Shown here piece after piece: positions 1-64,000 of a stretch of DNA of 64,000 bases. The translations under genes were made by a program, and so were the position numbers. This DNA is from Roseococcus pinisoli (GTDB taxonomy: Bacteria > Pseudomonadota > Alphaproteobacteria > Acetobacterales > Acetobacteraceae). Position 1 is the first letter of the stretch; every line of letters starts with the position of its first letter. The stretch covers positions 248,001 to 312,000 of the forward strand of contig NZ_JAHCDA010000004.1 in the NCBI RefSeq assembly GCF_018413645.1, in the 5' to 3' direction. A model generated the notes under the pieces. The model was not told the origin of the DNA and searched no databases. It was given only the letters and a program-made list of their open reading frames with translations.

Positions 1-812
1 TCGGAGGCGGGAATGGCCGCCAGCCCATCGGCGAAAGGCGTGAAGCCGCAGGGCGCCACCAGCCGTCCGGCCGCAAGGTCGTCGCGCACGATGCGCTGCT
101 CGACCAGCGCGACGCCGAGGCCCGACAGCGCCGCCTCCAGGCAGAGATGCGTGTGCGGGAAACGCAGCTCCGCCTCGTGCACGACGGCGAGGCCGCTGCC
201 GGCCTGCCAGATGTTCCAGGATTCGCCCGTATGCTCATGCGCGATGCGCGTCGTGCAGCGCAGCGCCTTTCCCTTCACGGAGGCCTTGTAGCCGGGCGCG
301 CAGACGGGACCGAAGGCGACCTCGGCCAGGCGTATGGCCCGCTCCCGATCGCGTGCCGGATAGGAGCGCCGGTCCCAGGCGATGACGAGGTCGGCGCCCT
401 GGTGCCGCAGCTCCTGCGCCGTGGTCATGGAAAGCCGCACCTTCATCTCCGGATGGCGGCGGTAGAAGCCCGGCAGGTGCGGCACCAGCCAGCGCATGGC
501 GAAGGTGGCGCTGCAGGCGACATGGACGCTGGGGCCACGCGCCTCGTCCAGCACGCGGGCCCAGCCCTGCTCCAGCGTTTCGAGCGCCCCCGCGACGACT
601 TGGCGCAGCGCCTCGCCATGGGCGTTGAGGCGAAGCCCGGTGCCGGCCTTGTCGAGGAAGGCCAGGCCCGCATGCTCCTGCAGCGCGCGCAATTGCCGGC
701 TGACGGCACTGTGCGTGCGGCCAAGCTCCTCGCCCGCGCGCGTGACCGAGCCGAGGCGCGCGACAGCCTCGAAGGCGCGCAAGGCGGAAAGGGGAGGAAG
801 GCGTCGGGCCAA
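1..812 (-). CDS. LysR-family transcriptional regulator, GcvA-like (C-terminus cut off by window edge)
   Basis: The minus strand reads openly for 270 codons from a TTG at 812 and runs off the left edge, so about 30 C-terminal residues are missing. The N-terminus holds a winged helix-turn-helix of the LysR type (ALRAFEAVARLGSVTRAGEE, then a THSAVSRQ recognition helix). The substrate-binding half follows, including CSATFAMRWLVPHLPGF near residue 100, which is typical of GcvA-like regulators. TTG was chosen because AGAGGA lies 4-5 nt upstream and no in-frame ATG or GTG gives a better start. It diverges from the methyltransferase at 932, a usual arrangement for a LysR regulator and its target, though that pairing is inference. 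Effector unknown. Confidence 0.85.
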   Translation of the reverse strand, partial: MARRLPPLSALRAFEAVARLGSVTRAGEELGRTHSAVSRQLRALQEHAGLAFLDKAGTGLRLNAHGEALRQVVAGALETLEQGWARVLDEARGPSVHVACSATFAMRWLVPHLPGFYRRHPEMKVRLSMTTAQELRHQGADLVIAWDRRSYPARDRERAIRLAEVAFGPVCAPGYKASVKGKALRCTTRIAHEHTGESWNIWQAGSGLAVVHEAELRFPHTHLCLEAALSGLGVALVEQRIVRDDLAAGRLVAPCGFTPFADGLAAIPAS

Positions 813-822
813 GGTGTCCTCT

Positions 823-837
823 GTGCGTTTTACGCAC
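823..837. promoter_or_regulatory. Perfect inverted repeat, candidate LysR autoregulatory operator
   Basis: GTGCGT and ACGCAC flank a 3-nt TTT spacer, forming a perfect 6-3-6 palindrome just upstream of the ribosome binding site of the LysR gene that starts at 812. It sits between that gene and the divergent methyltransferase. LysR proteins commonly bind such imperfect or perfect dyads (T-N11-A). The assignment rests on position and symmetry only. Confidence 0.4.
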
Positions 838-931
838 GGATACGGGAGATTTAGGCGCTGTTCTACCTTCGATAGACGGCCCTAAGGATGGAGACAACGT
901 GCATTTGGCGCACGATCCGAAGGAGCAGCCC

Positions 932-1708
932 ATGATCACCCGGAAGGCCGACGGCAGCGCCGGCGACGCGAATTACGGCGCCATCGGCCTGGGCTACACC
1001 GCCTATCGGCAGCCCGAGCCGGCCATCGCCACGCAGATCGAGCGCGCCCTTTGCGGCGCCAGGACGGTGCTCAATGTCGGCGCCGGCGCCGGCTCCTACG
1101 AACCGCTGGACCGGGCGGTAACGGCGGTCGAGCCTTCGGCCTCGATGCGCGCGCAACGGCCGGCGCATCTGGTCCCTGCCATCGACGCCACCGCGGAAAA
1201 TCTCCCCTTCGCGGATGGCGAGTTCGAGGCCGCCATGGCGACCTTCACCGTGCATCAATGGGCCAACCTGAAGGCCGGCCTCGCCGAGATGCGGCGCGTG
1301 ACGCGCGGGCCGGTGCTGATCCTCTCCTGCGACCCCGACCTCGTGCAGCGCTTCTGGCTGAACGATTATGCGCCGGAGGTCCTGGCCACCGAGGCGCGCC
1401 GCTATCCCGCCCTCACCTCGATCGGCGCCGGGCTCGGCGGGCGGCTGAGCGTGCTCTCCGTCGAGATCCCGCTGCAATGCCGGGACGGGTTCAACGAGGC
1501 CTATTACGGCCGCCCGGAAAAGCTGCTGGAGGAAGGCGCGCGCCGCGCCAACTCGGCTTGGAGCTTCGTGCCGGAGGCCACCGCCTCCGGCTATGTGGAT
1601 CACCTGCGCCGGGACCTCGCCGACGGCAGCTGGGATCGCCGGCATGGCGCCCTCCGCAGGCAGCCGGAATATGACGGCTCGCTACGGCTGGTGGTGTCGA
1701 AGGCCTGA
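932..1708 (+). CDS. Class I SAM-dependent methyltransferase
   Basis: A 258-residue protein with a Rossmann-type methyltransferase fold (methyltransferase type 11). Motif I is VLNVGAGAGSYEP near residues 47-59. The acidic strand-2 end AVEPSASM follows, and the motif IV region (ENLPFADGEFEAAMATFTVH) lies around residues 90-110. It should transfer a methyl group from S-adenosylmethionine to a small molecule in the cytoplasm; the substrate cannot be read from the sequence. The ATG at 932 is preferred over an in-frame GTG at 899 because AGGAG lies 7 nt upstream. It diverges from the LysR gene to its left and converges with the amidase to its right. Confidence 0.8.
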   Translation: MITRKADGSAGDANYGAIGLGYTAYRQPEPAIATQIERALCGARTVLNVGAGAGSYEPLDRAVTAVEPSASMRAQRPAHLVPAIDATAENLPFADGEFEAAMATFTVHQWANLKAGLAEMRRVTRGPVLILSCDPDLVQRFWLNDYAPEVLATEARRYPALTSIGAGLGGRLSVLSVEIPLQCRDGFNEAYYGRPEKLLEEGARRANSAWSFVPEATASGYVDHLRRDLADGSWDRRHGALRRQPEYDGSLRLVVSKA

Positions 1709-1724
1709 CGCGCCCCTCGATCCG

Positions 1725-3197
1725 TCAGCCCTGACCCGCGCCGTAGCGCGAGAGATCCGGCCGCGGCCGGCCGAAGCCCGGCCGCGTGCCCAGCGCCTCC
1801 TCGAGCGCCAGCGCGATCTCCAGCAGCCGCACGTCGCCGCGGTGGCGGCCGATCAGGTTGATGCCGAAGGGCATGCCATTCGCCCCGCGCCCGGTGGGGA
1901 TGGTCGCCACCGGATGCGCCGTCCAGGTCAGCGGCGTGTTGATGCTGGCCGAAGGCAGGCGCGAGAAGTCGTAGTCGCGCGGGCCGAAGCGGGCATTGTC
2001 GGCCCGCAGCGCGGCGTCCTTCCGCTCGATCTCGGCGAGGCTCGACAGCGGCTGCGACGCGCCCGGCGTGATCAGCACGTCCCAGTCCTGCAGGAACGTC
2101 GCGAGGTTGCGGTAGGCCTGGGTCTGGTCGCGCTGCGCCTCTGCGATCATGGCGGCGGTGGTCGCATGGCCCCGCCGCATGTCGACGTTCTTCTCGGGCG
2201 TCAGCCGCTCGGGCGCCGTGTCGTGGATCTCGCCGAAGGCCACCAGGTAGGAGAGCGGGCGCAGGACATAGAAGGCCCGCACGATGGGGCCGAGATCGGG
2301 CGTCGCCCATTCCAGCTGGCCGACCTCGGGCGCGATGGCCGCGACGACCTCCTCGAAGCGGGCGCGGATGCCGGCCTCCACCTCGACGCAGCCGAGATCG
2401 GCGGAGACGGCGACGCGCAGGCCCTTCAGGCCGGCCGGGCGCGGCGCCAGCAGCGGCGCGGCCTCGGCCTCCCAGCTCAGCGGGTCCAGGTGGCTCGGGC
2501 CCATCATGCCGGCCGTCAGCAGCATCAGGTCGCGCACCGAGCGCGCCATGGGGCCGGTGACCGAGGCGACCTCGAAGCCGATCGGGCTGCTTTCGCGCGC
2601 AACGAGGCCGGGGCTCGGCCGCAGCCCCACCGTGCCGTTGCCGGCCGAGGGGCCGCGGATGCTGCCGCCCATGTCCGAGCCCGTGGCGAGCGGCACCATG
2701 TCGGCCGAGAGCGCCACCGCGCTGCCGCCCGAGGAGCCGAGGCAGGAGAGCTCCGGGTCATGCGCGTTGCGGGTGAGGCCGTAGAGCGTATTGCGCGAAG
2801 TGAGGCCCTGCAGCAGCTCCGGCACATTGGTCTTGCCGATGACGAGCGCGCCGGCGCGGCGGAGCGCGGCGACGCCGGCGGCATCCTTCGCGGCGACGTT
2901 GTCGGCGTAGATCTCGCTGCCCTGGGTGGTGTGCAGCCCCGCGACGTCGGTCGATTCCTTGATGCCGACCGGCAGGCCCAGCAGCGGCGGCAATTCGCCC
3001 CCGCGGGCGGCCAGTGCCTCGGCGGCGCGGGCCTCGGCCTCGGCCTGCTCCCAGCGCATCTCGACGAAGGCGTTGAGATGCGGGTTCAGCCAGTCGATCC
3101 GGCTGCGCACGGCGCCCAGCACCTCGACGGGCGAGAGGTCGCGACGCGCGATCCGGTCGCGCAGCTCGATGGCCGAAAGGCCGGTGATGTCGGTCAT
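1725..3197 (-). CDS. Amidase signature family amidase
   Basis: A 490-residue protein of the amidase signature (AS) family, which hydrolyses amide bonds with a Ser-cisSer-Lys triad. Lys80 lies in GIKEST, the cis-serine is in the GSSGGS loop (154-159), and the nucleophile is probably Ser179 in GSDMGGSIR. The length is normal for the family. The ATG at 3197 gives a standard AS N-terminus (ELRDRIARRDLSPVEV); the frame stays open upstream but that extension is not amidase-like. It lies 62 bp downstream of a Bug-family binding protein on the same strand, suggesting that uptake and hydrolysis of an amide or amidated acid are co-expressed. AS substrates are diverse (amides, Glu-tRNA, nylon oligomers), so the substrate is open. 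Confidence 0.88.
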   Translation of the reverse strand: MTDITGLSAIELRDRIARRDLSPVEVLGAVRSRIDWLNPHLNAFVEMRWEQAEAEARAAEALAARGGELPPLLGLPVGIKESTDVAGLHTTQGSEIYADNVAAKDAAGVAALRRAGALVIGKTNVPELLQGLTSRNTLYGLTRNAHDPELSCLGSSGGSAVALSADMVPLATGSDMGGSIRGPSAGNGTVGLRPSPGLVARESSPIGFEVASVTGPMARSVRDLMLLTAGMMGPSHLDPLSWEAEAAPLLAPRPAGLKGLRVAVSADLGCVEVEAGIRARFEEVVAAIAPEVGQLEWATPDLGPIVRAFYVLRPLSYLVAFGEIHDTAPERLTPEKNVDMRRGHATTAAMIAEAQRDQTQAYRNLATFLQDWDVLITPGASQPLSSLAEIERKDAALRADNARFGPRDYDFSRLPSASINTPLTWTAHPVATIPTGRGANGMPFGINLIGRHRGDVRLLEIALALEEALGTRPGFGRPRPDLSRYGAGQG

Positions 3198-3259
3198 GGG
3201 CGTTTCCAGGGCGGGCAGGGAAAGGCCCGCCCGGACGACGGGTCCGGGCGGGCGCGGGC

Positions 3260-4255
3260 TCAGTCGATACTGATATTGGCCTGGCGGGCGATCACCGCGT
3301 TGCGCTCGTTCTCGCTGCGCAGCATGGCGGCCGTCGAGGCCAGCGTGCCGCCGCCGAGCATGAAGCCGGCCTCGCGCAGGCGCTGGGCGATCTCGGGCGT
3401 GGCGAGCGCCGCGTTCAGCGCGGTGGCCCAGCGCTCCGCGATCGGCGCGGGCAGGCCGGCCGGGCCCACGATCATGTACCAGACCTTGCGGTCGAAGCCC
3501 GGGAAGCCGGACTCGGCCACCGTCGGCACATCCGGCAGCCACTCCACGCGCTCGGGCGTGGTGACCGCCAGCGCGCGCAGCTTGCCCGCGCGGATATGCG
3601 GCAGGTTGGTCGGCAGCGTGTCGACGTTGAGGTCCACCTGCCCGGCCATCAGGTCGGCCAGGGCCTGGCCGCTGCCGCGATAGGGGACATGCGTCATCTC
3701 GACGCCCGCCGAGCGCGCCAGCAGCTCGCCCGCCAGATGCTGTGAGGTCGCGATGCCGGAGGAGGCGAAGTTCAGCTTGCCCGGATTGGCCTTGGCATGC
3801 TCGAGCAGCGCGCCCAGCGTGCGGAAGGGCGAGTTCTCGTTCACGACCACGACCTGCGGCACGGAAGCGACCGTCAGGATGGGCGTGATGTCCGTCAGCG
3901 GGTTGTACGGCTTGCGGACCATCACCTGCGGCAGCACGGAGAGCGAGCTGATGGTGCCGATGGCCAGCGTATAGCCATCCGCGCGGGCGCGGAGCACGCC
4001 GGCCACGCCCAGCGTGCCGCTGGCGCCCGGGCGGTTCTCGACCACCACCGGCTGGCCGAGCTCAGCCTGCAGCCGCGTCGCCAGCAGGCGCGCGACGATG
4101 TCGCTGCCGCCGCCGGGGACGAAGCCGTCGACCAGGGTGATCGGGCGATCCGGATAGCCGGCCTGGGCCTGGGCGCCGGCGGGGGCGAAGGCGGCGGCAA
4201 GGGCGGCTGGCACGGCGGCAAGCGCCTGGCGGCGCGACGGACGGAAGTTCTTCAT
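3260..4255 (-). CDS. TctC/Bug-family extracytoplasmic solute-binding protein
   Basis: A 331-residue periplasmic binding protein of the Bug (TctC) family. The N-terminus is a basic stretch with a twin-arginine-like RPSRRQ, a hydrophobic core and an AQAQ cleavage site around residue 31. Mature hallmarks are YPDRPITLVDGFVPGGGSDI, VVVENRPGASG, and the late VPTVAESGFPGF. Bug proteins bind carboxylates such as citrate, glutarate, nicotinate or terephthalate and normally feed a TctAB permease, which is absent here. AGGAGA lies just upstream of the ATG. The amidase follows 62 bp downstream on the same strand and a divergent MFS gene starts 303 bp away. Confidence 0.9.
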   Translation of the reverse strand: MKNFRPSRRQALAAVPAALAAAFAPAGAQAQAGYPDRPITLVDGFVPGGGSDIVARLLATRLQAELGQPVVVENRPGASGTLGVAGVLRARADGYTLAIGTISSLSVLPQVMVRKPYNPLTDITPILTVASVPQVVVVNENSPFRTLGALLEHAKANPGKLNFASSGIATSQHLAGELLARSAGVEMTHVPYRGSGQALADLMAGQVDLNVDTLPTNLPHIRAGKLRALAVTTPERVEWLPDVPTVAESGFPGFDRKVWYMIVGPAGLPAPIAERWATALNAALATPEIAQRLREAGFMLGGGTLASTAAMLRSENERNAVIARQANISID

Positions 4256-4461
4256 ACTCTCTCCTGGCGGCAGGCCGCCCCTGGCTCCGGCCCGCACCAT
4301 GCTTCGCCCGCTCTCGCTCGCCGAAGCCGGTCCGTGCCGATGTTCACGCGCCTGTTCCGAAACGAGGTGCGGGGGCGCCCCAAAGCGCATAAGCGGTCGC
4401 CGACACCCGGCAGGCATCGGCCGACAGCCCCTTCATCCATTTCTTCCGGCGTTTCCCGAGC

Positions 4462-4487
4462 GTACCAAGATATTATAATAAGTACCA
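4462..4487. promoter_or_regulatory. AT-rich palindrome between two GTACCA direct repeats (divergent promoter region)
   Basis: Within the 303-bp gap between the Bug gene (starts 4255, minus) and the MFS gene (starts 4559, plus), the perfect palindrome TATTATAATA (4471-4480) is flanked by two copies of GTACCA (4462-4467 and 4482-4487). The copies are exactly 20 bp, two helical turns, apart. The A/T richness is exceptional in this GC-rich window. It is likely a core promoter overlapped by a regulator site; no regulator gene is adjacent. I see nothing else recognisable in this gap. Confidence 0.45.
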
Positions 4488-4558
4488 TGGTTCGGCCGAT
4501 GCCGTAGCATCGCGCGGGCGCGGCCCGGCATGGTGGCGCATCATTAGCGAGCCGCCCG

Positions 4559-5830
4559 ATGCCAGGATCCGACACCACCGCCTCCCCTTCCGTCCTCCCC
4601 GCGGCCCGGCCGGCGCGCTTCTTCGGCTGGCGCGTGGCCTGGGCGGCCTTCACAGTGGCGGTCTTCGGCTGGGGCATCGGCTTCTACGGCCCGCCCGTCT
4701 TCCTCTTCGCGGTGCATGAGGCGCGCGGCTGGCCGATCTGGCTGGTCTCCTCTGCGGTGACCTGCCACTTCCTGCTCGGCGCCTTCTTCGTCGCGAACCT
4801 GCCGGCGCTGCACCGGCGCTTCGGCGTCGCCGCCGTCACGCGGGCGGGCGGCGTGCTCTCCCTCGTCGGCATGCTGGGCTGGGCGCTGGCCCAGGCGCCC
4901 TGGCAGCTCTTCCTCGCCACCGCCGTCAGCGGCGCGGGATGGGCCATGACGGGCGCGGCCGCCATCAATGCGATGGTCTCGCCCTGGTTCGCCCGCCTGC
5001 GGCCGGCCGCACTCAGTACCGCCTATAACGGCGCCTCGGTCGGCGGCATCATCCTCTCTCCCCTCTGGGTCTTCGCGATCGGCGCGCTGGGCTTCCCGCT
5101 CTCCGCGGCGCTGATCGGCGGGCTGATGGCGGTGACGCTGTGGCTGCTGGCCGGCCGCTACTTCCGGCCGACCCCGGCCGAGCTCGGCCAGGCGCCGGAC
5201 GGCGATGCGGTGGGCGCGGCGCCGTCCCGGCCCGTCTCCCGCCACACGCCCCTGCCCGGCCGCGCGCTGTGGCACAACCGGCGCTTCGTCACGCTGGTGC
5301 TGGCGAGCTCGCTCGGCCTCTTCGCGCAGATCGGGCTGATCGCGCATATGTTCTCGCTGATGGCGGGCCCGATGGGGCCGCGGATGGCCGGCCTGGCCGC
5401 CGGCCTCGCGACGGTCTGCGCCATCATCGGGCGGACCGCGCTGGGCTGGCTGCTCAGCCCCACGGCCGACCGGCGGGTCGCGGCCGCGGGCAATCACGGC
5501 CTCCAGGTGGTGGGCTCGCTGGTGCTGCTGGCCTCGGGCGGGACCGACGTGGTCCTGCTGCTGGCCGGCATCATGCTGTTCGGGTTGGGGCTGGGGAATG
5601 CGACCTCGCTGCCGCCGCTCATCGCCCAGCAGGACTTCTCGGCCGAGGACACGGCGCGGGCGGTGGCGCTGGTGACGGCCTGCGGCCAGGCCTCCTACGC
5701 CTTCGCGCCGGCCGTCTTCGGGCTGCTGCGCGAGTTCTCCGCGAATACCAACGCCTTCTTCCTCACGGCGGGGGCGATCCAGGTGCTGGCCGCGCTCGCC
5801 ATGCTGACAGGCCGTCAGCCCTCGAGGTGA
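4559..5830 (+). CDS. MFS transporter
   Basis: A 423-residue integral inner-membrane protein with about twelve hydrophobic segments split by a polar central loop (residues 200-240), the usual 6+6 layout of the major facilitator superfamily. The RFFGWRVAWAAFTVAVFGWG start resembles the oxalate/formate antiporter and monocarboxylate branch. It probably moves a small organic anion, but this cannot be read from the sequence. The ATG has no strong Shine-Dalgarno sequence. It diverges from the Bug/amidase unit across a region with an AT-rich operator-like element, so it may transport a related compound. Its end overlaps the convergent permease gene by 16 bp. Confidence 0.85.
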   Translation: MPGSDTTASPSVLPAARPARFFGWRVAWAAFTVAVFGWGIGFYGPPVFLFAVHEARGWPIWLVSSAVTCHFLLGAFFVANLPALHRRFGVAAVTRAGGVLSLVGMLGWALAQAPWQLFLATAVSGAGWAMTGAAAINAMVSPWFARLRPAALSTAYNGASVGGIILSPLWVFAIGALGFPLSAALIGGLMAVTLWLLAGRYFRPTPAELGQAPDGDAVGAAPSRPVSRHTPLPGRALWHNRRFVTLVLASSLGLFAQIGLIAHMFSLMAGPMGPRMAGLAAGLATVCAIIGRTALGWLLSPTADRRVAAAGNHGLQVVGSLVLLASGGTDVVLLLAGIMLFGLGLGNATSLPPLIAQQDFSAEDTARAVALVTACGQASYAFAPAVFGLLREFSANTNAFFLTAGAIQVLAALAMLTGRQPSR

Positions 5831-6684
5831 GGCCGTTGCCGGTGGCGGGCCAGCAGCCCGTCCACCGGCCCCAGGATCAGCGACACGATCCAGAGCGCGG
5901 CGGCGGCGAGCACGATCGCCGGGCCGCTCGGCAGGTCGGCATGGTAGGAAGCGAGCAGGCCGATCAGCGTGGCCGCGAGCGCCAGCCCGACCGAGGCGGA
6001 GACGAGGCCACCGACCTCGCGCGACCAGTGCCGCGCGCCGATGGCCGGCAGCATCATCAGCCCCACCGCCATCAGGCTCCCCACCGCCTGGAAGGCGGCG
6101 ACGAGGTTGATCACCACCAGCGCCAGCAGCCCCAGATGCCAGACGCTGCCGCGCACGCCCACGGCCTGGGCGAAGGAGGGATCGAAGCATTCCAGGATCA
6201 GCGGCCGCCAGGCGACGGCGAGGAACAGCAGCGTCGCCGTCGCCGCGCCGCCCATCAGCAACAGCGCCGCGTCGTCCACGCCCAGCACCGAGCCGAAGAG
6301 CAGCTGCGTCAGCTCCACCGCGGAGCCTTTCCACGAGATGAGGGCGACGCCGGCGGCCAGCGCCGTCAGGTAGAGGCCCGCCAGCGCGGCGTCCTCGCGC
6401 CCGCCGGTGGCGCGGGCGATGGCGCCCGAGCCCAGCGCCACGATCAGCCCCGCGATCAGGCCGCCGAGCGCGAGTGCCGGCATCCAGAGGCCCGCGACCA
6501 CGAAGCCCAGCGCGACCCCGGGCAGGATCCCGTGGGCCAGCACGTCGCCGGTCAGGCTCATGCGGCGCAGCATCAGGAAGACACCGAGCGGCGGCGCCGA
6601 GAGGCTGAGCGCCAGGCAGCCGATGAGCGCCCGGCGCAGGAAGCCGAACTCCGCGAAGGGGGCGATGAAGAGGTCCCAGATCAT
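5815..6684 (-). CDS. znuB: Metal ABC transporter permease, ZnuB-like
   Basis: A 289-residue membrane permease of the ABC-3 family (zinc/manganese/iron chelate uptake). It has about eight hydrophobic segments and typical motifs: MLRRMSLTGDVLAHGILPGVALGF early, and FQAVGSLMAVGLMMLPAIGARHW late. It would form the inner-membrane channel driven by the ATPase encoded 40 bp upstream on the same strand. Zinc is the favoured substrate because a Zur-box-like palindrome precedes the operon; a manganese role is possible. No periplasmic ZnuA-type protein is encoded in the window. It converges with the MFS gene with a 16-bp overlap. Confidence 0.85.
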   Translation of the reverse strand: MIWDLFIAPFAEFGFLRRALIGCLALSLSAPPLGVFLMLRRMSLTGDVLAHGILPGVALGFVVAGLWMPALALGGLIAGLIVALGSGAIARATGGREDAALAGLYLTALAAGVALISWKGSAVELTQLLFGSVLGVDDAALLLMGGAATATLLFLAVAWRPLILECFDPSFAQAVGVRGSVWHLGLLALVVINLVAAFQAVGSLMAVGLMMLPAIGARHWSREVGGLVSASVGLALAATLIGLLASYHADLPSGPAIVLAAAALWIVSLILGPVDGLLARHRQRPHLEG

Positions 6685-6724
6685 GCGATGCCTTCGGGAG
6701 AGGGCGGCGAGGCGGCGGCCGCGC

Positions 6725-7450
6725 TCAGGCCGCGCAGGCCTCGGCGCCTTCCGTCCAGGCCTCGGACATCATCCGCGCGCGCAGGCGATTCTCGGCCGAG
6801 AGGGCGGCCTCGGTCGGGCCTACGGCGATGCATTCGCGGGCGAGCAGCAGCGTCTCGGGGAATTCGCGGCGGACGAGGTCGAGGTCGTGCAGGACGGCGA
6901 GGATGCTGCGCCCCTCCCCGTGCCAGCGGCGCATCACGGCCAGTAGGTCGGTGGCGGTGCGGGCGTCGAGCGCGTTGAAGGGCTCGTCGAGCAGGATGAT
7001 GGGCGCGTCCTGCAGCAGCAGCCGGGCGAAGAGCAGGCGCTGGAACTGGCCGGAGGAAAGGCTGCCCACCGGGCGACGGGCGAAGCCGTGCAGCCCCACC
7101 GCATCCAGCGCGGAATCGACGCGCTCGGGCCGCGGGGTCGCGCGGAAGGCGCCGCTCTCGGCCCAGAGCCCGAAGAGCACGGCATCCCGGCAGGTCAGGG
7201 GGAAGCTGCGGTCGAGCGCCGCCTGCTGCGGCAGCAGGCCGATCTGGCCGCGCGCCACGCCTTCGATCCGGCCGGAGGCCGGGGCGTGCAGGCCGGCGAT
7301 GGCGCGCAGCAACGTCGACTTGCCGGCGCCGTTCGGCCCGACCACGGCCATCATGGCACCGGGCTTCAGCGCGAAGGAGACATGGTGCACGGCCGGCCGG
7401 CGGCCATGGGCCACGGTGAGGTCGCGGATGCGCAGCTCGGCGGGGTTCAT
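6725..7450 (-). CDS. znuC: Metal ABC transporter ATP-binding protein, ZnuC-like
   Basis: A 241-residue ABC ATPase. The Walker A motif is GPNGAGKST (about residues 37-45), the signature is LSSGQFQRLLFARLLL, Walker B is IILLDEPF, and the H-loop is AVLHDLDLV. It energises the ZnuB-like permease encoded downstream. The ATG at 7450 was chosen because it starts the ABC domain directly (MNPAELRIRDLTVAHGRR); a longer in-frame start at 7555 would add a low-complexity Arg/Ala-rich tail. Its start overlaps the stop of a possible 44-residue membrane peptide (ATGA), suggesting translational coupling. A Zur-like palindrome lies about 115 bp upstream. Confidence 0.87.
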   Translation of the reverse strand: MNPAELRIRDLTVAHGRRPAVHHVSFALKPGAMMAVVGPNGAGKSTLLRAIAGLHAPASGRIEGVARGQIGLLPQQAALDRSFPLTCRDAVLFGLWAESGAFRATPRPERVDSALDAVGLHGFARRPVGSLSSGQFQRLLFARLLLQDAPIILLDEPFNALDARTATDLLAVMRRWHGEGRSILAVLHDLDLVRREFPETLLLARECIAVGPTEAALSAENRLRARMMSEAWTEGAEACAA

Positions 7451-7581
7451 GCGGCCAGCGCCCAGGCAATGGCCGCCCACAGCGCCGCGAGCAGCGCCGC
7501 CGCGAGGACGAGCCGCGACGCGATGCCGCTCGCCAGATCGAGGGGGTGGGACCATGTCGACATGATGTTATCCCGTAACAT
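7447..7581 (-). CDS. Possible 44-residue membrane micropeptide at head of znuCB
   Basis: A short reading frame ends in the ATGA that also starts znuC. It encodes a polar N-terminus followed by one Ala/Leu-rich hydrophobic helix (RLVLAAALLAALWAAIAWAL). The ATG at 7581 has GAGG 5 nt upstream; an internal ATG at 7563 would give 38 residues but no Shine-Dalgarno. The oddity is that the Zur-like palindrome (7565-7581) lies inside codons 1-6 if the first start is used. Many ORFs arise by chance at this GC content, so it may only be a leader or a non-coding leader region. Confidence 0.4.
   Translation of the reverse strand: MLRDNIMSTWSHPLDLASGIASRLVLAAALLAALWAAIAWALAA
7565..7581. promoter_or_regulatory. 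Zur-box-like palindrome
   Basis: ATGTTA and TAACAT form a perfect 6-5-6 inverted repeat with spacer TCCCG. The half-sites and 17-bp length match the core of the known proteobacterial Zur operator (ATGTTA-N5-TAACAT). It lies upstream of the zinc-type ABC genes and 49 bp before the divergent DUF445 gene, so Zur with zinc could repress one or both. AT-rich half-sites are rare in this GC-rich sequence, which strengthens the call. Confidence 0.7.
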
Positions 7582-7630
7582 GGGTGCCTCGGGTCGCCAA
7601 GCAAGCCGGTGACGGGTTAGGATGCCGTCC

Positions 7631-8899
7631 ATGTCCTCTCCTGACGACGCGCTGCGCGCGGCCCTGGCGCGGCACCGCGCCATTGCGACCTTCCTCCTTG
7701 TGGTCATGGGCGCCCTCACCTTCCTGGCCTATCGGCTGCCGCCCAACTTCTGGACCGAGCTCCTGGCGGCCTCCGCCAAGGCGGGCGTGGTGGGCGGCCT
7801 CGCCGACTGGTTCGCGGTGACGGCGCTGTTCCGGCGGCCCCTCGGCCTGCCCATCCCGCACACGGCCATCATCCCGCGGCAGAAGGAACGGCTGGGCCAG
7901 GGGCTCGGCCGCTTCGTCGCCAACCAGGTCTTCACCGAGGCCGAGCTGCGGCGCGTGATCGCGCGGCTGGATATCGGCGGCATCCTGGCGGGCTTCCTCG
8001 CCGATCCCAAGGCCTCGCGCCCCGCCGCCCAGGCGCTGGCCGCCGCGGTGCCGCGGCTGCTGCGCACGCTGGAGGACGGGCGGGCCCTGCGCCTCTCCGC
8101 CCGGCTGCTTCCCCGCGTCGCGGGCGGCCCCGGCGCCGCGAAGATCGTCGCGAAGGCCCTGCGCGCGCTCATGGCCGGCGGCCAGCACCAGGCGGTGTTC
8201 GACGTCGCCCTCGCCCAGCTCAAGATCGTGCTGGCGGCCAAGCAGGACGAGCTGCGCGACGCCATCAAGCGCCGCGTGCGCGAGCAGGGCGGCAAGCTGA
8301 TGGGCTGGGCCGCCGGTGCGTATGTCGCGGACAAGGTCCTGGCCGTGCTGAATTCGGAGCTCGAGAAGGTGGAGCCGGGCGAATCCGACCTCCGCCTCGC
8401 CTTCGAGACCTGGATCGAGAGCGAGATCACTCGGCTGGAGAACGACCCCGAGCGCGCCGCCGCCCTCGGCCGCTCCCTCCGCGCGGCGCTGTCGCATCCC
8501 TCGGTCGCGGAATGGCTCGGCGACGTCTGGGTCCGGCTGCGCGACGCGATCGCGGCCGATGCGGCCGATCCGGAGGGCCGCACCATCGGCTTCCTACAGA
8601 CCGCGCTGGTCAATACCGGCACCTTCCTGGCCGAGGACGAGGCGGCGCGCGCCCGTCTGAACGGCGCCGTGGAGGCCGCCTTCGCGACGCTGGTCCCCTC
8701 CGCCCAGGCACGCCTCGCCGAGTTCATCGCCGGCGTCGTGAAGAGCTGGGATACCGCCGAGGTGACGGAGAAGATCGAGCTCCGCGTCGGCAAGGACCTG
8801 CAATACGTCCGCATCAACGGGACCGTCGTGGGCTTCCTGGCGGGCGGCGCGCTCTATCTGCTCATCTTCGCGCTGAACGACGGGAGGGTGATCCACTGA
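7631..8899 (+). CDS. DUF445 family membrane protein
   Basis: A 422-residue DUF445 protein. One N-terminal membrane segment (ATFLLVVMGALTFLAYRL) is followed by the family hallmark KAGVVGGLADWFAVTALFRRPLG. A long, mostly helical region then leads to a C-terminal membrane segment (VGFLAGGALYLLIFAL). The biochemical role of the family is unknown. The ATG at 7631 was preferred to one at 7622 because AGGA lies 8 nt upstream of it. Its stop overlaps the start of the MaoC-like gene by one base (TGATG). It diverges from znuC across the Zur-like site. Confidence 0.85.
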   Translation: MSSPDDALRAALARHRAIATFLLVVMGALTFLAYRLPPNFWTELLAASAKAGVVGGLADWFAVTALFRRPLGLPIPHTAIIPRQKERLGQGLGRFVANQVFTEAELRRVIARLDIGGILAGFLADPKASRPAAQALAAAVPRLLRTLEDGRALRLSARLLPRVAGGPGAAKIVAKALRALMAGGQHQAVFDVALAQLKIVLAAKQDELRDAIKRRVREQGGKLMGWAAGAYVADKVLAVLNSELEKVEPGESDLRLAFETWIESEITRLENDPERAAALGRSLRAALSHPSVAEWLGDVWVRLRDAIAADAADPEGRTIGFLQTALVNTGTFLAEDEAARARLNGAVEAAFATLVPSAQARLAEFIAGVVKSWDTAEVTEKIELRVGKDLQYVRINGTVVGFLAGGALYLLIFALNDGRVIH

Positions 8900-9348
8900 T
8901 GCTGACGCCGCTGAGCTCCTTCGACGAACTGTCCCTCGGGCAGGACTTCGCCTTCGGCTCCTTCGCCCTGAGCCAGGAAGAGATCATCGCCTATGCCGAG
9001 AAGTTCGACCCGCAGCCCTTCCACCTCGACCCCGAGGCCGCGAAGGCCGCGCCGCTCTTCGGCGGCCTGGTGGCGAGCGGGCTGCACACCATGGGCGCCT
9101 GCTTCGGCCTGATCATGGGCAGCGGCCTCTGGCGCGCCATCAGCCTGGGCGGCAGCCAGATCGACACGAAATGGCCGGCGCCGCTGCGCCCGGACGAGAC
9201 GGTCGCCGTCACGGGGGTGGTGGAGACGCTGAAGCCCTCGAAGTCCAAGCCCGAGCTCGGCGTCGCCACCATGCGCTACACGGGCACGCGCCTCGCGGAC
9301 CAGAAGCCCGTCATCGAGATGATCGCGACGCATTTCCTGCGTCGCTGA
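8899..9348 (+). CDS. MaoC-like hotdog dehydratase
   Basis: A 149-residue single-domain hotdog protein of the MaoC/R-specific enoyl-CoA hydratase family. The hydratase-type motif is YAEKFDPQPFHLDPEAA (Asp and His expected to be catalytic) followed by FGGLVASGLHT, around residues 30-65. It likely hydrates an enoyl-CoA or a related thioester; the exact substrate is unknown. It is translationally coupled to the DUF445 gene by a one-base stop/start overlap. It converges with a Bug-family gene 37 bp away. Confidence 0.85.
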   Translation: MLTPLSSFDELSLGQDFAFGSFALSQEEIIAYAEKFDPQPFHLDPEAAKAAPLFGGLVASGLHTMGACFGLIMGSGLWRAISLGGSQIDTKWPAPLRPDETVAVTGVVETLKPSKSKPELGVATMRYTGTRLADQKPVIEMIATHFLRR

Positions 9349-9385
9349 GGCGCGGTAACCGGGATGACCGTGCGGATGCCGCCGG

Positions 9386-10360
9386 TCATTCCATCGAAAG
9401 GTTGAGCGCCCGCACGAGCGGCACCCAGCGCTCCCGGTCGCGATCCATATAGGCATCGACGGCCGCCCCCTCCCGCGGCGGGAGAAGGAGGAGGCCCGTC
9501 GGCTCGAAGCGGGCACGCAGCTCGCCCTGGGCAAGGATCCGGTTCGTCGCTTCCCGCAGCCTTCCGACGACAGGGGCCGGCGTCGCCCGCGGCAGGGCCA
9601 ACCCGTACCAGCCCAGCGCCTGGAAATCGGGAAAGCCGCTCTCCGCCACCGTCGGCACGTCCGGCAGCACGGAGACGCGCGCCTCCGAGGTGACGGCCAG
9701 GGGGACGACACGGCCGGCCTGGATATTGGGCACGGCGCCGGAGATGACCTCGGACATCATCTGCACGTCTCCGCCGATGACCGAGAGCATGGCCGCCGCG
9801 CTGCCCGGATAGGGCACGTGAACCAGCTGGATGCCCGCCGCCTTGGCGAACATCTCCCCCGCCAGGTGCAGCGAGGTGGCGATGCCGGAGGAGGAGAAGT
9901 TCACCCGGCCCGGATGGCTGCGCGCGTAGCTCACCAGCTCCGCCAGGCTGCGCGCGGGGAACTGCGTGTTCACGACGAAGACGACCGGCACCTCGGCCAT
10001 GATGGAAACCATCGTGAAGTCCCGCACCGGATCGTAGGGCAGGTTCCGCTGGAGGCTCGGATTCAGGACGAAGGTCGTGCCGGTGCCGAGCAGCATGGTG
10101 TAGCCGTCGGGCCGCGCCGTGGCGACGGCCTGCGCCCCGATCGCGGTGCCGGCGCCGCCGCGGTTCTCCACGATGACCGGCTGCCCGAACTCGCGGGAAA
10201 GCTGTTCCGCAAAGGCGCGTCCGAGGAGGTCATTCGTCGCGCCGGGCGGATAGGGCACCACCAGGCGCAGCGGGTGATCCGGATATTGCGCGGAGGCCTT
10301 GAAGGGCAGGACGAGCGCGCAGGCGGCGGCGAGCGCGTAGACGAAGGAATGTAGGCGCAT
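9386..10360 (-). CDS. TctC/Bug-family extracytoplasmic solute-binding protein
   Basis: A 324-residue Bug-family periplasmic protein. It has a Sec signal peptide (MRLHSFVYALAAACALVLPF, cleavage after KASA near residue 24). The mature part begins QYPDHPLRLVVPYPPGATND and continues with VIVENRGGAGT, NFSSSGIATSLHLAGEMF and VPTVAESGFPDFQ. It is expected to bind a carboxylate in the periplasm. It lies 56 bp downstream of an SsuD-like flavin monooxygenase on the same strand, and a LysR gene diverges from that pair, making a three-gene catabolic unit. No TctA/TctB membrane subunits accompany it. Confidence 0.9.
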   Translation of the reverse strand: MRLHSFVYALAAACALVLPFKASAQYPDHPLRLVVPYPPGATNDLLGRAFAEQLSREFGQPVIVENRGGAGTAIGAQAVATARPDGYTMLLGTGTTFVLNPSLQRNLPYDPVRDFTMVSIMAEVPVVFVVNTQFPARSLAELVSYARSHPGRVNFSSSGIATSLHLAGEMFAKAAGIQLVHVPYPGSAAAMLSVIGGDVQMMSEVISGAVPNIQAGRVVPLAVTSEARVSVLPDVPTVAESGFPDFQALGWYGLALPRATPAPVVGRLREATNRILAQGELRARFEPTGLLLLPPREGAAVDAYMDRDRERWVPLVRALNLSME

Positions 10361-10416
10361 GAAGGCGTCTCTCTCCGAGATCGGTTCTTGTTCCTGGACG
10401 TCCTGGCGGGCCTGGA

Positions 10417-11484
10417 TCAGGCGGCGGCGGCCCGATCCAGCTCGGTCGCGCCGGCCTTCAGCATGGGGATCAGCTCGCGGCCGAACTCGGTGGTATCGGC
10501 CACCGGATCGAAGCCGCGGATGAGGAAGGAGCCGACGCCCAGCTCGTAGTATTTGAGCATCGCATCCGCCACCTGCCGAGGCGTTCCCACAAGGCAGGAG
10601 GTGTTGCCCTTGGCGCCGGTCGCCTTGGCGATGGGGAGCCAGAGGCGTTCGTCATGCACGTCGCCGCGCGCGGCGATGGCGAGCATCCGCTCCGCCGACT
10701 TGTCCTGGGCATGCCGCGGCAGGCCGGCGTTCTCGAGGTCCTGCAGCATCTTTCGGGCCTTGTCCCAGGCCTGCCCCTCGGTGGGCGCGATGATGGGGCG
10801 GAAGGAGATGTTGAAGCCCGGGGCACGGCCGAATTTTGCGGCACGTCGGCGGAAATCCGCCATGCGCTCGGCGGTCTCCTTCAGCGGCTCGCCATAGAGG
10901 GCGTAGCAATCGCAGTGCTCGGCGCCCATCTCGATGGCCGCTTCGGAGGAGCCGCCGAAGAACAGCTTGGGATAGGGCTGCTGCAACGGCTTCACCGCGC
11001 TCCAGGCACCGTTGAACCTGTAGTAGCGGCCCGCATGGTCGAAGGGTGTGCTCGAGGTCCAGAGCTTGCGGATGACGCCCAGATACTCGGCGGCCCGCGC
11101 GTAGCGGTCGTCCTTCGACAGGAAATCGCCTTCGCTCTCCTGCTCCTTGTCGGTCACGCCGGCGATGATGTGCATCGACAGGCGGCCATTGGAGAGATGG
11201 TCGAAGGTCGCGGCCGCGCGCGCGGCCAGGGTCGGCGAGACGATGCCGGGGCGATGGGCGATCAGATAGGACAACGTCTTCGTATGGGCCGCGGCATAGG
11301 AGGCAACATTGAAACCCTCGGCCGACGACGAATAATACCCGACCAGAACCTGATCAAATCCCGCATTCTCGTGGGTCTGGGCGAATTCCTTCAGGAAAGA
11401 AGGCGATACGCCGCCGGCAATGACATGCAGGGTTGTTCCCTTCGGGGGCTCGACCCCGATCATTCCGATAACTCTCACCGACAT
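10417..11484 (-). CDS. LLM-class flavin-dependent monooxygenase, SsuD-like
   Basis: A 355-residue luciferase-like monooxygenase (bacterial luciferase / alkanesulfonate monooxygenase clan). Family features include AYLIAHRPG-type core strands (TLSYLIAHRPGIVSPTLAAR), the FDHLSNGRLSMHIIAGV motif and PKLFFGGSSEAAIEMGAEH, which line the FMNH2 pocket in SsuD. It would use reduced flavin and O2 to oxidise a small substrate such as a sulfonate, but the substrate is not determined. No flavin reductase is adjacent. GAGGAAGC precedes the ATG. It is transcribed with the downstream Bug gene and diverges from a LysR gene. Confidence 0.88.
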   Translation of the reverse strand: MSVRVIGMIGVEPPKGTTLHVIAGGVSPSFLKEFAQTHENAGFDQVLVGYYSSSAEGFNVASYAAAHTKTLSYLIAHRPGIVSPTLAARAAATFDHLSNGRLSMHIIAGVTDKEQESEGDFLSKDDRYARAAEYLGVIRKLWTSSTPFDHAGRYYRFNGAWSAVKPLQQPYPKLFFGGSSEAAIEMGAEHCDCYALYGEPLKETAERMADFRRRAAKFGRAPGFNISFRPIIAPTEGQAWDKARKMLQDLENAGLPRHAQDKSAERMLAIAARGDVHDERLWLPIAKATGAKGNTSCLVGTPRQVADAMLKYYELGVGSFLIRGFDPVADTTEFGRELIPMLKAGATELDRAAAA

Positions 11485-11583
11485 GCGGATGCTTCCTCTA
11501 TATTTTTATGATTCATCATTCTGCTCCACGCTCGATGAATTGGAGCACGGAAGGCGCAGATCAAATTCTTGGACGACCCATCC

Positions 11584-11608
11584 TTGTCCGAACGGACACC
11601 TCGGACAA
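11584..11608. promoter_or_regulatory. Nested inverted repeats, candidate LysR operator
   Basis: TTGTCCG at 11584-11590 pairs with CGGACA at 11593-11598 (2-bp spacer) and also, perfectly over 7 bp, with CGGACAA at 11602-11608 (11-bp spacer). The left arm is thus shared by two nested dyads. The second dyad fits the T-N11-A spacing typical of LysR recognition sites. It lies about 100 bp before the monooxygenase start and 74 bp before the LysR start, followed by an A/T-rich stretch suitable for a promoter. It probably controls both genes. Confidence 0.6.
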
Positions 11609-11681
11609 ACAAATATTTTAGATATGTTTTGGATCGAATTTTTCGATACGATGGGCTGCCCGAGAGAGATCAAAGCCGTCG

Positions 11682-12641
11682 ATGAACATCAAACAGCTTG
11701 AGGCCTTCCTCGCGATCGCCCGACACGGAAGCTTCGTGGAGGCGGCCGAAAGGCTCAACCTGACGCAGTCGACCGTTTCCGCCCGGATCAAGGAGCTGGA
11801 GCAGGACCTCGCCGTTCCCCTGTTCGATCGAACGCGGCGCCAGATCCAGTTGACGCCTAAGGGCCGCGAGCTGCTGGACTATGCGGATCGCGCCCTGGCG
11901 CTGCAGCAGGAAATCAAGCGCCGCATCGGCTCGCCGGAGGCACTGGCCGGCGTGGTGCGCATCGGTGTCGCGGAGCTCATCGCCGTGACCTGGCTGCCGC
12001 GCTTCACCGCGATGGTGCGTGAGCGCTATCCCGCCGTCACCCTGCAATTCGAAGTGGCGATGAACCCGTCCATGCTCAACGGCGTGCGATCCGGGGATCT
12101 CGACATCGGGCTCATCATCCAGCCGGAGCGGCAGACGGAGCTGGAGATGCGGCACCTCGGCACCGTCCCCTTCGCCTGGATGGCCGGCACCAGCTTTGAG
12201 TTGCCCGAGCGCGCCGTGACGGCCGAGGACCTGCGGCGCTGGCCGATCATCTATCAGAGCGCCGATTCCTACATGAACCAGCTGATGAACTCGATCCTGT
12301 ACCCCGGGGGCGGAGGGCGCCGGAGCGGGACCTCCTGCAACAGCCTGGCGGCGCGCATCTCGCTGACCGCCGCGGGCCTCGGCGTCAGCCTCATGCCGCT
12401 GACGACACTAGGACGGGACATCCAGGAGGGACGCCTCCGCATTCTGCCGATCGAGCCGCGCCATGTGGAGGTCAGCTACAGCGCGGTATGCGCGATCTCG
12501 GACAGCGCGCCGGGCTTCCGCCTGCTCATGGACCTGGCGGTGGCGGCCAGTTCATTCCAGGGCGTCGCGGAGGTTTCCACGCCCCCCGCTCCGCTGGCAT
12601 CCGGCGAAGCCTTTCCAGGCGAAAGCGGCGGCCCTCCATAG
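11682..12641 (+). CDS. LysR-family transcriptional regulator
   Basis: A 319-residue LysR regulator. The N-terminal winged helix-turn-helix (NIKQLEAFLAIARHGSFVEA and LNLTQSTVSARIKELEQ, residues 2-45) is followed by a linker helix and the periplasmic-binding-like effector domain (GVVRIGVAELIAVTWLPRF from about residue 92). The tail after residue 290 is Pro/Ala-rich and not part of the fold. It diverges from the monooxygenase/Bug operon across a 197-bp region containing a nested inverted repeat, so it most likely regulates that operon and itself. The effector may be the imported substrate (inference). Confidence 0.9.
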   Translation: MNIKQLEAFLAIARHGSFVEAAERLNLTQSTVSARIKELEQDLAVPLFDRTRRQIQLTPKGRELLDYADRALALQQEIKRRIGSPEALAGVVRIGVAELIAVTWLPRFTAMVRERYPAVTLQFEVAMNPSMLNGVRSGDLDIGLIIQPERQTELEMRHLGTVPFAWMAGTSFELPERAVTAEDLRRWPIIYQSADSYMNQLMNSILYPGGGGRRSGTSCNSLAARISLTAAGLGVSLMPLTTLGRDIQEGRLRILPIEPRHVEVSYSAVCAISDSAPGFRLLMDLAVAASSFQGVAEVSTPPAPLASGEAFPGESGGPP

Positions 12642-12672
12642 CCTTGTGGGCCGTGCGACACCGTCGGCGCCC

Positions 12673-12710
12673 AAAAACGAAAAAGGCGGGCCCGGTTGCC
12701 CGGGCCCGCC
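12673..12710 (-). terminator. Rho-independent terminator of fusA
   Basis: Read on the minus strand, a perfect 11-bp GC stem (12685-12695 with 12700-12710, 4-nt loop) is followed by TTTTTCGTTTTT. It starts 20 bp after the EF-G stop. This is the strongest canonical intrinsic terminator in the window. Confidence 0.93.
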
Positions 12711-12729
12711 CTTCACGGCGCGTCGGCGA

Positions 12730-14811
<2,082 letters not shown>

Positions 14812-15060
14812 TTTAGGCCTCCATGCGGCAAGGCAGGACAGCGCCTCTCGGCACCGCCTGCCCCATCTCTTACGGTCAAATATGTACAGTGCCGGGGAAA
14901 TGCCCTCTCCAGACCGGATTTGCAAGACATGACTTGCAGATCGGCCCAGCGACCCCACCCGGGATTGCTTCTTGTAGCACGGGACGGCGCGGCAAGGCGA
15001 GGTTATCGCGAAAGCGGGCACCAAGGCGGGCCGGATCGGATGTCTCCGCCGGCCCGGGGG

Positions 15061-15084
15061 CCGCGGCCTCCGAAGAGGCCGCGG
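15061..15084 (-). terminator. UUCG-loop hairpin terminator after aspartate aminotransferase
   Basis: A perfect 10-bp stem (CCGCGGCCTC / GAGGCCGCGG) with a tetraloop that reads TTCG on the minus strand lies 7 bp after the aminotransferase stop codon. C(UUCG)G loops are unusually stable and common in bacterial terminators. No clear T-run follows, so it may act as an RNA-stabilising or weak termination hairpin. Confidence 0.65.
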
Positions 15085-15091
15085 AAGTGGT

Positions 15092-16360
<1,269 letters not shown>

Positions 16361-17137
16361 TCAACCCGCGCGCCCGCGAATCGCCCATGCAACGGCGCCG
16401 GCCAGGCTCGCGAACCCCAGCAGGACGACGGCCAGGGCATTGGCCTCCGGCGTCATGCCGAGGCGCAGCTGCGAGAAGAGGTAGACGGGCAGCGTCGTCG
16501 CCCCCGGCCCGGAGACGAAGCTCGCCACCACCACGTCGTCCAGCGAAAGCGTGAAGGCCAGCAGCCAGCCGGCCGCGAGGCTCGGCCAGATCAGCGGCAG
16601 CGTGACGGTGCGGAAAGTGACGAAGGACGTCGCCCCGAGGTCGGCCGCGGCCTCCTCCAACCGGGGATCGAGCGCGGCCAGCCGCGCCTGCACCAGCACC
16701 GCCACATAGGCCATGCCCAGCGCCGAATGGGCGAGCCAGACCGTCACCGCGCCGCGCTGGGAGGGCCAGCCCGTCAGCGCTTGGAGGCCCACGAAGAGCA
16801 GCAGCAGCGCGAGACCGGTCACCACCTCAGGCAGGACCAGGGGCGCGCCGGCCAGGGCGCCGAAGACCGGCCGACCGACGAAGGGACCGTGCCGCGCCAG
16901 GACCCAGCCCAGCGCCAGGCCCAGCAGCGTCGCGAGGCTCGCGGCCGCCATGCCCACGCGCAGCGAGAGCCAGGCGGCCTCCAGGATGCGCTCGTTGCGG
17001 GCCAGGGCGCCGAACCAGCGCAGCGAGAAGCCGCCCCATTCGAAGGGGGTGCGGCTGTCCGAGAAGGCATAGGCCGCCAGCAGCAGGACCGGCGCCCAGA
17101 GGAAGAGGAGGCCGAGGGTGAGGAGCGCCCGCCTCAT
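16361..17137 (-). CDS. potI: Putrescine/spermidine ABC transporter permease, PotI/PotC-like
   Basis: A 258-residue inner-membrane permease with six hydrophobic segments. The EAA loop EEAAADLGATSFVTFRTVTLPLIWPSL (about residues 160-186) is the contact site for the ATPase. It is the fourth gene of a four-gene polyamine-type operon and overlaps the upstream permease by 4 bp (ATGA). PotC/PotI-type subunits are the second permease of such systems. Assignment to the putrescine branch rests mainly on the binding protein at the head of the operon. Confidence 0.87.
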   Translation of the reverse strand: MRRALLTLGLLFLWAPVLLLAAYAFSDSRTPFEWGGFSLRWFGALARNERILEAAWLSLRVGMAAASLATLLGLALGWVLARHGPFVGRPVFGALAGAPLVLPEVVTGLALLLLFVGLQALTGWPSQRGAVTVWLAHSALGMAYVAVLVQARLAALDPRLEEAAADLGATSFVTFRTVTLPLIWPSLAAGWLLAFTLSLDDVVVASFVSGPGATTLPVYLFSQLRLGMTPEANALAVVLLGFASLAGAVAWAIRGRAG

Positions 17138-17970
17138 TTCGCCACCGACAGCCGCTGGTAGAGGGCGATGGGCACCAGCAGCAGGGCCAGCAGCGCCGTC
17201 GAAAGCGCCGCCGCCGCCGGCCAGTCGCGCGTCTGGAAGAACTCGCCCCAGATGGCGCGGCCGATGAGCATGGAATCGGGCGCGCCCAGCATCTCGGGGA
17301 TCACCACCTCCCCCGCCGCCGGGATGAAGACCAGCAGGAAGGCCGCCGCCGCGGCCGGGGCGGCGAGCGGCAAGGTGACGGTGGCGAAGACGGTGGCCGG
17401 CCGCGCGCCGAGATCGGCCGCCGCCTCTTCCAGGGAAAGGTCGCGCTTGGCCAGCGCGGCGGTCAGCGGCAGCACGGCGAAGGGAAGATACGAATGCACC
17501 ATGCCGAGCAGCAGCGCGCCATCCGAATAGAGCAGCGGCAGGGGCTCGGCGATGACACCCAGCTGCATGAGCACGCCGTTGATCCAGCCATTGTCGCGCA
17601 GCAGCCCGACCCAGGCGGTCAGGCGCAGTACGAAGCCCGTCCAGAAGGGCAGCAGCACCAGGGCCAGCAGCAGGGGCTGGCGGCCGGGCGGGGCGCTGGC
17701 GATGCCCATCGCCATGGCGAAGCCCAGCACGAGGCAAAGCGCGGCCGTCACGCTGGCCAGACGCAGCGAGCGCAGGAAGGTGTCGAGGTAGAAGCTGTCC
17801 TCGAAGATCAGCCCCCAGGCCTCCAGGCTGCCCTGCCAGCCGTCGCGGCCGATCGGCGGGATGACGGGCGGCACCCCGCTGTCGGGCGTGCCGAAGCCCA
17901 TGCCGATCACGATGGCGAGGGGCGTGGCGACGAGGCCCAGCAGCGCCAGCCAGGCGAGGCCGCGCGTCAT
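17134..17970 (-). CDS. potH: Putrescine/spermidine ABC transporter permease, PotH/PotB-like
   Basis: A 278-residue inner-membrane permease. An N-terminal membrane helix is followed by a large periplasmic loop and five further helices. The EAA motif EEAAADLGARPATVFATVTLPLAAP lies near residues 192-216. It pairs with the PotI-like subunit to form the polyamine channel. Starts and stops overlap by 4 bp with both neighbours (ATGA), a tight operon arrangement implying translational coupling. An alternative would be a different PotABC-family substrate such as a thiamine- or opine-type compound. Confidence 0.87.
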   Translation of the reverse strand: MTRGLAWLALLGLVATPLAIVIGMGFGTPDSGVPPVIPPIGRDGWQGSLEAWGLIFEDSFYLDTFLRSLRLASVTAALCLVLGFAMAMGIASAPPGRQPLLLALVLLPFWTGFVLRLTAWVGLLRDNGWINGVLMQLGVIAEPLPLLYSDGALLLGMVHSYLPFAVLPLTAALAKRDLSLEEAAADLGARPATVFATVTLPLAAPAAAAAFLLVFIPAAGEVVIPEMLGAPDSMLIGRAIWGEFFQTRDWPAAAALSTALLALLLVPIALYQRLSVAK

Positions 17971-18965
17971 GCAGCAAGCGGCGCGAGGGCCGCGGCATCC
18001 CAGGCGAGATGGAGGCTCGCCCCCGGCTCGGGCAGCGGCGCGCCGGCCGGCAGGATGACGCGCAGCAGCGGCCCGCCCTCCACCTGCGCGAGCAGCACGG
18101 CGTCGCCGCCGCGGAAAGCCAGGTCGGCGACGCGGGCGGTGACACCGTTGGCCTCAGGCGGATGATCCACGCGGCGGATACGCTCCGGCCGCAGCGCATA
18201 GGCCGGCGCCGGCGTCTCGGCCCGCAGCGGCAGCGTGCCGGCCTCGATGACATTCGCCGCCCCCAGGAAACGCGCGATGGAGCGCGTCGCCGGCCGCTCG
18301 TAGAGCTCGCGGGGCGCGGCCACCTGGGCAATGCGGCCCTGTTCCAGCACCGCCACGCGATCGGCCAGGGCCAGCGCCTCGGCCTGGTCATGCGTCACCA
18401 TCACGAAACTCGCACCGAGGCGCCGCTGCAGCGCGCGCAGCTCCAGCCCCGTGCGCTCGCGCAGGCCGGAATCGAGCGCGCCCAGCGGCTCGTCCAGCAG
18501 GATCAGCGAGGGGCGGCGCGCCAGCGCGCGGGCCAGCGCCACACGCTGTTGCTGCCCGCCCGAGAGCTGGCGCGGCCGGCGCGCCTCCATGCCCGCGAGG
18601 CCGACCAGCGCCACCAGCTCCGCCACCCGGGCCGCGATGGCCGCCCTGCCCTCGCCCGCGCGCCGCAGCCCATAGGCGATGTTGTCGGCGACGCTGAGAT
18701 GCGGGAACAGCGCGTAGGACTGGAACATCATCGCGACGTCGCGCGCCGGCGGCGGGTCGCGCGTGATATCGGCGCCGCGCAGCAGCACGCGCCCGGCATC
18801 CGGGGGCTCGAAACCCGCCACGACGCGCAGCAGCGTGGACTTGCCCGAGCCGGAGCCGCCGAGCAGGGCGAAGAACTCGCCCGCGCCGATCTCCAGCGAG
18901 AGGTTGTCCAGCGCGGCGACCGCGCCGAAGCGCCGGGTCACCCCTTCCAGGGCGAGTAGGCTCAC
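17967..18965 (-). CDS. potG: Putrescine/spermidine ABC transporter ATP-binding protein, PotG/PotA-like
   Basis: A 332-residue ABC ATPase. Walker A is GGSGSGKST (residues 35-43), the signature LSGGQQQRVALARAL, Walker B SLILLDEPLGALD and the H-loop MVTHDQAEAL. A C-terminal regulatory TOBE domain covers about residues 235-330 (YALRPERIRRVD). These features place it in the CUT1/PotA-like group. It supplies energy to the permeases encoded immediately downstream and overlaps both flanking genes by 4 bp. Confidence 0.9.
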   Translation of the reverse strand: MSLLALEGVTRRFGAVAALDNLSLEIGAGEFFALLGGSGSGKSTLLRVVAGFEPPDAGRVLLRGADITRDPPPARDVAMMFQSYALFPHLSVADNIAYGLRRAGEGRAAIAARVAELVALVGLAGMEARRPRQLSGGQQQRVALARALARRPSLILLDEPLGALDSGLRERTGLELRALQRRLGASFVMVTHDQAEALALADRVAVLEQGRIAQVAAPRELYERPATRSIARFLGAANVIEAGTLPLRAETPAPAYALRPERIRRVDHPPEANGVTARVADLAFRGGDAVLLAQVEGGPLLRVILPAGAPLPEPGASLHLAWDAAALAPLAA

Positions 18966-20065
18966 CGGCCGGCCTTGAAGCGCGCCCAGAGGCGCGACCG
19001 CGCCCGCTCGCCGGCCTGGGCCGGCGTCCCCGCCACGAAGCCGCGCGCCAGCACGGCCGGGTCGGGGAAGAGGATCGGATCGTCCCGCATCTCGGGCGGC
19101 AGCAGCGCGCGCGAGGCGGGCACCGCGTTCGGGAAGCGCACCTGGCGGGTGATCCCGGCCATGACGTCGGGCTGCAGCAGGAAGTTGATGAAGGCATGCG
19201 CGGCCGCGGGGTTGGGCGCATCCGCCGGGATGGCCAGCATGTCGAACCAGAGCTGCGCGCCCTCGCGCGGCATCACGTAGCTCACCTCGTGCGACCGCCC
19301 GGCCGCCCGCGCCCGGCCCATCGCCTGGATCACGTCGCCGGAATAGGAGAAAGCGAGGCAGATCTCGCCCTGCGCCAGCGCGTCGATGATGGCGGGCGGC
19401 GAAGGGATCGAGCGCAGATGGGGCCGGATCGCCAGCAGCGCGCGCTGCGCCCGGTCGAGATCGGCCGATGCCGTGCTGTCCGGATCGGCGCCGACATGGC
19501 GGAGCACGGAGGGCAGCACGTCGATCGCGCTGTCCATCACGGCGATGCCGCAGCGCGCGATGCGGCGCGCATGCTCGGGGTTCAGCAGCAGCTCCAGGCT
19601 GTCCAGGGGCGCGTCGGGCGCGACCTCGCGGATGCGGGCCGCGTTCATGCCGAGGCCGACGGTGCCCCAGAGGTAGATCGCGCCATGGCGGTTCCCCTCA
19701 TCCACGGCGGCGACGCGGGCCATCATCGCCGGGTCGAGATTGGCGAAGTTGGGCAGCAGCGCGCGGTCGAGCGGACGGAGCGCGCCGGTCCGCACCAGGC
19801 GGTTGAAGGCGGGCTCGCTGGTCGGGACCACGATGTCGTAGCCCGAACGCCCGGCGGAGAGCTTTCCTTCGAGCGTCTCCAGCGTGTCGTAGACGTCGTA
19901 GCGGACGCGGATGCCCGTCTCGCGCTGGAAGCGCTCGATGGCTGCGGAGTCGATGTAGTCGGCCCAGTTGTAGATGTTCAGCACGGGCTGGGCCTGCGCG
20001 CGCGCAGGCGGCACGAAGGCGGCGGGGGCGAGCAGGAGCGCGAGGCTCAGCAGCAGACGGCGCAT
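18962..20065 (-). CDS. potF: Putrescine-binding periplasmic protein, PotF-like
   Basis: A 367-residue periplasmic binding protein with a Sec signal peptide (about 24 residues, PPARAQAQ). The mature part opens VLNIYNWADYIDSAAIERF and carries GIRVRYDVYDTLETLEGKL, YDIVVPTS, GEICLAFSYSGDVIQA and a C-terminal RARSRLWARFKAGR. All of these align by eye with E. coli PotF rather than PotD. It should capture putrescine or a related diamine for the PotGHI transporter encoded downstream with 4-bp overlaps. It is the first gene of the operon, so the promoter lies in the 209-bp gap before the phage-like remnant. Confidence 0.88.
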   Translation of the reverse strand: MRRLLLSLALLLAPAAFVPPARAQAQPVLNIYNWADYIDSAAIERFQRETGIRVRYDVYDTLETLEGKLSAGRSGYDIVVPTSEPAFNRLVRTGALRPLDRALLPNFANLDPAMMARVAAVDEGNRHGAIYLWGTVGLGMNAARIREVAPDAPLDSLELLLNPEHARRIARCGIAVMDSAIDVLPSVLRHVGADPDSTASADLDRAQRALLAIRPHLRSIPSPPAIIDALAQGEICLAFSYSGDVIQAMGRARAAGRSHEVSYVMPREGAQLWFDMLAIPADAPNPAAAHAFINFLLQPDVMAGITRQVRFPNAVPASRALLPPEMRDDPILFPDPAVLARGFVAGTPAQAGERARSRLWARFKAGR

Positions 20066-20274
20066 GGGGAGTCTCCGGAGCCGGGGCCTCCCGGCTATGC
20101 GGCAGGACGGCCGGTTTCACAATATCGCCGTGGCCCGGCGGTTTCTTCTTGAAGTTCTTATTTTGTTCTTTTAGAGAAGCCGGGCCAAGGGGCGTATTGC
20201 GCCCGGCGCCTCGCCGCCCCCTCCCCAGCTTCGCTTTTCCCATTCTGGCCGCCTTCCGCGGCCCCAGGAGACGC

Positions 20275-20737
20275 ATGCCCATGCCCTCCCTCGCGACCGA
20301 CCTCATGCCGCGCATCCAGTCCGCGCGATTCAACCTCTGGGCACTACCGGAGCGCGGATCCGAAGGCGGCGATCATGGCCGATGGCTATTTCGCTCCCGC
20401 CACCGGAAGGCTGCGCGCGGGCGATGTGATGATCGTGGAGGCCTCCGACGCCCTGAGCCTGCTGCCGGTGCGCGGCCAGGCCGCCCTCGGCACGGGCTTC
20501 GCGTTCGATGGCGCGGTGACGCCTCTCGCCCTGACCGTAAGCCCCAGCCAGACGCTGCGCCTGGTCCAGACGGCGGGCGCGACCTTCGCCAGCCTCCTGC
20601 TCACGCCGCTGGTGGCGGGCGCGCTCCTCGCCCTTCCCGTCGCCGCGCGGGCCGATTCCCTGCCCTGGCCCGCCGCGAAGACCTTGTCCTGCCCGGGCCA
20701 GAAGACCCCCGCGCCGCCCGTCACGGCGACCGCCTGA
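20275..20737 (+). pseudogene. Frameshifted phage-structural-like protein gene
   Basis: An ATG with AGGAG 4 nt upstream opens MPMPSLATDLMPRIQSARFN-LW, then falls out of frame. Skipping one G in the GGG at 20339-20341 restores HYRSADPKAAIMADGYFAPA and a reading frame to 20737 (GRLRAGDVMIVEASDAL, LPVRG). The joined product, about 150 residues, resembles short proteins I associate with alphaproteobacterial phage tail modules. That family assignment is from memory and weak. The single-base insertion could be a real disabling mutation or a consensus error in a G-run. It stands next to a second broken tail-like gene. Confidence 0.5.
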
Positions 20738-20757
20738 ACCAGCAGAAGGAATCCTCC

Positions 20758-21050
20758 ATGAGCTCCCTCACCGATCATGCCGGGAATATCCTCGCCCGCG
20801 CGCTGTGGGGCGTTCGCCCATGCTGCCGGGTGCCGTCTATCTCAAGCTCGGCACCGGCGGTGGCGCCGCCGCCGGCCTCTTCGACGTGCCCTCGGGCGGG
20901 AATGCGCTCACCTGGTCGGCGCTGGCCACGCCCGTCGCGGTGACGCGCAGCGGCACGGTCACAATCGCCGCCGGCGCTGCGGATCGCGGACGAATAGGTC
21001 CCGGGCGCGCGGCGCCCGCTCTCAGCGAGGCGCCCGCGCGCCCCACTTGA
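20758..21050 (+). pseudogene. Frameshifted phage tail-fibre-like protein gene
   Basis: ATG at 20758 (AGAAGGA 7 nt upstream) opens SSLTDHAGNILARALWG, an N-terminus characteristic of short phage tail-fibre-like proteins. Losing the frame at the GGGG run 20807-20810, the likely continuation is in the next frame: RSPMLPGAVYLKLGTGGG, then NALTWSALATPVAVTRSGTVTIAAGA. A one-base deletion explains the shift. The product also lacks the usual middle section, so it may be truncated as well as shifted. Its end overlaps the convergent DUF2842 gene. Together with the preceding pseudogene it marks a prophage or tail-module remnant. Confidence 0.55.
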
Positions 21051-21216
21051 TCAGCCGGATCGCAGGAAATACCCAGATAAACCCAGTAAGCGCGTAATAA
21101 ACGACCTGTATCGTCCAGTGCAGATTCACAAAAAAATCGCCCACCGCCACAACGACCGCGATATAGACGATGAAACCAACGATACCGGCGAGCAGCGCGA
21201 TCTTGCCTCGTGACAT
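21022..21216 (-). CDS. DUF2842 domain-containing small membrane protein
   Basis: A 64-residue protein with two hydrophobic helices: IALLAGIVGFIVYIAVVVAV (residues 6-25), and one after the conserved polar turn NLHWTIQVVYYALTGFIWVFPA. The LHW and the following Tyr/Trp-rich helix match the DUF2842 family, which is widespread in alphaproteobacteria and of unknown function. Its base composition is more A/T-rich than its neighbours. It is convergent with, and overlaps by 29 bp, the tail-like pseudogene. Confidence 0.75.
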   Translation of the reverse strand: MSRGKIALLAGIVGFIVYIAVVVAVGDFFVNLHWTIQVVYYALTGFIWVFPAIRLIKWGARAPR

Positions 21217-21354
21217 GGTAATGACAGAACCTTTTCGAGAAACTTCACGGGCACCGCGCGGGGGAACCTTGCGGATGATTGAGGGCCGGCGCTAGTTTCC
21301 GCGCGGGACCATGCCTCGGCGCCTCCGCGCCGCCCCCTCCATGCGAAGAAAGCC

Positions 21355-21879
21355 GTGACCGAGCAAGAACTCAAGGGCCACATCCGTGGCATTCCGGATT
21401 TCCCGAAGCCGGGGATCCTCTTCTACGACATCTCCACTCTGCTCCGGCACGGCCCCGCCTGGAAGGCGGCGATGGCGGCCATGGCCGCCCGCGTGACGCC
21501 CTACAAGCCCGACCTGCTGGCGGGAATCGAGAGCCGCGGCTTCCTGCTCGCGGCCCCCCTCGCCCTCGAGCTCGGCCTCGGCTTCATCATGCTGCGCAAG
21601 CCCCGCAAGCTGCCGGGCCCCACCGTGGGCTACGACTACGCGCTCGAGTACGGCACCGACCGCATCGAGATGCAGGCGGACGCCGTGGCGCCCGGCCAGC
21701 GCGTGGTGCTGCTGGACGACCTGCTGGCCACCGGCGGGACGATGGCGGCGGGCGTGGCGCTGCTGAAGCAGGCGGGCGCCGTCGTGCCGGCCGTGGCGGC
21801 GCTGATCGAGCTCTCCTTCCTTGAGGGCCGCAAGCGCCTGGACGTCCCGACCGAGACGCTGCTCGCCTACAACGACTGA
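21355..21879 (+). CDS. apt: Adenine phosphoribosyltransferase
   Basis: A 174-residue cytoplasmic enzyme that salvages adenine to AMP using PRPP. The PRPP-binding motif [14 protein letters not shown] lies at about residues 117-130. Other family marks are [18 protein letters not shown] (13-30), [14 protein letters not shown] and a [12 protein letters not shown] loop. The length matches E. coli Apt minus a few residues. The start is a GTG at 21355 with an AAGAAAG-type ribosome site. It is a single gene convergent with merR. Confidence 0.95.
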
Positions 21880-21909
21880 GCCCATCGGGGCGGCGCGAGC
21901 CGCCCCAAC

Positions 21910-22281
21910 TCAGAGGTGCCGCATCTCCTCGGCAATCGCCTCGAGCTCGGCCAGGACCTCCGCCAGCGCATTCTCCGGCGGGGCTTCCCCCATCTGCTGC
22001 TCCGGCTCGCCCTCGCCCAGCAGGCGCTGCACGCCCTTGATCGTGTAACCCTGCGTGTAGAGCAGGTCGGATATCCGCTTCAGGAGGGCGAGATCCTCCG
22101 GGCGGTAGTAGCGCCGCCCGCCACCGCGCTTCAGCGGCTTCAGCTGCGGGAACTTCGTCTCCCAGAATCGAAGGACGTGCTGGGGCACGTTGAGCTGGTC
22201 CGCCGCCTCGCTGATGGTGCGGAAGGCCTGGGCCGATTTGCGCAGCCGGGGCCGATCCTCTAGATCAGGCGACCCACTCAC
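21910..22281 (-). CDS. MerR-family transcriptional regulator
   Basis: A 123-residue MerR-type regulator. The winged-helix DNA-binding part is [45 protein letters not shown] (residues 21-65), followed by a short dimerisation helix and an acidic C-terminus. There is no cysteine-based metal site, so it is not a classical metal sensor. It starts with a GTG that overlaps the ihfA stop by 4 bp. An ihfA-merR pair is conserved in alphaproteobacteria, usually directly after plsX-fabH; here those genes are 4.8 kb away. The regulated genes are not known. Confidence 0.87.
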
Positions 22282-22616
22282 GCGCCGCGAGCCTTCATGC
22301 CCTCGGCCTTCGGCTCGGTGGCAGGCAGACTGTCGCCGTTGATTCGTGCCTTGAGCACCTGGCTGGGCCGGAAGGTCAGCACGCGACGCGGGAGAATGGG
22401 GACTTCAACGCCCGTCTTGGGATTGCGGCCGATCCGCTCTCCCTTCTGCCGAATGAGAAAGGTGCCGAACCCGGAAATCTTCACGGAATCACCCGTTTCC
22501 AGCACGGTGGCGACGCGTTCGAGCACCGCCTCCAGCAGGGCGGCCGATTCGTTGCGGGACAGCCCCACCGCCACATAGATGGCTTCGGCGAGTCCCGAGC
22601 GCGTCAACGTCTCCAT
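22278..22616 (-). CDS. ihfA: Integration host factor subunit alpha
   Basis: A 112-residue HU/IHF-fold DNA-bending protein that pairs with IhfB. The start [20 protein letters not shown] fits IhfA, followed by [48 protein letters not shown], the beta-arm with its intercalating proline. The ATG at 22616 is preferred over an in-frame TTG at 22628 because it matches the family start. It overlaps merR by 4 bp. The upstream 199 bp to the SGNH gene presumably carry the promoter, since fabH is not adjacent here. Confidence 0.93.
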
Positions 22617-22815
22617 GGCGTCACTCAACCCTGCAAGTGCTTGAAGCGGCAGGAAAGCCGGTAAGCGGCCCTCACGTCAACCTTGTTTCGCAATCGGCGG
22701 ATGGCGGGCGGTGCGCCCGGCCTTCGCCCCTCCCCGGTGAGCCTAGTCCTTCACCGATCATTCACCAGGGCCCTGCCAAGGAAGCGGCAGGCCCCAGGAA
22801 GGAGTCACGACCGCC

Positions 22816-23433
22816 ATGATCCCGCTCCGCCGGAATCTCGCCGCTTCCCTCTTCGCCTCCCTGGCGCTGGCCTTTGTCGCCACCCCGGCCGCCGCCACGC
22901 CCGCCGCCGTCTCCGCCGAGACCAGCTGCCCGGACATTCTCCTCGGCGACAGCCTCGCCGTCGGCATGGGCCCCTATGCCCAGGCGCTCGGCTTCGAGGT
23001 CATTGCCCAGGGTGGCGCCGCCCTCAACTGGCTCCGCGCCCAGGAGCCGCGCTGCGCCCGGCGGCTGGTCCTGGTCTTCGGCACCAACGATCTGCGCGGC
23101 ATGAGCGCGGCCGAGGTGCAGGCCTATCCCACCCGGATCGCCGAGATCATGGCGCGCTGGAACGCGGAGCAGGTGATCTGGGCCACGCCTGGCTGCTTCT
23201 CGCAGGACAGCGTGCTGGAGCGTGGCAGCGTGGCGCTGGACCGCGCGCTGGCACAGGCGCAGCGGCAGGCTTCCGACCAGCTGCGCGACCTTCCCGCCAT
23301 CAATTCCGGCCGGCAAATGCGCTGCAGCTTCCCCTCGCGCGACGGCATCCATCCGGCGACCGGGACGGCCTATCAGGCCTGGTGGACCGGCCTTACGCAG
23401 ATCCTCGGGCGCTACCCGGTCAGCGGCGCCTGA
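22816..23433 (+). CDS. SGNH/GDSL-type hydrolase (exported)
   Basis: A 205-residue protein with a Sec signal peptide (about 31 residues, PAAATPAA region). The SGNH fold has block I GDSLAVGMG (Ser nucleophile near residue 45), a block II glycine, block III GTNDLRGM and block V DGIHPATG with the Asp/His pair near the C-terminus. It probably acts as an esterase or acyltransferase on a periplasmic or surface carbohydrate. It converges with the small membrane protein gene of the acyl-transfer locus and is one of three SGNH enzymes within 4.6 kb. Confidence 0.85.
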   Translation: MIPLRRNLAASLFASLALAFVATPAAATPAAVSAETSCPDILLGDSLAVGMGPYAQALGFEVIAQGGAALNWLRAQEPRCARRLVLVFGTNDLRGMSAAEVQAYPTRIAEIMARWNAEQVIWATPGCFSQDSVLERGSVALDRALAQAQRQASDQLRDLPAINSGRQMRCSFPSRDGIHPATGTAYQAWWTGLTQILGRYPVSGA

Positions 23434-23434
23434 T

Positions 23435-23734
23435 TTAGCGTCCCGTCGCCAGCACTTCCCTGACGGCCTTCAGCGCCTGCGGGAGGCCGATGGCGGAAAG
23501 GGCGTCGTTCCAGCCCTCGGCGACGGCGATCAGCGCCTCCGTCCCGGGCAGGACCGGCAGACCATAGGCGGCGTCCACGATCGCTTCCGACCGGCCCGCC
23601 AGCAGGATCAGCCAGACCAGCACCAGCGCCAGCAGCGCCCCGCGCCAGGGCATGGTGGCCGTGGCGGGCGAGAAGTCGTCCGGCGCGCGGCGCGAAGGCT
23701 CCGTGCCGGGAGGGTTGAGCCAGGGTTGCTGCAT
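23435..23734 (-). CDS. Small membrane protein of unknown function, downstream of MBOAT gene
   Basis: A 99-residue protein, not recognised. The N-terminus (about 28 residues) is polar and Pro-rich, followed by a membrane helix (ALLALVLVWLILLAG, residues 33-47) and a 50-residue amphipathic C-terminus probably outside the membrane. GGGAGAGG immediately precedes the ATG. It begins 10 bp after the MBOAT stop on the same strand, and is 1 bp from the convergent SGNH gene's stop. Its position suggests an accessory subunit of the acyltransferase complex (inference). Confidence 0.65.
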   Translation of the reverse strand: MQQPWLNPPGTEPSRRAPDDFSPATATMPWRGALLALVLVWLILLAGRSEAIVDAAYGLPVLPGTEALIAVAEGWNDALSAIGLPQALKAVREVLATGR

Positions 23735-23744
23735 CCTCTCCCCC

Positions 23745-25127
23745 TCAGAACTGGAAGTAGATGAAGGGCGCCACGCCCTCGGGCCCGGCCAGCAGGATCG
23801 CCAGCAAGGCGAGGCCCAGCGCCGCGCCCAGGACCGGCGCCGGCAGCGGCCGCAGCCGGTCCTCGATCCGCTCGCGCAGGTCGGGCGGCAGGAAGTGGAT
23901 CGCGAGGCCGAGCGCGGCCAGCGCCGCGAGGCGCCAGGTGACGGCCTCGCTCGGCAGCCCGTCCACCAGGCCCGCCGCCAGCGCCGCGACGGTGCCGAGA
24001 TCCGGCGCGCGGAACAGGACGAAGGCCAGCATCACCACGTGGAAGGTGATCAGCCAGCGCAGCAATATCGCGCCCTTGCCCACCGGCCGGGCGCGGCCGC
24101 CCAGTGCACGCTCCACCGCCAGGGCCGCCCCATGGATCGCGCCCCAGAGGAGGAAGGTCCAGTTGGCGCCGTGCCAGATGCCGCCGAGGACCATGGTGGC
24201 CATCAGGTTGAAGCGCGTGCGCGCCTCGCTGCCGCGGTTGCCGCCGAGCGTGCGGATATAGAGGTAGTCGCGCAGCCAGGTGGAGAGCGAGATGTGCCAG
24301 CGCCGCCAGAACTCGGAGAGCGAGACGGCGCGGAAGGGCTGGTCGAAGTTCTTCGGGAAGTGGAAGCCGAGCAGCGCCGCGAAGCCGATCGCCATGTCGG
24401 AATAGGCCGAGAAGTCGCAGAAGATCTGGATCGTATAGCCGTAGCAGGCCAGCACGATGTCCCAGGCGCCATAGGCCGTGGGATCGCGGAAGACGGGATC
24501 GACGATGCCGGTCGCGAGCTCGTTCGCGATCACCATCTTCTTGAGCAGCCCGCCCAGGATGAGGATCCCCGCCATCGCGACGGGAATGCGGTAGCGATCC
24601 GGCGGCACCCGCAGCTGCGGCAGGAAGTGCGCGGCCCGCACGATCGGCCCGGCCGCGAGATGCGGGAAGAAGGTCAGGTAGACCAGCACGTTCAGCGGGT
24701 TGGTCTCCACCTCCGCATCGCCGTCATGGACGTCGACCATGTAGGAGATGGCCTGGAAGCAGTAGAAGGAGATGCCGACGGGCAGCACCACATCGAGGAT
24801 CGGTGCGGGAAAGCCGAGCCGGGCGACGATCTCCTGCAGGAAGAAATTCGCGTACTTGAAGTAGAAGAGCCAGCCGAGCGTGCCGGCGACGCCGATCCAG
24901 AGCGCGACGCGCGATCTCCCCTTCGCCGAGATCAGCCCCACCCCCCAGGTCCAAAGCCCGACGGCGATCAGCGCCGCGCAGAACTCCACGCTCCAGAAGG
25001 CGTAGAAGGCGAGGTTCGCCCCCAGCAGGAACCAGCGGTCGAGCGACGGCCGGACGCGCACCAGCGTCCAATGCCCCAGGAAAACGACCGCGAAGAAGAG
25101 CGCGAAGATACCGGTCGGGAAAAGCAC
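23745..25127 (-). CDS. MBOAT-family O-acyltransferase, AlgI-like
   Basis: A 460-residue polytopic inner-membrane protein. It carries the MBOAT hallmarks: YFKYANFF, LPVGISFYCFQAISYMVDV, SEFWRRWHISLSTWLRDYLYI and the catalytic-histidine segment GGIWHGANWTFLLWGAIHG (about residues 305-325). AlgI-type proteins move acyl groups across the membrane for O-acetylation of an extracellular polysaccharide such as alginate or cellulose. The start is a GTG 3 nt after the stop of the upstream SGNH gene. No alginate or cellulose synthase genes are nearby, so the acceptor polymer is unknown. Confidence 0.9.
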   Translation of the reverse strand: MLFPTGIFALFFAVVFLGHWTLVRVRPSLDRWFLLGANLAFYAFWSVEFCAALIAVGLWTWGVGLISAKGRSRVALWIGVAGTLGWLFYFKYANFFLQEIVARLGFPAPILDVVLPVGISFYCFQAISYMVDVHDGDAEVETNPLNVLVYLTFFPHLAAGPIVRAAHFLPQLRVPPDRYRIPVAMAGILILGGLLKKMVIANELATGIVDPVFRDPTAYGAWDIVLACYGYTIQIFCDFSAYSDMAIGFAALLGFHFPKNFDQPFRAVSLSEFWRRWHISLSTWLRDYLYIRTLGGNRGSEARTRFNLMATMVLGGIWHGANWTFLLWGAIHGAALAVERALGGRARPVGKGAILLRWLITFHVVMLAFVLFRAPDLGTVAALAAGLVDGLPSEAVTWRLAALAALGLAIHFLPPDLRERIEDRLRPLPAPVLGAALGLALLAILLAGPEGVAPFIYFQF

Positions 25128-25130
25128 CGG

Positions 25131-26474
25131 TCAGGCGTTCGATCGCTGGGGGCGGAGGCCGGCGCCGTGCAGGATATGCGCGTAGAGCTTCTCGGCGGTG
25201 AGACGGTAGCCGTCCGGCGTGAAATGCACGAAGTCGCCGCGCATGAGCGGCGCCTCGCCGCTCGCGAGGGCCTGCAGGCGGCAAGGGCTGTGCGTCACCT
25301 CGGCGCTCCAGTCGAAGAAGGCGACCCGCTGGCTCTGGGCCACGGCGCGCTGCACGGCACGGACCTGCGAGATGGAGACCAGGGGCCGGGCGGCGGCGCA
25401 GCCGATCGGCTGGCGCTGCTCCACGAGGCGCCGGCCGCGGCGGATCGGCGGCAGGCGGACCGGCCGGGCGGCATCGGGCACGCCCATCAGCATGATGCCG
25501 CTGCGGGGCAGGATCTGTCGCAGGCGCTGGATTTGCTGCGTGAGCGCCGCCGCATAGGCGTCGCCGTCGAAATCCGGGTCGGTCGCCTCGTTGGTGCCGA
25601 ATTCCAGCACGAGCAGCGCCGGCGGCCGGGCCACGAGCTCCCGGCGCATGATCTCGGGATCGCGATTCTCCAGCGAGGACAGCGTGGCGCCGTTGATGCC
25701 GAAGGCCTCGACCATGACGCCGCGGGTCCGGCGCTCGATGCCCCAGCCCAGCATCTCCACCACGCCGTCGCCGGTGAGCTCCAGCGCGATCTCGCGGCTG
25801 CCGGCCGGCACGTCCAGGAGCATCGGCCGGAACTCCGGCCTCGACGACTTCAGCGTCGCGGGGCCGATCCAGTTGTCGTCCACCCGCAGCCGGAAGCTGC
25901 CGGCCTCGGGCCCGGCGAGCATGGCCAGGTGAACACGGTCGAAGCCCTCGGCCTCGTTGGAGCGCAGGGTCACGGTATCGCCCGCGCCCGATCCGCTGAG
26001 ACGGTAGCCCGTGATGCCGAAGGGCCCGGGCGAGGAGGAGCGCAGCGCGCTGCGCGCCGTCCATTCGCCGGACTGGCCGAGCGTGACATAGGAAGGATTG
26101 AAGAAGCGCTGCGCCTTGCCCGGCGCGAGCCGCCCGACGCCCGCCGCCCCGAAGCGCGACTGGAAGAGGCCGCGCAGATGCTCGACCATCACGGGGCCGG
26201 CGGAATGGCTGTCCCCCATGATCGTCACCAGCGCCCGCGCCTCGCGATTCCCGCGCTCGATGCCGCGCAGCGCAGCCCCCAGCGGCGCGAAGGAATCGCC
26301 CCCCGTGCTGGCCGGCAGGACCGATGCCATCGATGGATCGGGCCCCGTCTCCGCGACGAAGATCGGATCCCGCCCGGGCGGCAGATCGCCTGCTCCGCGG
26401 GGGATGGAGGCACCGCCCTGGCAGCCGGCGAGGCCGACGCCCATGACAGAGAAAAAACCTCGGCGCTTCAGCAT
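25131..26474 (-). CDS. SGNH/GDSL-type lipoprotein hydrolase, O-acetylation partner of MBOAT
   Basis: A 447-residue protein with a lipobox (VGLAGC, Cys near residue 18), so predicted to be lipid-anchored. The SGNH motifs are widely spaced: block I GDSHSAGP near residue 88, FGTNEATD in the middle and a C-terminal DFVHFTPDGY with the Asp/His pair. The 150-residue insert between I and III resembles a carbohydrate-binding beta domain. It lies directly upstream of the AlgI-like MBOAT gene (3-nt gap), the arrangement seen for AlgI with AlgJ/AlgX-type acetyltransferases. It likely transfers the acyl group to a glycan. Confidence 0.85.
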   Translation of the reverse strand: MLKRRGFFSVMGVGLAGCQGGASIPRGAGDLPPGRDPIFVAETGPDPSMASVLPASTGGDSFAPLGAALRGIERGNREARALVTIMGDSHSAGPVMVEHLRGLFQSRFGAAGVGRLAPGKAQRFFNPSYVTLGQSGEWTARSALRSSSPGPFGITGYRLSGSGAGDTVTLRSNEAEGFDRVHLAMLAGPEAGSFRLRVDDNWIGPATLKSSRPEFRPMLLDVPAGSREIALELTGDGVVEMLGWGIERRTRGVMVEAFGINGATLSSLENRDPEIMRRELVARPPALLVLEFGTNEATDPDFDGDAYAAALTQQIQRLRQILPRSGIMLMGVPDAARPVRLPPIRRGRRLVEQRQPIGCAAARPLVSISQVRAVQRAVAQSQRVAFFDWSAEVTHSPCRLQALASGEAPLMRGDFVHFTPDGYRLTAEKLYAHILHGAGLRPQRSNA

Positions 26475-26555
26475 TTCATCGGGCTCGGCACTTCATCATG
26501 GCCATGCCCGTGATATAGCTGGCCCCTGCTGGTCTGTCCCCTCGGAGAACGCGGC

Positions 26556-27383
26556 GTGGCCGTCGGTATTGATGATTTCGTGACCTGTCGCCGACGTCTT
26601 CTCCGGAGTGCTTTGACACTCCTCCCGCTGTCGGGAGCGGCCCTTTCCGGCCCCGCCACCGCGCAGACCGCCGCCCCGCCCGCACCTGCCCCCACCCCAG
26701 CCGGCGATGCCCGCACGCCGCCCGATCAGGTGCGGATCCTTTTCTGCGGCGATTCGCTGGCGCAGGGCATGTTCCTCTCGCTCAACGGCATCCTCCGCCG
26801 GCGCGAGGGCGTGCGGGCCGTCAACGGAACGCTGCATGCCACCGGCGTCACGCGCAGCGACGAGCACGACTGGCCCACCGCCGCGCGCGACCTCGTGGCG
26901 CGCCATCGTCCCAACCTCGTCGTCTACTGGATCGGCGCCAACGACTTCCGCCCGCTCGTCGTGCGCGAGCAGCGGCTCCGATTCGCCTTCGGCACCGCAG
27001 GCTTCGCCGAGGCCTATGGTCGTCGCGTCACCGAGATGGTGGAGCCGGCCCTCGCCTCCGGCGCGCGCGTGGTCTGGTTCGGCCTGCCCAATATGCGCAA
27101 CGCGCAATTCGCCGGCGCCGCGCGGCAGCTCAACGAAATCCAGCATGATGCGGTGACCATCGCCGGCGGCGCCTGGATCCCGACCTGGGACGCGACGAGC
27201 GACCCCGAGGGCCGCTTCACGCCGAGCGTCACGCTCGAGCGCGGGCCGCGCACCTTCCGCGCGGAGGACGGCGTTCACTTCACGGATTGGGGATACCGGC
27301 GGATCGCGTCGCTCTTCTTCAACGAGGTCGATCATTTCTTCCCGGAGCTGGCTCCAGGGTTGGGCGGCCTCAGCGTCGCCTGA
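26556..27383 (+). CDS. DUF459/SGNH-type hydrolase (exported)
   Basis: A 275-residue protein with a signal peptide (LLRSALTLLPLSGAALSGPA, ending near residue 37) and a Pro/Ala linker, then an SGNH domain of the DUF459 kind. Block I is FCGDSLAQGMF (Ser near 66), block III IGANDFRP and block V EDGVHFTDWGYRR. The start is GTG with GGAGAA 6 nt upstream. It diverges from the SGNH-MBOAT operon and ends 47 bp from the convergent fabH end. It is probably a third acyl esterase or transferase in the same surface-glycan pathway, inferred from location. Confidence 0.85.
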   Translation: MAVGIDDFVTCRRRLLRSALTLLPLSGAALSGPATAQTAAPPAPAPTPAGDARTPPDQVRILFCGDSLAQGMFLSLNGILRRREGVRAVNGTLHATGVTRSDEHDWPTAARDLVARHRPNLVVYWIGANDFRPLVVREQRLRFAFGTAGFAEAYGRRVTEMVEPALASGARVVWFGLPNMRNAQFAGAARQLNEIQHDAVTIAGGAWIPTWDATSDPEGRFTPSVTLERGPRTFRAEDGVHFTDWGYRRIASLFFNEVDHFFPELAPGLGGLSVA

Positions 27384-27430
27384 CGTGGCGGACCGCTAAC
27401 CAGTCTCTGGTCGAATGGCCGCGCCGCCGC

Positions 27431-28384
27431 TCAGAAGCGGACGAGCGCGGCGCCCCAGGTCAGGCCGCCACCGATGGCCTCGAGCAGCACGAGGTCACCC
27501 GGGCGGATGCGCCCGTCGCCCACCGCCTCGGCCAGCGCCAGCGGCACGGAGGCGGCCGAGGTATTGGCGTGCCGGTCCACCGTCTTGACGACGCGGTCGG
27601 GGGAGAGGCCGAGCTTGCGGCCCATCGCATCGATGATGCGGATATTCGCCTGGTGCGGCACCAGCCACTTCACATCGGCCTTCTCGACCTTGTTCGCGGC
27701 CAGGGCCTCGTCCACCACGGCGGAGAGCTTGTTGACCGCCTGCCGGAAGACGAGGTTGCCCGCCATCTTCAGCGGGCCGGTCGTGCCCTCGACATAGAGA
27801 ATGCCGGCCTGGCTGCCATCCGCATGCAGATGGGTGGAAAGCACGCCGCGATCGCCCGGCTCGTCCTCGGCCCGCAGCACCACCGCCCCCGCGCCGTCCC
27901 CGAAGAGGACGCAGGTCGAGCGGTCGGACCAGTCGAGGATACGGGAATAGACCTCGGCGCCGATGACCAGCACGCAGCGGGCCTGGCCCGCGCGGATCAT
28001 CGCATCGCCGACGGAGAGGGCATAGATGAAGCCCGTGCAGGCGGCCGAGACGTCGAAGGCGAAGCCCTTCTTCACGCCCAGCGCCGCCTGGATATGCGCG
28101 CCCGTCGAGGGGAAGGCGTTGTCCGGCGTGGAGGTGGCGCAGATGATGCCGTCGACCTCGGAGGGATCGATGCCGGCCTGAGCCAGGGCCCGGCGGGCCG
28201 CCTCGGCGCCCAGCGAGGTCGCGGTGTCGTCAGGGCCGGCGAGGTGGCGCTGGCAGATGCCGCTGCGCTCCCGGATCCATTCGTCGCTCGTGTCCAGACC
28301 GAACTTCGCGGCCAAGGCCGCATTGTCCAGCACGTTGGACGGAAGATGGCCGCCGCAGCCGGCGATCACGGAACGAAGGGACAA
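27431..28384 (-). CDS. fabH: Beta-ketoacyl-ACP synthase III
   Basis: A 317-residue condensing enzyme that starts fatty acid synthesis by joining acetyl-CoA to malonyl-ACP. The catalytic triad is visible: Cys116 in AACTGFIYAL, His244 in VPHQANIRI and Asn274 in RHANTSAASV. The length is normal. It follows plsX by 6 bp on the same strand, part of the rpmF-plsX-fabH operon that links phospholipid and fatty-acid synthesis. In many alphaproteobacteria ihfA-merR follows directly; here fabH is followed by convergent SGNH genes. Confidence 0.95.
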   Translation of the reverse strand: MSLRSVIAGCGGHLPSNVLDNAALAAKFGLDTSDEWIRERSGICQRHLAGPDDTATSLGAEAARRALAQAGIDPSEVDGIICATSTPDNAFPSTGAHIQAALGVKKGFAFDVSAACTGFIYALSVGDAMIRAGQARCVLVIGAEVYSRILDWSDRSTCVLFGDGAGAVVLRAEDEPGDRGVLSTHLHADGSQAGILYVEGTTGPLKMAGNLVFRQAVNKLSAVVDEALAANKVEKADVKWLVPHQANIRIIDAMGRKLGLSPDRVVKTVDRHANTSAASVPLALAEAVGDGRIRPGDLVLLEAIGGGLTWGAALVRF

Positions 28385-28390
28385 GGCTGG

Positions 28391-29470
28391 TCAGTCCTGT
28401 TGAGCGACGATCGGGGGAATGGCCACGGGCGACGAAGCGGCCGCGAGCTGCGAAAGGCTCTCGCGGATCGTCTGCGTGAAGCCGTGCGTCACCATGTCCA
28501 TGGCCACATCCACCGCATGGGCGAAGCCGGTCGCGTCGGTGCCGCCATGCGACTTCACGACCACGCCGTTGAGGCCAAGGAGAATAGCACCGTTATAGCG
28601 GCGCGGGTCCATCCATTCGCGCAGCCGCTCAAGGGCCGGGCGCGCGAGGAGGTAGCCCATGCGGGCCGGGATGCTGGAGGTGAAGACCTGCTTCAGCAGC
28701 TCGCGCATCAGCTTGTAGACGCCCTCGCCGGTCTTGAGCGCGACATTGCCGGTGAAGCCGTCCGTCACCACGACGTCGACGGTGCCGGCGGAGATGTCGT
28801 GCCCCTCAACGAAGCCGTGGAAATTCAGCCCGGCATGGCCGCGCAGCACCTCGGCCGCCTCGCGCACGCGATCGTCGCCCTTCAGCTCCTCGGAGCCGAC
28901 GTTGAGCAGGCCGATGGTGGGGCTGGGCAGGCCGAGCACGGCGCGCGCGAAGGCGTCGCCCATGATGGTGAATTCGACGAGGTTCCGGGCGTCGCACTGC
29001 ACATTGGCGCCGAGGTCCAGCATGACCACGTCGCCGCGCAGCGAGGGCGCGATGGCGGCCAGCGCGGGCCGGCTGATCTCGGGCATCGTCTTGATGACGA
29101 TCTTGGCGAGCGCCATGAGCGCGCCGGTATTGCCGGCGGAGACGACGCCGGAGGCCTCGCCCGAGGCCACCGCGTCGATGGCCATGCGCATGGAGGATTT
29201 GCGGCCCTGGCGCAGGGCCTGGGTCGGCTTCATGTCGCCGGGAATGGCGTCCGGCGCGTGGCGCAGGACGCAGATCTTCGCAGCGCGCGGCCGGCGGGCC
29301 AGCGCGTCGCGAAGTCGTGCCTCGTCACCGAACAGCAGGAACTGCGCCTGGGGATGCCGCTCGGCGGCGAGCTCCAGCCCGTCCAGGACACTGTCCGGCG
29401 CGTGGTCTCCCCCCATCGCGTCGATGGCAAGGGAGAACCTTCGCAGGCTTCCTTCGGCTGGCGCCGCCAT
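28391..29470 (-). CDS. plsX: Phosphate acyltransferase PlsX
   Basis: A 359-residue enzyme converting acyl-ACP and phosphate to acyl-phosphate for phospholipid synthesis. Family marks are LAIDAMGGDHAPDSVLDGL near the N-terminus, ASGVVSAGNTGALMALAK around residue 120, VMLDLGANVQCDARNLVEF, and VDVVVTDGFTGNVALKTGEG. The ATG at 29470 has AGGTG upstream; a GTG two codons earlier is less likely. It lies 33 bp after rpmF and 6 bp before fabH. Confidence 0.95.
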   Translation of the reverse strand: MAAPAEGSLRRFSLAIDAMGGDHAPDSVLDGLELAAERHPQAQFLLFGDEARLRDALARRPRAAKICVLRHAPDAIPGDMKPTQALRQGRKSSMRMAIDAVASGEASGVVSAGNTGALMALAKIVIKTMPEISRPALAAIAPSLRGDVVMLDLGANVQCDARNLVEFTIMGDAFARAVLGLPSPTIGLLNVGSEELKGDDRVREAAEVLRGHAGLNFHGFVEGHDISAGTVDVVVTDGFTGNVALKTGEGVYKLMRELLKQVFTSSIPARMGYLLARPALERLREWMDPRRYNGAILLGLNGVVVKSHGGTDATGFAHAVDVAMDMVTHGFTQTIRESLSQLAAASSPVAIPPIVAQQD

Positions 29471-29503
29471 GTTCACCTACGAGGCGCCCCCCTGCCGGTC
29501 ACG

Positions 29504-29704
29504 TTAGGCGCGGACCACGCCCTTCAGCGCGTCAGCGGCCGCAACCTCACGGCCGTCGTAGTGACCGCAGGAGGAGCAGACGTGATGCGGGCGCTTCAGC
29601 TCGCCGCAGTTGGAGCACTCCAGGTGCGCCTCCTTGGCGACCGCGTGATGGCTGCGGCGCATGCCCATGCGAGAGGGCGAGACTTTCTTCTTAGGGACGG
29701 CCAT
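29504..29704 (-). CDS. rpmF: Ribosomal protein L32
   Basis: A 66-residue large-subunit ribosomal protein. The basic N-terminus [20 protein letters not shown] is typical, followed by a zinc ribbon with CSNC and CSSC pairs (residues 30-33 and 43-46). It is the first clear member of the rpmF-plsX-fabH cluster and lies 118 bp after the DUF177 gene, the usual partner of rpmF. Confidence 0.97.
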
Positions 29705-29822
29705 GGAGCCAGCCTTTCAACTCGATTCTGGGGGGCGGACTGCCCAAGCGGGAGCCACCGCGGCGGGCATGCAGCGGCAGAGAGGGGGGCGCTTAGCACC
29801 CATTCTCCCCCGCACGCAACCG

Positions 29823-30314
29823 TCAGGGACGACGAAGCTTCAACAGGGCAGCAAAGGGGCCATGCGTCTCCCGGTCGTCCACCCCTTCGGGGAGGGCGGC
29901 ACCGGGCGCGCGGGGATAGGGATCGATCGCCAGGGACAGCTGCTGGGCCAGGGCCTCGCCCAGATCGGCGACGCCCTGCTCGCTCTCGATGTCGTCCGGA
30001 TCGTCCTCGCCGTCGGAGGGCTCCACACCCTCGGGCAGCAGGCGCCAGGCCACCTCCTCCGCGACCGACTGATGGACGGGAACCAGGGTGACCCCGCATT
30101 CCTGCTCCAGCTCGGCCGTCAGGCGGCCGGTGACCAGGATGGCCCCCTCCTCGTCCGGGATGAGGCGAAGGTCGGCCTGCAGCACGTGCAGGGCCAGCAG
30201 GCCGAGCCGCCGGGACAGTGCCTCGCGATCGCTTGCCGCGGCCTCTAGCCGCATCGCCACGCCCTCCGCCGGCACATGGGCCAGGGCCAGTCGGCGGCTG
30301 AATTCCGGATTCAT
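29823..30314 (-). CDS. DUF177 (YceD) family protein
   Basis: A 163-residue member of the DUF177/YceD family, which sits upstream of rpmF across bacteria and is linked to 23S rRNA processing in plants and bacteria. Conserved parts visible here are TGRLTAELEQECGVTLVPV (residues 60-78) and the acidic C-terminal half with DLGEALAQQLSLAIDPYPR. It overlaps the chaperone gene upstream by 4 bp. Metal-binding cysteines are reduced to one (Cys73), common in this family. Confidence 0.85.
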   Translation of the reverse strand: MNPEFSRRLALAHVPAEGVAMRLEAAASDREALSRRLGLLALHVLQADLRLIPDEEGAILVTGRLTAELEQECGVTLVPVHQSVAEEVAWRLLPEGVEPSDGEDDPDDIESEQGVADLGEALAQQLSLAIDPYPRAPGAALPEGVDDRETHGPFAALLKLRRP

Positions 30315-30841
30315 GCGAAATGCACCCTCCCCTGAAGCAGTTCGGCCAGGGCCTGGCCGGCCAGCACGCCGTCGATTCGCAGGGCCTGGGCGGCGAGTGC
30401 CTCGGCCGAACCTTCCGGCGCGTCCTCCCGGACCCAGACATTGCGCGCCAGCGCGGCCGCGAGCCCGGCCTCGTCGCCGGCGGCGATCGCCTCGGCATAG
30501 GCCTGGGCACGGCCATGAAAGCCTTCCCAGAGCATCTTCACCCGCTTGCCGACGGTCATGTCCCCGATGCCCATCTCACGGAGATTGAGGTCCATGTCGG
30601 AGAACATGGCGTCGAAGACCGCCTGCGCCAACGCGTCGCCGACCTTGGTGCCTTCGCCGCGCAGGCGGCGAATCAGCAGGGCGACGTGAAGGGCCACCAG
30701 CTCGAAACGGCCTGCCGCGGTGTCGGGCACGCCGAGCTCGGCGTAGAAATCGGGCTCCCGGGCCGCGGCCACCGCGACTCCATAGAGCATGAAGCCGGAC
30801 CTTTCGTGGCGCGGTCGGCGGAAGAGGCCGAAGAGGCCCAT
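30311..30841 (-). CDS. Ubiquinol-cytochrome c chaperone family protein (CBP3-like)
   Basis: A 176-residue protein of the CBP3/UQCC family that assists cytochrome b maturation in the bc1 complex. Matching segments are LYGVAVAAAREPDFYAELGVPDT (residues 19-41), FELVALHVALLIRRL and the DAMFSDMDLNLREMGIGDMTVGKRVKMLWEGFHGRAQAY core (near residues 88-125). It is normally located near bamE in alphaproteobacteria, as here: it diverges from bamE across 71 bp and overlaps the DUF177 gene by 4 bp. Confidence 0.85.
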   Translation of the reverse strand: MGLFGLFRRPRHERSGFMLYGVAVAAAREPDFYAELGVPDTAAGRFELVALHVALLIRRLRGEGTKVGDALAQAVFDAMFSDMDLNLREMGIGDMTVGKRVKMLWEGFHGRAQAYAEAIAAGDEAGLAAALARNVWVREDAPEGSAEALAAQALRIDGVLAGQALAELLQGRVHFA

Positions 30842-30912
30842 GATGTCAGCTTCCTGGAAGTGCGGCCGAGGCGCGCATTGACCGCGACGGCCGGGTGTCG
30901 TTAATCCGGCAC

Positions 30913-31476
30913 ATGGCCCGACAACCCGCCCCGGTCAACATCCGCAAGCCCCTGATGGCCGCGCTGCTCCTGGCTGCGCCGGCGCTGGCCGGCTGCGCCT
31001 ACCTGCCGCCCGCGCCAGAGCGGCCGCGCAACATCTTCTCCACGCCCATCGTGCCGCGAGGCCATGCGGTGTCGGAAGAGCAGATCCAGCAGATCACGCC
31101 GGGCGTGACGACGCGCTCCGACGTGCAGGCGCTGCTGGGCAGCCCCAGCCAGACCAGCACCTTCACGGATGACAGCTGGTATTATTTCAGCAGCTCGACG
31201 CAGCTGCGCCCCGGCCGGACCCTGGCCGTGCGCGACGAACGGGTCGTGGCCGTCAACTTCGGCCCCGAGGGCACCGTCACCGGCGTCCGCGAGATCGGCG
31301 AGGGCGACATGCCGCGGGTGAGCTTCGTGAGCCGCGAGACGCCGACCCCCGGCAACGACCGCTCGATCCTCCAGGCGCTGTTCGGCAATATCGGCCGCTT
31401 CAACTCCGGCCCGATGGGCGGGGCCGGCGGCGACATCGTCCCGACGGGCGGGCCGACGCCGAACACGGGGCGGTAA
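30913..31476 (+). CDS. bamE: Outer membrane protein assembly factor BamE
   Basis: A 187-residue outer-membrane lipoprotein of the BAM complex. The signal peptide ends in a lipobox LAGC (Cys near residue 23). The SmpA/OmlA fold is marked by QIQQITPGVTTRSDVQALLGSPS (about 55-77) and a DDSWYYFSSSTQLR strand, followed by a Gly/Pro-rich tail (after about 135). The ATG at 30913 is preferred over an earlier GTG at 30895 because it sits directly before the signal peptide. It diverges from the bc1 chaperone gene. Confidence 0.93.
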   Translation: MARQPAPVNIRKPLMAALLLAAPALAGCAYLPPAPERPRNIFSTPIVPRGHAVSEEQIQQITPGVTTRSDVQALLGSPSQTSTFTDDSWYYFSSSTQLRPGRTLAVRDERVVAVNFGPEGTVTGVREIGEGDMPRVSFVSRETPTPGNDRSILQALFGNIGRFNSGPMGGAGGDIVPTGGPTPNTGR

Positions 31477-31580
31477 CCGCCTCTTCATCGCCACGCGGAT
31501 TGATTTTCGCCGTTTTTGCGTCAGACTGGAGGTTTCTCCCCGTAATTCGCGGGAAGAAGTCTCCAGAGGAGCGCTGAAGC

Positions 31581-32783
31581 GTGATCCCCGCCCTGATGCC
31601 GACCTACAACCGTGCCGATCTCGCCTTCGAGCGGGGCGACGGCGCCTATGTGTGGACGGAAGACGGGCGACGATTCCTCGACTTCGGCTCCGGCATCGCC
31701 ACCACCTCGCTCGGCCACGCGCATCCGCATCTGGTGAAGACCATCGCGGAGCAGGCGGCGAAGGTCATGCATGTGAGCAACCTCTACCGGGTGCCCCAGG
31801 CTGAGAAGCTGGCGGCCCGGCACGTGGCGAATTCCTTCGCGGACAGCGTCTTCTTCTGCAACTCGGGCGCCGAGGCGAACGAGGGCATGATCAAGGCCGT
31901 CCGGAAATACCACGCCGAGAACGGCCATCCGGAGAAGTACCGGATGATCTGCTTCGAGGGCGCCTTCCACGGCCGCACGCTCGCCACCCTCTCGGCGACG
32001 GGCAACGAGAAGTACCTGGCCGGCTTCGGCCCGCCGGTGGACGGCTTCGACCATGTGCCCTTCGGCAACATGAACGCGGTGCGCGACGCCATCACGCCGG
32101 CCACGGCCGGCATCCTGATCGAGCCCATCCAGGGCGAGGGCGGCGTCCGCCCGGCCGACCTGCGGTTCCTGAAGGATCTCCGCGCGGTCTGCGACGAGTT
32201 CGGGCTCCTGCTCGCGCTCGACGAGGTGCAGACCGGCATGGGCCGCTCGGGCAAGCTCTGGGCGCATGAATGGGCCGGCATCGAGCCGGACGTCATGAGC
32301 TCGGCCAAGGGCATCGGCGGCGGCTTCCCGCTCGGCGCCGTCCTGGCCCGCGAGGCGGTCGCCAAGCACCTCAAGCCTGGCACGCATGGCACGACCTATG
32401 GCGGCGGCCCGCTGGCCTGCTCCGCCGGCAATGCCGTGCTGGACGTGGTGCTGGCCGACGGCTTCCTGGCCGGGGTGGACCGCGTCGCGCGCTACCTCTG
32501 GAAGGGTCTCGAGGCGCTGGCCGCCCGCCATCCGCATGTCGCCGAAGGCGTGCAGGGTGCGGGGCTGCTGGTCGGCCTCAAGCTCCGGCCGGAGGTCTCG
32601 AACAGCGAGATGCAGGCGGCCTGCGTGGCCGAGGGCCTGCTCACCGTCGCCGCCGGGATGAACGTGCTGCGGGTCGCCCCGCCGCTCATCGTCACCGAGG
32701 CGCAGGTGGACGAGGCCCTGGCGCTGATGGACCGCGCCTGCACCAAGCTCACGCCGGCCAAGTCTCCGGCCTTGGCAAAGTGA
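31581..32783 (+). CDS. argD: Acetylornithine aminotransferase / aspartate aminotransferase family class III
   Basis: A 400-residue PLP enzyme that transaminates N-acetylglutamate semialdehyde to N-acetylornithine, and often succinyldiaminopimelate too. Class III motifs are [18 protein letters not shown] (residues 31-48), [41 protein letters not shown] and the PLP-lysine motif [14 protein letters not shown] (near 238-251). The start is a GTG with GAGG upstream. It overlaps argF by 4 bp (GTGA), forming an arginine operon. Confidence 0.95.
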
Positions 32784-33724
32784 GCGCGGTGCTCAGGCCC
32801 ATCGAGGGGGGTGGCGCGCCGCGCCACTTTCTTGAGCTCATGGACCATGATGCGGCGACGCTGCGCCGCATGCTCGACCTCGGCACCCGCGCCAAGCGCG
32901 GCGAAGTGGGCGGCAAGCCGCTGGCGGGCAAGCACATCGCCATGATCTTCGAGAAGCCGTCGACGCGCACGCGCGTCAGCTTCGAGGTGGGCATCCGCCA
33001 GCTCGGCGGCGAGGTGGTGACCCTGTCCAGCAAGGACACGCAACTGGGACGCGGCGAGACGCCTGCCGATACGGCGCGCGTGCTGTCCCGCTACGTGGAT
33101 GCGATCATCCTGCGCACCGACCGCGTCTCGAAGATGCGGGAGCTGGCGGAATACGCGACGGTGCCGGTCATCAACGGCCTTACCGACGTGTCGCACCCCT
33201 GCCAGCTGATGGCGGACGTGATGACCTTCGAGGAACATCGCGGCCCCATCGCCGGCCAGACGGTGGCCTGGACCGGCGACGGCAACAACGTCGCGCAGAG
33301 CTTCATCCAGGCCGCGGCGCGCTTCGACTTCACCCTGAACATCGCGACCCCGCCGGAGCTGGCGCCGGATGCCGGCCTCATCAACTGGGCGCGGAGCCAG
33401 GGCGCGCGCGTCGAGCTGACCAACAGCCCGCAGGAAGCGGTCAAGGGCGCGCGCTGCGTCGTGACCGACACCTGGGTCTCGATGAGCGACGACAAGACCA
33501 GCGCCCGCCAGCGCCACAACATGCTGGCGCCCTATCAGGTGAACAAGGCGCTGCTCGGCCACGCCGTGCCGGACGCCATCGTGATGCATTGCCTGCCCGC
33601 CCATCGCGGCGAGGAGATCACCGACGAGGTGATGGACGGGCCGCAGAGCGTGGTCTTCGACGAGGCCGAGAACCGGCTGCACGCCCAGAAGGGCGTGCTG
33701 CTCTGGGCGCTCGGGCTGGCGTAA
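32780..33724 (+). CDS. argF: Ornithine carbamoyltransferase
   Basis: A 314-residue enzyme making citrulline from ornithine and carbamoyl phosphate. The carbamoyl phosphate loop is [14 protein letters not shown] (about residues 54-67). [15 protein letters not shown] and the ornithine-binding DTWVSMSD follow, and [15 protein letters not shown] is near the end. The start is a GTG overlapping the argD stop (GTGA); another GTG three codons later is possible. It ends 100 bp before a convergent Bug gene; a hairpin sits between them. Confidence 0.95.
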
Positions 33725-33787
33725 TCCAGGGCGCGCGGCCTGCGCGCGCCCCCTCCCTACGACGAAGTGGCGCTCACCCGCCCGCCA

Positions 33788-33813
33788 ACCGGGCGGCGGC
33801 TCCGCCGCCCGGT
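33788..33813. terminator. Hairpin between convergent argF and Bug genes
   Basis: A perfect 12-bp GC inverted repeat (ACCGGGCGGCGG / CCGCCGCCCGGT) with a very short loop sits in the 100-bp gap between two convergent genes. There is no T-run on either strand, so it would need another factor for termination or could act as a transcript-end stabiliser. Confidence 0.45.
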
Positions 33814-33824
33814 ATCTGGGCGCA

Positions 33825-34778
33825 TCAATCGATGCTCAGGTTCAGCCGCCGCACCATGTCCCGCTCGTAGGGCACCCGTTCCTGCGCGAAGGCCAGGTAT
33901 TCCTGCGGCCCCAGATATTCGTTGGGCAGCTCCCATCGCCGCATGATCGCCTGGCACAGCTCGTCGTCCAGCGCCTTCTTCAGTGAACGATGCAGCACGT
34001 CCACGATCTCGGGCGGCATGCCCTTGGGCCCCACGATCCCATAGGGCGAGGTCACGCTCATCCCGAAGCCGAGCTCCAGCAGCGTGGGCGCATCGGGTGC
34101 CGAGCCCAGGCGCGTCGGCGTCCAGGCCGAGAGCAACCGGAACTCGCCGCTCTCCACCTGCGGCCGCCAGCTCTGGGAATCGGCCACCACGTCGATCTGC
34201 CGGCCGAGCAGCATGGTGACTCCCTCCTGCGAGCCGCGCGTCGGGATGTGCTCCATCCGCGCCTCGCGTCGGGCGAGGATGTCCTCCATCGCCAGGTGGT
34301 TGGTCGTCGCGATGCCGGAGGTGGAATAGGTCAGCGTGCCGGGCCGCTCGCGTGCCTCGCGCATCAGGTCGTCGAAGGTCTGCCAGCGGCTGTCGGCCCG
34401 GACGGCGGTGCCGAAGACGAAGCCCGTGACCTGCATGACGTAGGAGAAGTCCGTCACCGGATCCCAGGTGGGCTGCCGCGTCAGGAAGGGATGACGCAGG
34501 ATCGAGAGGTGGTGATGCGCCAGCGTGTAGCCGTCCGGCCGCGCCTGTTGCGTCAGAAACATGGCGGCGCGCGTGCCCCGGGCGCCCGGCATGTTCTCGA
34601 TGACGAAGTTCTGCCCCAGGTCCCTCCCCGAGATCTCGAACATCTGGCGGTGCAGCGCATCGAGGCTGCCGCCCGGCGGCCAGGGGATCAGGAACCGGAT
34701 GGGCCGGTTCGGATAGCGACTTTGTGCCAGCGCCGGCGCCGCCAGGGGCAGCGCGGCCAGCAGAGTGCGTCTTTTCAT
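33825..34778 (-). CDS. TctC/Bug-family extracytoplasmic solute-binding protein (array copy 1)
   Basis: A 317-residue Bug protein. A short signal peptide (MKRRTLLAALPLAAPALAQS, cleavage near 18-20) leads to RYPNRPIRFLIPWPPGGSLD, FVIENMPGARGT and STSGIATTNHLAMEDILAR, with a C-terminal VRRLNLSID. It is the third gene, in transcription order, of a tandem of three Bug genes, 49 bp after copy 2, and is clearly diverged from the other two (shared core motifs only). No permease or enzyme gene is in the same unit. Confidence 0.9.
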   Translation of the reverse strand: MKRRTLLAALPLAAPALAQSRYPNRPIRFLIPWPPGGSLDALHRQMFEISGRDLGQNFVIENMPGARGTRAAMFLTQQARPDGYTLAHHHLSILRHPFLTRQPTWDPVTDFSYVMQVTGFVFGTAVRADSRWQTFDDLMREARERPGTLTYSTSGIATTNHLAMEDILARREARMEHIPTRGSQEGVTMLLGRQIDVVADSQSWRPQVESGEFRLLSAWTPTRLGSAPDAPTLLELGFGMSVTSPYGIVGPKGMPPEIVDVLHRSLKKALDDELCQAIMRRWELPNEYLGPQEYLAFAQERVPYERDMVRRLNLSID

Positions 34779-34827
34779 TGTTGTCCCCCTGTGATGCGGC
34801 CTCGGGCGACGCGGCCGCGCGGCTATC

Positions 34828-35784
34828 TCACTCCATGCGGATGCCCAGCCTCGTCACGATCTCCTGCTCGTAGGCGGCACGCCGCACGATGAAGTCCTGG
34901 TATTGCTCGGTGTTGAGGTAGGCGAGCGGCATGTCGAACTGCGCGCGGACGCGCGTGTTCTCCGGGCTCATCAGCCCCCGGTGCATGACGTCGTGCAGGA
35001 CGCGGACGACCCCCGGATCCATGCGCGGCGGCCCGCTGACCCCGTAGGGCGAGGTCACGACCATGTCGTGGCCCACTTCCTTCAGCGTCGGCACATTGGG
35101 GAAGCGGGGCGCCCGCTCCTCCGACCAGACGCAGAGCAGGCGCATCTGCCCGGCCTCGACATTGCCGGCCCAGGCGCTGCTGTCGGCGATCATGCTCACG
35201 CTGCCACTCAGCACGGCGGTGATGCCTTCACTGGCACCACGGAAGGGGACGTGGGTGATCTCCACGCCTTCGCGCGCGATGATGTCCTCCATCGCCAGGT
35301 GGTTGGAGGTGGCAATGCCGGAGGTGGAGAAGCTGAGCTTGCCCGGATTGGCCTTGGCGTAGGTGATCATCTCCCGGAAGCTCTGGAAGGGGCTGTCCGC
35401 CCGCACGGCGATGCCGAAGAGCCAGCCGGTCATGCCGATGATGTGGGTGAAGTCCTTCGTCGCATCCCATTGCGGCGTGCGGACGAGGAAGGGCCGGCGC
35501 ACGACCGAGAGGTGCATCTGGCCGAGCGTATAGCCGTCCGGCCGCGCCTCGCGCGCCAGGTGCACGGCATGGAGCGTGCCGCCGGCGCCCGACCGGTTCT
35601 CGATCACCACGGGCTGGCCGAGCTCACGCGAGGCCAGCTCGGCGATGCTGCGGAGCTGGGAATCGGCGCTGCCGCCCGGCGGCCAGGGGAGGATCAGCCG
35701 GATGGGCCGGTCGGGATAACGGCCCTGGGCACTGGCGACGGCAGGGGCCGCAAGCGGCAGGGCGAAAAGGGCGCGACGTTGCAT
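34828..35784 (-). CDS. TctC/Bug-family extracytoplasmic solute-binding protein (array copy 2)
   Basis: A 318-residue Bug protein with a Sec signal peptide (RRALFALPLAAPAVASAQ). GGAGG lies 5 nt before the ATG at 35784; an ATG 12 nt upstream overlaps the stop of copy 3 (TGATG) and would couple translation. Over the mature part it is strikingly close to the next gene (for example RPDGYT-GQMHLSVVRRP and LNTEQYQDFIVRRAAYE in both), pointing to a local duplication. The substrate is unknown, probably a carboxylate. Confidence 0.9.
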   Translation of the reverse strand: MQRRALFALPLAAPAVASAQGRYPDRPIRLILPWPPGGSADSQLRSIAELASRELGQPVVIENRSGAGGTLHAVHLAREARPDGYTLGQMHLSVVRRPFLVRTPQWDATKDFTHIIGMTGWLFGIAVRADSPFQSFREMITYAKANPGKLSFSTSGIATSNHLAMEDIIAREGVEITHVPFRGASEGITAVLSGSVSMIADSSAWAGNVEAGQMRLLCVWSEERAPRFPNVPTLKEVGHDMVVTSPYGVSGPPRMDPGVVRVLHDVMHRGLMSPENTRVRAQFDMPLAYLNTEQYQDFIVRRAAYEQEIVTRLGIRME

Positions 35785-35795
35785 GAGGGCCTCCA

Positions 35796-36785
35796 TCAGC
35801 CGTCCATCCGGATGCCGAGCCGGTTCACGATCTCCCGCTCATAGGCGGCGCGGCGGACAATGAAATCCTGGTACTGCTCGGTGTTGAGGTAGGCGACCGG
35901 CATGTCGAACTGGCCGCGGACGCGGGTATTTTCCGCGCTGAAGAGGCCTTCCTTCAGCGTGTCGTGCAGGGTGCGGACGATGCCCGGATCCATGCGCGGT
36001 GGGCCGCTGATCCCGTAGGGCGAGGTCACGACCATGTCGTGCCCCAGCTCCTTCAGCGTCGGCACGGTGGGGAACCGGCCGACCCGCTCCTCCGTCCAGA
36101 CGCAGAGCAGGCGCATGCCCCCTGCCTCGACCTGCGGCGCCCAGGAGCTGGAATCGGCGATCATGTCGACCGTGCCGGAGAGCACGCCCGTCACGCCCTC
36201 GCTCGAGCCGCGGAAGGGCACGTGGGTGAAGCTCGCCCCCTCCCGCGCCGCGATATCCTCCATCGCGAGGTGGTTGGTGGTGGCGATGCCCGAGGTCGCG
36301 AAGCTCAGCTTGCCGGGGTTGGCCTTGGCGTAGGTGATCATCTCCCGGAAGGTCTGGAACGGGCTGTCCGCCTTCACGGCGATGCCATAGAGCCAGCCCG
36401 TGAGGCCGATGATATGCGTGAAGTCGGTCGTCGCATCCCATTGCGGCGTGCGGACCAGATAGGGCCGGCGCACGACGGAAAGATGCATCTGGCCGATGGT
36501 GTAGCCATCCGGCCGCGCCTCCCGCGCCAGGGTCAGGGCATGGAGCGTGCCGCCGGCGCCCGAGCGATTCTCGGCCACCACGGGCTGGCCCAGCGCCCGG
36601 CTCGCCAGGTCGGCGAGGTTGCGAAGCTGCACGTCGGAGCTGCTGCCGGGCGTCCAGGGGATGATCAGGCGGATCGGGCGATCGGGATATCGGGCCTGGG
36701 CTCTGGAAACCGCAGGCACGGCGAGAATGCCGGCGCCCACCATCAAGGCGTGACGACGCGAAAGCTCCGACCGAGCATGACTCAT
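35796..36785 (-). CDS. TctC/Bug-family extracytoplasmic solute-binding protein (array copy 3)
   Basis: A 329-residue Bug protein and first gene of the array. The signal peptide starts SELSRRHALMVGAG (a twin-arginine-like RR) and is cleaved after VSRAQA. Mature hallmarks are RYPDRPIRLIIPWTPGSSSD, NRSGAGGTLHAL and LSFATSGIATTNHLAMED. It is highly similar to the gene just downstream, from the mature start to the C-terminal RLGIRM. The ATG at 36785 has GGAGG about 10 nt upstream. The 286 bp before it, shared with the divergent lpdA, hold the promoter region. Confidence 0.9.
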   Translation of the reverse strand: MSHARSELSRRHALMVGAGILAVPAVSRAQARYPDRPIRLIIPWTPGSSSDVQLRNLADLASRALGQPVVAENRSGAGGTLHALTLAREARPDGYTIGQMHLSVVRRPYLVRTPQWDATTDFTHIIGLTGWLYGIAVKADSPFQTFREMITYAKANPGKLSFATSGIATTNHLAMEDIAAREGASFTHVPFRGSSEGVTGVLSGTVDMIADSSSWAPQVEAGGMRLLCVWTEERVGRFPTVPTLKELGHDMVVTSPYGISGPPRMDPGIVRTLHDTLKEGLFSAENTRVRGQFDMPVAYLNTEQYQDFIVRRAAYEREIVNRLGIRMDG

Positions 36786-37071
36786 TCTAGTTAAACCTCC
36801 CGGACACGGCACATCTAACGGTGCCGTCATCTCCGGATCAGGCCATGGAACAGTCCGCCTGCCAAGCCAATTCGCCTGCGCGGACCAAGCCGCCTGACAG
36901 CGGGCGCCGCCCCGCCGCCACCCCCAGCCGCGGATGGCAGCGGCGAGCTGGGCGGGAGGCTCGCCGGTGGAACCTTCGGCCGAGGGCGCCTACCATGGCG
37001 GCCCATTGCCCCCGGCTTGCACGGGGGCCCCGGGCGCGTCAGTTTGCGCCGGATTTCTTAGAGGAACCCTC

Positions 37072-38475
37072 ATGTCCGCCACCGTCCCTGACAGCTTCGA
37101 CGTCATCGTCATCGGCGCCGGCCCCGGCGGCTATGTCTGCGCCATCCGCGCCGCGCAGCTCGGGATGAAGGTGGCCTGCGTCGAGAAGCGCGCGACGCTG
37201 GGCGGCACCTGCCTCAACGTCGGCTGCATCCCCTCCAAGGCGCTACTGCACTCGACCGAGCATTTCGAGGAAGCCAAGCACAAGCTCGAGACGCATGGCG
37301 TCATCGTGGGCGAGGTCCGCTACGACCTCGAGAAGATGATGGGCCACAAGACCAAGGTGGTGGACGCCAACGTGAAGGGCGTCGAGTTCCTCTTCAAGAA
37401 GAACAAGATCACCTGGCTGAAGGGCGCGGGCAGCATCACCGCCCCCGGCAAGGTCGCGGTGGACGGCAAGGAATACGCGGCCAAGCACATCGTCATCGCC
37501 ACCGGCAGCGAGAGCGTGCCGCTCCCCGGCGTCGAGGTGGACGAGAAGCGGATCGTCACCTCCACGGGCGCGCTGGAGCTGGAGAAGGTTCCGGGCCACC
37601 TCGTCGTCATCGGCGGCGGCGTGATCGGCCTGGAGCTCGGCTCGGTGTGGCAGCGCCTGGGCGCGCAGGTCACCGTCGTGGAGTTCATGGACCGCCTGGC
37701 GCCCGGCCTCGACCTCGAGATCGGCAAGCAGTTCGAGCGCGCCATGACCAAGCAGGGCATGAAGCTCAAGCTCAAGACCAAGGTGACCGGCGCCAAGGCG
37801 AGCGATTCGGGCGTCGAGCTCACGCTGGCCCCTGCCGCCGGCGGCGCCGAGGAGAAGCTTTCCGCCGATATCGTGCTGCTGGCGATCGGCCGCCGCCCCC
37901 ATCTCGCGGGCCTCGGCCTCGACAAGGTCGGCGTGAAGCTGGACGAGCGCGGCCGCGTGGAGGTGGACGGCCACTTCGCCACCAACGTGCCCGGCATCTA
38001 CGCGATCGGCGACTGCATCACCGGCGCGATGCTCGCGCACAAGGCCGAGGATGAGGGCTCCGCGCTGGCGGAGATGATCGCGGGCCAGAAGCCGCACATC
38101 AACTACAACGCCATTCCTTCGGTCATCTACACTTGGCCCGAGGTCGCCGCCGTGGGCGAGACCGAGGAGCAGCTGAAGGCGCGCGGCGTGGCCTACAAGG
38201 TCGGCAAGTTCCCCTTCCTCGCGAATGGCCGCGCGCGCGCCATGGCGGAGACGGACGGGCTGGTGAAGATCATCGCCGACGCGAAGACCGACCTCGTTCT
38301 GGGCGGGCATATCATCGGCCCGGATGCCGGCACGCTGATCGCCGAGCTCGCCATGGCGATCGAGTTCGGGGCGAGCAGCGAGGATGTGGCGCGCACCTGC
38401 CACGCCCATCCGACGCTGAACGAGGCGGTGAAGGAAGCCGCCCTCGCCGTCGAAGGCCGCGCGCTGCATATTTGA
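37072..38475 (+). CDS. lpdA: Dihydrolipoyl dehydrogenase
   Basis: A 467-residue FAD-dependent disulfide oxidoreductase, the E3 subunit of 2-oxoacid dehydrogenases. Features are FAD site VIVIGAGPGGYVCAIRAAQLG (residues 9-29), redox pair GGTCLNVGCIPSKALLH (Cys44/Cys49 region), NAD site VVIGGGVIGLELGSVW, second FAD site IYAIGDCITGAMLAHKAEDEG and C-terminal HAHPTLNEAVKEAA with the catalytic His-Glu pair. The ATG at 37072 has GAGGAA upstream. No E1/E2 genes are adjacent, so it serves a complex encoded elsewhere. Confidence 0.94.
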   Translation: MSATVPDSFDVIVIGAGPGGYVCAIRAAQLGMKVACVEKRATLGGTCLNVGCIPSKALLHSTEHFEEAKHKLETHGVIVGEVRYDLEKMMGHKTKVVDANVKGVEFLFKKNKITWLKGAGSITAPGKVAVDGKEYAAKHIVIATGSESVPLPGVEVDEKRIVTSTGALELEKVPGHLVVIGGGVIGLELGSVWQRLGAQVTVVEFMDRLAPGLDLEIGKQFERAMTKQGMKLKLKTKVTGAKASDSGVELTLAPAAGGAEEKLSADIVLLAIGRRPHLAGLGLDKVGVKLDERGRVEVDGHFATNVPGIYAIGDCITGAMLAHKAEDEGSALAEMIAGQKPHINYNAIPSVIYTWPEVAAVGETEEQLKARGVAYKVGKFPFLANGRARAMAETDGLVKIIADAKTDLVLGGHIIGPDAGTLIAELAMAIEFGASSEDVARTCHAHPTLNEAVKEAALAVEGRALHI

Positions 38476-38621
38476 GGCCCTCAGACGCCGTGCGCGCGCT
38501 CCGCGCGCTTGGCTTCGCCGCGCGACGGTCGCGCGGGATGCAAACGTGAATGGGCGGTGCCGGCCGCCTTGCGGCAGGGTTTAGCTCCAGCCTTTGAGAC
38601 ACCAGGCATGCGGCGAAAATC

Positions 38622-39590
38622 CTACTCCGCCCGCAGGTTTGCCCGCTGCACGACGGCGCTCCAGCGCTCGCGCTCCGTCACCAGGAAGCGCCCGAAATCC
38701 TCGGGCGTCGGGCTCGTCTCGATCTCCACGCCGTTCTCGACCATGCGGGCGCGCAGGCCCGGATCCTCCAGCGAAGCATTCAGCGCGGCATGGAGCCGGC
38801 CGATCGCCTCCCTCGGCGTGCCCGCCGGTGCCAGCAGCCCGTACCAGGTGGCGCTCTCGATCTCCGGAAAGCCCTCCTCCACCGAGGTCGGGACCTCGGG
38901 CAGGATCGAGGCGCGCTGGCGCCCGGCGATGGCCAGCGCGCGCAGTCGCCCCGAGGCCAGGAACGGCAGGAAGGGCGCGGCGGCATTGGTGATCATCTGC
39001 AGCCGGCCCGCGACCACGTCCGTCAGCGCGGGCGCCGTGCCGCGATAGTGGATGAACTCGATCGGGAAGCCGAGCGTGAGCGCCACCATCGCCCCCAGCG
39101 CATGCGCCGTGGTCCCCGCCCCCGGCGTGCCGAAGGTGATGGGCGGATGGGCGCGGGCATAGTCCCGCAGCTCCGCCAGGTTGCGGACAGGCAGTTCCGG
39201 GTTGACCGCGATGACATTGGGCGCGGCGCCGACGAGGCCGATGGCGGCAAAGCCGTTCACCACATCGTAGGGCACGCGGGGCACCGTGAGGCTCGAGATA
39301 ACGAAGCTGCCGCTGCCCGCCAGCAGGATCGTGTAGCCGTCCGGCGGCGCCTTCGCGACGAGGTCGTTGCCGAGCAGCCCCCCTGCCCCGCCCCGGTTCT
39401 CCACGACGATCGGCTGGCCCAGCCGCGCCGCCATGGCCTCGGCCAGGAGGCGGCCGACGATGTCGTTGCTGCCGCCGGAGGTGAAGGGGATCACGAGGCG
39501 CAGCGGGCGGGCGGGAAAGCCCTGCGCCCGCGCCACGGCCGGCGCCGCCAGGAGCGTGAGTACCACGCGTCGTTCGATCATCCCGGCCAT
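38622..39590 (-). CDS. TctC/Bug-family extracytoplasmic solute-binding protein, last gene of tcu operon
   Basis: A 322-residue Bug protein with a signal peptide (ERRVVLTLLAAPAVARAQG). Mature motifs are FPARPLRLVIPFTSGGSNDIVG, IVVENRGGAGGLLGNDLV and VPTSVEEGFPEIESATWYG. It follows tcuB by 50 bp on the same strand, so it is likely the binding protein for tricarballylate, citrate or a similar tricarboxylate in this cluster. An ATG three codons in (39581) is an equally possible start. The enteric tcu operon encodes an MFS carrier (TcuC) that is missing here. Confidence 0.88.
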   Translation of the reverse strand: MAGMIERRVVLTLLAAPAVARAQGFPARPLRLVIPFTSGGSNDIVGRLLAEAMAARLGQPIVVENRGGAGGLLGNDLVAKAPPDGYTILLAGSGSFVISSLTVPRVPYDVVNGFAAIGLVGAAPNVIAVNPELPVRNLAELRDYARAHPPITFGTPGAGTTAHALGAMVALTLGFPIEFIHYRGTAPALTDVVAGRLQMITNAAAPFLPFLASGRLRALAIAGRQRASILPEVPTSVEEGFPEIESATWYGLLAPAGTPREAIGRLHAALNASLEDPGLRARMVENGVEIETSPTPEDFGRFLVTERERWSAVVQRANLRAE

Positions 39591-39640
39591 CCCCGTTTTG
39601 GCGGAGGATGGGCCCGGCGCTCAGCGCCTGTCCAGGCGCG

Positions 39641-40744
39641 TCAGGCGCGCTTTTCCTGCGCGCTCCGCAGCAGGGCCAGGCCGCGATACACGCCATGGAC
39701 CATCTTGCTGTAGGGCAGCACCACGAAGAAGGCGAGCACGAGGCCCAGGTGCAGCGCCAGCATCACGCCCATCGCGCCCGTATGCCGCACGACCAGCAGC
39801 AGCAGCCCCGTGGCGCCGATCAGGAAGAGCAGCGACAGCATGGCGTATTCGCCGCCCAGCCAGCGCTTCGCCACCGGGCCGGGATCGGTGACCGTCTTCA
39901 CCCAGAGCAGGCCCGCGGTGCCGATGCACAGCAGCACGCCGCCCCAGGTGCCGAACTGCACCGGCAGGCTCAGGAAGGCATGCGGCGACTTCCAGCCCAG
40001 GAAGTGATGATAGATCGTGCCCGTCGTCGTCGCGGCGAAGCAGAGCATGAAGCCGTAGAACATCGCCTGGTGGAACCAGCGCCGCGTCTGCGCGAAGCTG
40101 TCGTCGATGTCGTTGCAGCCATGCCCGCCGCCGCCGAGGTTGCGCAGCGTGAGGATGTCCACCGCCGCCGTCGCGACCGGCGCGGCCGCCAGCGGCTTCT
40201 GCCCCTTCCCCGGCGCCGTGCCGCGCCAGTAGCGCACCGCGCCCGCCGCCATCGCGATGAGCGCGTAGCCGAAGGTGAGCCCGGCCATGCCCGTCATCAG
40301 CCAATAGGGGATGACGCGGAAGAAGGCGCCGGTGCCGGTCTGCGCCGTGTAGAGGATCGCGGGGTCCTGCAGGGCCATGGTCAGCAGCAGCACCAGTGTC
40401 ACCGCCAGCATCGCCACGGCGGAGACCACCGTGCCGTTGCGCTCGAAGGCCCGGCCCATGGGCGCGGGCCAGGCGTATTCGGCATAGGATTCGTTGCGGA
40501 TGGTCGCGAAGGTCGCTGGGATGTTCACACCGAAGGCATGCGGCGGCGCGTACTGGCAGGCGTGATAGCAGCCCTTGCAGGAGTGGCAGAGGTTGGCGAG
40601 ATGCGTGAGATCGCCCTGCGAGAATTCGCGCCGCAGCGTCATCGCCGGGAAGACGGCGCAATAGCCCTCGCAGTAGCGGCAGGCATTGCAGATCTCCATC
40701 TGCCGCCGGCCCTCGACGATGGCTTCGGATTCAGTTGCGGACAT
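39641..40744 (-). CDS. tcuB: Tricarballylate utilization protein TcuB (Fe-S/heme quinone-linked reoxidase)
   Basis: A 367-residue protein that reoxidises FADH2 of the TcuA dehydrogenase and passes electrons to the quinone pool. The N-terminus holds two 4Fe-4S cysteine clusters (CNACRYCEGYCAVFP near residues 19-33, CHSCKGCYHACQ near 53-64). Several membrane helices with histidines follow (from about residue 110), expected to carry heme. Its start overlaps tcuA by 14 bp. Order tcuA, tcuB, then a Bug gene. Confidence 0.9.
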   Translation of the reverse strand: MSATESEAIVEGRRQMEICNACRYCEGYCAVFPAMTLRREFSQGDLTHLANLCHSCKGCYHACQYAPPHAFGVNIPATFATIRNESYAEYAWPAPMGRAFERNGTVVSAVAMLAVTLVLLLTMALQDPAILYTAQTGTGAFFRVIPYWLMTGMAGLTFGYALIAMAAGAVRYWRGTAPGKGQKPLAAAPVATAAVDILTLRNLGGGGHGCNDIDDSFAQTRRWFHQAMFYGFMLCFAATTTGTIYHHFLGWKSPHAFLSLPVQFGTWGGVLLCIGTAGLLWVKTVTDPGPVAKRWLGGEYAMLSLLFLIGATGLLLLVVRHTGAMGVMLALHLGLVLAFFVVLPYSKMVHGVYRGLALLRSAQEKRA

Positions 40745-42125
40745 ATTTCGCAGCTCCCTCGCCGGCGAGGCGGCCGAAGACGGTTCCGATGGTCATGCCG
40801 AATCCGGCAAGATAGCCCTGGCCCAGGATATTGCCGGCCATGATCTCGCCGGAGGCGAAGAGGTTCCCGCTGGGCTTGCCGTCCGCCATCATCACCTGCG
40901 CGCGGTCGTTCACCTTCACGCCGAGGAAGGTGAAGGTGATGCCCGGCGCCAGGGGATGGCCGTAGAAGGGCGGCGTGTCGATGCGGCGCGCCCAATGCGT
41001 CTTCTCGATCTCCAGCCCGTCCGTGCGGCAGTCGTCCAGCTTGTTGCCATGGAAGGTGCCGGGCAGCACCGCGGCATTGTACTCGTCCACCACGGCCTGC
41101 AGTTTCGCGGCGTCGAGGCCGAGCTTCTGCGCGAGCTCGGGAATGCTGCCCGCCTTCATGGGCGGGAAGACGCTGGGCAGGTAGTTGTGCAGCGCCTGGC
41201 TGTCGGTGATGGCGAAGGCGCGCTGATCCGGCTGCTGCGCGATCAGGCGGCCCCAGATGGCATAGCGCTTGGGCCAGACATCCTCGCCCTCGTCGTAGAA
41301 GCGCTCGACCTCCTTATTCACGACGATGGAAAAGGGCACGCAGTCGAGCCGCATGGCCAGCCCGCCATCCACCATCGGCGCGCGCGCATCGTTGGCGACG
41401 GCGTGGAACTGCGTGGGGTCGCCCACCTCCTGGATGCCGCTGGCCAGCAGGTCCTTCAGCACGGTTCCCTGCGCATAGGGCGTGCCGCGGATCTGGAAGT
41501 TGTCGGCCGCGTCGCCCCAGTATTCGCGCAGCCATTCGCGATTGGCCTGGAAGCCGCCGGCGGAAGCCACGATCGCCTTGAAACGGATCCGCTCGGGAAA
41601 ACCGCGCCAGGAGATGATGGCCTCGGTCGCGAAGCCGTCCTTCACCTCGATATGCTGCACCTCGGTGTCGTAGAGGATGGTGACGCCGAGCGCCTCGGCG
41701 GTCCGGTACATCGCATTCACCAGCGCCTTGCCGCCGCCGAGGAAGAAGGCGTTGGTGCGGCTGAGGCTCAGCGTGCCGGAGAGGCTCGGCTGGAAGACCA
41801 CGCCGCAATCCGCGAGGAAGCCCGGCGCGAACTGGCTCGCGCGGATGGTCATGCGCGCCAGCTCCTCGTTGGTGCGGCCGCCGGTCACGCGCAGCAGGTC
41901 GTCCCAGTATTCGTCTTCCAGGTAGCTCTCGGTGAGCACGCCGGTCGGCTTGGGATGCAGTGCGCGCAGATTGCGGGTGTGACGGCTGTTGCCACCGCGC
42001 ATGGGCTTCGGCGCGTGCTCGGCGACGACGACGCTCGCCCCCGCCTGGCGCGCGGTGATCGCGGCGCAGAGCGCGGCATTGCCGCCGCCCACCACCAGCA
42101 CGTCATAGGTGCGGGTGAAGTCCAT
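40731..42125 (-). CDS. tcuA: FAD-dependent tricarballylate dehydrogenase TcuA
   Basis: A 464-residue flavoprotein of the fumarate-reductase/succinate-dehydrogenase flavoprotein family that oxidises tricarballylate to cis-aconitate. It has the dinucleotide site YDVLVVGGGNAALCAAITARQAG (residues 7-29), RGGNSRHTRN, and the C-terminal GNLFASGEIMAGNILGQGYLAGFGMTIGTVFGR. The ATG at 42125 starts right before the FAD fold. It overlaps tcuB by 14 bp and diverges from a GntR gene; a direct repeat in the gap is a candidate operator. Confidence 0.92.
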   Translation of the reverse strand: MDFTRTYDVLVVGGGNAALCAAITARQAGASVVVAEHAPKPMRGGNSRHTRNLRALHPKPTGVLTESYLEDEYWDDLLRVTGGRTNEELARMTIRASQFAPGFLADCGVVFQPSLSGTLSLSRTNAFFLGGGKALVNAMYRTAEALGVTILYDTEVQHIEVKDGFATEAIISWRGFPERIRFKAIVASAGGFQANREWLREYWGDAADNFQIRGTPYAQGTVLKDLLASGIQEVGDPTQFHAVANDARAPMVDGGLAMRLDCVPFSIVVNKEVERFYDEGEDVWPKRYAIWGRLIAQQPDQRAFAITDSQALHNYLPSVFPPMKAGSIPELAQKLGLDAAKLQAVVDEYNAAVLPGTFHGNKLDDCRTDGLEIEKTHWARRIDTPPFYGHPLAPGITFTFLGVKVNDRAQVMMADGKPSGNLFASGEIMAGNILGQGYLAGFGMTIGTVFGRLAGEGAAKYVRN

Positions 42126-42153
42126 GTCCTGTTCCGTTCCTGCTCCGCCGCGA

Positions 42154-42171
42154 CTGTATCCGGCTGTATCC
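42154..42171. promoter_or_regulatory. CTGTATCC direct repeat, candidate GntR operator
   Basis: Two copies of CTGTATCC at 42154-42161 and 42164-42171, exactly 10 bp apart (one helical turn), lie in the 98-bp gap between tcuA and the divergent gntR. They are 29 bp upstream of tcuA. Helically phased direct repeats suit cooperative binding or a promoter element. Typical GntR sites are palindromes, so regulator identity is uncertain. Confidence 0.45.
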
Positions 42172-42223
42172 AAAACGCCAACCGGCCCTGGCTGGCCGCC
42201 TCCCGCCATCCTAGAATGCCGCC

Positions 42224-42949
42224 ATGGACGCCAATTCCGGCCAGGGCCGCGGACAGGAAGCCTATCTCCAGGTGCGCGAAGCCATCCGCGACGGCACGCT
42301 CGCGCCCGGCCTTCGCCTGACGGAGACAGACCTCGCCGCGCGCTTCGGCGTCTCCCGCACGCCCATCCGACAGGCCATCGCCAGGCTGGAGGCCGAGGGC
42401 CTGCTCACTCACCAGGCGCGGCGCGGCCTCGCCGTCACGCGGCCGGATCACGGCCAGGTGGTCGAGCTCTATGTCATGCGCGAGATCCTGGAGGGCGCCG
42501 CCGCCGGCCTCGCCGCCCAGCATGCGAGCGAGACCGAGATCGAGGCGATGGAGGAGCTGGTGGCCGGCGAGCCCCAGGTCTTCGCCGATGCGGCGAAGCT
42601 CGCCGCCGTGAACCAGCGGCTGCATGGGCTGCTCTATCTCGCCGCGCATAACCGCTACCTGCTGCGCAGCCTGGAGCAGCTTTCCGCGACCATGGCGCTG
42701 CTGCCCTCGCTCCTCACCCTCGAGGGCCGCGCGCAGCAGGCGCATGAGGAGCATCTTCGCCTGCTTGCGGCGCTGCGCGCCCGCGACGGCGCGGCGGCGG
42801 CCGAGGCAGCGCGGCAGCATTCCCGCGCGGCGCAGCGCCATCGCCTGGCTTGGCTCGTCAATGTCTCCGGCGTGCCGCTCGCCGCCCCCGGCGGACAGAC
42901 GCAGGCAAATGCGCGCGACGCGCTTGCCCCTCCGCGCCAGGGCCGGTAG
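42224..42949 (+). CDS. GntR-family (FadR-type) transcriptional regulator
   Basis: A 241-residue regulator. The winged helix at the N-terminus (YLQVREAIRDGTLAPGLRLT and FGVSRTPIRQAIARLEAEGLL, residues 14-64) is followed by an all-helical FCD-type effector domain with metal-ligand-like histidines (HGLLYLAAHNRYLL, EEHLRLL). It diverges from tcuA across 98 bp with a direct repeat, so it probably controls the tricarballylate genes. In enterobacteria the corresponding regulator, TcuR, is a LysR protein, so the control has been swapped. Confidence 0.88.
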   Translation: MDANSGQGRGQEAYLQVREAIRDGTLAPGLRLTETDLAARFGVSRTPIRQAIARLEAEGLLTHQARRGLAVTRPDHGQVVELYVMREILEGAAAGLAAQHASETEIEAMEELVAGEPQVFADAAKLAAVNQRLHGLLYLAAHNRYLLRSLEQLSATMALLPSLLTLEGRAQQAHEEHLRLLAALRARDGAAAAEAARQHSRAAQRHRLAWLVNVSGVPLAAPGGQTQANARDALAPPRQGR

Positions 42950-43022
42950 GTCCTCCCCGCCGCCATCGGCACGATCCACCGTTGCCGACTTCCCGCCAAA
43001 GCCCCCCGCATGAGATGACGAG

Positions 43023-44270
<1,248 letters not shown>

Positions 44271-44333
44271 CGACCCTGATTTCCTCCTGGCGGAACGGGG
44301 CTTAACCTCCCCTCTTCCACCGGAGTTCCGAGC

Positions 44334-46001
44334 ATGCGTTTCGACGAGATCACGGCCCCCCGCCCCACCGCGGAATCCCTGGCGGCGGAGGCGAAGCGCA
44401 TCGCCTCCCGGCTCGAGGCCGGCGACCGCGGCGCGGCCGTCGCCGAATGGGACACCGCCCGCCGCACGACGGACACCTGGAGCGCGCTCGTCCATCTCCG
44501 CTTCGCGCAGGACACGAAGGACGCCGAGGCCAAGGCCGCGCGCGAATATGCCGATGCGCTGTCGCCCGTCGCGACGGAGCACGAGGTCGCGATCAAGAAG
44601 CGCCTGATCGACGACCCGGACCGCGCGGGCGTGGAAGCGCTGGTCACGCCGCATGTGCTGAATCTCTGGCGGACCGACATCACCACCTTCGATCCCATCA
44701 TCGCCGCGGATCTGGAGGAGGAAGCCCGCCTCACCGCGCGCTACACCGAGCTGCTGGCCTCGGCGAGCTTCGAGATCGACGGCGCGACGGTGAACCTCTC
44801 CGGCCTCGCGCCCTATGCCGAAAGCCCCGATCGCGAGATGCGCCACCGTGCGGAATCCCTGCGCTGGGCCTTCTTCGAGCAGCACGGCGCCGAACTGGAT
44901 TCGCTCTACGACCAGCTCGTGAAGCTGCGGCACGGCATGGCACGCAAGCTCGGCGACGAGAGCTTCACTCCGCTGGCCTATCGCCGCATGCGCCGCACGG
45001 ATTACGACGCGGCCGACGTCGCGCGCTATCGCGACCAGGTGGCCGAGCATGTCGTCCCGCTCATCGCGAAGCTGCTGGAATCCCGCCGCGCCGAGTTCGG
45101 CTGGGACAAGGTGCGCTACTGGGACGAGGCCCTGATCGACCCGGCCGGCAATCCCGCGCCCATCGGCGACCACGACACGCTCGTCGCCGCCGCGCAGACC
45201 ATGTTCGACCGGATGGACCCGCGCCTGGCCGACTTCTACCGGATGATGCGGGCGGGCGGCTTCCTCGACCTGAAGAACCGGCCGGGCAAGGCGGGCGGGG
45301 GCTTCTGCACCAGCTTCCCCAGCGTCGGCGCGCCCTTCATCTTCGCGAACTTCAACGGCACGCATCACGATATCGGCGTCTTCACGCACGAGATGGGCCA
45401 TGCCTTCCAGTGCTGGGAAAGCCGCAGCCTCCCCGGCATCGACCAGCTCTGGCCGACCATGGAGGCCTGCGAGATCCACTCGATGAGCCTCGAGTTCCTC
45501 ACGCATCCGCAGATGGACCTGCTGGTCGGCGACGACGCGGCCGATCGCTTCCGGCGGATGCACCTGATCTCCTCGCTCGCCTTCCTGCCCTACGGCGTCT
45601 GCGTCGACCACTTCCAGCACGAGGTCTTCGCCCATCCCGAGGCCACGCCGGAGGAGCGGCACGCGATCTGGAAGAGGCTGGAGCAGCGCTACATGCCGTG
45701 GTCGGATTACGGCGATATCGGCTACCTGGCGAAGGGCGGGCGCTGGCAGGCCAAGCACCACATCTACAACAGCCCCTTCTACTACATCGACTACACGCTG
45801 GCGCTCTGCTGCGCGCTGCAGTTCTGGGTGAAGTCCCGGCACGATCCGAAGGCCGCGCTCGATGACTACGTCGCGCTCTGCGAACGCGGCGGCTCGGCGC
45901 CGTTCCAGGAACTGGTGAAGTCGGCGGGGCTGGTGTCGCCCTTCGCGCCGGGCGCGCTCGCGGAGGTGGTGAAGGAAGCCGAGAACTTCCTTGGGAACTG
46001 A
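44334..46001 (+). CDS. M3-family oligoendopeptidase F-type
   Basis: A 555-residue zinc metallopeptidase of family M3. The zinc site is FTHEMGHAFQCWES, with HEMGH near residue 352 (two His and Glu) and the third ligand expected in the ACEIHSMSLEFLT helix. The C-terminal KHHIYNSPFYYIDYTLALCCALQFW is also typical of PepF. It digests short peptides in the cytoplasm. The start and length fit the family. It ends just before a perfect 10-bp hairpin. Confidence 0.9.
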   Translation: MRFDEITAPRPTAESLAAEAKRIASRLEAGDRGAAVAEWDTARRTTDTWSALVHLRFAQDTKDAEAKAAREYADALSPVATEHEVAIKKRLIDDPDRAGVEALVTPHVLNLWRTDITTFDPIIAADLEEEARLTARYTELLASASFEIDGATVNLSGLAPYAESPDREMRHRAESLRWAFFEQHGAELDSLYDQLVKLRHGMARKLGDESFTPLAYRRMRRTDYDAADVARYRDQVAEHVVPLIAKLLESRRAEFGWDKVRYWDEALIDPAGNPAPIGDHDTLVAAAQTMFDRMDPRLADFYRMMRAGGFLDLKNRPGKAGGGFCTSFPSVGAPFIFANFNGTHHDIGVFTHEMGHAFQCWESRSLPGIDQLWPTMEACEIHSMSLEFLTHPQMDLLVGDDAADRFRRMHLISSLAFLPYGVCVDHFQHEVFAHPEATPEERHAIWKRLEQRYMPWSDYGDIGYLAKGGRWQAKHHIYNSPFYYIDYTLALCCALQFWVKSRHDPKAALDDYVALCERGGSAPFQELVKSAGLVSPFAPGALAEVVKEAENFLGN

Positions 46002-46028
46002 GAGGGCGTCGCCCCCTCGAACTCCCCC

Positions 46029-46051
46029 GGCAGGAAACTCAGTTTCCTGCC
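46029..46051. terminator. Bidirectional hairpin between oligoendopeptidase and DUF3830 genes
   Basis: A perfect 10-bp stem (GGCAGGAAAC / GTTTCCTGCC, 3-nt loop) lies between two convergent genes, 27 bp after the oligoendopeptidase stop and 10 bp before the DUF3830 stop. T-runs are short, so termination strength is uncertain. Confidence 0.6.
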
Positions 46052-46061
46052 CCTTCGATCA

Positions 46062-46484
46062 TCAGGGCGCGCGGAACTCGATCGCCTTCGCGCCATCCCA
46101 CAGGACCGAGCGGCCCACCTTCGCCAGCCGCTCGAGGTCGTCGCGGATCGTCAGGAAGTGGTTGCCGGCCAGCTGGCCCGCCTTGCTGGCGAAGCAGCAG
46201 GGCCCATAGGCCAGCAGGATCTCCGTCTCGCTCTCGCCGCTCACATGGCCCGGATGCACGATGATCTGCCCCGGCGCCGGATAGCTGGTCGCGTTCTCGT
46301 AGCCGATGGAGAGGTCCCGCTCGCCCATCGGGATCCAGCAGGCCTCGCCACTCCAGCGCACGTGGATGATCCGGTCGCGGTAAGGCAGCAGCTCGCGGAA
46401 GCGCGCGACCGTCTTCGGCGCGTCCTTCGTCTCGTAAGTCGCTCGGAAGAGCTCGCCGCCGATGTCGATGATGATGTCCGTCAT
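46062..46484 (-). CDS. DUF3830 family protein
   Basis: A 140-residue protein resembling the DUF3830 family (cyclophilin-like fold): the N-terminus IGGELFRATYETKDAPKTVARFRELLPYRDRIIHVRWSGEACWIPMG, and a HPGHVSGESETEILLAYGPCCFASKAGQLAGNHF core. Function is not established; relatives often occur beside amidohydrolase or D-aminopeptidase genes. It lies 53 bp after the DUF167 gene on the same strand. Confidence 0.75.
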   Translation of the reverse strand: MTDIIIDIGGELFRATYETKDAPKTVARFRELLPYRDRIIHVRWSGEACWIPMGERDLSIGYENATSYPAPGQIIVHPGHVSGESETEILLAYGPCCFASKAGQLAGNHFLTIRDDLERLAKVGRSVLWDGAKAIEFRAP

Positions 46485-46537
46485 GTGCCGATGTGTCTCC
46501 CCTTCGGTCTTCCCCTCGCCAAAGCACGGTCGCGCCG

Positions 46538-46852
46538 TTACGTCGAGCCCGCGATCCAGGCCTCGACCCTCGCTTTGAGATCCGCGGGATCGCCAGAGAG
46601 CTCCAGCAGCTTCAGCCGGGACTTCTCGCCGGTCGCGATCATCACTTCGGATTTACGGAGCCGCAGCGCCTTGGCCACGAAGGCGACCAGTGCCGCATTG
46701 GCGGCGCCATCCACGGGCGGCGCGGCTAGGCGAAGCTGCAGCATCCGCCGCCCGTCCGCCCCTTCGATGACGCCGTCGACGCCCTCCCGCGAGGCGCGCG
46801 GCGTCAGCCGCACGGCCAGCCGGAGTCCCTTTCCAACGATGCTGAAGGGCAT
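46538..46852 (-). CDS. DUF167 (YggU) family protein
   Basis: A 104-residue protein with the compact DUF167 fold: RLAVRLTPRASREGVDGVIEG, then LRLAAPPVDGAANAALVAFVAKALRLRKSEVMIATGEKSRLKLLEL. The PPVDGAAN motif is diagnostic. Molecular role unknown. It starts 3 nt after the stop of the VIT-family gene, so both are probably co-translated. Confidence 0.87.
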   Translation of the reverse strand: MPFSIVGKGLRLAVRLTPRASREGVDGVIEGADGRRMLQLRLAAPPVDGAANAALVAFVAKALRLRKSEVMIATGEKSRLKLLELSGDPADLKARVEAWIAGST

Positions 46853-46855
46853 GCG

Positions 46856-47545
46856 TCAGACCGCCTGACCGACGAGGCGCCCGATGGCGGCGGTCAGCCC
46901 CATGGCCAGCGCGCCCCAGAAGGCGACGCGCACCGCCGCCTGTCGCATGCTCGCTCCACCGGCCCAGGCTCCCAGCGCCCCCAGCAGCGCGAGTGAGGCC
47001 AGCGAGGCGATGGAAACCAGCGGCGCCGTCAGACGCGTCGGCGCCAGCAGCGCCGCGGCCAGCGGCAGGGCCGCGCCGATCGCGAAGCTCGCCGCCGAGG
47101 CCAAGGCGGCGGAGAGCGGCCGCGCGGCCGTCACCTCGGTGATGCCGAGCTCGTCGCGCAGATGCGCACCCAGCGCGTCCTTCGCCATGAGCTGATCGGC
47201 CACCTGGCCTGCCAGCGCAGGATCGAGGCCCCGATGCACGTAGATCTGCGCGAGCTCCTCGCGCTCGAAGGCGGGGTCCTCGTGCAGCTCCTGTCTTTCC
47301 CGCGCCAGCTCCGCCTTCTCGCTATCGGCCTGCGAGCTGACGGAGACGTATTCGCCCGCCGCCATGGAGGTGGCTCCCGCGACCATCCCGGCGACGCCGG
47401 CGATCAGGATGCTGGATCGCGTGCCGTCCGCGGCCGCGACCCCGACGATCAGGCTCGCCGTGGAGACGATGCCATCATTGGCCCCCAGCACCGCCGCCCG
47501 CAGCCAGCCGATGCGATCGACGCGGTGGCTTTCGCGGTGCGGCAA
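46856..47545 (-). CDS. VIT1/CCC1-family transporter
   Basis: A 229-residue membrane protein of the VIT/CCC1 (iron/manganese) family. The start HRVDRIGWLRAAVLGANDGIVSTASLIVGVAAA and GMVAGATSMAAGEYVSVSSQADSEKAELARE (residues 10-85) are diagnostic; three more helices follow the cytoplasmic Glu-rich segment. It likely exports or sequesters divalent iron or manganese. The start is a TTG with AGGAGG 5 nt upstream; no in-frame ATG gives a complete first helix. It is followed 3 nt later by a DUF167 gene. Confidence 0.87.
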   Translation of the reverse strand: MPHRESHRVDRIGWLRAAVLGANDGIVSTASLIVGVAAADGTRSSILIAGVAGMVAGATSMAAGEYVSVSSQADSEKAELARERQELHEDPAFEREELAQIYVHRGLDPALAGQVADQLMAKDALGAHLRDELGITEVTAARPLSAALASAASFAIGAALPLAAALLAPTRLTAPLVSIASLASLALLGALGAWAGGASMRQAAVRVAFWGALAMGLTAAIGRLVGQAV

Positions 47546-47563
47546 GGGGCCTCCTCTAGGCGG

Positions 47564-47728
47564 TCAGATACGTCCCATCACCAGAAGCACGATGACGACG
47601 ACCAGCACAACACCCAGCACGCCGACGCCGCCGTGCCCGAAACCGTAGCCATAGCCCCCGAAGCGGCCGCTGAATCCGCCCAGCAGGGCGATGATGAGAA
47701 TGATGATAAGGATGGTGCCGAGGGACAT
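47564..47728 (-). CDS. DUF3309 family small membrane protein
   Basis: A 54-residue protein. One hydrophobic segment (SLGTILIIILIIALLGGF) and a second (VGVLGVVLVVVIVLLVMGRI) flank a Gly/Tyr-rich turn (GRFGGYGYGFGHGG). This pattern is typical of DUF3309, tiny membrane proteins common in soil proteobacteria and often associated with stress. The ATG at 47728 is the family start. It ends 18 bp before the VIT gene start on the same strand. Confidence 0.75.
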   Translation of the reverse strand: MSLGTILIIILIIALLGGFSGRFGGYGYGFGHGGVGVLGVVLVVVIVLLVMGRI

Positions 47729-47863
47729 GGACGTTCTCCGCGATGGGGGCAGCGGGGCGGAAATCACCCCGGCAGCGCCTCGCGGTCATGCGAGGTGCTA
47801 CGCCAACGCGCGATGGCAGGCGCGGTTGGCGCGGCACCGACGTCTTGCCCGATGCAGCCGCGC

Positions 47864-48913
47864 CTAGCGCAGCGTGAAGCGCACCGGCACGACCAGCTCC
47901 ACCGGGTCGCCCGGCATTTCGGGCGGCGGGGCGGGCAGCGGCGAGGCCCGGCGGATCATCGCCGCCACCGCCTGGTCCAGATCCTCGTGGCCCGAGCTCC
48001 GCTCGATCCGCCAGGAGGCGACGGTGCCGTCGCGCCGCATGGCGAAGCGCAGCACGACCGTGCCTTCGGCGCGCCGCGTGCGGGCCGCGATCGGATAATC
48101 CTTGTGGCGCTCCAGCGCGGCCATCAACCGGCCGATGTAGCTGGCCGGCGGGCGTACCGGCGCCGGGGGCGCGGCGACGCTCGGCGCCGGGGCGGCGGCC
48201 GCGGGCTGCGCCTCCTGGGGCGGCGCGGGGCGCGGCGGCGCCGGACGGGGAGGCGTCGGGCGAGGCGGCGGCGGGGGCGCGATGGCGCGCACCGTCTCCT
48301 CCGGCGCATCCGGGGTCGGCGGCGGGGGCGGCGGCGGCGTCTCGACGGCCTCTTCCGGCGGCGGCGGGGGCACCGTCTCCTCGGCTTCCGGCGGCTCGGC
48401 TTCCAGCGGCGCGATCAGCGGCGTCGGCGCGATCTGCTCGGGCGGGGGCGTGTCCGGCGGCGGCTCGGCGGTGGCCTCGGGCGGCGGCGGAGGCGTCTCG
48501 TCCGGGGGCGGAGGGGGCGTGGCGTCAGGGGGCGGCGGCGGCGCCTCGTCCGGCGGCGGCTGGCGCAGGGCCTCGGGCGGCGGGGGCGGCGGGCTGTCGG
48601 GCGGCGGCGGCTCGACGGTATCGGGCGGCGGCGGGGTCGGCGCGGCCTCGGGCTGCGCGGCCTGCGTCTCCTCGGTGACTTCGGTGGGCGCCGCGGCCTC
48701 GGAAGGCGCGGCCTCCTCGACCGGCGAGACCTCGATCCCCACGGGCTCGGGCGCGGCGGGCGGCGACTGGGTCAGCCAGAGCAGCGGTCCCACGACGGCG
48801 GCATGCAGCAGGATCGCGGCCGCGGCCGGCAGGCCGAAGCGACGGACGGTGCCGGGCGGTGGCCTCAGCTCCGTTTCCTCGGGCAGCCTCAGCTGGGCCG
48901 AGAAGTCCGGCAT
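47864..48913 (-). CDS. tonB: TonB family energy transducer
   Basis: A 349-residue TonB protein linking the ExbB/ExbD motor to outer-membrane receptors. One membrane helix (PAAAAILLHAAVVGPLLWLT, residues 29-48) is followed by a very long Pro-rich periplasmic spacer (residues 50-255), then the C-terminal TonB domain with YPIAARTRRAEGTVVLRFAMRRDGTV (near 272-297). The spacer is longer than in E. coli TonB. It is the last gene of a four-gene unit and starts 4 nt after exbD. Confidence 0.9.
   Translation of the reverse strand: MPDFSAQLRLPEETELRPPPGTVRRFGLPAAAAILLHAAVVGPLLWLTQSPPAAPEPVGIEVSPVEEAAPSEAAAPTEVTEETQAAQPEAAPTPPPPDTVEPPPPDSPPPPPPEALRQPPPDEAPPPPPDATPPPPPDETPPPPPEATAEPPPDTPPPEQIAPTPLIAPLEAEPPEAEETVPPPPPEEAVETPPPPPPPTPDAPEETVRAIAPPPPPRPTPPRPAPPRPAPPQEAQPAAAAPAPSVAAPPAPVRPPASYIGRLMAALERHKDYPIAARTRRAEGTVVLRFAMRRDGTVASWRIERSSGHEDLDQAVAAMIRRASPLPAPPPEMPGDPVELVVPVRFTLR
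48149..48766 (-). repeat. Proline-rich tandem repeat region in tonB
   Basis: About 200 codons encode repeated runs of prolines separated by Asp/Glu-Ala/Thr (units like PPPPPDATPP, PPPPPDETPP, then later PRPAPPRPAPP). It forms the rigid spacer of TonB. The repeated GC-rich triplets make this region prone to slippage and to spurious antisense ORFs. Confidence 0.85.
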
Positions 48914-48917
48914 GGTC

Positions 48918-49379
48918 TCAGCGAGCCTGGATGGCGGGGCCGGAGGGTTCGGCCTCGGCGATGAGGGACACGCGCGAGACGCCGGCGGCCGTCACCTTGC
49001 CCATGACGCGCATGACGTCGCCATAGGGCACGGTCCGGTCGCCGCGCACATAGACGGGGGCGTCGTTCGCCTCCGCCTCGCGGATGGCGCGGATGCGGTC
49101 CGAGAGCTCGGCCTCCGGCACCTGCTCGGCGCGCAGGAAGACCAGCCCCTCGCGATTCACACTGACCACGACCGGCGGCGCCGTCTGCGCCACCCGGGCT
49201 GCAGCGGTGCGCGGCAGCTGCACGGGCACGCCGACCATCATCATCGGTGCGGCCACCATGAAGATGATGAGCAGCACCAGCATCACGTCCACGAAGGGCG
49301 TGACGTTGATGTCCGACATCGCGGTGCCGGCGCTCTCCTCGTCGTCGTCGCCCGAATTGCCGGAGGTGCTCATCGCCAT
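48918..49379 (-). CDS. exbD: ExbD/TolR family biopolymer transport protein
   Basis: A 153-residue inner-membrane protein. One N-terminal helix (INVTPFVDVMLVLLIIFMVAAPMMM, residues 25-49) carries the proton-coupling Asp in FVDVML, followed by a periplasmic domain with RGDRTVPYGDVMRVMGKVTAAGVSRVSLIAE. It forms the motor with ExbB. The start could also be the ATG two codons later. It lies 6 bp after exbB. Confidence 0.92.
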   Translation of the reverse strand: MAMSTSGNSGDDDEESAGTAMSDINVTPFVDVMLVLLIIFMVAAPMMMVGVPVQLPRTAAARVAQTAPPVVVSVNREGLVFLRAEQVPEAELSDRIRAIREAEANDAPVYVRGDRTVPYGDVMRVMGKVTAAGVSRVSLIAEAEPSGPAIQAR

Positions 49380-49385
49380 GGCGCG

Positions 49386-50051
49386 CTAGCCCGCCACCTG
49401 CTGGCGCGGCGCGCGGCTGAGCCGCAGCGCGAGGTCGGAGGCCGCGCCCAGCGCCTCCTGCCGGGCGCCGGTCAGGCCGCCCACGAAGCGGTTATAGGCC
49501 ATGACCGCGGGAATGGCGGCGACCAGGCCGATCGCCGTCGCGAAGAGCGCCTCGGCGATGCCCGGCGCCACGACGGCCAGGCTGGTGTCGTTGCTGGCCG
49601 CGATGCCGGTGAAGCTGTTCATAATGCCCCAGACCGTGCCGAAGAGGCCGACGAAGGGGGCGACGGAACCCGTGGTCGCGAGGATCTGCAGACCCGGCTC
49701 CGTGCGCCGCACGGCGCGCAGCACCGCCTTGCGCATCGCGCCGTCGAGCCGCGCACGATACTCGCCGTCGGTCTCCTGCACGCCCTGACCCAGGCGCCAT
49801 TCGGGCAGGCCCGCCCGCAGCGCGATCGCGGTCAGGTCGTCCGAGCCCTCGGCGATGATGGTCGGCGTCACGGAGGCGCTGGCCAGCGCCCGCACCTCGC
49901 GCCGCAGCCGGCCGAGCGCGAAACTCTTCTCGATGATCACCGCCCAGCAGGCGATGGAGGCCAGCGCGAGGCCGATCATCACCGCCTTGACGATCGGATC
50001 GGCGGCCAGGAACAGCCCGAGGGGCGTGAAGTCGTGCGGGACGGGGTTCAT
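49386..50051 (-). CDS. exbB: ExbB/TolQ family proton channel protein
   Basis: A 221-residue inner-membrane protein with three hydrophobic segments. The first follows the start ([23 protein letters not shown]); the conserved block [20 protein letters not shown]...[28 protein letters not shown] spans the other two helices and matches ExbB rather than TolQ. With ExbD it converts proton flow into force on TonB. It lies 10 bp after a gene for a small secreted protein. Confidence 0.92.
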
Positions 50052-50061
50052 CGGCCGCGGG

Positions 50062-50484
50062 TCACTTCTCGAAGGTCACGCCGCTCACGCGGGAGGTCAG
50101 CGTGGCGCGCGTCACGCAGGCATTGCGCGCATCGGCCTCCTGGCTGCCGCAGGCGAGCACGTCGTTGAGCAGCATGCTGCCCACTCCATCGCAGCCCTGG
50201 CCGGTCATGTCGAAGAGGCGAACGACCGTGCGGCCGGCGGGCACCGGGCCGGCATCGACCGCCAGGCGGCGCGCCACCACGCCATCCTTGCCGAAGATCA
50301 CGAGGTCGAGCCGCAGGGGGTCGAGCGCCTCGCCGCCGCTGTTGTTCAGCACCATCCACACGCGGCAGGCATTCTCGCGCGCCTCGAGGCGGTTCAGCTC
50401 GACGCGGATCGGGGACGCGGTCTGCGCCGCGAGGGGCGAAAGCCCGGCGACGACGAAAAGAGCGGTGAGAAAGCCGCGAAGCAT
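50062..50484 (-). CDS. Small secreted protein at head of exbB-exbD-tonB
   Basis: A 140-residue protein, not recognised. A signal peptide (FLTALFVVAGLSPLAAQT, cleavage near residue 22) precedes an immunoglobulin-like beta fold: RVELNRLEARENACRVWMVLNNSG, LRLDLVIFGKDGVVARRLAVDAG. Four cysteines (one in ENACRV, one in GQGCDGV, ACGS and NACVT) could form disulfides. It starts the TonB operon, so it may have a periplasmic role in the uptake system. A possible Fur box lies about 50 bp upstream. Confidence 0.75.
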   Translation of the reverse strand: MLRGFLTALFVVAGLSPLAAQTASPIRVELNRLEARENACRVWMVLNNSGGEALDPLRLDLVIFGKDGVVARRLAVDAGPVPAGRTVVRLFDMTGQGCDGVGSMLLNDVLACGSQEADARNACVTRATLTSRVSGVTFEK

Positions 50485-50532
50485 GGCGAGGGTCCTTCGG
50501 CCGGGCGGGATCGTCCGGCAGATAGCCTCAAC

Positions 50533-50547
50533 TGCGAGTCGATTGCA
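50533..50547. promoter_or_regulatory. Possible Fur-type iron box upstream of the exbB operon
   Basis: TGCGAGTCGATTGCA resembles the 15-bp Fur-type dyads of proteobacteria (TGCGA... ...TTGCA arms with a 7-1-7 layout), although only four of seven positions are strictly symmetric. It lies 49-63 bp before the operon start in A/T-richer DNA. Iron control would suit a TonB energy system; the site is tentative. Confidence 0.4.
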
Positions 50548-50655
50548 ATTCGGCCCCGGCCATTATTGCGCACATCTCCGCATCTTCATGGCGCGACCGG
50601 CCGGCGCGAAGTTCCCCGCAAGAACCGCGCCCGATCCCCCGGGCACGATCATCGC

Positions 50656-53600
50656 CTAGTATTCGTACTCCCAGGTGACGCCGAGCCGGTCGCCGCCCGG
50701 GCCGGTCGAGGTCTGGCCCTCCAGCCGCAGCCGCGGCGTGAGCTCCACCTGGACGCCGACGCCCGGCGTGCCGCCGCTCGTCCCCTGCCGCACGCCGACA
50801 TAGACGCCCGGCGCCACGTAGCGCCCGGCCTCGACCGCCGCGCCGCGGGGATTGTCGCCATCGCTGCCGACACCCAGCCGGTCCAGCCCCACCGCGCTGC
50901 GCAGGCGGTCCAGCACGCCGGCGCCGGCCGGCATCACGCCCGCCAGCTGCGCCACCGCCTGGGCGATGCCCGCCAGCTCGAAGGGCGAGAGCTTGCTCGT
51001 CTCGCGGTCGAAGAGCAGGCGCGCCAGCGCGTCGTCCTGCGGCAGCTCCGGCTCGGCCGTGACCTTCAGCTCGGGCGCGGTGGGCGTCCCCGTCACCGTC
51101 AGGTTGATGGTGTGCGAGCGGCTGCGCGAGGTGGCCAGGAAGTCCAGCGTCGGCATGAAGGTGCCGGAATCGAAGCCGATATTGCCGCGCGTGAACTGCA
51201 GCTGCCGGCCGATGAGGTCGAAGGTGCCACGCCGCATGCGTAGCCCGCCCGAGGGCACCGGCGCCGCCACCGTGCCGCCGATGGTGATCTCGCCGCCCAG
51301 CTCCGCCTCCAGGCCGCGGCCGCGCACGAAGACGGCGCGGGGGGCGGCGATGGTCAGGTTCAGCGTCATGGGCAGTTGCGGCCGCGCGGCCGCCGTCGCC
51401 GGGCGCGGCGCGGGCGGCGGGCGGCGCCCTGGCGGCAGGGGGCCGATCTCGCGCACCGGCCCCACGCTCGGCACGCTGCCGCCGAACTGCTCGGGGATGC
51501 GGATCTCGGCGCGCTGGATGGTCACCCGGCCCGCGAGGCTGCCGCCATCGGTCAGCGGACCGCGGACGGTGATGTCGGCGTCGATCGTGGCCTCGCCGGT
51601 CTCGCCGCTGACGGGGCGCGCCCGGTTGGCGGTCAGGCGGATCTCCGCCGGCAGGCCCTCGCCCATCGGCTCCACCCAGCCCTGGGCCGCAAGGGTGCCG
51701 CCGCCGGCCGTCCGCGCGGAGAAGGAGGAGATGACGAGGCGCTGCCCCTGCGCCGCGATCCGCGCCGCCAGCCCGTCCAGCCGCACGCCGTAGATGGGGT
51801 TGGAGTAGCTGCCCTCGGAGAGCACCACCGTGCCCGCCAGCTCCGGCGCCGCGGCCGTGCCGCTGGCCCGCAGGTCGAGCACGGCGCGCCCGGCGAAGCG
51901 ATCCGCCCCGCCGGCCAGGAAGGGCCGCGCGAGCTGGCCGAGATCAAGCCGGCCGCGCACCGTCGCCTCGAAGGGCGCGGCCGGGCCAAGGCCCTGGGAC
52001 TGCGACGCCTCGATGTTGAGCTGCACGCTGGGGCCGGCATTCACCTGCGCCTGGGCGCGGAAGGCCTGGCCCTGCATCCGTGCCGTGGCGGCGATGGCCG
52101 CGGCGGGGATGGAGGCGAAGGAGGGATCCGTCGAACGCAGCCCGGCCACACGGATATTGGCGTCCACCTGCGGCGCGGCGCTCGGCCCGGTGGCGTTCAC
52201 CTGGCCGGAGACGGTGCCGGCCACCAGCCCGCCGCTGAGCGGGCCGAGCGGCACGTTGGAGATGTCCGCCCGCGCGGTCACATTGCCGCCGGCCAGCTGG
52301 CCGTTGAGCGCGAGGGTCCCGCCGCGGCGGCTGGTCAGCCGTGCGGGCTGCAGCGTGAGCTCGCCGGTCTCGGTGACCAGGATGCGCGCGGGGGCCGCCA
52401 GGCGCAGCGCGTCCTGCGCGGCGCGCGCCTCCAGGCGGCTCAGGGTGATGACGTTGAGCGCGCCCTCCTGGCCGAGATGCCCGGCGAGATCCAGGCCATA
52501 GGCCGGTGCCGTCACCCCGAGCCGGAAGTTCAGCGCGGCCAGCGTGCCCGTCATCTCGACCTGGGCCGAGGCGCGGGTGGCGCCCACGCCGACGCCCGTG
52601 CCGTTCAGCCGCAGTTCGACGCCCTGGGCCGCCATGCCGGTGGCGCCGGGGATCGCGCGCGCCTGCAGGTCGAGGGTGAGCCGCCCCGCGAGGCCCATGC
52701 CCAACGGTGCGAGATCGGGCGCCTCCAGGCGCAGCGCGCCGTCGAAGGGCCCGGTGGGAAGGCCGCCCTCGCCATGGCCGTTGAAGGCGATGCCGGCATA
52801 GCTCCCCTCGAGCTTGGTGAGCCGGAGGCGCTGGTCGTCGCGCCCGGCCTGGAGCGCGACGTTCAACGGCTTGCCGTCCAGCCGGCCGGTGGCCTCGGCG
52901 ATCACCTCCTGCAGGGTGGCGCGGGCGGTGACGGCGAAGCTTTCCAGCAGGCGGCCGGAGGCGGTCAGGCGCTCGGTGGTGACACGCGCCTCGATATGCG
53001 GCGCCTCGGCGGTGCCGGTCAGCCGGCCCTCGGCCGAAACGGTGCCCTGGGTCGTCGGCGGATCGCGCGCCTCCAGGTTGAAGGCGACGTCGAAGGGGCT
53101 GGCGGCCGGGCCGCGCACGGTGGCGCGGAGGCGCTCGGCCTGCAGGGTCGCGTCCACGCGCCGGTCGGCGCCGCGCACCGTGGCGTTCAGCATGACGGTC
53201 TGGCCCAGCATCTCGTCGGCCGCCCCTGCCCCGTGCAAGCCGGTGCCGGCGACGCGGAGATCGAGTTCCGGCACCGTGACCGTGCCGCCGACCTCGCCGT
53301 CCAGGGTCAGGGCGGTCCAGCCCATGCCTTCCGGCAGCAGGCCGGCGAAGGTCTCGGGCCGCGCGGGCTCGGCGCGGAAGCGGAAGGCCAACGCCTGGGC
53401 CGCGCTCAGGGTGCCACTCAGCTCCGCACGACCGGCCGGCAGGGCCACGGTCAGGCGCTCGATGGTGATGGCGTTGTCGGCCGCCCGGCGCAGGGAGAGG
53501 CTGGGCGTGATGCGATCGGCCAAAGCGCGCTGCGCTTCCGGCACGAAGGGGCCGGGGCGGACCGTGCCGTCGAGGGTGACGGCGGCCGCGCCATCGGGCG

Positions 53601-54357
53601 CGACGGAAAGGCGGCCGCCCAGCTCGGCCCCGGTCTCGCCGAGCGAGGCGACGAGCCGCCATTCGGCGCCGCTTGCCGGGCCTTCGAGGTCGATCCGGGC
53701 GGCGAAGGGCGCCTGGGGCTGGCCGGCCAGCGCGGCCACGAGGCCGCCCGGCGGCTCGGAAGCCTCGACATGCGCGGTCAGCGCCGCGTTCTGCAGGGCC
53801 GCGTTCACGACGACGCTGCCCGGCCGGTCGAGCCGCGTCGCGGTGAGCGCCGTCTGCAGCCGCTGCGCCTCCAGCGAGAGCGAGCCGGCGAGCGACAGCG
53901 CCGCCGCCTGCCCGGCCACCGCTTCGCCGATCTCGATCCGCTCGGCCTCCAGGGCGTCGATGCGGATCGCGACGGGCAGCTGCGGCACGCTCGGGATCGC
54001 GATGGGCGTGGGCTCGGCCGGCGGGGCGTTGGGGTCGGAGGGCGGCAGGCGGTGCAGCGCGATGCGCCCGGCCCGCACGGAGGTCAGCCGCACGCGGCGG
54101 TCGAAGAGCTCGCGCCAGGCGAGCTCGATGCGCGCATTCTCGACCTCGATCCAGGCGCCCTGGGCATCGCGCATGGCGAGCCGCCGCACGGCGAGCTGGC
54201 CAGGCAGCGGGCCCGAGACGCCCTCAAGCTCCAGCCCCGGCACGAAGCGCATGGCGAGGCCGGCGGCGGCGTTCAGGCCGAAGGGCGTCAGCAGCGCGCC
54301 GACCAGCAGCACCGGGATGAGGATCAGGATCGCGAGGAGAAGGCCGAGCCAGCGCAT
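50656..54357 (-). CDS. tamB: Translocation and assembly module protein TamB
   Basis: A 1233-residue inner-membrane-anchored periplasm-spanning protein (DUF490/TamB). A short cytoplasmic part and one helix (LGLLLAILILIPVLLVGALL) are followed by about 1,100 residues of repeated beta-strand segments that make a hydrophobic groove for lipid or autotransporter delivery. The conserved C-terminal DUF490 part ends in EYEY. It overlaps tamA by one base (TGATG). Confidence 0.92.
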   Translation of the reverse strand: MRWLGLLLAILILIPVLLVGALLTPFGLNAAAGLAMRFVPGLELEGVSGPLPGQLAVRRLAMRDAQGAWIEVENARIELAWRELFDRRVRLTSVRAGRIALHRLPPSDPNAPPAEPTPIAIPSVPQLPVAIRIDALEAERIEIGEAVAGQAAALSLAGSLSLEAQRLQTALTATRLDRPGSVVVNAALQNAALTAHVEASEPPGGLVAALAGQPQAPFAARIDLEGPASGAEWRLVASLGETGAELGGRLSVAPDGAAAVTLDGTVRPGPFVPEAQRALADRITPSLSLRRAADNAITIERLTVALPAGRAELSGTLSAAQALAFRFRAEPARPETFAGLLPEGMGWTALTLDGEVGGTVTVPELDLRVAGTGLHGAGAADEMLGQTVMLNATVRGADRRVDATLQAERLRATVRGPAASPFDVAFNLEARDPPTTQGTVSAEGRLTGTAEAPHIEARVTTERLTASGRLLESFAVTARATLQEVIAEATGRLDGKPLNVALQAGRDDQRLRLTKLEGSYAGIAFNGHGEGGLPTGPFDGALRLEAPDLAPLGMGLAGRLTLDLQARAIPGATGMAAQGVELRLNGTGVGVGATRASAQVEMTGTLAALNFRLGVTAPAYGLDLAGHLGQEGALNVITLSRLEARAAQDALRLAAPARILVTETGELTLQPARLTSRRGGTLALNGQLAGGNVTARADISNVPLGPLSGGLVAGTVSGQVNATGPSAAPQVDANIRVAGLRSTDPSFASIPAAAIAATARMQGQAFRAQAQVNAGPSVQLNIEASQSQGLGPAAPFEATVRGRLDLGQLARPFLAGGADRFAGRAVLDLRASGTAAAPELAGTVVLSEGSYSNPIYGVRLDGLAARIAAQGQRLVISSFSARTAGGGTLAAQGWVEPMGEGLPAEIRLTANRARPVSGETGEATIDADITVRGPLTDGGSLAGRVTIQRAEIRIPEQFGGSVPSVGPVREIGPLPPGRRPPPAPRPATAAARPQLPMTLNLTIAAPRAVFVRGRGLEAELGGEITIGGTVAAPVPSGGLRMRRGTFDLIGRQLQFTRGNIGFDSGTFMPTLDFLATSRSRSHTINLTVTGTPTAPELKVTAEPELPQDDALARLLFDRETSKLSPFELAGIAQAVAQLAGVMPAGAGVLDRLRSAVGLDRLGVGSDGDNPRGAAVEAGRYVAPGVYVGVRQGTSGGTPGVGVQVELTPRLRLEGQTSTGPGGDRLGVTWEYEY

Positions 54358-56198
54358 CAGAAGGCGTGTCCGATCCCGATGTAGAAGCCGAAGGAGCCGC
54401 TGCCCTGCTGGCGCACCAGCGGGATCGCGACATCGGCACGGATGGGCCCGATGGGCGTGTAGTAGCGCGCGCCGACGCCCGCGCCGACGCGGATCTCGTC
54501 CGTGGGCGCGGCGGCGTTGGTGCCCACGGCGCCCGCATCGACGAAGGCCACCGCGCCGTAGGAGGAGCCGAAGCGCTGCCGCAGCTCGACCGAGCCCTCC
54601 AGCAGGCTCGCGCCGCCCGAGGGCTTTCCGCGCGAATCCCGGGGCCCGATGGACTGGAAGTCGTAGCCGCGCACGGAGCCGCCACCGCCGGCATAGAAGC
54701 GCTGCGGCGGCGGGACGGTGCTGGCGTTGCCGTTCAGCAGGCTGCCCAACGCCCCCCGCAGCGCGAGGATCGTGCGCCCGCCGCCCGAGAGGTCGAAATA
54801 GGTCGAGCCCGTGAGGCGCAGCGGAACGAAGGCCTGGCTCTCGGTGAAGGCATAGGAGGGCGTGATGCTGCCGAGCGCACGGATGCCGCGGCGCGGATCG
54901 AGCGCGCTGTCCGTGCTGTCGTAGCGCAGCTGCCCCGTGAAGCCCGCGATCTGATAGGGCGACATCCGTCCGCCCGAGGGGGCCGACTGGCCCACCTCGC
55001 CCACCGGCCCGGTGGAGAGCGTCCAGCGGTCGGTCAGCCGGCGCTCATAGAGCAGGCTGAAGATGGCGGCGTCGCGGTCGTAGCTGTCCAGCCGCTCGCG
55101 CACGAAGGCGAGGCTGCCCACGGCGGTTCCGACATAGCCGAGCGGCAGCGGCTGCCGCCAGGTCACGGCGGCGCGGGCGTTCATGCGGTCGATGTCGCTG
55201 CCGAGGCGGCTGCCCTCCAGCTCCACGCGCAGGTTTTCGGCCCCGCCGAGCAGGTTGCGGTGCTCCCAGGAGAGGCGGAGCGTGGCGCCGAAATTCGTCT
55301 CGTAGCCGGCCGAGGCGCTGATCGCGCGGAAGGGCCGCTCGCGCACCGTGACGGTGACGGGCAGCCGCCCATTGGCATCCAGCGCGGTGCCCGGGTCGAT
55401 GCGGACCTGCGAGAAGGGCCCAAGGGCCGAGACATCCGCCCGCGCCTGGGTCAGGCGGCTGGGCAGGTAGGAGCGCTCGGCCAGGCGCAGGGCCGCCACG
55501 CGGCGCACCACCTCAGGGTTCACGCGCTCCGTGCCGGCGACCTCGGGCATGGCGAAGTCCGCACGGGGCCCGGGCTGCTCGGTGAAGGTGACGTCCATGG
55601 CATGGGCGCCGTGGTCGACCGTGACGGAACGGTCGATCCGCGCGAGGGGCCGGCCGTCCAGCCGCATCGCGTTCCAGGCGGCCTCCTGCGCGGCGATGAC
55701 GGTCTCCGCCCGCGCGGGCTCGCCCGGCGTGACCGCGACGTCAGGCCCGCCGCCCAGCGTCTGGATGTTGCGGAAGGTGTAGCGCGGGCCCAGCGTGGCG
55801 CGGATCTCGATCGCCAGCGGCGCAGTCTGGGCGGCGAGCGCGGCCGGATCCAGCGATCCGCCGGGGACCACGATCTCGATCTGCCCGGCCCAATAGCCTT
55901 CGCTTTCCAGGGCCGGACGCAGCTTGTCGGCCTCGGCGCCGATGCGCGAGGCCACGCCTTCCGCATCGGTCGGCGCGCGCTCCTGGAGCGCGATCAGGCC
56001 GGAGGAGATGCGCAGCAGCCGGTCGAGCGTGTCGTCGCCCGTCGGCTTGATGGTGGCGCGATAGGGGAGGTTCGGCGCCTCGGCTGCCGCCGCGGCTGGA
56101 GGATCGCCGTCGGGCTGCGCCCGAAGCGGCGACGTCGCCGAAGTGAGGCCAGCCAGACAAGCCATCAAGAGCCAGTTGCGCGATATCCCGGGGGACAA
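54357..56198 (-). CDS. tamA: Translocation and assembly module outer membrane protein TamA
   Basis: A 613-residue Omp85-family outer-membrane protein. A signal peptide (LLMACLAGLTSATSPLRAQ) and POTRA-type domains (residues 60-290, e.g. RYTFRNIQTLGG and a VRERPFRAISASAGYETNFG junction) lead to a 16-strand barrel with the VRGYDFQSIGPRD L6-type motif and a terminal phenylalanine (GIGHAF). The start is a TTG with GGAG 6 nt upstream; the downstream ATG at 56165 lacks a ribosome site. It is first of the tamA-tamB operon. Confidence 0.9.
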   Translation of the reverse strand: MSPGISRNWLLMACLAGLTSATSPLRAQPDGDPPAAAAAEAPNLPYRATIKPTGDDTLDRLLRISSGLIALQERAPTDAEGVASRIGAEADKLRPALESEGYWAGQIEIVVPGGSLDPAALAAQTAPLAIEIRATLGPRYTFRNIQTLGGGPDVAVTPGEPARAETVIAAQEAAWNAMRLDGRPLARIDRSVTVDHGAHAMDVTFTEQPGPRADFAMPEVAGTERVNPEVVRRVAALRLAERSYLPSRLTQARADVSALGPFSQVRIDPGTALDANGRLPVTVTVRERPFRAISASAGYETNFGATLRLSWEHRNLLGGAENLRVELEGSRLGSDIDRMNARAAVTWRQPLPLGYVGTAVGSLAFVRERLDSYDRDAAIFSLLYERRLTDRWTLSTGPVGEVGQSAPSGGRMSPYQIAGFTGQLRYDSTDSALDPRRGIRALGSITPSYAFTESQAFVPLRLTGSTYFDLSGGGRTILALRGALGSLLNGNASTVPPPQRFYAGGGGSVRGYDFQSIGPRDSRGKPSGGASLLEGSVELRQRFGSSYGAVAFVDAGAVGTNAAAPTDEIRVGAGVGARYYTPIGPIRADVAIPLVRQQGSGSFGFYIGIGHAF

Positions 56199-56342
56199 GC
56201 ACCTCTCCTTCCCGAACGCGCCTCAGGCACGCAGATTGCAGCCAATCGTGAACACCCGGAACGGTTTACGGTTTCGCGAAGCATGAAGAAAAGGGGCAAG
56301 CCCCCTTCTGCCCTCCCTCGGCGCGAAACCGTTTCCCCGCCT

Positions 56343-57182
56343 TCAGCGCAGCGGGAAGCCCATCGCCCGCAGCACGCCGCCCAGCTTTTCGCGCCCCGCC
56401 AGACCCTTGAGCTTGCCCATGCGGTTCAGCACGCGGCCGGTCCAGGTGGTCTGCGCCATCTCGAAACGGCCCGAGAAAGCGGAGAGCTTTTCGTCATAGG
56501 CGGCGACATGCGCGGCCTCGCGCGTGGAGTCGTAGGTTCCGTGATGCAGCACGGCGGCCTGCGAAAGGCGCGGCTTCACCTGGTTGGTGACGCCCGGCGC
56601 GGCATAGCCCACGCAGAGGCCGAAGACACCCGCCACGCCCGGAGGCAGCGCCAGCAGCTCGCCCACCCGGGCCGCATCGTTGCGAAGCGCGCCGATATAG
56701 ACGGTGGAGAGGCCGATCGCCTCGGCCGCGACCACGGCGTTCTGCGCCGCCAGCCCGGCATCGATGGCACCGATCAGGAAGGTCTCGATATAGGGCAGCA
56801 CCTCGAGCTCGGTGCCGTTGGCGCGGGCCAGGCGCTCGTTGCGCGAGAGATCCGCCAGGAAGACGAGGAAGATCGGGCACTGCTCGATATGCTTCTGCCC
56901 GCCGGCGATGCGCGCGAATTCCGCTTTCACGGCCGGATCGGTCACCGAGACGACGGACCAGGTCTGCATGTTGGAGCTGGTGGCGGCCGACTGCGCCGCC
57001 GCAATCAGGGTCTCCAGCGTGCCGTCCGGCGGGGCGTCGGGCCGGTAGCCGCGGACGGAGCGGTGCGAGAGCAGCAGCGCGATGTGGTCGTTCCACGGGC
57101 CGGCAGCCGGAATGGCATCGGCGCCGTAACGGAGGGCGAGCGCCTCTTCCTTCGAGACGGTAAGGGCGGTGTTCATGTCCAT
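56343..57182 (-). CDS. Nitroreductase family FMN oxidoreductase
   Basis: A 279-residue NADPH-dependent flavoprotein of the NfsA/Frp-like nitroreductase group. It has LLLSHRSVRGYRPDAPPDGTLETLIAAAQSAATSSNMQTWS (residues 30-75), the FMN-contacting start, and GVAGVFGLCVGYAAPG later. The C-terminal 60 residues resemble the NfsA extension that contacts nucleotide. It probably reduces flavin, nitroaromatics or quinones. The start MDMNTAL was chosen for GGGAAAA upstream; open frame continues further without homology. Confidence 0.85.
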   Translation of the reverse strand: MDMNTALTVSKEEALALRYGADAIPAAGPWNDHIALLLSHRSVRGYRPDAPPDGTLETLIAAAQSAATSSNMQTWSVVSVTDPAVKAEFARIAGGQKHIEQCPIFLVFLADLSRNERLARANGTELEVLPYIETFLIGAIDAGLAAQNAVVAAEAIGLSTVYIGALRNDAARVGELLALPPGVAGVFGLCVGYAAPGVTNQVKPRLSQAAVLHHGTYDSTREAAHVAAYDEKLSAFSGRFEMAQTTWTGRVLNRMGKLKGLAGREKLGGVLRAMGFPLR

Positions 57183-57452
57183 GGCGTTTTCCCGGGGCTT
57201 CGCGGCCAGTGTGGCAATGCAGCATGAGGGCGGCAAGCCACGCCAACCCGATGGATCACGGCGCAGCCGCGCGGCAGATGCCTCGGCTTTGGGCATCGGC
57301 GCCTGCCCTCCCCGTCGGAATCGTCGCCTTGGCCATCGAATCGATGGCGCTTCTGCGCTTCCGCCGGCTTAGGCTGGGGTCTTGGCCGAGGCGTGGTGGG
57401 GCACCGAACAGTGCCCTGCCCTGCTTTCGCTTGGGAAAAGAAGGGAGACCCA

Positions 57453-59087
57453 ATGAAGACGAGCGTGCAGAGGAAGATCACCGTGAAGGGCCTGGCCGCG
57501 GCCCTGCTGCTGGCCACGGGCATCGCCCCCGCGATCAGCCCGGCCCAGGCGCAGCAGCCCGGCACCCTGCGCATCGCCATGACGGCGGCGGATGTGCCGA
57601 CGACCAACGGCGCGCCCAATAACGGCTACGAAGGCCTGCGCTGGCTGGGCTATCCGATCTTCGAATCCCTCACCCTCTGGGATCTCTCGCGCGCGGACAC
57701 GCTGGCGAGCGTCCGGCCCGGCCTCGCCGAATCCTGGGAGCAGGACCAGGCCGACCCTACCAAGTGGCGCTTCCGCCTGCGCAGCGGCGTCACCTTCCAT
57801 GACGGCGCGCCCTGGAACGCGGATGCGGCCATCTGGGGCCTCGACCGCTTCTACCGGAACGACGCACCGAACTACGACCCGCAGGGCTCCGCCTTCACGC
57901 GGCCGCGCACCGCCGGCTTCGGCAGCTACCGCAAGCTCGACGACATGACGATCGAGATCACCACCGAGCGGCCGCTGAGCTACTTCCCCTATATCCTGCC
58001 TTACATCCTCTTCTCGTCGCCGCAGGCCTTCGAGGCGGCGGGGCGCGACTGGTCGCGCGTCGGCAATGCGCCGGCCGGCACCGGGCCCTTCCGCATCACG
58101 CGCTTCGTGCCGCGCCAGTCCGTCGAGCTCACGCGCAACGACAACTACTGGGATGTCCCGCGCCGGGCGAAGCTCAACCGCGTCATCCTGCTGCCGGTGC
58201 CCGACGCCAATACGCGCGTCGCCGCGCTGCGCTCGGGCCAGGTGGACTGGATCGAGGCGCCGCCGCCCGATGCGCTCCAGCCGCTGCGCTCAGCGGGCTT
58301 CAACGTGGTCACGAACTCCTACCCGCATGTCTGGCCCTGGCTCTTCGCCGCCGGCCGGCCCGACAGCCCGACCGCGGATGTCCGCGTGCGCCAGGCGCTC
58401 AACTACTGCGTCGACCGCGACGGGCTCGTCACCATGCTGAACGGCACCGCGGAGCCGGCGGTGGGCTTCTTCAACGCGTCCAACCCGCTCTTCGGCACGC
58501 CGCAGAACCGCTACCGCTTCGACCCCGCCCGCGGCCGCGCCCTGCTGGCCGAGGCCGGGTACAATGCGCAGCGACCGCTGCGGCTGAAGGTCAGCATCTC
58601 CAACTCGGGATCCGGCCAGATGCAGCCGCTGCCGATGAACGAGGCGCTGCAGCAGAACCTGCGCGAGAGCTGCGGCGTGCAGGTCAGCTTCGAGGTGGTG
58701 GAGTGGACGGTGCTGCTCGGCACGCTGCGCGCCGAGCCGACGGCGCCGGGCTGGCTGGGCGCGGATGCCGCGAATATCAGCCTCGTCTCCTCGGATGCCT
58801 TCCAGATGGCGCGCTGGTTCCTCTCGGCGAATTCGTCGCCGCGTGGCAGCAATGCCGGCCATTGGCGCGACGAGGCCTTCGATACGGCGATGACCGAGGT
58901 GGAGCGCGCGCGCTCGCCGGAGGAAGCCGCACCCGCACTGCGCCGCGCGCATGAGCGGCTCGTGGATGGCGCGCCCTGGCTCTACATCGTGCACGACACC
59001 AATCCGCGCGCCATGAGCCGGCGCGTGCACAACTTCGTCTCGGCGCAGTCCTGGTTCCAGGACCTCACCAACGTCGAGGTGCGCTGA
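57453..59087 (+). CDS. ABC transporter substrate-binding protein, family 5 (peptide/nickel type)
   Basis: A 544-residue periplasmic protein with a signal peptide (AAALLLATGIAPAISPAQAQ, cleaved near 34). Family 5 signs are GYPIFESLTLWDLSR, KWRFRLRSGVTFHDGAPWNADAAIWGLDRF (around 105-140), VGNAPAGTGPFRITRFVP and a late DVRVRQALNYCVDRDGLV. It should bind a peptide or a similar amphipathic compound. AAGGGAG precedes the ATG. No permease or ATPase follows, so it is orphan here, but an M20 amidohydrolase gene lies 100 bp downstream. Confidence 0.88.
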   Translation: MKTSVQRKITVKGLAAALLLATGIAPAISPAQAQQPGTLRIAMTAADVPTTNGAPNNGYEGLRWLGYPIFESLTLWDLSRADTLASVRPGLAESWEQDQADPTKWRFRLRSGVTFHDGAPWNADAAIWGLDRFYRNDAPNYDPQGSAFTRPRTAGFGSYRKLDDMTIEITTERPLSYFPYILPYILFSSPQAFEAAGRDWSRVGNAPAGTGPFRITRFVPRQSVELTRNDNYWDVPRRAKLNRVILLPVPDANTRVAALRSGQVDWIEAPPPDALQPLRSAGFNVVTNSYPHVWPWLFAAGRPDSPTADVRVRQALNYCVDRDGLVTMLNGTAEPAVGFFNASNPLFGTPQNRYRFDPARGRALLAEAGYNAQRPLRLKVSISNSGSGQMQPLPMNEALQQNLRESCGVQVSFEVVEWTVLLGTLRAEPTAPGWLGADAANISLVSSDAFQMARWFLSANSSPRGSNAGHWRDEAFDTAMTEVERARSPEEAAPALRRAHERLVDGAPWLYIVHDTNPRAMSRRVHNFVSAQSWFQDLTNVEVR

Positions 59088-59094
59088 CCGGAAC

Positions 59095-59121
59095 GGCGGC
59101 GCCGGGCATTCCGGCGCCGCC
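59095..59121 (+). terminator. Hairpin after the family 5 binding-protein gene
   Basis: A perfect 11-bp stem (GGCGGCGCCGG / CCGGCGCCGCC, 5-nt loop) begins 7 bp after the stop codon. The following sequence is pyrimidine-rich but lacks a true T-run. It would partly separate the binding-protein gene from the hydrolase gene. Confidence 0.6.
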
Positions 59122-59187
59122 ATCCGCTACTTCTCTTCTGCCGCAGGCCTGCAATGATGCCTTCTCAAAAACAGGGGGAGAGGTGTC

Positions 59188-60447
59188 ATGAGGCTTTCCG
59201 AAGCGGTTTCCGCGCAGACGCCCCTGGTGCAACGGCTGCTGGATGGGGTCGCCACGATCGGCGCCGATCCGCCGGGCATCACCCGTGATGCCTTCGGCCG
59301 CGGCGAGAACGACGCCCAGTCCCTCATCGCCCGCGCTGCTGCCGAGCTCGGCCTGACCGCGCGCCTTGATGAGGCCGCCAATCTCTCGCTCCGCTGGCCC
59401 TCGGGCCATGACGCGCCGCCCGTGCTCATCGGCTCGCATCTCGACAGCGTGGTGCAGGGCGGCAATTTCGACGGCGCGGCCGGTGTCATCGCGGGCATCG
59501 GCGCCATCGCCGCGCTGCAGGCCGCCGGCATCGCGCCGAAGCGCGACATCGAAGTCCTGGCCCTGCGCTGCGAGGAGGCGGTGTGGTTCGGCCTCGGCCT
59601 GATCGGCAGCCGCGCCCTGCTCGCCCGCCTTCCGGCCGGTGCGCTGGAGCTGCCGCATGCGCGCAGCGGCCTCACTTTGGCGCAGAGCATCGATGCCTGC
59701 GGCGGCCATTCCGCCCGCCTGCGGGAGAACACGCCGCTCCGCGACCCGCGCTCGATCGGCGTCTATCTCGAGGTGCATATCGAGCAGGCACCGCAGCTCA
59801 TCGAGGCGAATGCGCCCGTGGCGGTCTGCCTCGCCAATCCGGGGAATGTGCGGCACCCCTTCATCCGCATCCGCGGCGAGGACGCGCATACCGGCCTGCC
59901 CCACCGCTTCCGCCGCGACGCCGCCCTGGCCGGCGCCGATCTCTCCCTGGCGCTGGAGCGGCTGTGGCTGGACGAGGAAAAGGCCGGCCGGCCCATGGCC
60001 ATCACCATCGGCCGCTTCCACACGCCGGCGGCGCGGCACAGCCTGACGGCGGTCTCCGGCGGCTTCGAGCTCAGCCTGGATCTGCGCGCCTATGATGCTG
60101 CGCATCTCGCGGCGCTGGAGAAGCGACTGGGCGCGATCGCGGCGGAGGTCGCCGCGCGCCGGAAGGTGGAGATCGTGCTGGGCGAGCGCAGCGCAGCCGC
60201 GCCGGGGCCGATGGACCCTGCCCTCATCGAGGCGCTGTCCGCCGCCGCCGCGCGCTGCGGCATCGCGGCGCCGCGGCTGAACAGCCCCGGCAGCCACGAC
60301 GCCAACAACTTCGCGGCCAGCGGTGTGCCGACCGGCATGCTGCTGGTGCGGAACCAGAATGGCAGCCACAACCCCTACGAGGCCATGGACACGCCCGACC
60401 TGATGGCCGCCATCGGCGTCCTCGCCGAATGGCTGGCCAACGGCTGA
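59188..60447 (+). CDS. M20-family amidohydrolase (hydantoinase/carbamoylase or allantoate-type)
   Basis: A 419-residue binuclear metallohydrolase. It contains the metal-ligand motifs GSHLDSVVQGGNFDGAAGVIA (residues 80-100), CEEAVWFGLGLIGSRALLA, VYLEVHIEQAPQLI and PGSHDANNFAASG, and C-terminal MLLVRNQNGSHNPYEAMD. It would cleave a ureido or amide group such as in N-carbamoyl amino acids or allantoate. GGGAGAGG precedes the ATG. It is followed by a convergent NIPSNAP gene; neighbouring genes suggest amino-acid scavenging. Confidence 0.88.
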   Translation: MRLSEAVSAQTPLVQRLLDGVATIGADPPGITRDAFGRGENDAQSLIARAAAELGLTARLDEAANLSLRWPSGHDAPPVLIGSHLDSVVQGGNFDGAAGVIAGIGAIAALQAAGIAPKRDIEVLALRCEEAVWFGLGLIGSRALLARLPAGALELPHARSGLTLAQSIDACGGHSARLRENTPLRDPRSIGVYLEVHIEQAPQLIEANAPVAVCLANPGNVRHPFIRIRGEDAHTGLPHRFRRDAALAGADLSLALERLWLDEEKAGRPMAITIGRFHTPAARHSLTAVSGGFELSLDLRAYDAAHLAALEKRLGAIAAEVAARRKVEIVLGERSAAAPGPMDPALIEALSAAAARCGIAAPRLNSPGSHDANNFAASGVPTGMLLVRNQNGSHNPYEAMDTPDLMAAIGVLAEWLANG

Positions 60448-60458
60448 ACCGTCACTGG

Positions 60459-60497
60459 AGCATCTTTACCCGACCGGATGATTCCATCCGATCGGGT
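60459..60497. repeat. REP-like palindromic element with hairpin between convergent genes
   Basis: The arms ACCCGACCGGATG (60468-60480) and CATCCGATCGGGT (60485-60497) pair at 12 of 13 positions around ATTC. Preceded by GAGCATCTTT, it resembles a dispersed palindrome I know from alphaproteobacterial genomes, though no second copy was noticed here. It can serve as terminator for the hydrolase and NIPSNAP genes. Confidence 0.55.
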
Positions 60498-60503
60498 GAT
60501 CAT

Positions 60504-60521
60504 CCGGGGCTCGCGCCCCGG
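60504..60521. terminator. Short GC hairpin before the NIPSNAP stop
   Basis: CCGGGGC and GCCCCGG pair around a TCGC loop, just after the REP-like element and 2 bp before the NIPSNAP stop. It is symmetric and could act for the minus-strand gene; no T-run. Confidence 0.4.
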
Positions 60522-60522
60522 C

Positions 60523-60849
60523 TCACTTCACCGACGAGAAGGCCGTCGGCTGCAGGATCAGGTTGCTGACGGTGGCGACGATCGCGCCGTCCTTCTCCGT
60601 CTCGGCGCGCTTGGCGATCCATTCCGGATCGGCCTGGAACGCGGTCCACTTCTGCTCGCGCTCGGCCAGGGATTCCCATTCCAGCAGGTAGTAGAGATCC
60701 TGGTTGGAATCGCCGATCGTCACCGTCCAGAAGCCCGCCTGGCGGATGCCGTGCTTCTTCCAGATGTCGAGGGTGACGGTCTCGAACCGGCGCAGCAGGT
60801 TCGGCAGCCGGCCGGAGATGCAGTGATAGATGCGAAGCTCGTGAATCAA
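60523..60849 (-). CDS. NIPSNAP family protein
   Basis: A 108-residue single NIPSNAP domain (dimeric ferredoxin-like fold): IHELRIYHCISGRLPNLLRRFE, then GFWTVTIGDSNQDLYYLLEWESLAEREQKWTAFQADPEW. The biochemical role is unknown; bacterial versions are often next to degradation genes. The start is a TTG with GGGAG about 8 nt upstream. It lies 111 bp after the aminotransferase gene on the same strand. Confidence 0.87.
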   Translation of the reverse strand: MIHELRIYHCISGRLPNLLRRFETVTLDIWKKHGIRQAGFWTVTIGDSNQDLYYLLEWESLAEREQKWTAFQADPEWIAKRAETEKDGAIVATVSNLILQPTAFSSVK

Positions 60850-60960
60850 GACGGATACTCCCTGTTCTCTTTATGCGGCGAGACGATGCGGGCCGCGCGA
60901 CGCGCTGTCGAGACGCGGCTATGATGTGGACGCCGCCGGTCGGCGGCGCCCTCCAGATTG

Positions 60961-62133
60961 TCAGCCCGCGAGGAAGGCCGCGGCTGCCGAAACGCCGGCC
61001 CCTGGCGACACTGCATGCCCCAGCTCGCGCAGCACCGATTCCAGCTGCACGAGGTCGGTCAGGACGGTGCCCTCGTCATGCCCCCCCATCACGCCGATGC
61101 GGATGACGCGGCCCTGCAGGCGGTTGCGGGCGCCGGCGATCACCGTCGCGTGGCGCTGATACATCAGGCGCACGATGTCGCCGCCCTCCAGCCCCGCCGG
61201 CACCTCGAAGACCACGACGGTGGAGGAGCGCCGGGGCGCCTTCGTGAACTCGGCAAGCCCCATCGCCGCGCCGCCGGCCCGCAGCGCCTCGGCCAGGCGG
61301 TGATGGCGCGCGAGCACCTTCGGCAGCGTCTCCGTCTCGATCAGGCGGAGTGCCGTGTGCAGCGCTGCCAGGTGCGAGACATTCGGCGTGAAGGGCGTCT
61401 CGTGCTTCTCGGCAGCGGCCAGCGCCTTGCGGAAGTCGAAGAAGAAGCGCGGCATCCCCTCGTTGCGCTGGACGCGCGCGCGGGCACGCTCGCTGAGGCT
61501 CACGAGGCCGAGGCCCGGCGGGCACATCAGCGCCTTCTGCGAAGCGGAGACGACGATGTCGACGCCCCATTCGTCCTGCCGCATCTCGATGCCGCCGAGC
61601 CCGCTGACGGAATCCGTCACCAGCAGCGTGCGCGTGTCGCGCGTCAGCCGGCCGAGCGCCTCGAGATCGGCGACGACGCCGGTGGAGCTCTCGTTATGGG
61701 TGACGAGCAGCGCGCCGTAATCGCCCTCGCGCAGCTTCGCGCCGATCACGGCGGGATCCGGCGCCTCGCCCCAGGTGAAGTCCAGCACCTCGACTTCGGC
61801 GCCGAGGCAGCGGCCGATCTCGGCGAAGCGCTCGCCGAATTGGCCGTGCGAGGCCACCAGCACGCGCTCGCCGGGCGCCAGGATATTGGCGAGCGTCGCC
61901 TCCATCGCGGCGGTGCCGGAACCGGCCAGGAAGACCACCGGATTCCGCGTGCCGAGGACGGGGCGGACCAGTTCCTCCGTCGCGGCCAGCAGCGCGCGGA
62001 ATTCCGGGCCGCGATGGTTGATCATCGGCCGGCCCAGCGCCGCGCGAACCGCCTCCGGCACCTCCGTCGGCCCGGGAAGGCGCAGGCGATAGCCCGGGGG
62101 CGGGGCGAAGGAAGCGTCGGGCAATGCGGTCAA
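60961..62133 (-). CDS. Class V aminotransferase, alanine/serine-glyoxylate type
   Basis: A 390-residue PLP enzyme of the serine/alanine-glyoxylate aminotransferase subgroup. Motifs are RLPGPTEVPEAVRAALGRPMINHRGPEFRAL, FLAGSGTAAMEATLANIL, VTDSVSGLGGIEM and the PLP-lysine SASQKALMCPPGLG (around 185-198). It would transfer the amino group of an amino acid to glyoxylate or a similar acceptor. The start is uncertain: TTG at 62133 with GAGG 8 nt upstream is preferred, and an in-frame TTG at 62190 lacks a ribosome site. Confidence 0.85.
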   Translation of the reverse strand: MTALPDASFAPPPGYRLRLPGPTEVPEAVRAALGRPMINHRGPEFRALLAATEELVRPVLGTRNPVVFLAGSGTAAMEATLANILAPGERVLVASHGQFGERFAEIGRCLGAEVEVLDFTWGEAPDPAVIGAKLREGDYGALLVTHNESSTGVVADLEALGRLTRDTRTLLVTDSVSGLGGIEMRQDEWGVDIVVSASQKALMCPPGLGLVSLSERARARVQRNEGMPRFFFDFRKALAAAEKHETPFTPNVSHLAALHTALRLIETETLPKVLARHHRLAEALRAGGAAMGLAEFTKAPRRSSTVVVFEVPAGLEGGDIVRLMYQRHATVIAGARNRLQGRVIRIGVMGGHDEGTVLTDLVQLESVLRELGHAVSPGAGVSAAAAFLAG

Positions 62134-62270
62134 CGGGCGAACCTCGGATGGAATGGCGCGCAGGTTGGGAGCGCCCGGGGGCGCCGTCAATTCGCCGGCG
62201 ACACGTCTTCCACACGAAAAATCGGCCCGATTTCCCGTGACGCGGCGCCGCGGCGCGGTAGCCTGCGGCC

Positions 62271-62936
62271 ATGACCTATTCGCTTCTCGGCCGCTGCGCG
62301 CGGACCGGCCAGTTCGGCGCTGCCGTCACGACCTCGGGCCTCGCCGTGGGGTCCCGCGTGCCGCACCTCGCTCCGCGCCTCGGCGGCGTGCTGACGCAGC
62401 ACCGCACCGACCCCAGGCTGGGCCCGCGCGGGCTCGCCCTGCTCGCCGGCGGATGCTCCGCGGAGGAGACGCTGGCGGCGCTGGTGGCGAGCACGCCGCA
62501 TCATCGCTGGCGGCAGCTCGCCTGCATCGACGCGCAGGGCCGCACCGCGCATTTCCATGGCGAGGCGGTGAAGCCCGCCCGGGGTGCCGTGCATGTGCAG
62601 GACGGCATCGCCCTCGGCAATATCCTCGCCCATGACGGCGTGCCGCAGGCCATGGCGGCGGCCTTCGCCGAAAGCGGGAGCGAGCCCCTGGCCGAGCGCC
62701 TGATGCGCGCGCTGGAGGCCGGCGAGGCGGCGGGCGGCGAGGGCCGCGCCGTCACCTCCTCCGCCCTGCTCGTCATGGAGCGGGAGGTCTTCCCCCTCGT
62801 CGATCTGCGCGTGGATCTGGCGCCCGAGGCCATCTCGGCGCTGCGCGACCTGTGGGACGCCTATGCGCCCTCGGTCGACGACTTCGTCACCCGCGCCATC
62901 GACCCGGATTCCTGGCCGGGCGCGCCCCTGACCTAG
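62271..62936 (+). CDS. DUF1028 family protein
   Basis: A 221-residue member of DUF1028 (Ntn-hydrolase-like fold): MTYSLLGRCARTGQFGAAVTTSGLAVGSRVPHL, ACIDAQGRTAHFHG and the C-terminal PLVDLRVD...AISALRDLWDAYAP. The role is unknown; members often sit with N-carbamoyl or peptide-degrading enzymes, as here. It diverges from the aminotransferase gene and overlaps the convergent downstream gene by 4 bp. Confidence 0.87.
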   Translation: MTYSLLGRCARTGQFGAAVTTSGLAVGSRVPHLAPRLGGVLTQHRTDPRLGPRGLALLAGGCSAEETLAALVASTPHHRWRQLACIDAQGRTAHFHGEAVKPARGAVHVQDGIALGNILAHDGVPQAMAAAFAESGSEPLAERLMRALEAGEAAGGEGRAVTSSALLVMEREVFPLVDLRVDLAPEAISALRDLWDAYAPSVDDFVTRAIDPDSWPGAPLT

Positions 62937-63736
62937 ATCAGCCCCTGCTCCGCCGCGTAGCGCCGGGCGAGCGCGAGGGGCGCGGCCAGCGCGTCCCAGC
63001 CGCGCGGCAGGCCCGAGGACGCTTGTGCGTCGGAGGCCGCCAGCATCCGCAGCAGCTCCTCCACCAGGGCCGGCTCGGCGCGATCGCGGCGCACCACCAT
63101 CAGATGGTTCACCGGCACGAAGCCATGCCGCTCCACGAAGGCCCGGCCTGCTGCCGCGACATCCGGGAAGACCGGCCGCGCCCATTCCATCGGCGGCGCG
63201 TCGGAGCCGAAGATCGCCGCATCCAGCAGGCCGTCCCGCAGCATGGCGCCGATCTCGGCACCCGCCGGCGCGCGCTCGGCCCAGGGCGGATCGCCGGCCT
63301 CGGCGACATGCGGATCCTCGAAGGTCGTCCAGCGCATCGCATCCGCCGCCACGCCGTGGAATTCCTGGAGAATGCCCCGCAGCCAGAGCCCCGTGGTCTG
63401 GCTATAGGCGCGCACCCCGATGCGCTTCCCCGCCAGGTCCGCCGGTCCGCGAATGGCGGAATCCGCGCGGCAGAGCAGCGACCCCTCCTGCAGGCGGGCG
63501 GAGAGGACGACGGGCAGCAGATCCAACGCCTTGCCGTGCGTCTCGGCCTGCAGATAGGTGGCGATGGCCATCTCGCTCACGTCGAAGCGCAGCTCGCGCA
63601 CCATGGGCGCGAAGGCGCGCGTGATATTGGGGAAATCGGCGACATCCAGCCGCAGCAATTCCGAGGCGATGCGTCCGTCCAGCAGCGCCGCCGTATGGCG
63701 ATAGCGGCCGATCGCGGCCTTCCAGCTCGTGGTCAT
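62933..63736 (-). CDS. 4,5-dihydroxyphthalate decarboxylase-like / substrate-binding-like protein
   Basis: A 267-residue protein with the periplasmic-binding fold but no signal peptide. Similar segments to 4,5-dihydroxyphthalate decarboxylase are YRHTAALLDGRI (residues 12-23), ELRFDVSEMAIATYLQ, IRGPADLAGKRIGVRAYSQTTGLWLRGILQEFHGV and a late VPVNHLMVVRRD. It could be a cytoplasmic decarboxylase or a binding protein that lost its leader. It begins in an ATGA overlap with the glucokinase stop. Confidence 0.65.
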   Translation of the reverse strand: MTTSWKAAIGRYRHTAALLDGRIASELLRLDVADFPNITRAFAPMVRELRFDVSEMAIATYLQAETHGKALDLLPVVLSARLQEGSLLCRADSAIRGPADLAGKRIGVRAYSQTTGLWLRGILQEFHGVAADAMRWTTFEDPHVAEAGDPPWAERAPAGAEIGAMLRDGLLDAAIFGSDAPPMEWARPVFPDVAAAGRAFVERHGFVPVNHLMVVRRDRAEPALVEELLRMLAASDAQASSGLPRGWDALAAPLALARRYAAEQGLI

Positions 63737-64000
63737 CCTGCGCGCTCCTGCCCCTGGGCCGCCAGGCGGGCGAGACCCAGCAGGGCCGGCTGGGCGTAGC
63801 GGATCAGCCGGACGGGAATGCGGGTGAGATAGTCGCGCATCCGGGATCGGTCGCGGAAGCGCTCCAGGAACGCCTCGCGCGGGGCCATCTCGGCGAAGGA
63901 CTGCGCGACGCCGCCGGCGAGGAAGACCCCGCCCCGAGCGCCCAGGGTTAGCGCCACGTCGCCGCAGAAGCCGCCGAGCGCGTGCCAGAACACGGACACG
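63733..64000 (-). CDS. glk: Glucokinase, C-terminal part (runs off right edge)
   Basis: 89 codons at the right end encode the C-terminus of a bacterial glucokinase: FCGDVALTLGARGGVFLAGGVAQSF matches the ADP-side segment, then FLERFRDRSRMRDYLTRIPVRLIRY and PALLGLA. The N-terminal ATP and sugar sites are outside the window. Its stop overlaps the start of the dihydroxyphthalate-decarboxylase-like gene (ATGA), implying one operon. Confidence 0.85.
   Translation of the reverse strand, partial: VSVFWHALGGFCGDVALTLGARGGVFLAGGVAQSFAEMAPREAFLERFRDRSRMRDYLTRIPVRLIRYAQPALLGLARLAAQGQERAG

Follow-up and report, generated by a model that had tools for sequence, protein, structure and literature searches.

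Layout of the fabH–ihfA interval

In the 64,000-nucleotide stretch of Roseococcus pinisoli DNA analysed here (the window), fabH and ihfA lie on a common minus strand with 4,802 bases between them by the window gene calls, which raises the question of what fills this gap and how it arose. The gap holds three SGNH genes, one MBOAT gene and one gene for a small membrane protein (Table 1), so that the same-strand, 4.8-kb layout given in the preliminary description is correct. We consider it likely that a single gain, in one Roseococcus clade, placed an alphaproteobacterial cassette for peptidoglycan O-acetylation, equipped with a 99-residue membrane anchor, between fabH and ihfA.

Table 1 Features of the fabH–ihfA region, in window coordinates
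Feature	Position	Strand	Evidence
rpmF	29504-29704	(-)	66-aa ORF, L32-like sequence, named by eye
plsX	28391-29476	(-)	TIGR00182, 326 bits
fabH, upstream flank of insertion	27431-28384	(-)	TIGR00747, 402 bits
patB-like DUF459 SGNH	26556-27383	(+)	Pfam DUF459 3.4e-50, 170.6 bits, cut-off 27.2
ape1-like esterase, 447-aa SGNH	25131-26474	(-)	phmmer to 4k3u 9.5e-20
patA-like MBOAT acyltransferase	23745-25127	(-)	Pfam MBOAT 1.1e-28
99-aa single-TM protein (candidate membrane anchor split from PatB)	23435-23734	(-)	alignments, gene position, AlphaFold, PatB fusion
SGNH1, small SGNH, accessory fifth gene	22816-23433	(+)	Pfam Lipase_GDSL_2 4.4e-6, 27.8 bits
ihfA, downstream flank of insertion	22278-22628	(-)	NF001401, 132 bits
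merR-family gene, downstream of ihfA	21910-22281	(-)	Pfam MerR_1 2.3e-22

Enzymes encoded by the cassette

The MBOAT ends in the acyl-shuttle hexapeptide FIYFQF, and its Tyr457 and catalytic His319 are invariant across 19 aligned proteins; an FxYxxF end was found in 72 of the 73 named-locus MBOATs scoring at least 500 bits. In an MBOAT tree with long branches, from which seven of the 40 non-alphaproteobacterial loci had been dropped (outside the limits on length or score, or duplicate in sequence), the window protein grouped next to PatA with an SH-aLRT value of 82. It was nearer PatA than three of the four included Roseococcus AlgI-like MBOATs, its placement relative to the fourth being ambiguous. 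The inserted genes are thus as first described, except that the label "AlgI-like" gives way to a position nearer PatA. A DltB model reached 184 bits on this protein against a cut-off of 375, and an AlgI or alginate reading is disfavoured by both the tree and the type of SGNH partner (DUF459, GDSL_2).

The DUF459 gene product is probably a secreted O-acetyltransferase. It matched PatB (7trr) with a phmmer E-value of 1.8e-24, and its top five folds in the PDB were all PatB/CJ0610C (E 4.4e-18 to 9.1e-16), the next standing at 5.3e-8. A Ser-Asp-His triad and the block III Asn are present (Ser67, Asp238, His241, and Asn129). In the predicted structure, model residues 87-96 and 177-186 (protein residues 134-143 and 224-233) form extra strand pairs, which we equate with the two wing hairpins of PatB (PMC12148441, in excerpt). 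The N-terminus looks by eye like a signal peptide, with about 59 residues ahead of the SGNH domain, and the protein seems to be without the TM-plus-helices anchor region of Neisseria-type PatB; some other alphaproteobacterial PatBs (loci L114 and L116) begin with a hydrophobic stretch that might be a TM segment.

Identity between the window PatB and Neisseria-like PatB is only about 25%. The protein was not assigned to the NCBIfam PatB equivalog NF045704, because it scored 89.9 bits against a cut-off of 580. In the family of genome G203, which we infer to be Neisseria-like, 37 of the 83 genomes matched NF045704 and 14 of the 83 exceeded the cut-off; when the class to which G203 belongs was searched for PatB, only 1 of 274 matched. 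Block II is Ala in the window PatB, as opposed to the Ser or Asn of characterised PatB, and the wall positions are Phe and Val. Among 73 alphaproteobacterial PatBs, block II was Ala in 36, Ser in 24 and the hydrolase-like Gly in 13; where the window protein has its wall Phe, at the first of these positions, the residue was polar in 13 of 74.

The 447-residue SGNH protein matched 4k3u, which we take to be Neisseria Ape1, over residues 37-431, placing an Ape1-like esterase in the window cluster. Its SGNH domain is interrupted by an inserted domain, and the motifs GDSHSAG, GINGAT and DFVHF occur at residues 87, 259 and 414. Ape1 matches were also seen in seven plasmid records, four of which are chromosome-sized Proteus or Neisseria records that we read as mislabelled chromosomes.

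Comparison with known acylation systems

The cassette resembles the OAP cluster patA-patB-ape1 of Neisseria, Proteus, Campylobacter and others in its contiguous genes for an FxYxxF-tailed MBOAT, a DUF459 transferase and an Ape1 esterase. By contrast, Alphaproteobacteria have the genes in the order patB-ape1-patA-small gene, with a separate TM protein encoded after patA, and in 31 of the 73 loci with both genes, mostly in Acetobacteraceae, patB and ape1 are divergently oriented. Because its PatB has, by eye, a signal-peptide-like N-terminus and seems to carry no TM anchor of its own, we regard the window set as a variant of the OAP cluster rather than a canonical one. Two myxobacterial/deltaproteobacterial loci (L178 and L182), in which neither PatB nor the small gene was seen, were left aside.

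The combination of an MBOAT, a TM microprotein and an SGNH transferase also recalls the Dlt system of teichoic acid D-alanylation (DltB-DltX-DltD; PMC12148441, in excerpt), but there the shuttle Tyr is on DltX, whereas here it is on the MBOAT. AlgI/AlgJ/AlgX alginate acetylation and WssHIFG cellulose acetylation likewise pair an MBOAT with an SGNH partner, and an excerpt of PMC12148441 proposes an acyl-Tyr relay common to MBOAT/SGNH acetylation systems. The cassette differs from both in that its SGNH partners are of the DUF459 and GDSL_2 types, and from the alginate system in that its MBOAT falls outside the AlgI-like group.

The 99-residue membrane protein

Immediately beyond the MBOAT gene lies the small membrane protein that was called unknown in the preliminary description; it is present as described and can now be placed in a family that goes with modules of this kind throughout the Alphaproteobacteria. 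A search of 289 alphaproteobacterial genomes, not fully independent since some also contributed to the profile, gave 15 matches including the window's own; 14 adjoin an MBOAT ending in APFIYFQF, and the remaining one lies at the edge of a contig. Of 80 named loci, 75 could be assessed (two had no MBOAT above the limit, and three had fewer than 450 bases downstream); in 66 of these 75, a small TM ORF lay immediately 3' of the MBOAT on the same strand. When this rule was applied gene by gene, leaving out MBOATs below 500, Ape1 below 280 and PatB below 150 bits, it held for 67 of 71 MBOATs, 4 of 80 Ape1 and 0 of 72 PatB genes, and for 17 of 189 other long coding-like ORFs. The small gene was on the opposite strand in three loci, with weak scores (E 0.02-0.09), and in the single annotated copy consulted it is labelled a hypothetical protein.

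The architecture of the 99-residue protein, the position of its gene and a single gene fusion lead us to propose that it is a split-off PatB anchor. AlphaFold predicts helices at residues 30-47, 49-57, 65-82 and 84-98 (pLDDT 87), and the PatB N-terminus is described as a TM segment plus two peripheral helices (PMC12148441, in excerpt). Of 40 non-alphaproteobacterial loci, 39 have both genes, and in all 39 the PatB ORF begins no more than 400 nt from the patA end, so that the PatB anchor is encoded there where the small gene sits in Alphaproteobacteria. In locus L194 the small protein is fused to the PatB N-terminus (E 4.9e-9); no second PatB fusion turned up, and this match, which scores 35, carries a 12-bit composition bias. 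Comparison of the small protein with the Neisseria-type PatB N-terminus by hhalign gave 3% probability and P 0.015 (23 sequences from a set that left out L174 and L196 and was reduced to 85% identity, versus 61 reduced to 90%), and a broad small-protein HMM run over 30,881 ORFs matched no non-alphaproteobacterial PatB; we therefore make no claim of homology to the Neisseria-type anchor. The register of the non-significant hhalign alignment is plausible.

It is possible, though rather less probable, that the small protein instead acts as a carrier in the manner of DltX, or serves only the MBOAT, as its regulator or assembly factor, a role compatible with our reading of the enzymes. Like DltX it is a membrane microprotein, its gene adjoins that of the MBOAT, and the absence of a significant match to the Neisseria-type PatB N-terminus fits such a role. 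However, the FxYxxF end is absent from all 14 aligned small proteins, while the MBOAT has its own, and we rejected the carrier form because of this missing shuttle motif; moreover, the fusion partner in L194 is PatB and not the MBOAT, and the modelled helices resemble the N-terminal TM and two peripheral helices of PatB (PMC12148441, as excerpted). We lean slightly towards a three-part membrane machine for peptidoglycan O-acetylation in Alphaproteobacteria, in which PatA works with a secreted, soluble PatB and with a TM microprotein that is obligate; this microprotein would be at once the detached PatB anchor and a scaffold akin to DltX but lacking the shuttle motif. Anchoring and acyl carriage, which are joined in DltX, would then be separate.

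These observations suggest that many alphaproteobacteria have a cassette with a separate membrane-anchor protein missing from the known three-gene version. The new element is the small membrane protein, the PatA/PatB/Ape1 set being already known. The fourth gene of the cassette thereby gains a testable job, and its product would qualify the statement that non-Dlt MBOAT/SGNH systems are without a membrane microprotein.

Predicted substrate and mechanism

Homology of the enzymes points to peptidoglycan as the target, which would explain the missing polymer synthase, as no dedicated synthase would be needed nearby. By analogy with characterised relatives, the MBOAT would take acetyl from acetyl-CoA and load it onto Tyr457 of its C-terminal FIYFQF, and on the periplasmic side this tail would pass the acetyl to the DUF459 PatB, at Ser67. 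PatB would then transfer it to the MurNAc C6 hydroxyl, blocking lytic transglycosylases and lysozyme, and the Ape1-like esterase would strip it off when the wall must be cut. The 99-residue TM protein, in place of the N-terminal anchor of Neisseria-type PatB, may keep the soluble PatB beside the MBOAT.

The initial proposal of a surface glycan with no polymer synthase nearby is less well supported, given the match to PatA/PatB/Ape1 by sequence, residues and PatB fold. Acetylation of another periplasmic or surface glycan (cellulose, exopolysaccharide or LPS) by recruited PatB-like and Ape1-like proteins is, in our estimation, improbable. MBOAT/SGNH pairs do also serve alginate and cellulose (PMC12148441, in excerpt), the low PatB identity and differing block II would suit a changed target, and the host genome encodes two further MBOATs, which group as AlgI-like. 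Nevertheless, the esterase matches a peptidoglycan esterase over most of its length, the nearest transferase folds are PatB and not AlgX or AlgJ, and among 20 flanking ORFs from 13 loci, 17 with a Pfam match, none of the 17 was a polysaccharide synthase. These flanking genes were discarded as a positive clue to the substrate, their functions being mostly unrelated; two of the 20, both from Sphingomonas, are PF07486 cell wall hydrolases.

With peptidoglycan as the target, O-acetylated peptidoglycan is predicted in many alphaproteobacteria, among them the laboratory strain Methylorubrum extorquens AM1, whose megaplasmid carries patB, ape1, patA and the small gene in that order. Section 8 of a 2018 review ties this modification primarily to pathogenic species, and its list of Gram-negative OAP clusters with ape names, as we read it, no alphaproteobacterium (PMC6174289).

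Origin of the insertion

The usual order of fabH then ihfA, on which the preliminary description relied, was seen in relatives: ihfA follows fabH by 63-600 bases in 23 of 34 host-family loci and in 6 of 10 Roseococcus non-carriers. The module occupied the fabH–ihfA site in none of the 34 host-family plsX loci (one from Roseococcus), which were taken from 78 matches, nearest first and then as a spread of our choosing; the synteny check thus showed that the arrangement is not common to relatives. The 11 Roseococcus carriers form one clade. With the site empty in relatives and the carriers in one clade, the module between fabH and ihfA is a real insertion, as originally suggested. In the cassette tree, which leaves out L155, L157, L165, L174, L178, L182, L183, L196, L201, L210 and L213, the Falsiroseomonas cassettes are the sister group. 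That the arrangement is ancestral, and contiguous fabH-ihfA secondary through loss of the module in other lineages, is very unlikely: although the module is widespread in Alphaproteobacteria, so that the host-family ancestor may have had a copy somewhere, the absence of the module from this site in all 34 loci, the carriers forming one clade inside the genus (one change) and the Falsiroseomonas cassettes with neither ihfA nor merR in their retrieved flanks all argue against it. A mobile element was also considered and set aside, as the repeats bordering the insert seem to us coincidental, G+C there is similar to that of the flanks, and none of the five inserted genes encodes a recombinase.

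The fifth gene, SGNH1, scored under the curated Lipase_GDSL_2 threshold of 32.9 bits and is perhaps a second esterase. Its profile matched in all 11 Roseococcus cassettes and in five of the eight cassettes of the Falsiroseomonas group.

Organization of the locus

The preliminary description had placed fabH and ihfA on the same strand with an acyl-transfer module between them, and this placement was borne out. The gap between the two genes is 4,802 bases and holds five genes, of which those for the inserted-domain SGNH protein, the MBOAT, and the small protein are tightly spaced, with gaps of 3 and 10 bases.

Features of the fabH-ihfA interval in the window, in the direction of fabH and ihfA transcription
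Feature	Position	Strand
fabH	lower end 27431	-
Gene 1, DUF459 SGNH (PatB-like)		opposite to fabH/ihfA
Gene 2, SGNH with inserted domain (Ape1-like)		same as fabH/ihfA
Gene 3, MBOAT		same as fabH/ihfA
Gene 4, 99-aa single-TM protein	23435-23734	-
Gene 5, small SGNH (SGNH1)		opposite to fabH/ihfA
ihfA	upper end 22628	-

Similarity to peptidoglycan O-acetylation enzymes

The 447-aa SGNH protein matched 4k3u, which we take to be Neisseria Ape1 (the database table labels it GDSL-like), over most of its length, and the Ape1 of a Neisseria-like OAP locus (L104) gave nearly the same picture. The DUF459 protein matched PatB (7trr, 1.8e-24), and its AlphaFold model, covering residues 48 to 275 with a pLDDT of 94.7, returned PatB/CJ0610C chains as the top five PDB folds (4.4e-18 to 9.1e-16), followed by another GDSL protein at 5.3e-8. 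The catalytic triad and the block III Asn are retained, and the block II residue is Ala, PMC12148441 giving Ser for Neisseria and Asn for Campylobacter. Phe and Val occupy the two wall positions, the first of which varies across alphaproteobacterial PatBs (polar in 13 of 74, from loci among the best 80 of 472).

The window MBOAT ends in FIYFQF, and an FxYxxF end was found in 72 of 73 MBOATs scoring at least 500 bits at the named loci (best 80 of 472), the sole exception being L197, a sequence with runs of N. In a tree that carried long-branch warnings, 21 alphaproteobacterial MBOATs grouped beside PatA of 33 nonalphaproteobacterial loci (SH-aLRT 82); three of the four AlgI-like MBOATs of the genus fell apart from this group, and the fourth (L055) was placed near the base without a clear position. 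The window genome has two more MBOAT genes (L001 and L003), which grouped as AlgI-like, and an AlgJ/AlgX-like protein was recognized by eye behind the L003 gene.

In the characterized systems described in PMC12148441, PatA acetylates the Tyr of its own C-terminal hexapeptide and PatB hands the acetyl group to peptidoglycan; hyper-acetylation is reported there for ape1 mutants. Because the relay residues are conserved, the same relay is likely in the window module, in which acetyl would pass from the hexapeptide Tyr of the MBOAT to PatB and then to peptidoglycan. Peptidoglycan is the putative substrate by homology only. The joint presence of Ape1 and PatB fits this target but is not independent evidence, because the esterase was the scan query. 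Twenty ORFs flanking the cassettes of 13 loci were chosen by length and codon G+C; no polysaccharide synthase was found among the 17 with a Pfam match, and two flanking ORFs, both from Sphingomonas, were cell wall hydrolases (PF07486).

A small TM protein encoded behind the MBOAT gene

Genome contigs were scanned for the Ape1-like family, and the best 80 of 472 confirmed loci, all from named organisms, were analyzed (Acetobacteraceae, Sphingomonas, Brevundimonas, Nitrospirillum, Magnetospirillum, Parvibaculum, Stella, and others). At 75 of these 80, an MBOAT gene was present with at least 450 bases behind it, and in 66 of the 75 it was directly followed by a same-strand ORF of 60 to 190 aa with one strongly hydrophobic stretch. 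As a chance control at these loci, an ORF of this kind lay behind 67 of 71 MBOAT genes, 4 of 80 Ape1 genes, 0 of 72 PatB genes, and 17 of 189 other long coding-like ORFs. A profile search of 289 alphaproteobacterial genomes, including the window's own and some that had supplied profile rows, gave 15 matches, 14 of them directly 3' of an MBOAT ending in APFIYFQF and the fifteenth at a contig edge.

The exceptions to the 66 loci were as follows. An extra small SGNH gene lies between the MBOAT and small TM genes of Roseomonas acroporae (L174); the reading frame runs through N at L197; the candidate gene is on the opposite strand at L196, L213, and L219 (profile E 0.02-0.09); and the small-protein domain is fused to PatB at L194. 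In Siccirubricoccus phaeus (L165, also L025), the MBOAT frame is cut off near its midpoint, and a small-protein tail comes after it; this cassette is decayed or misassembled. The MBOAT ORF that accompanies an Ape1-like protein at the deltaproteobacterial/myxobacterial loci L178 and L182 is long, 737-765 aa between stops, and ends in FIYFQF; neither a DUF459 PatB nor a small gene was seen in the stretches examined there.

The small protein as a proposed split-off PatB anchor

In Roseomonas genomospecies 6 ATCC 49961, presumably Azospirillum-like, the small-protein domain lies in frame ahead of PatB (L194:3998-5701; profile E 4.9e-9, bias 12 bits), and a separate small gene 3' of the MBOAT gene was not seen. 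This protein, the sole PatB fusion among the matches listed, has the order TM, helices, proline-rich linker, and SGNH, which is the architecture of Neisseria-type PatB. At nonalphaproteobacterial loci with both genes, the PatB ORF opens at most 400 nt from the patA end (39 of 39; 40 loci examined, mostly one family), and the anchor is therefore encoded at the position of the alphaproteobacterial small gene. In the small-protein model, helices span residues 30-47 (TM), 49-57, 65-82, and 84-98, and the block pLDDT is 91-97 from residue 31 onward; PMC12148441 describes a TM helix plus two peripheral helices at the PatB N-terminus. Neither direct comparison nor profile search showed the small protein to be homologous in sequence to the Neisseria-type anchor. 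Among the part of the alphaproteobacterial PatBs that was checked, those of L114 and L116 may carry their own TM.

Insertion between fabH and ihfA

plsX was present in 78 of 80 Acetobacteraceae genomes, and 34 of these loci were examined, one of them (G044) from Roseococcus. ihfA followed fabH at 63 to 600 bases, measured between match ends, with merR behind, in 23 of the 34, and was not found behind fabH in the other 11 (296 to 11,967 bases available). The module was at this site in none of the 34, so that the arrangement is not common to all relatives, in line with the insertion proposed in the preliminary description. The Ape1-like gene is sporadic in the family (6 of 80 genomes, counting the window's own).

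Among 21 genomes compared within the genus, 11 carried an orthologous MBOAT (75-100% identity; other MBOATs there, 37-45%). Three carriers (G000, G085, and G096) have the module between fabH and ihfA; it adjoins a contig end in two (G095 and G097) and ihfA-merR in six (G083, G087, G088, G091, G093, and G094). In those six, fabH was not found within the 4-5 kb examined on the other side of the module; plsX-fabH is located elsewhere, with no ihfA in the 1.6-9.7 kb examined behind fabH. In the 10 noncarriers, fabH and ihfA are spaced by 67-122 bases in six, and ihfA was not found in four (0.7-9.5 kb examined). The carriers formed one clade (bootstrap/SH-aLRT 90/87; one change) in a tree of PlsX, FabH, IhfA, MerR, and Apt. 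The simplest history is a single gain between fabH and ihfA, after which plsX-fabH parted from the module in a subclade. The later rearrangement, separating plsX-fabH from cassette and ihfA, was seen in six Roseococcus-group genomes (L047, L049-L053, and L059-L064).

SGNH1 has the motifs GDS, GTND, and DGIH, and its block II residue, read from the sequence, is Gly, like esterases; its Lipase_GDSL_2 match is below the curated Pfam cut-off (27.8 versus 32.9 bits). It was present in 11 of 11 genus cassettes and, among the matches listed, in five of eight Falsiroseomonas-group cassettes (L146, L147, L150, L152, and L164); it was not found in the stretches examined at L148, L149, and L151. ihfA and merR were not found in the examined flanks of the Falsiroseomonas-group cassettes. 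The Falsiroseomonas-group cassettes and those of Roseococcus are sisters in the cassette tree, which suggests that a five-gene form is older than the fabH-ihfA insertion.

Relation to described clusters and occurrence on plasmids

PMC12148441 states that MBOAT/SGNH pathways except Dlt are without a DltX-like microprotein, and PMC9487903 counts 208 DUF459/PatB sequences, every one Gram-negative. By our reading, Table 1 of PMC6174289 includes no alphaproteobacteria among OAP clusters with ape, and its footnote notes PatA or PatB homologues elsewhere, outside such clusters. Searches of a largely open-access literature collection brought up no description of a four-gene cluster from alphaproteobacteria.

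L195 and L171 are nearly identical cassettes, one alphaproteobacterial and the other from a contig binned as Anaerolineae, probably through a binning error. The module may travel, because cassettes occur on the megaplasmid of Methylorubrum extorquens AM1 and on a Sphingomonas sp. R1 plasmid (L258, L259, L260 set), the latter copy being annotated GDSL, GDSL, MBOAT, and hypothetical protein. In the same set, a Novosphingobium humi plasmid has patB-ape1-MBOAT at the record edge.
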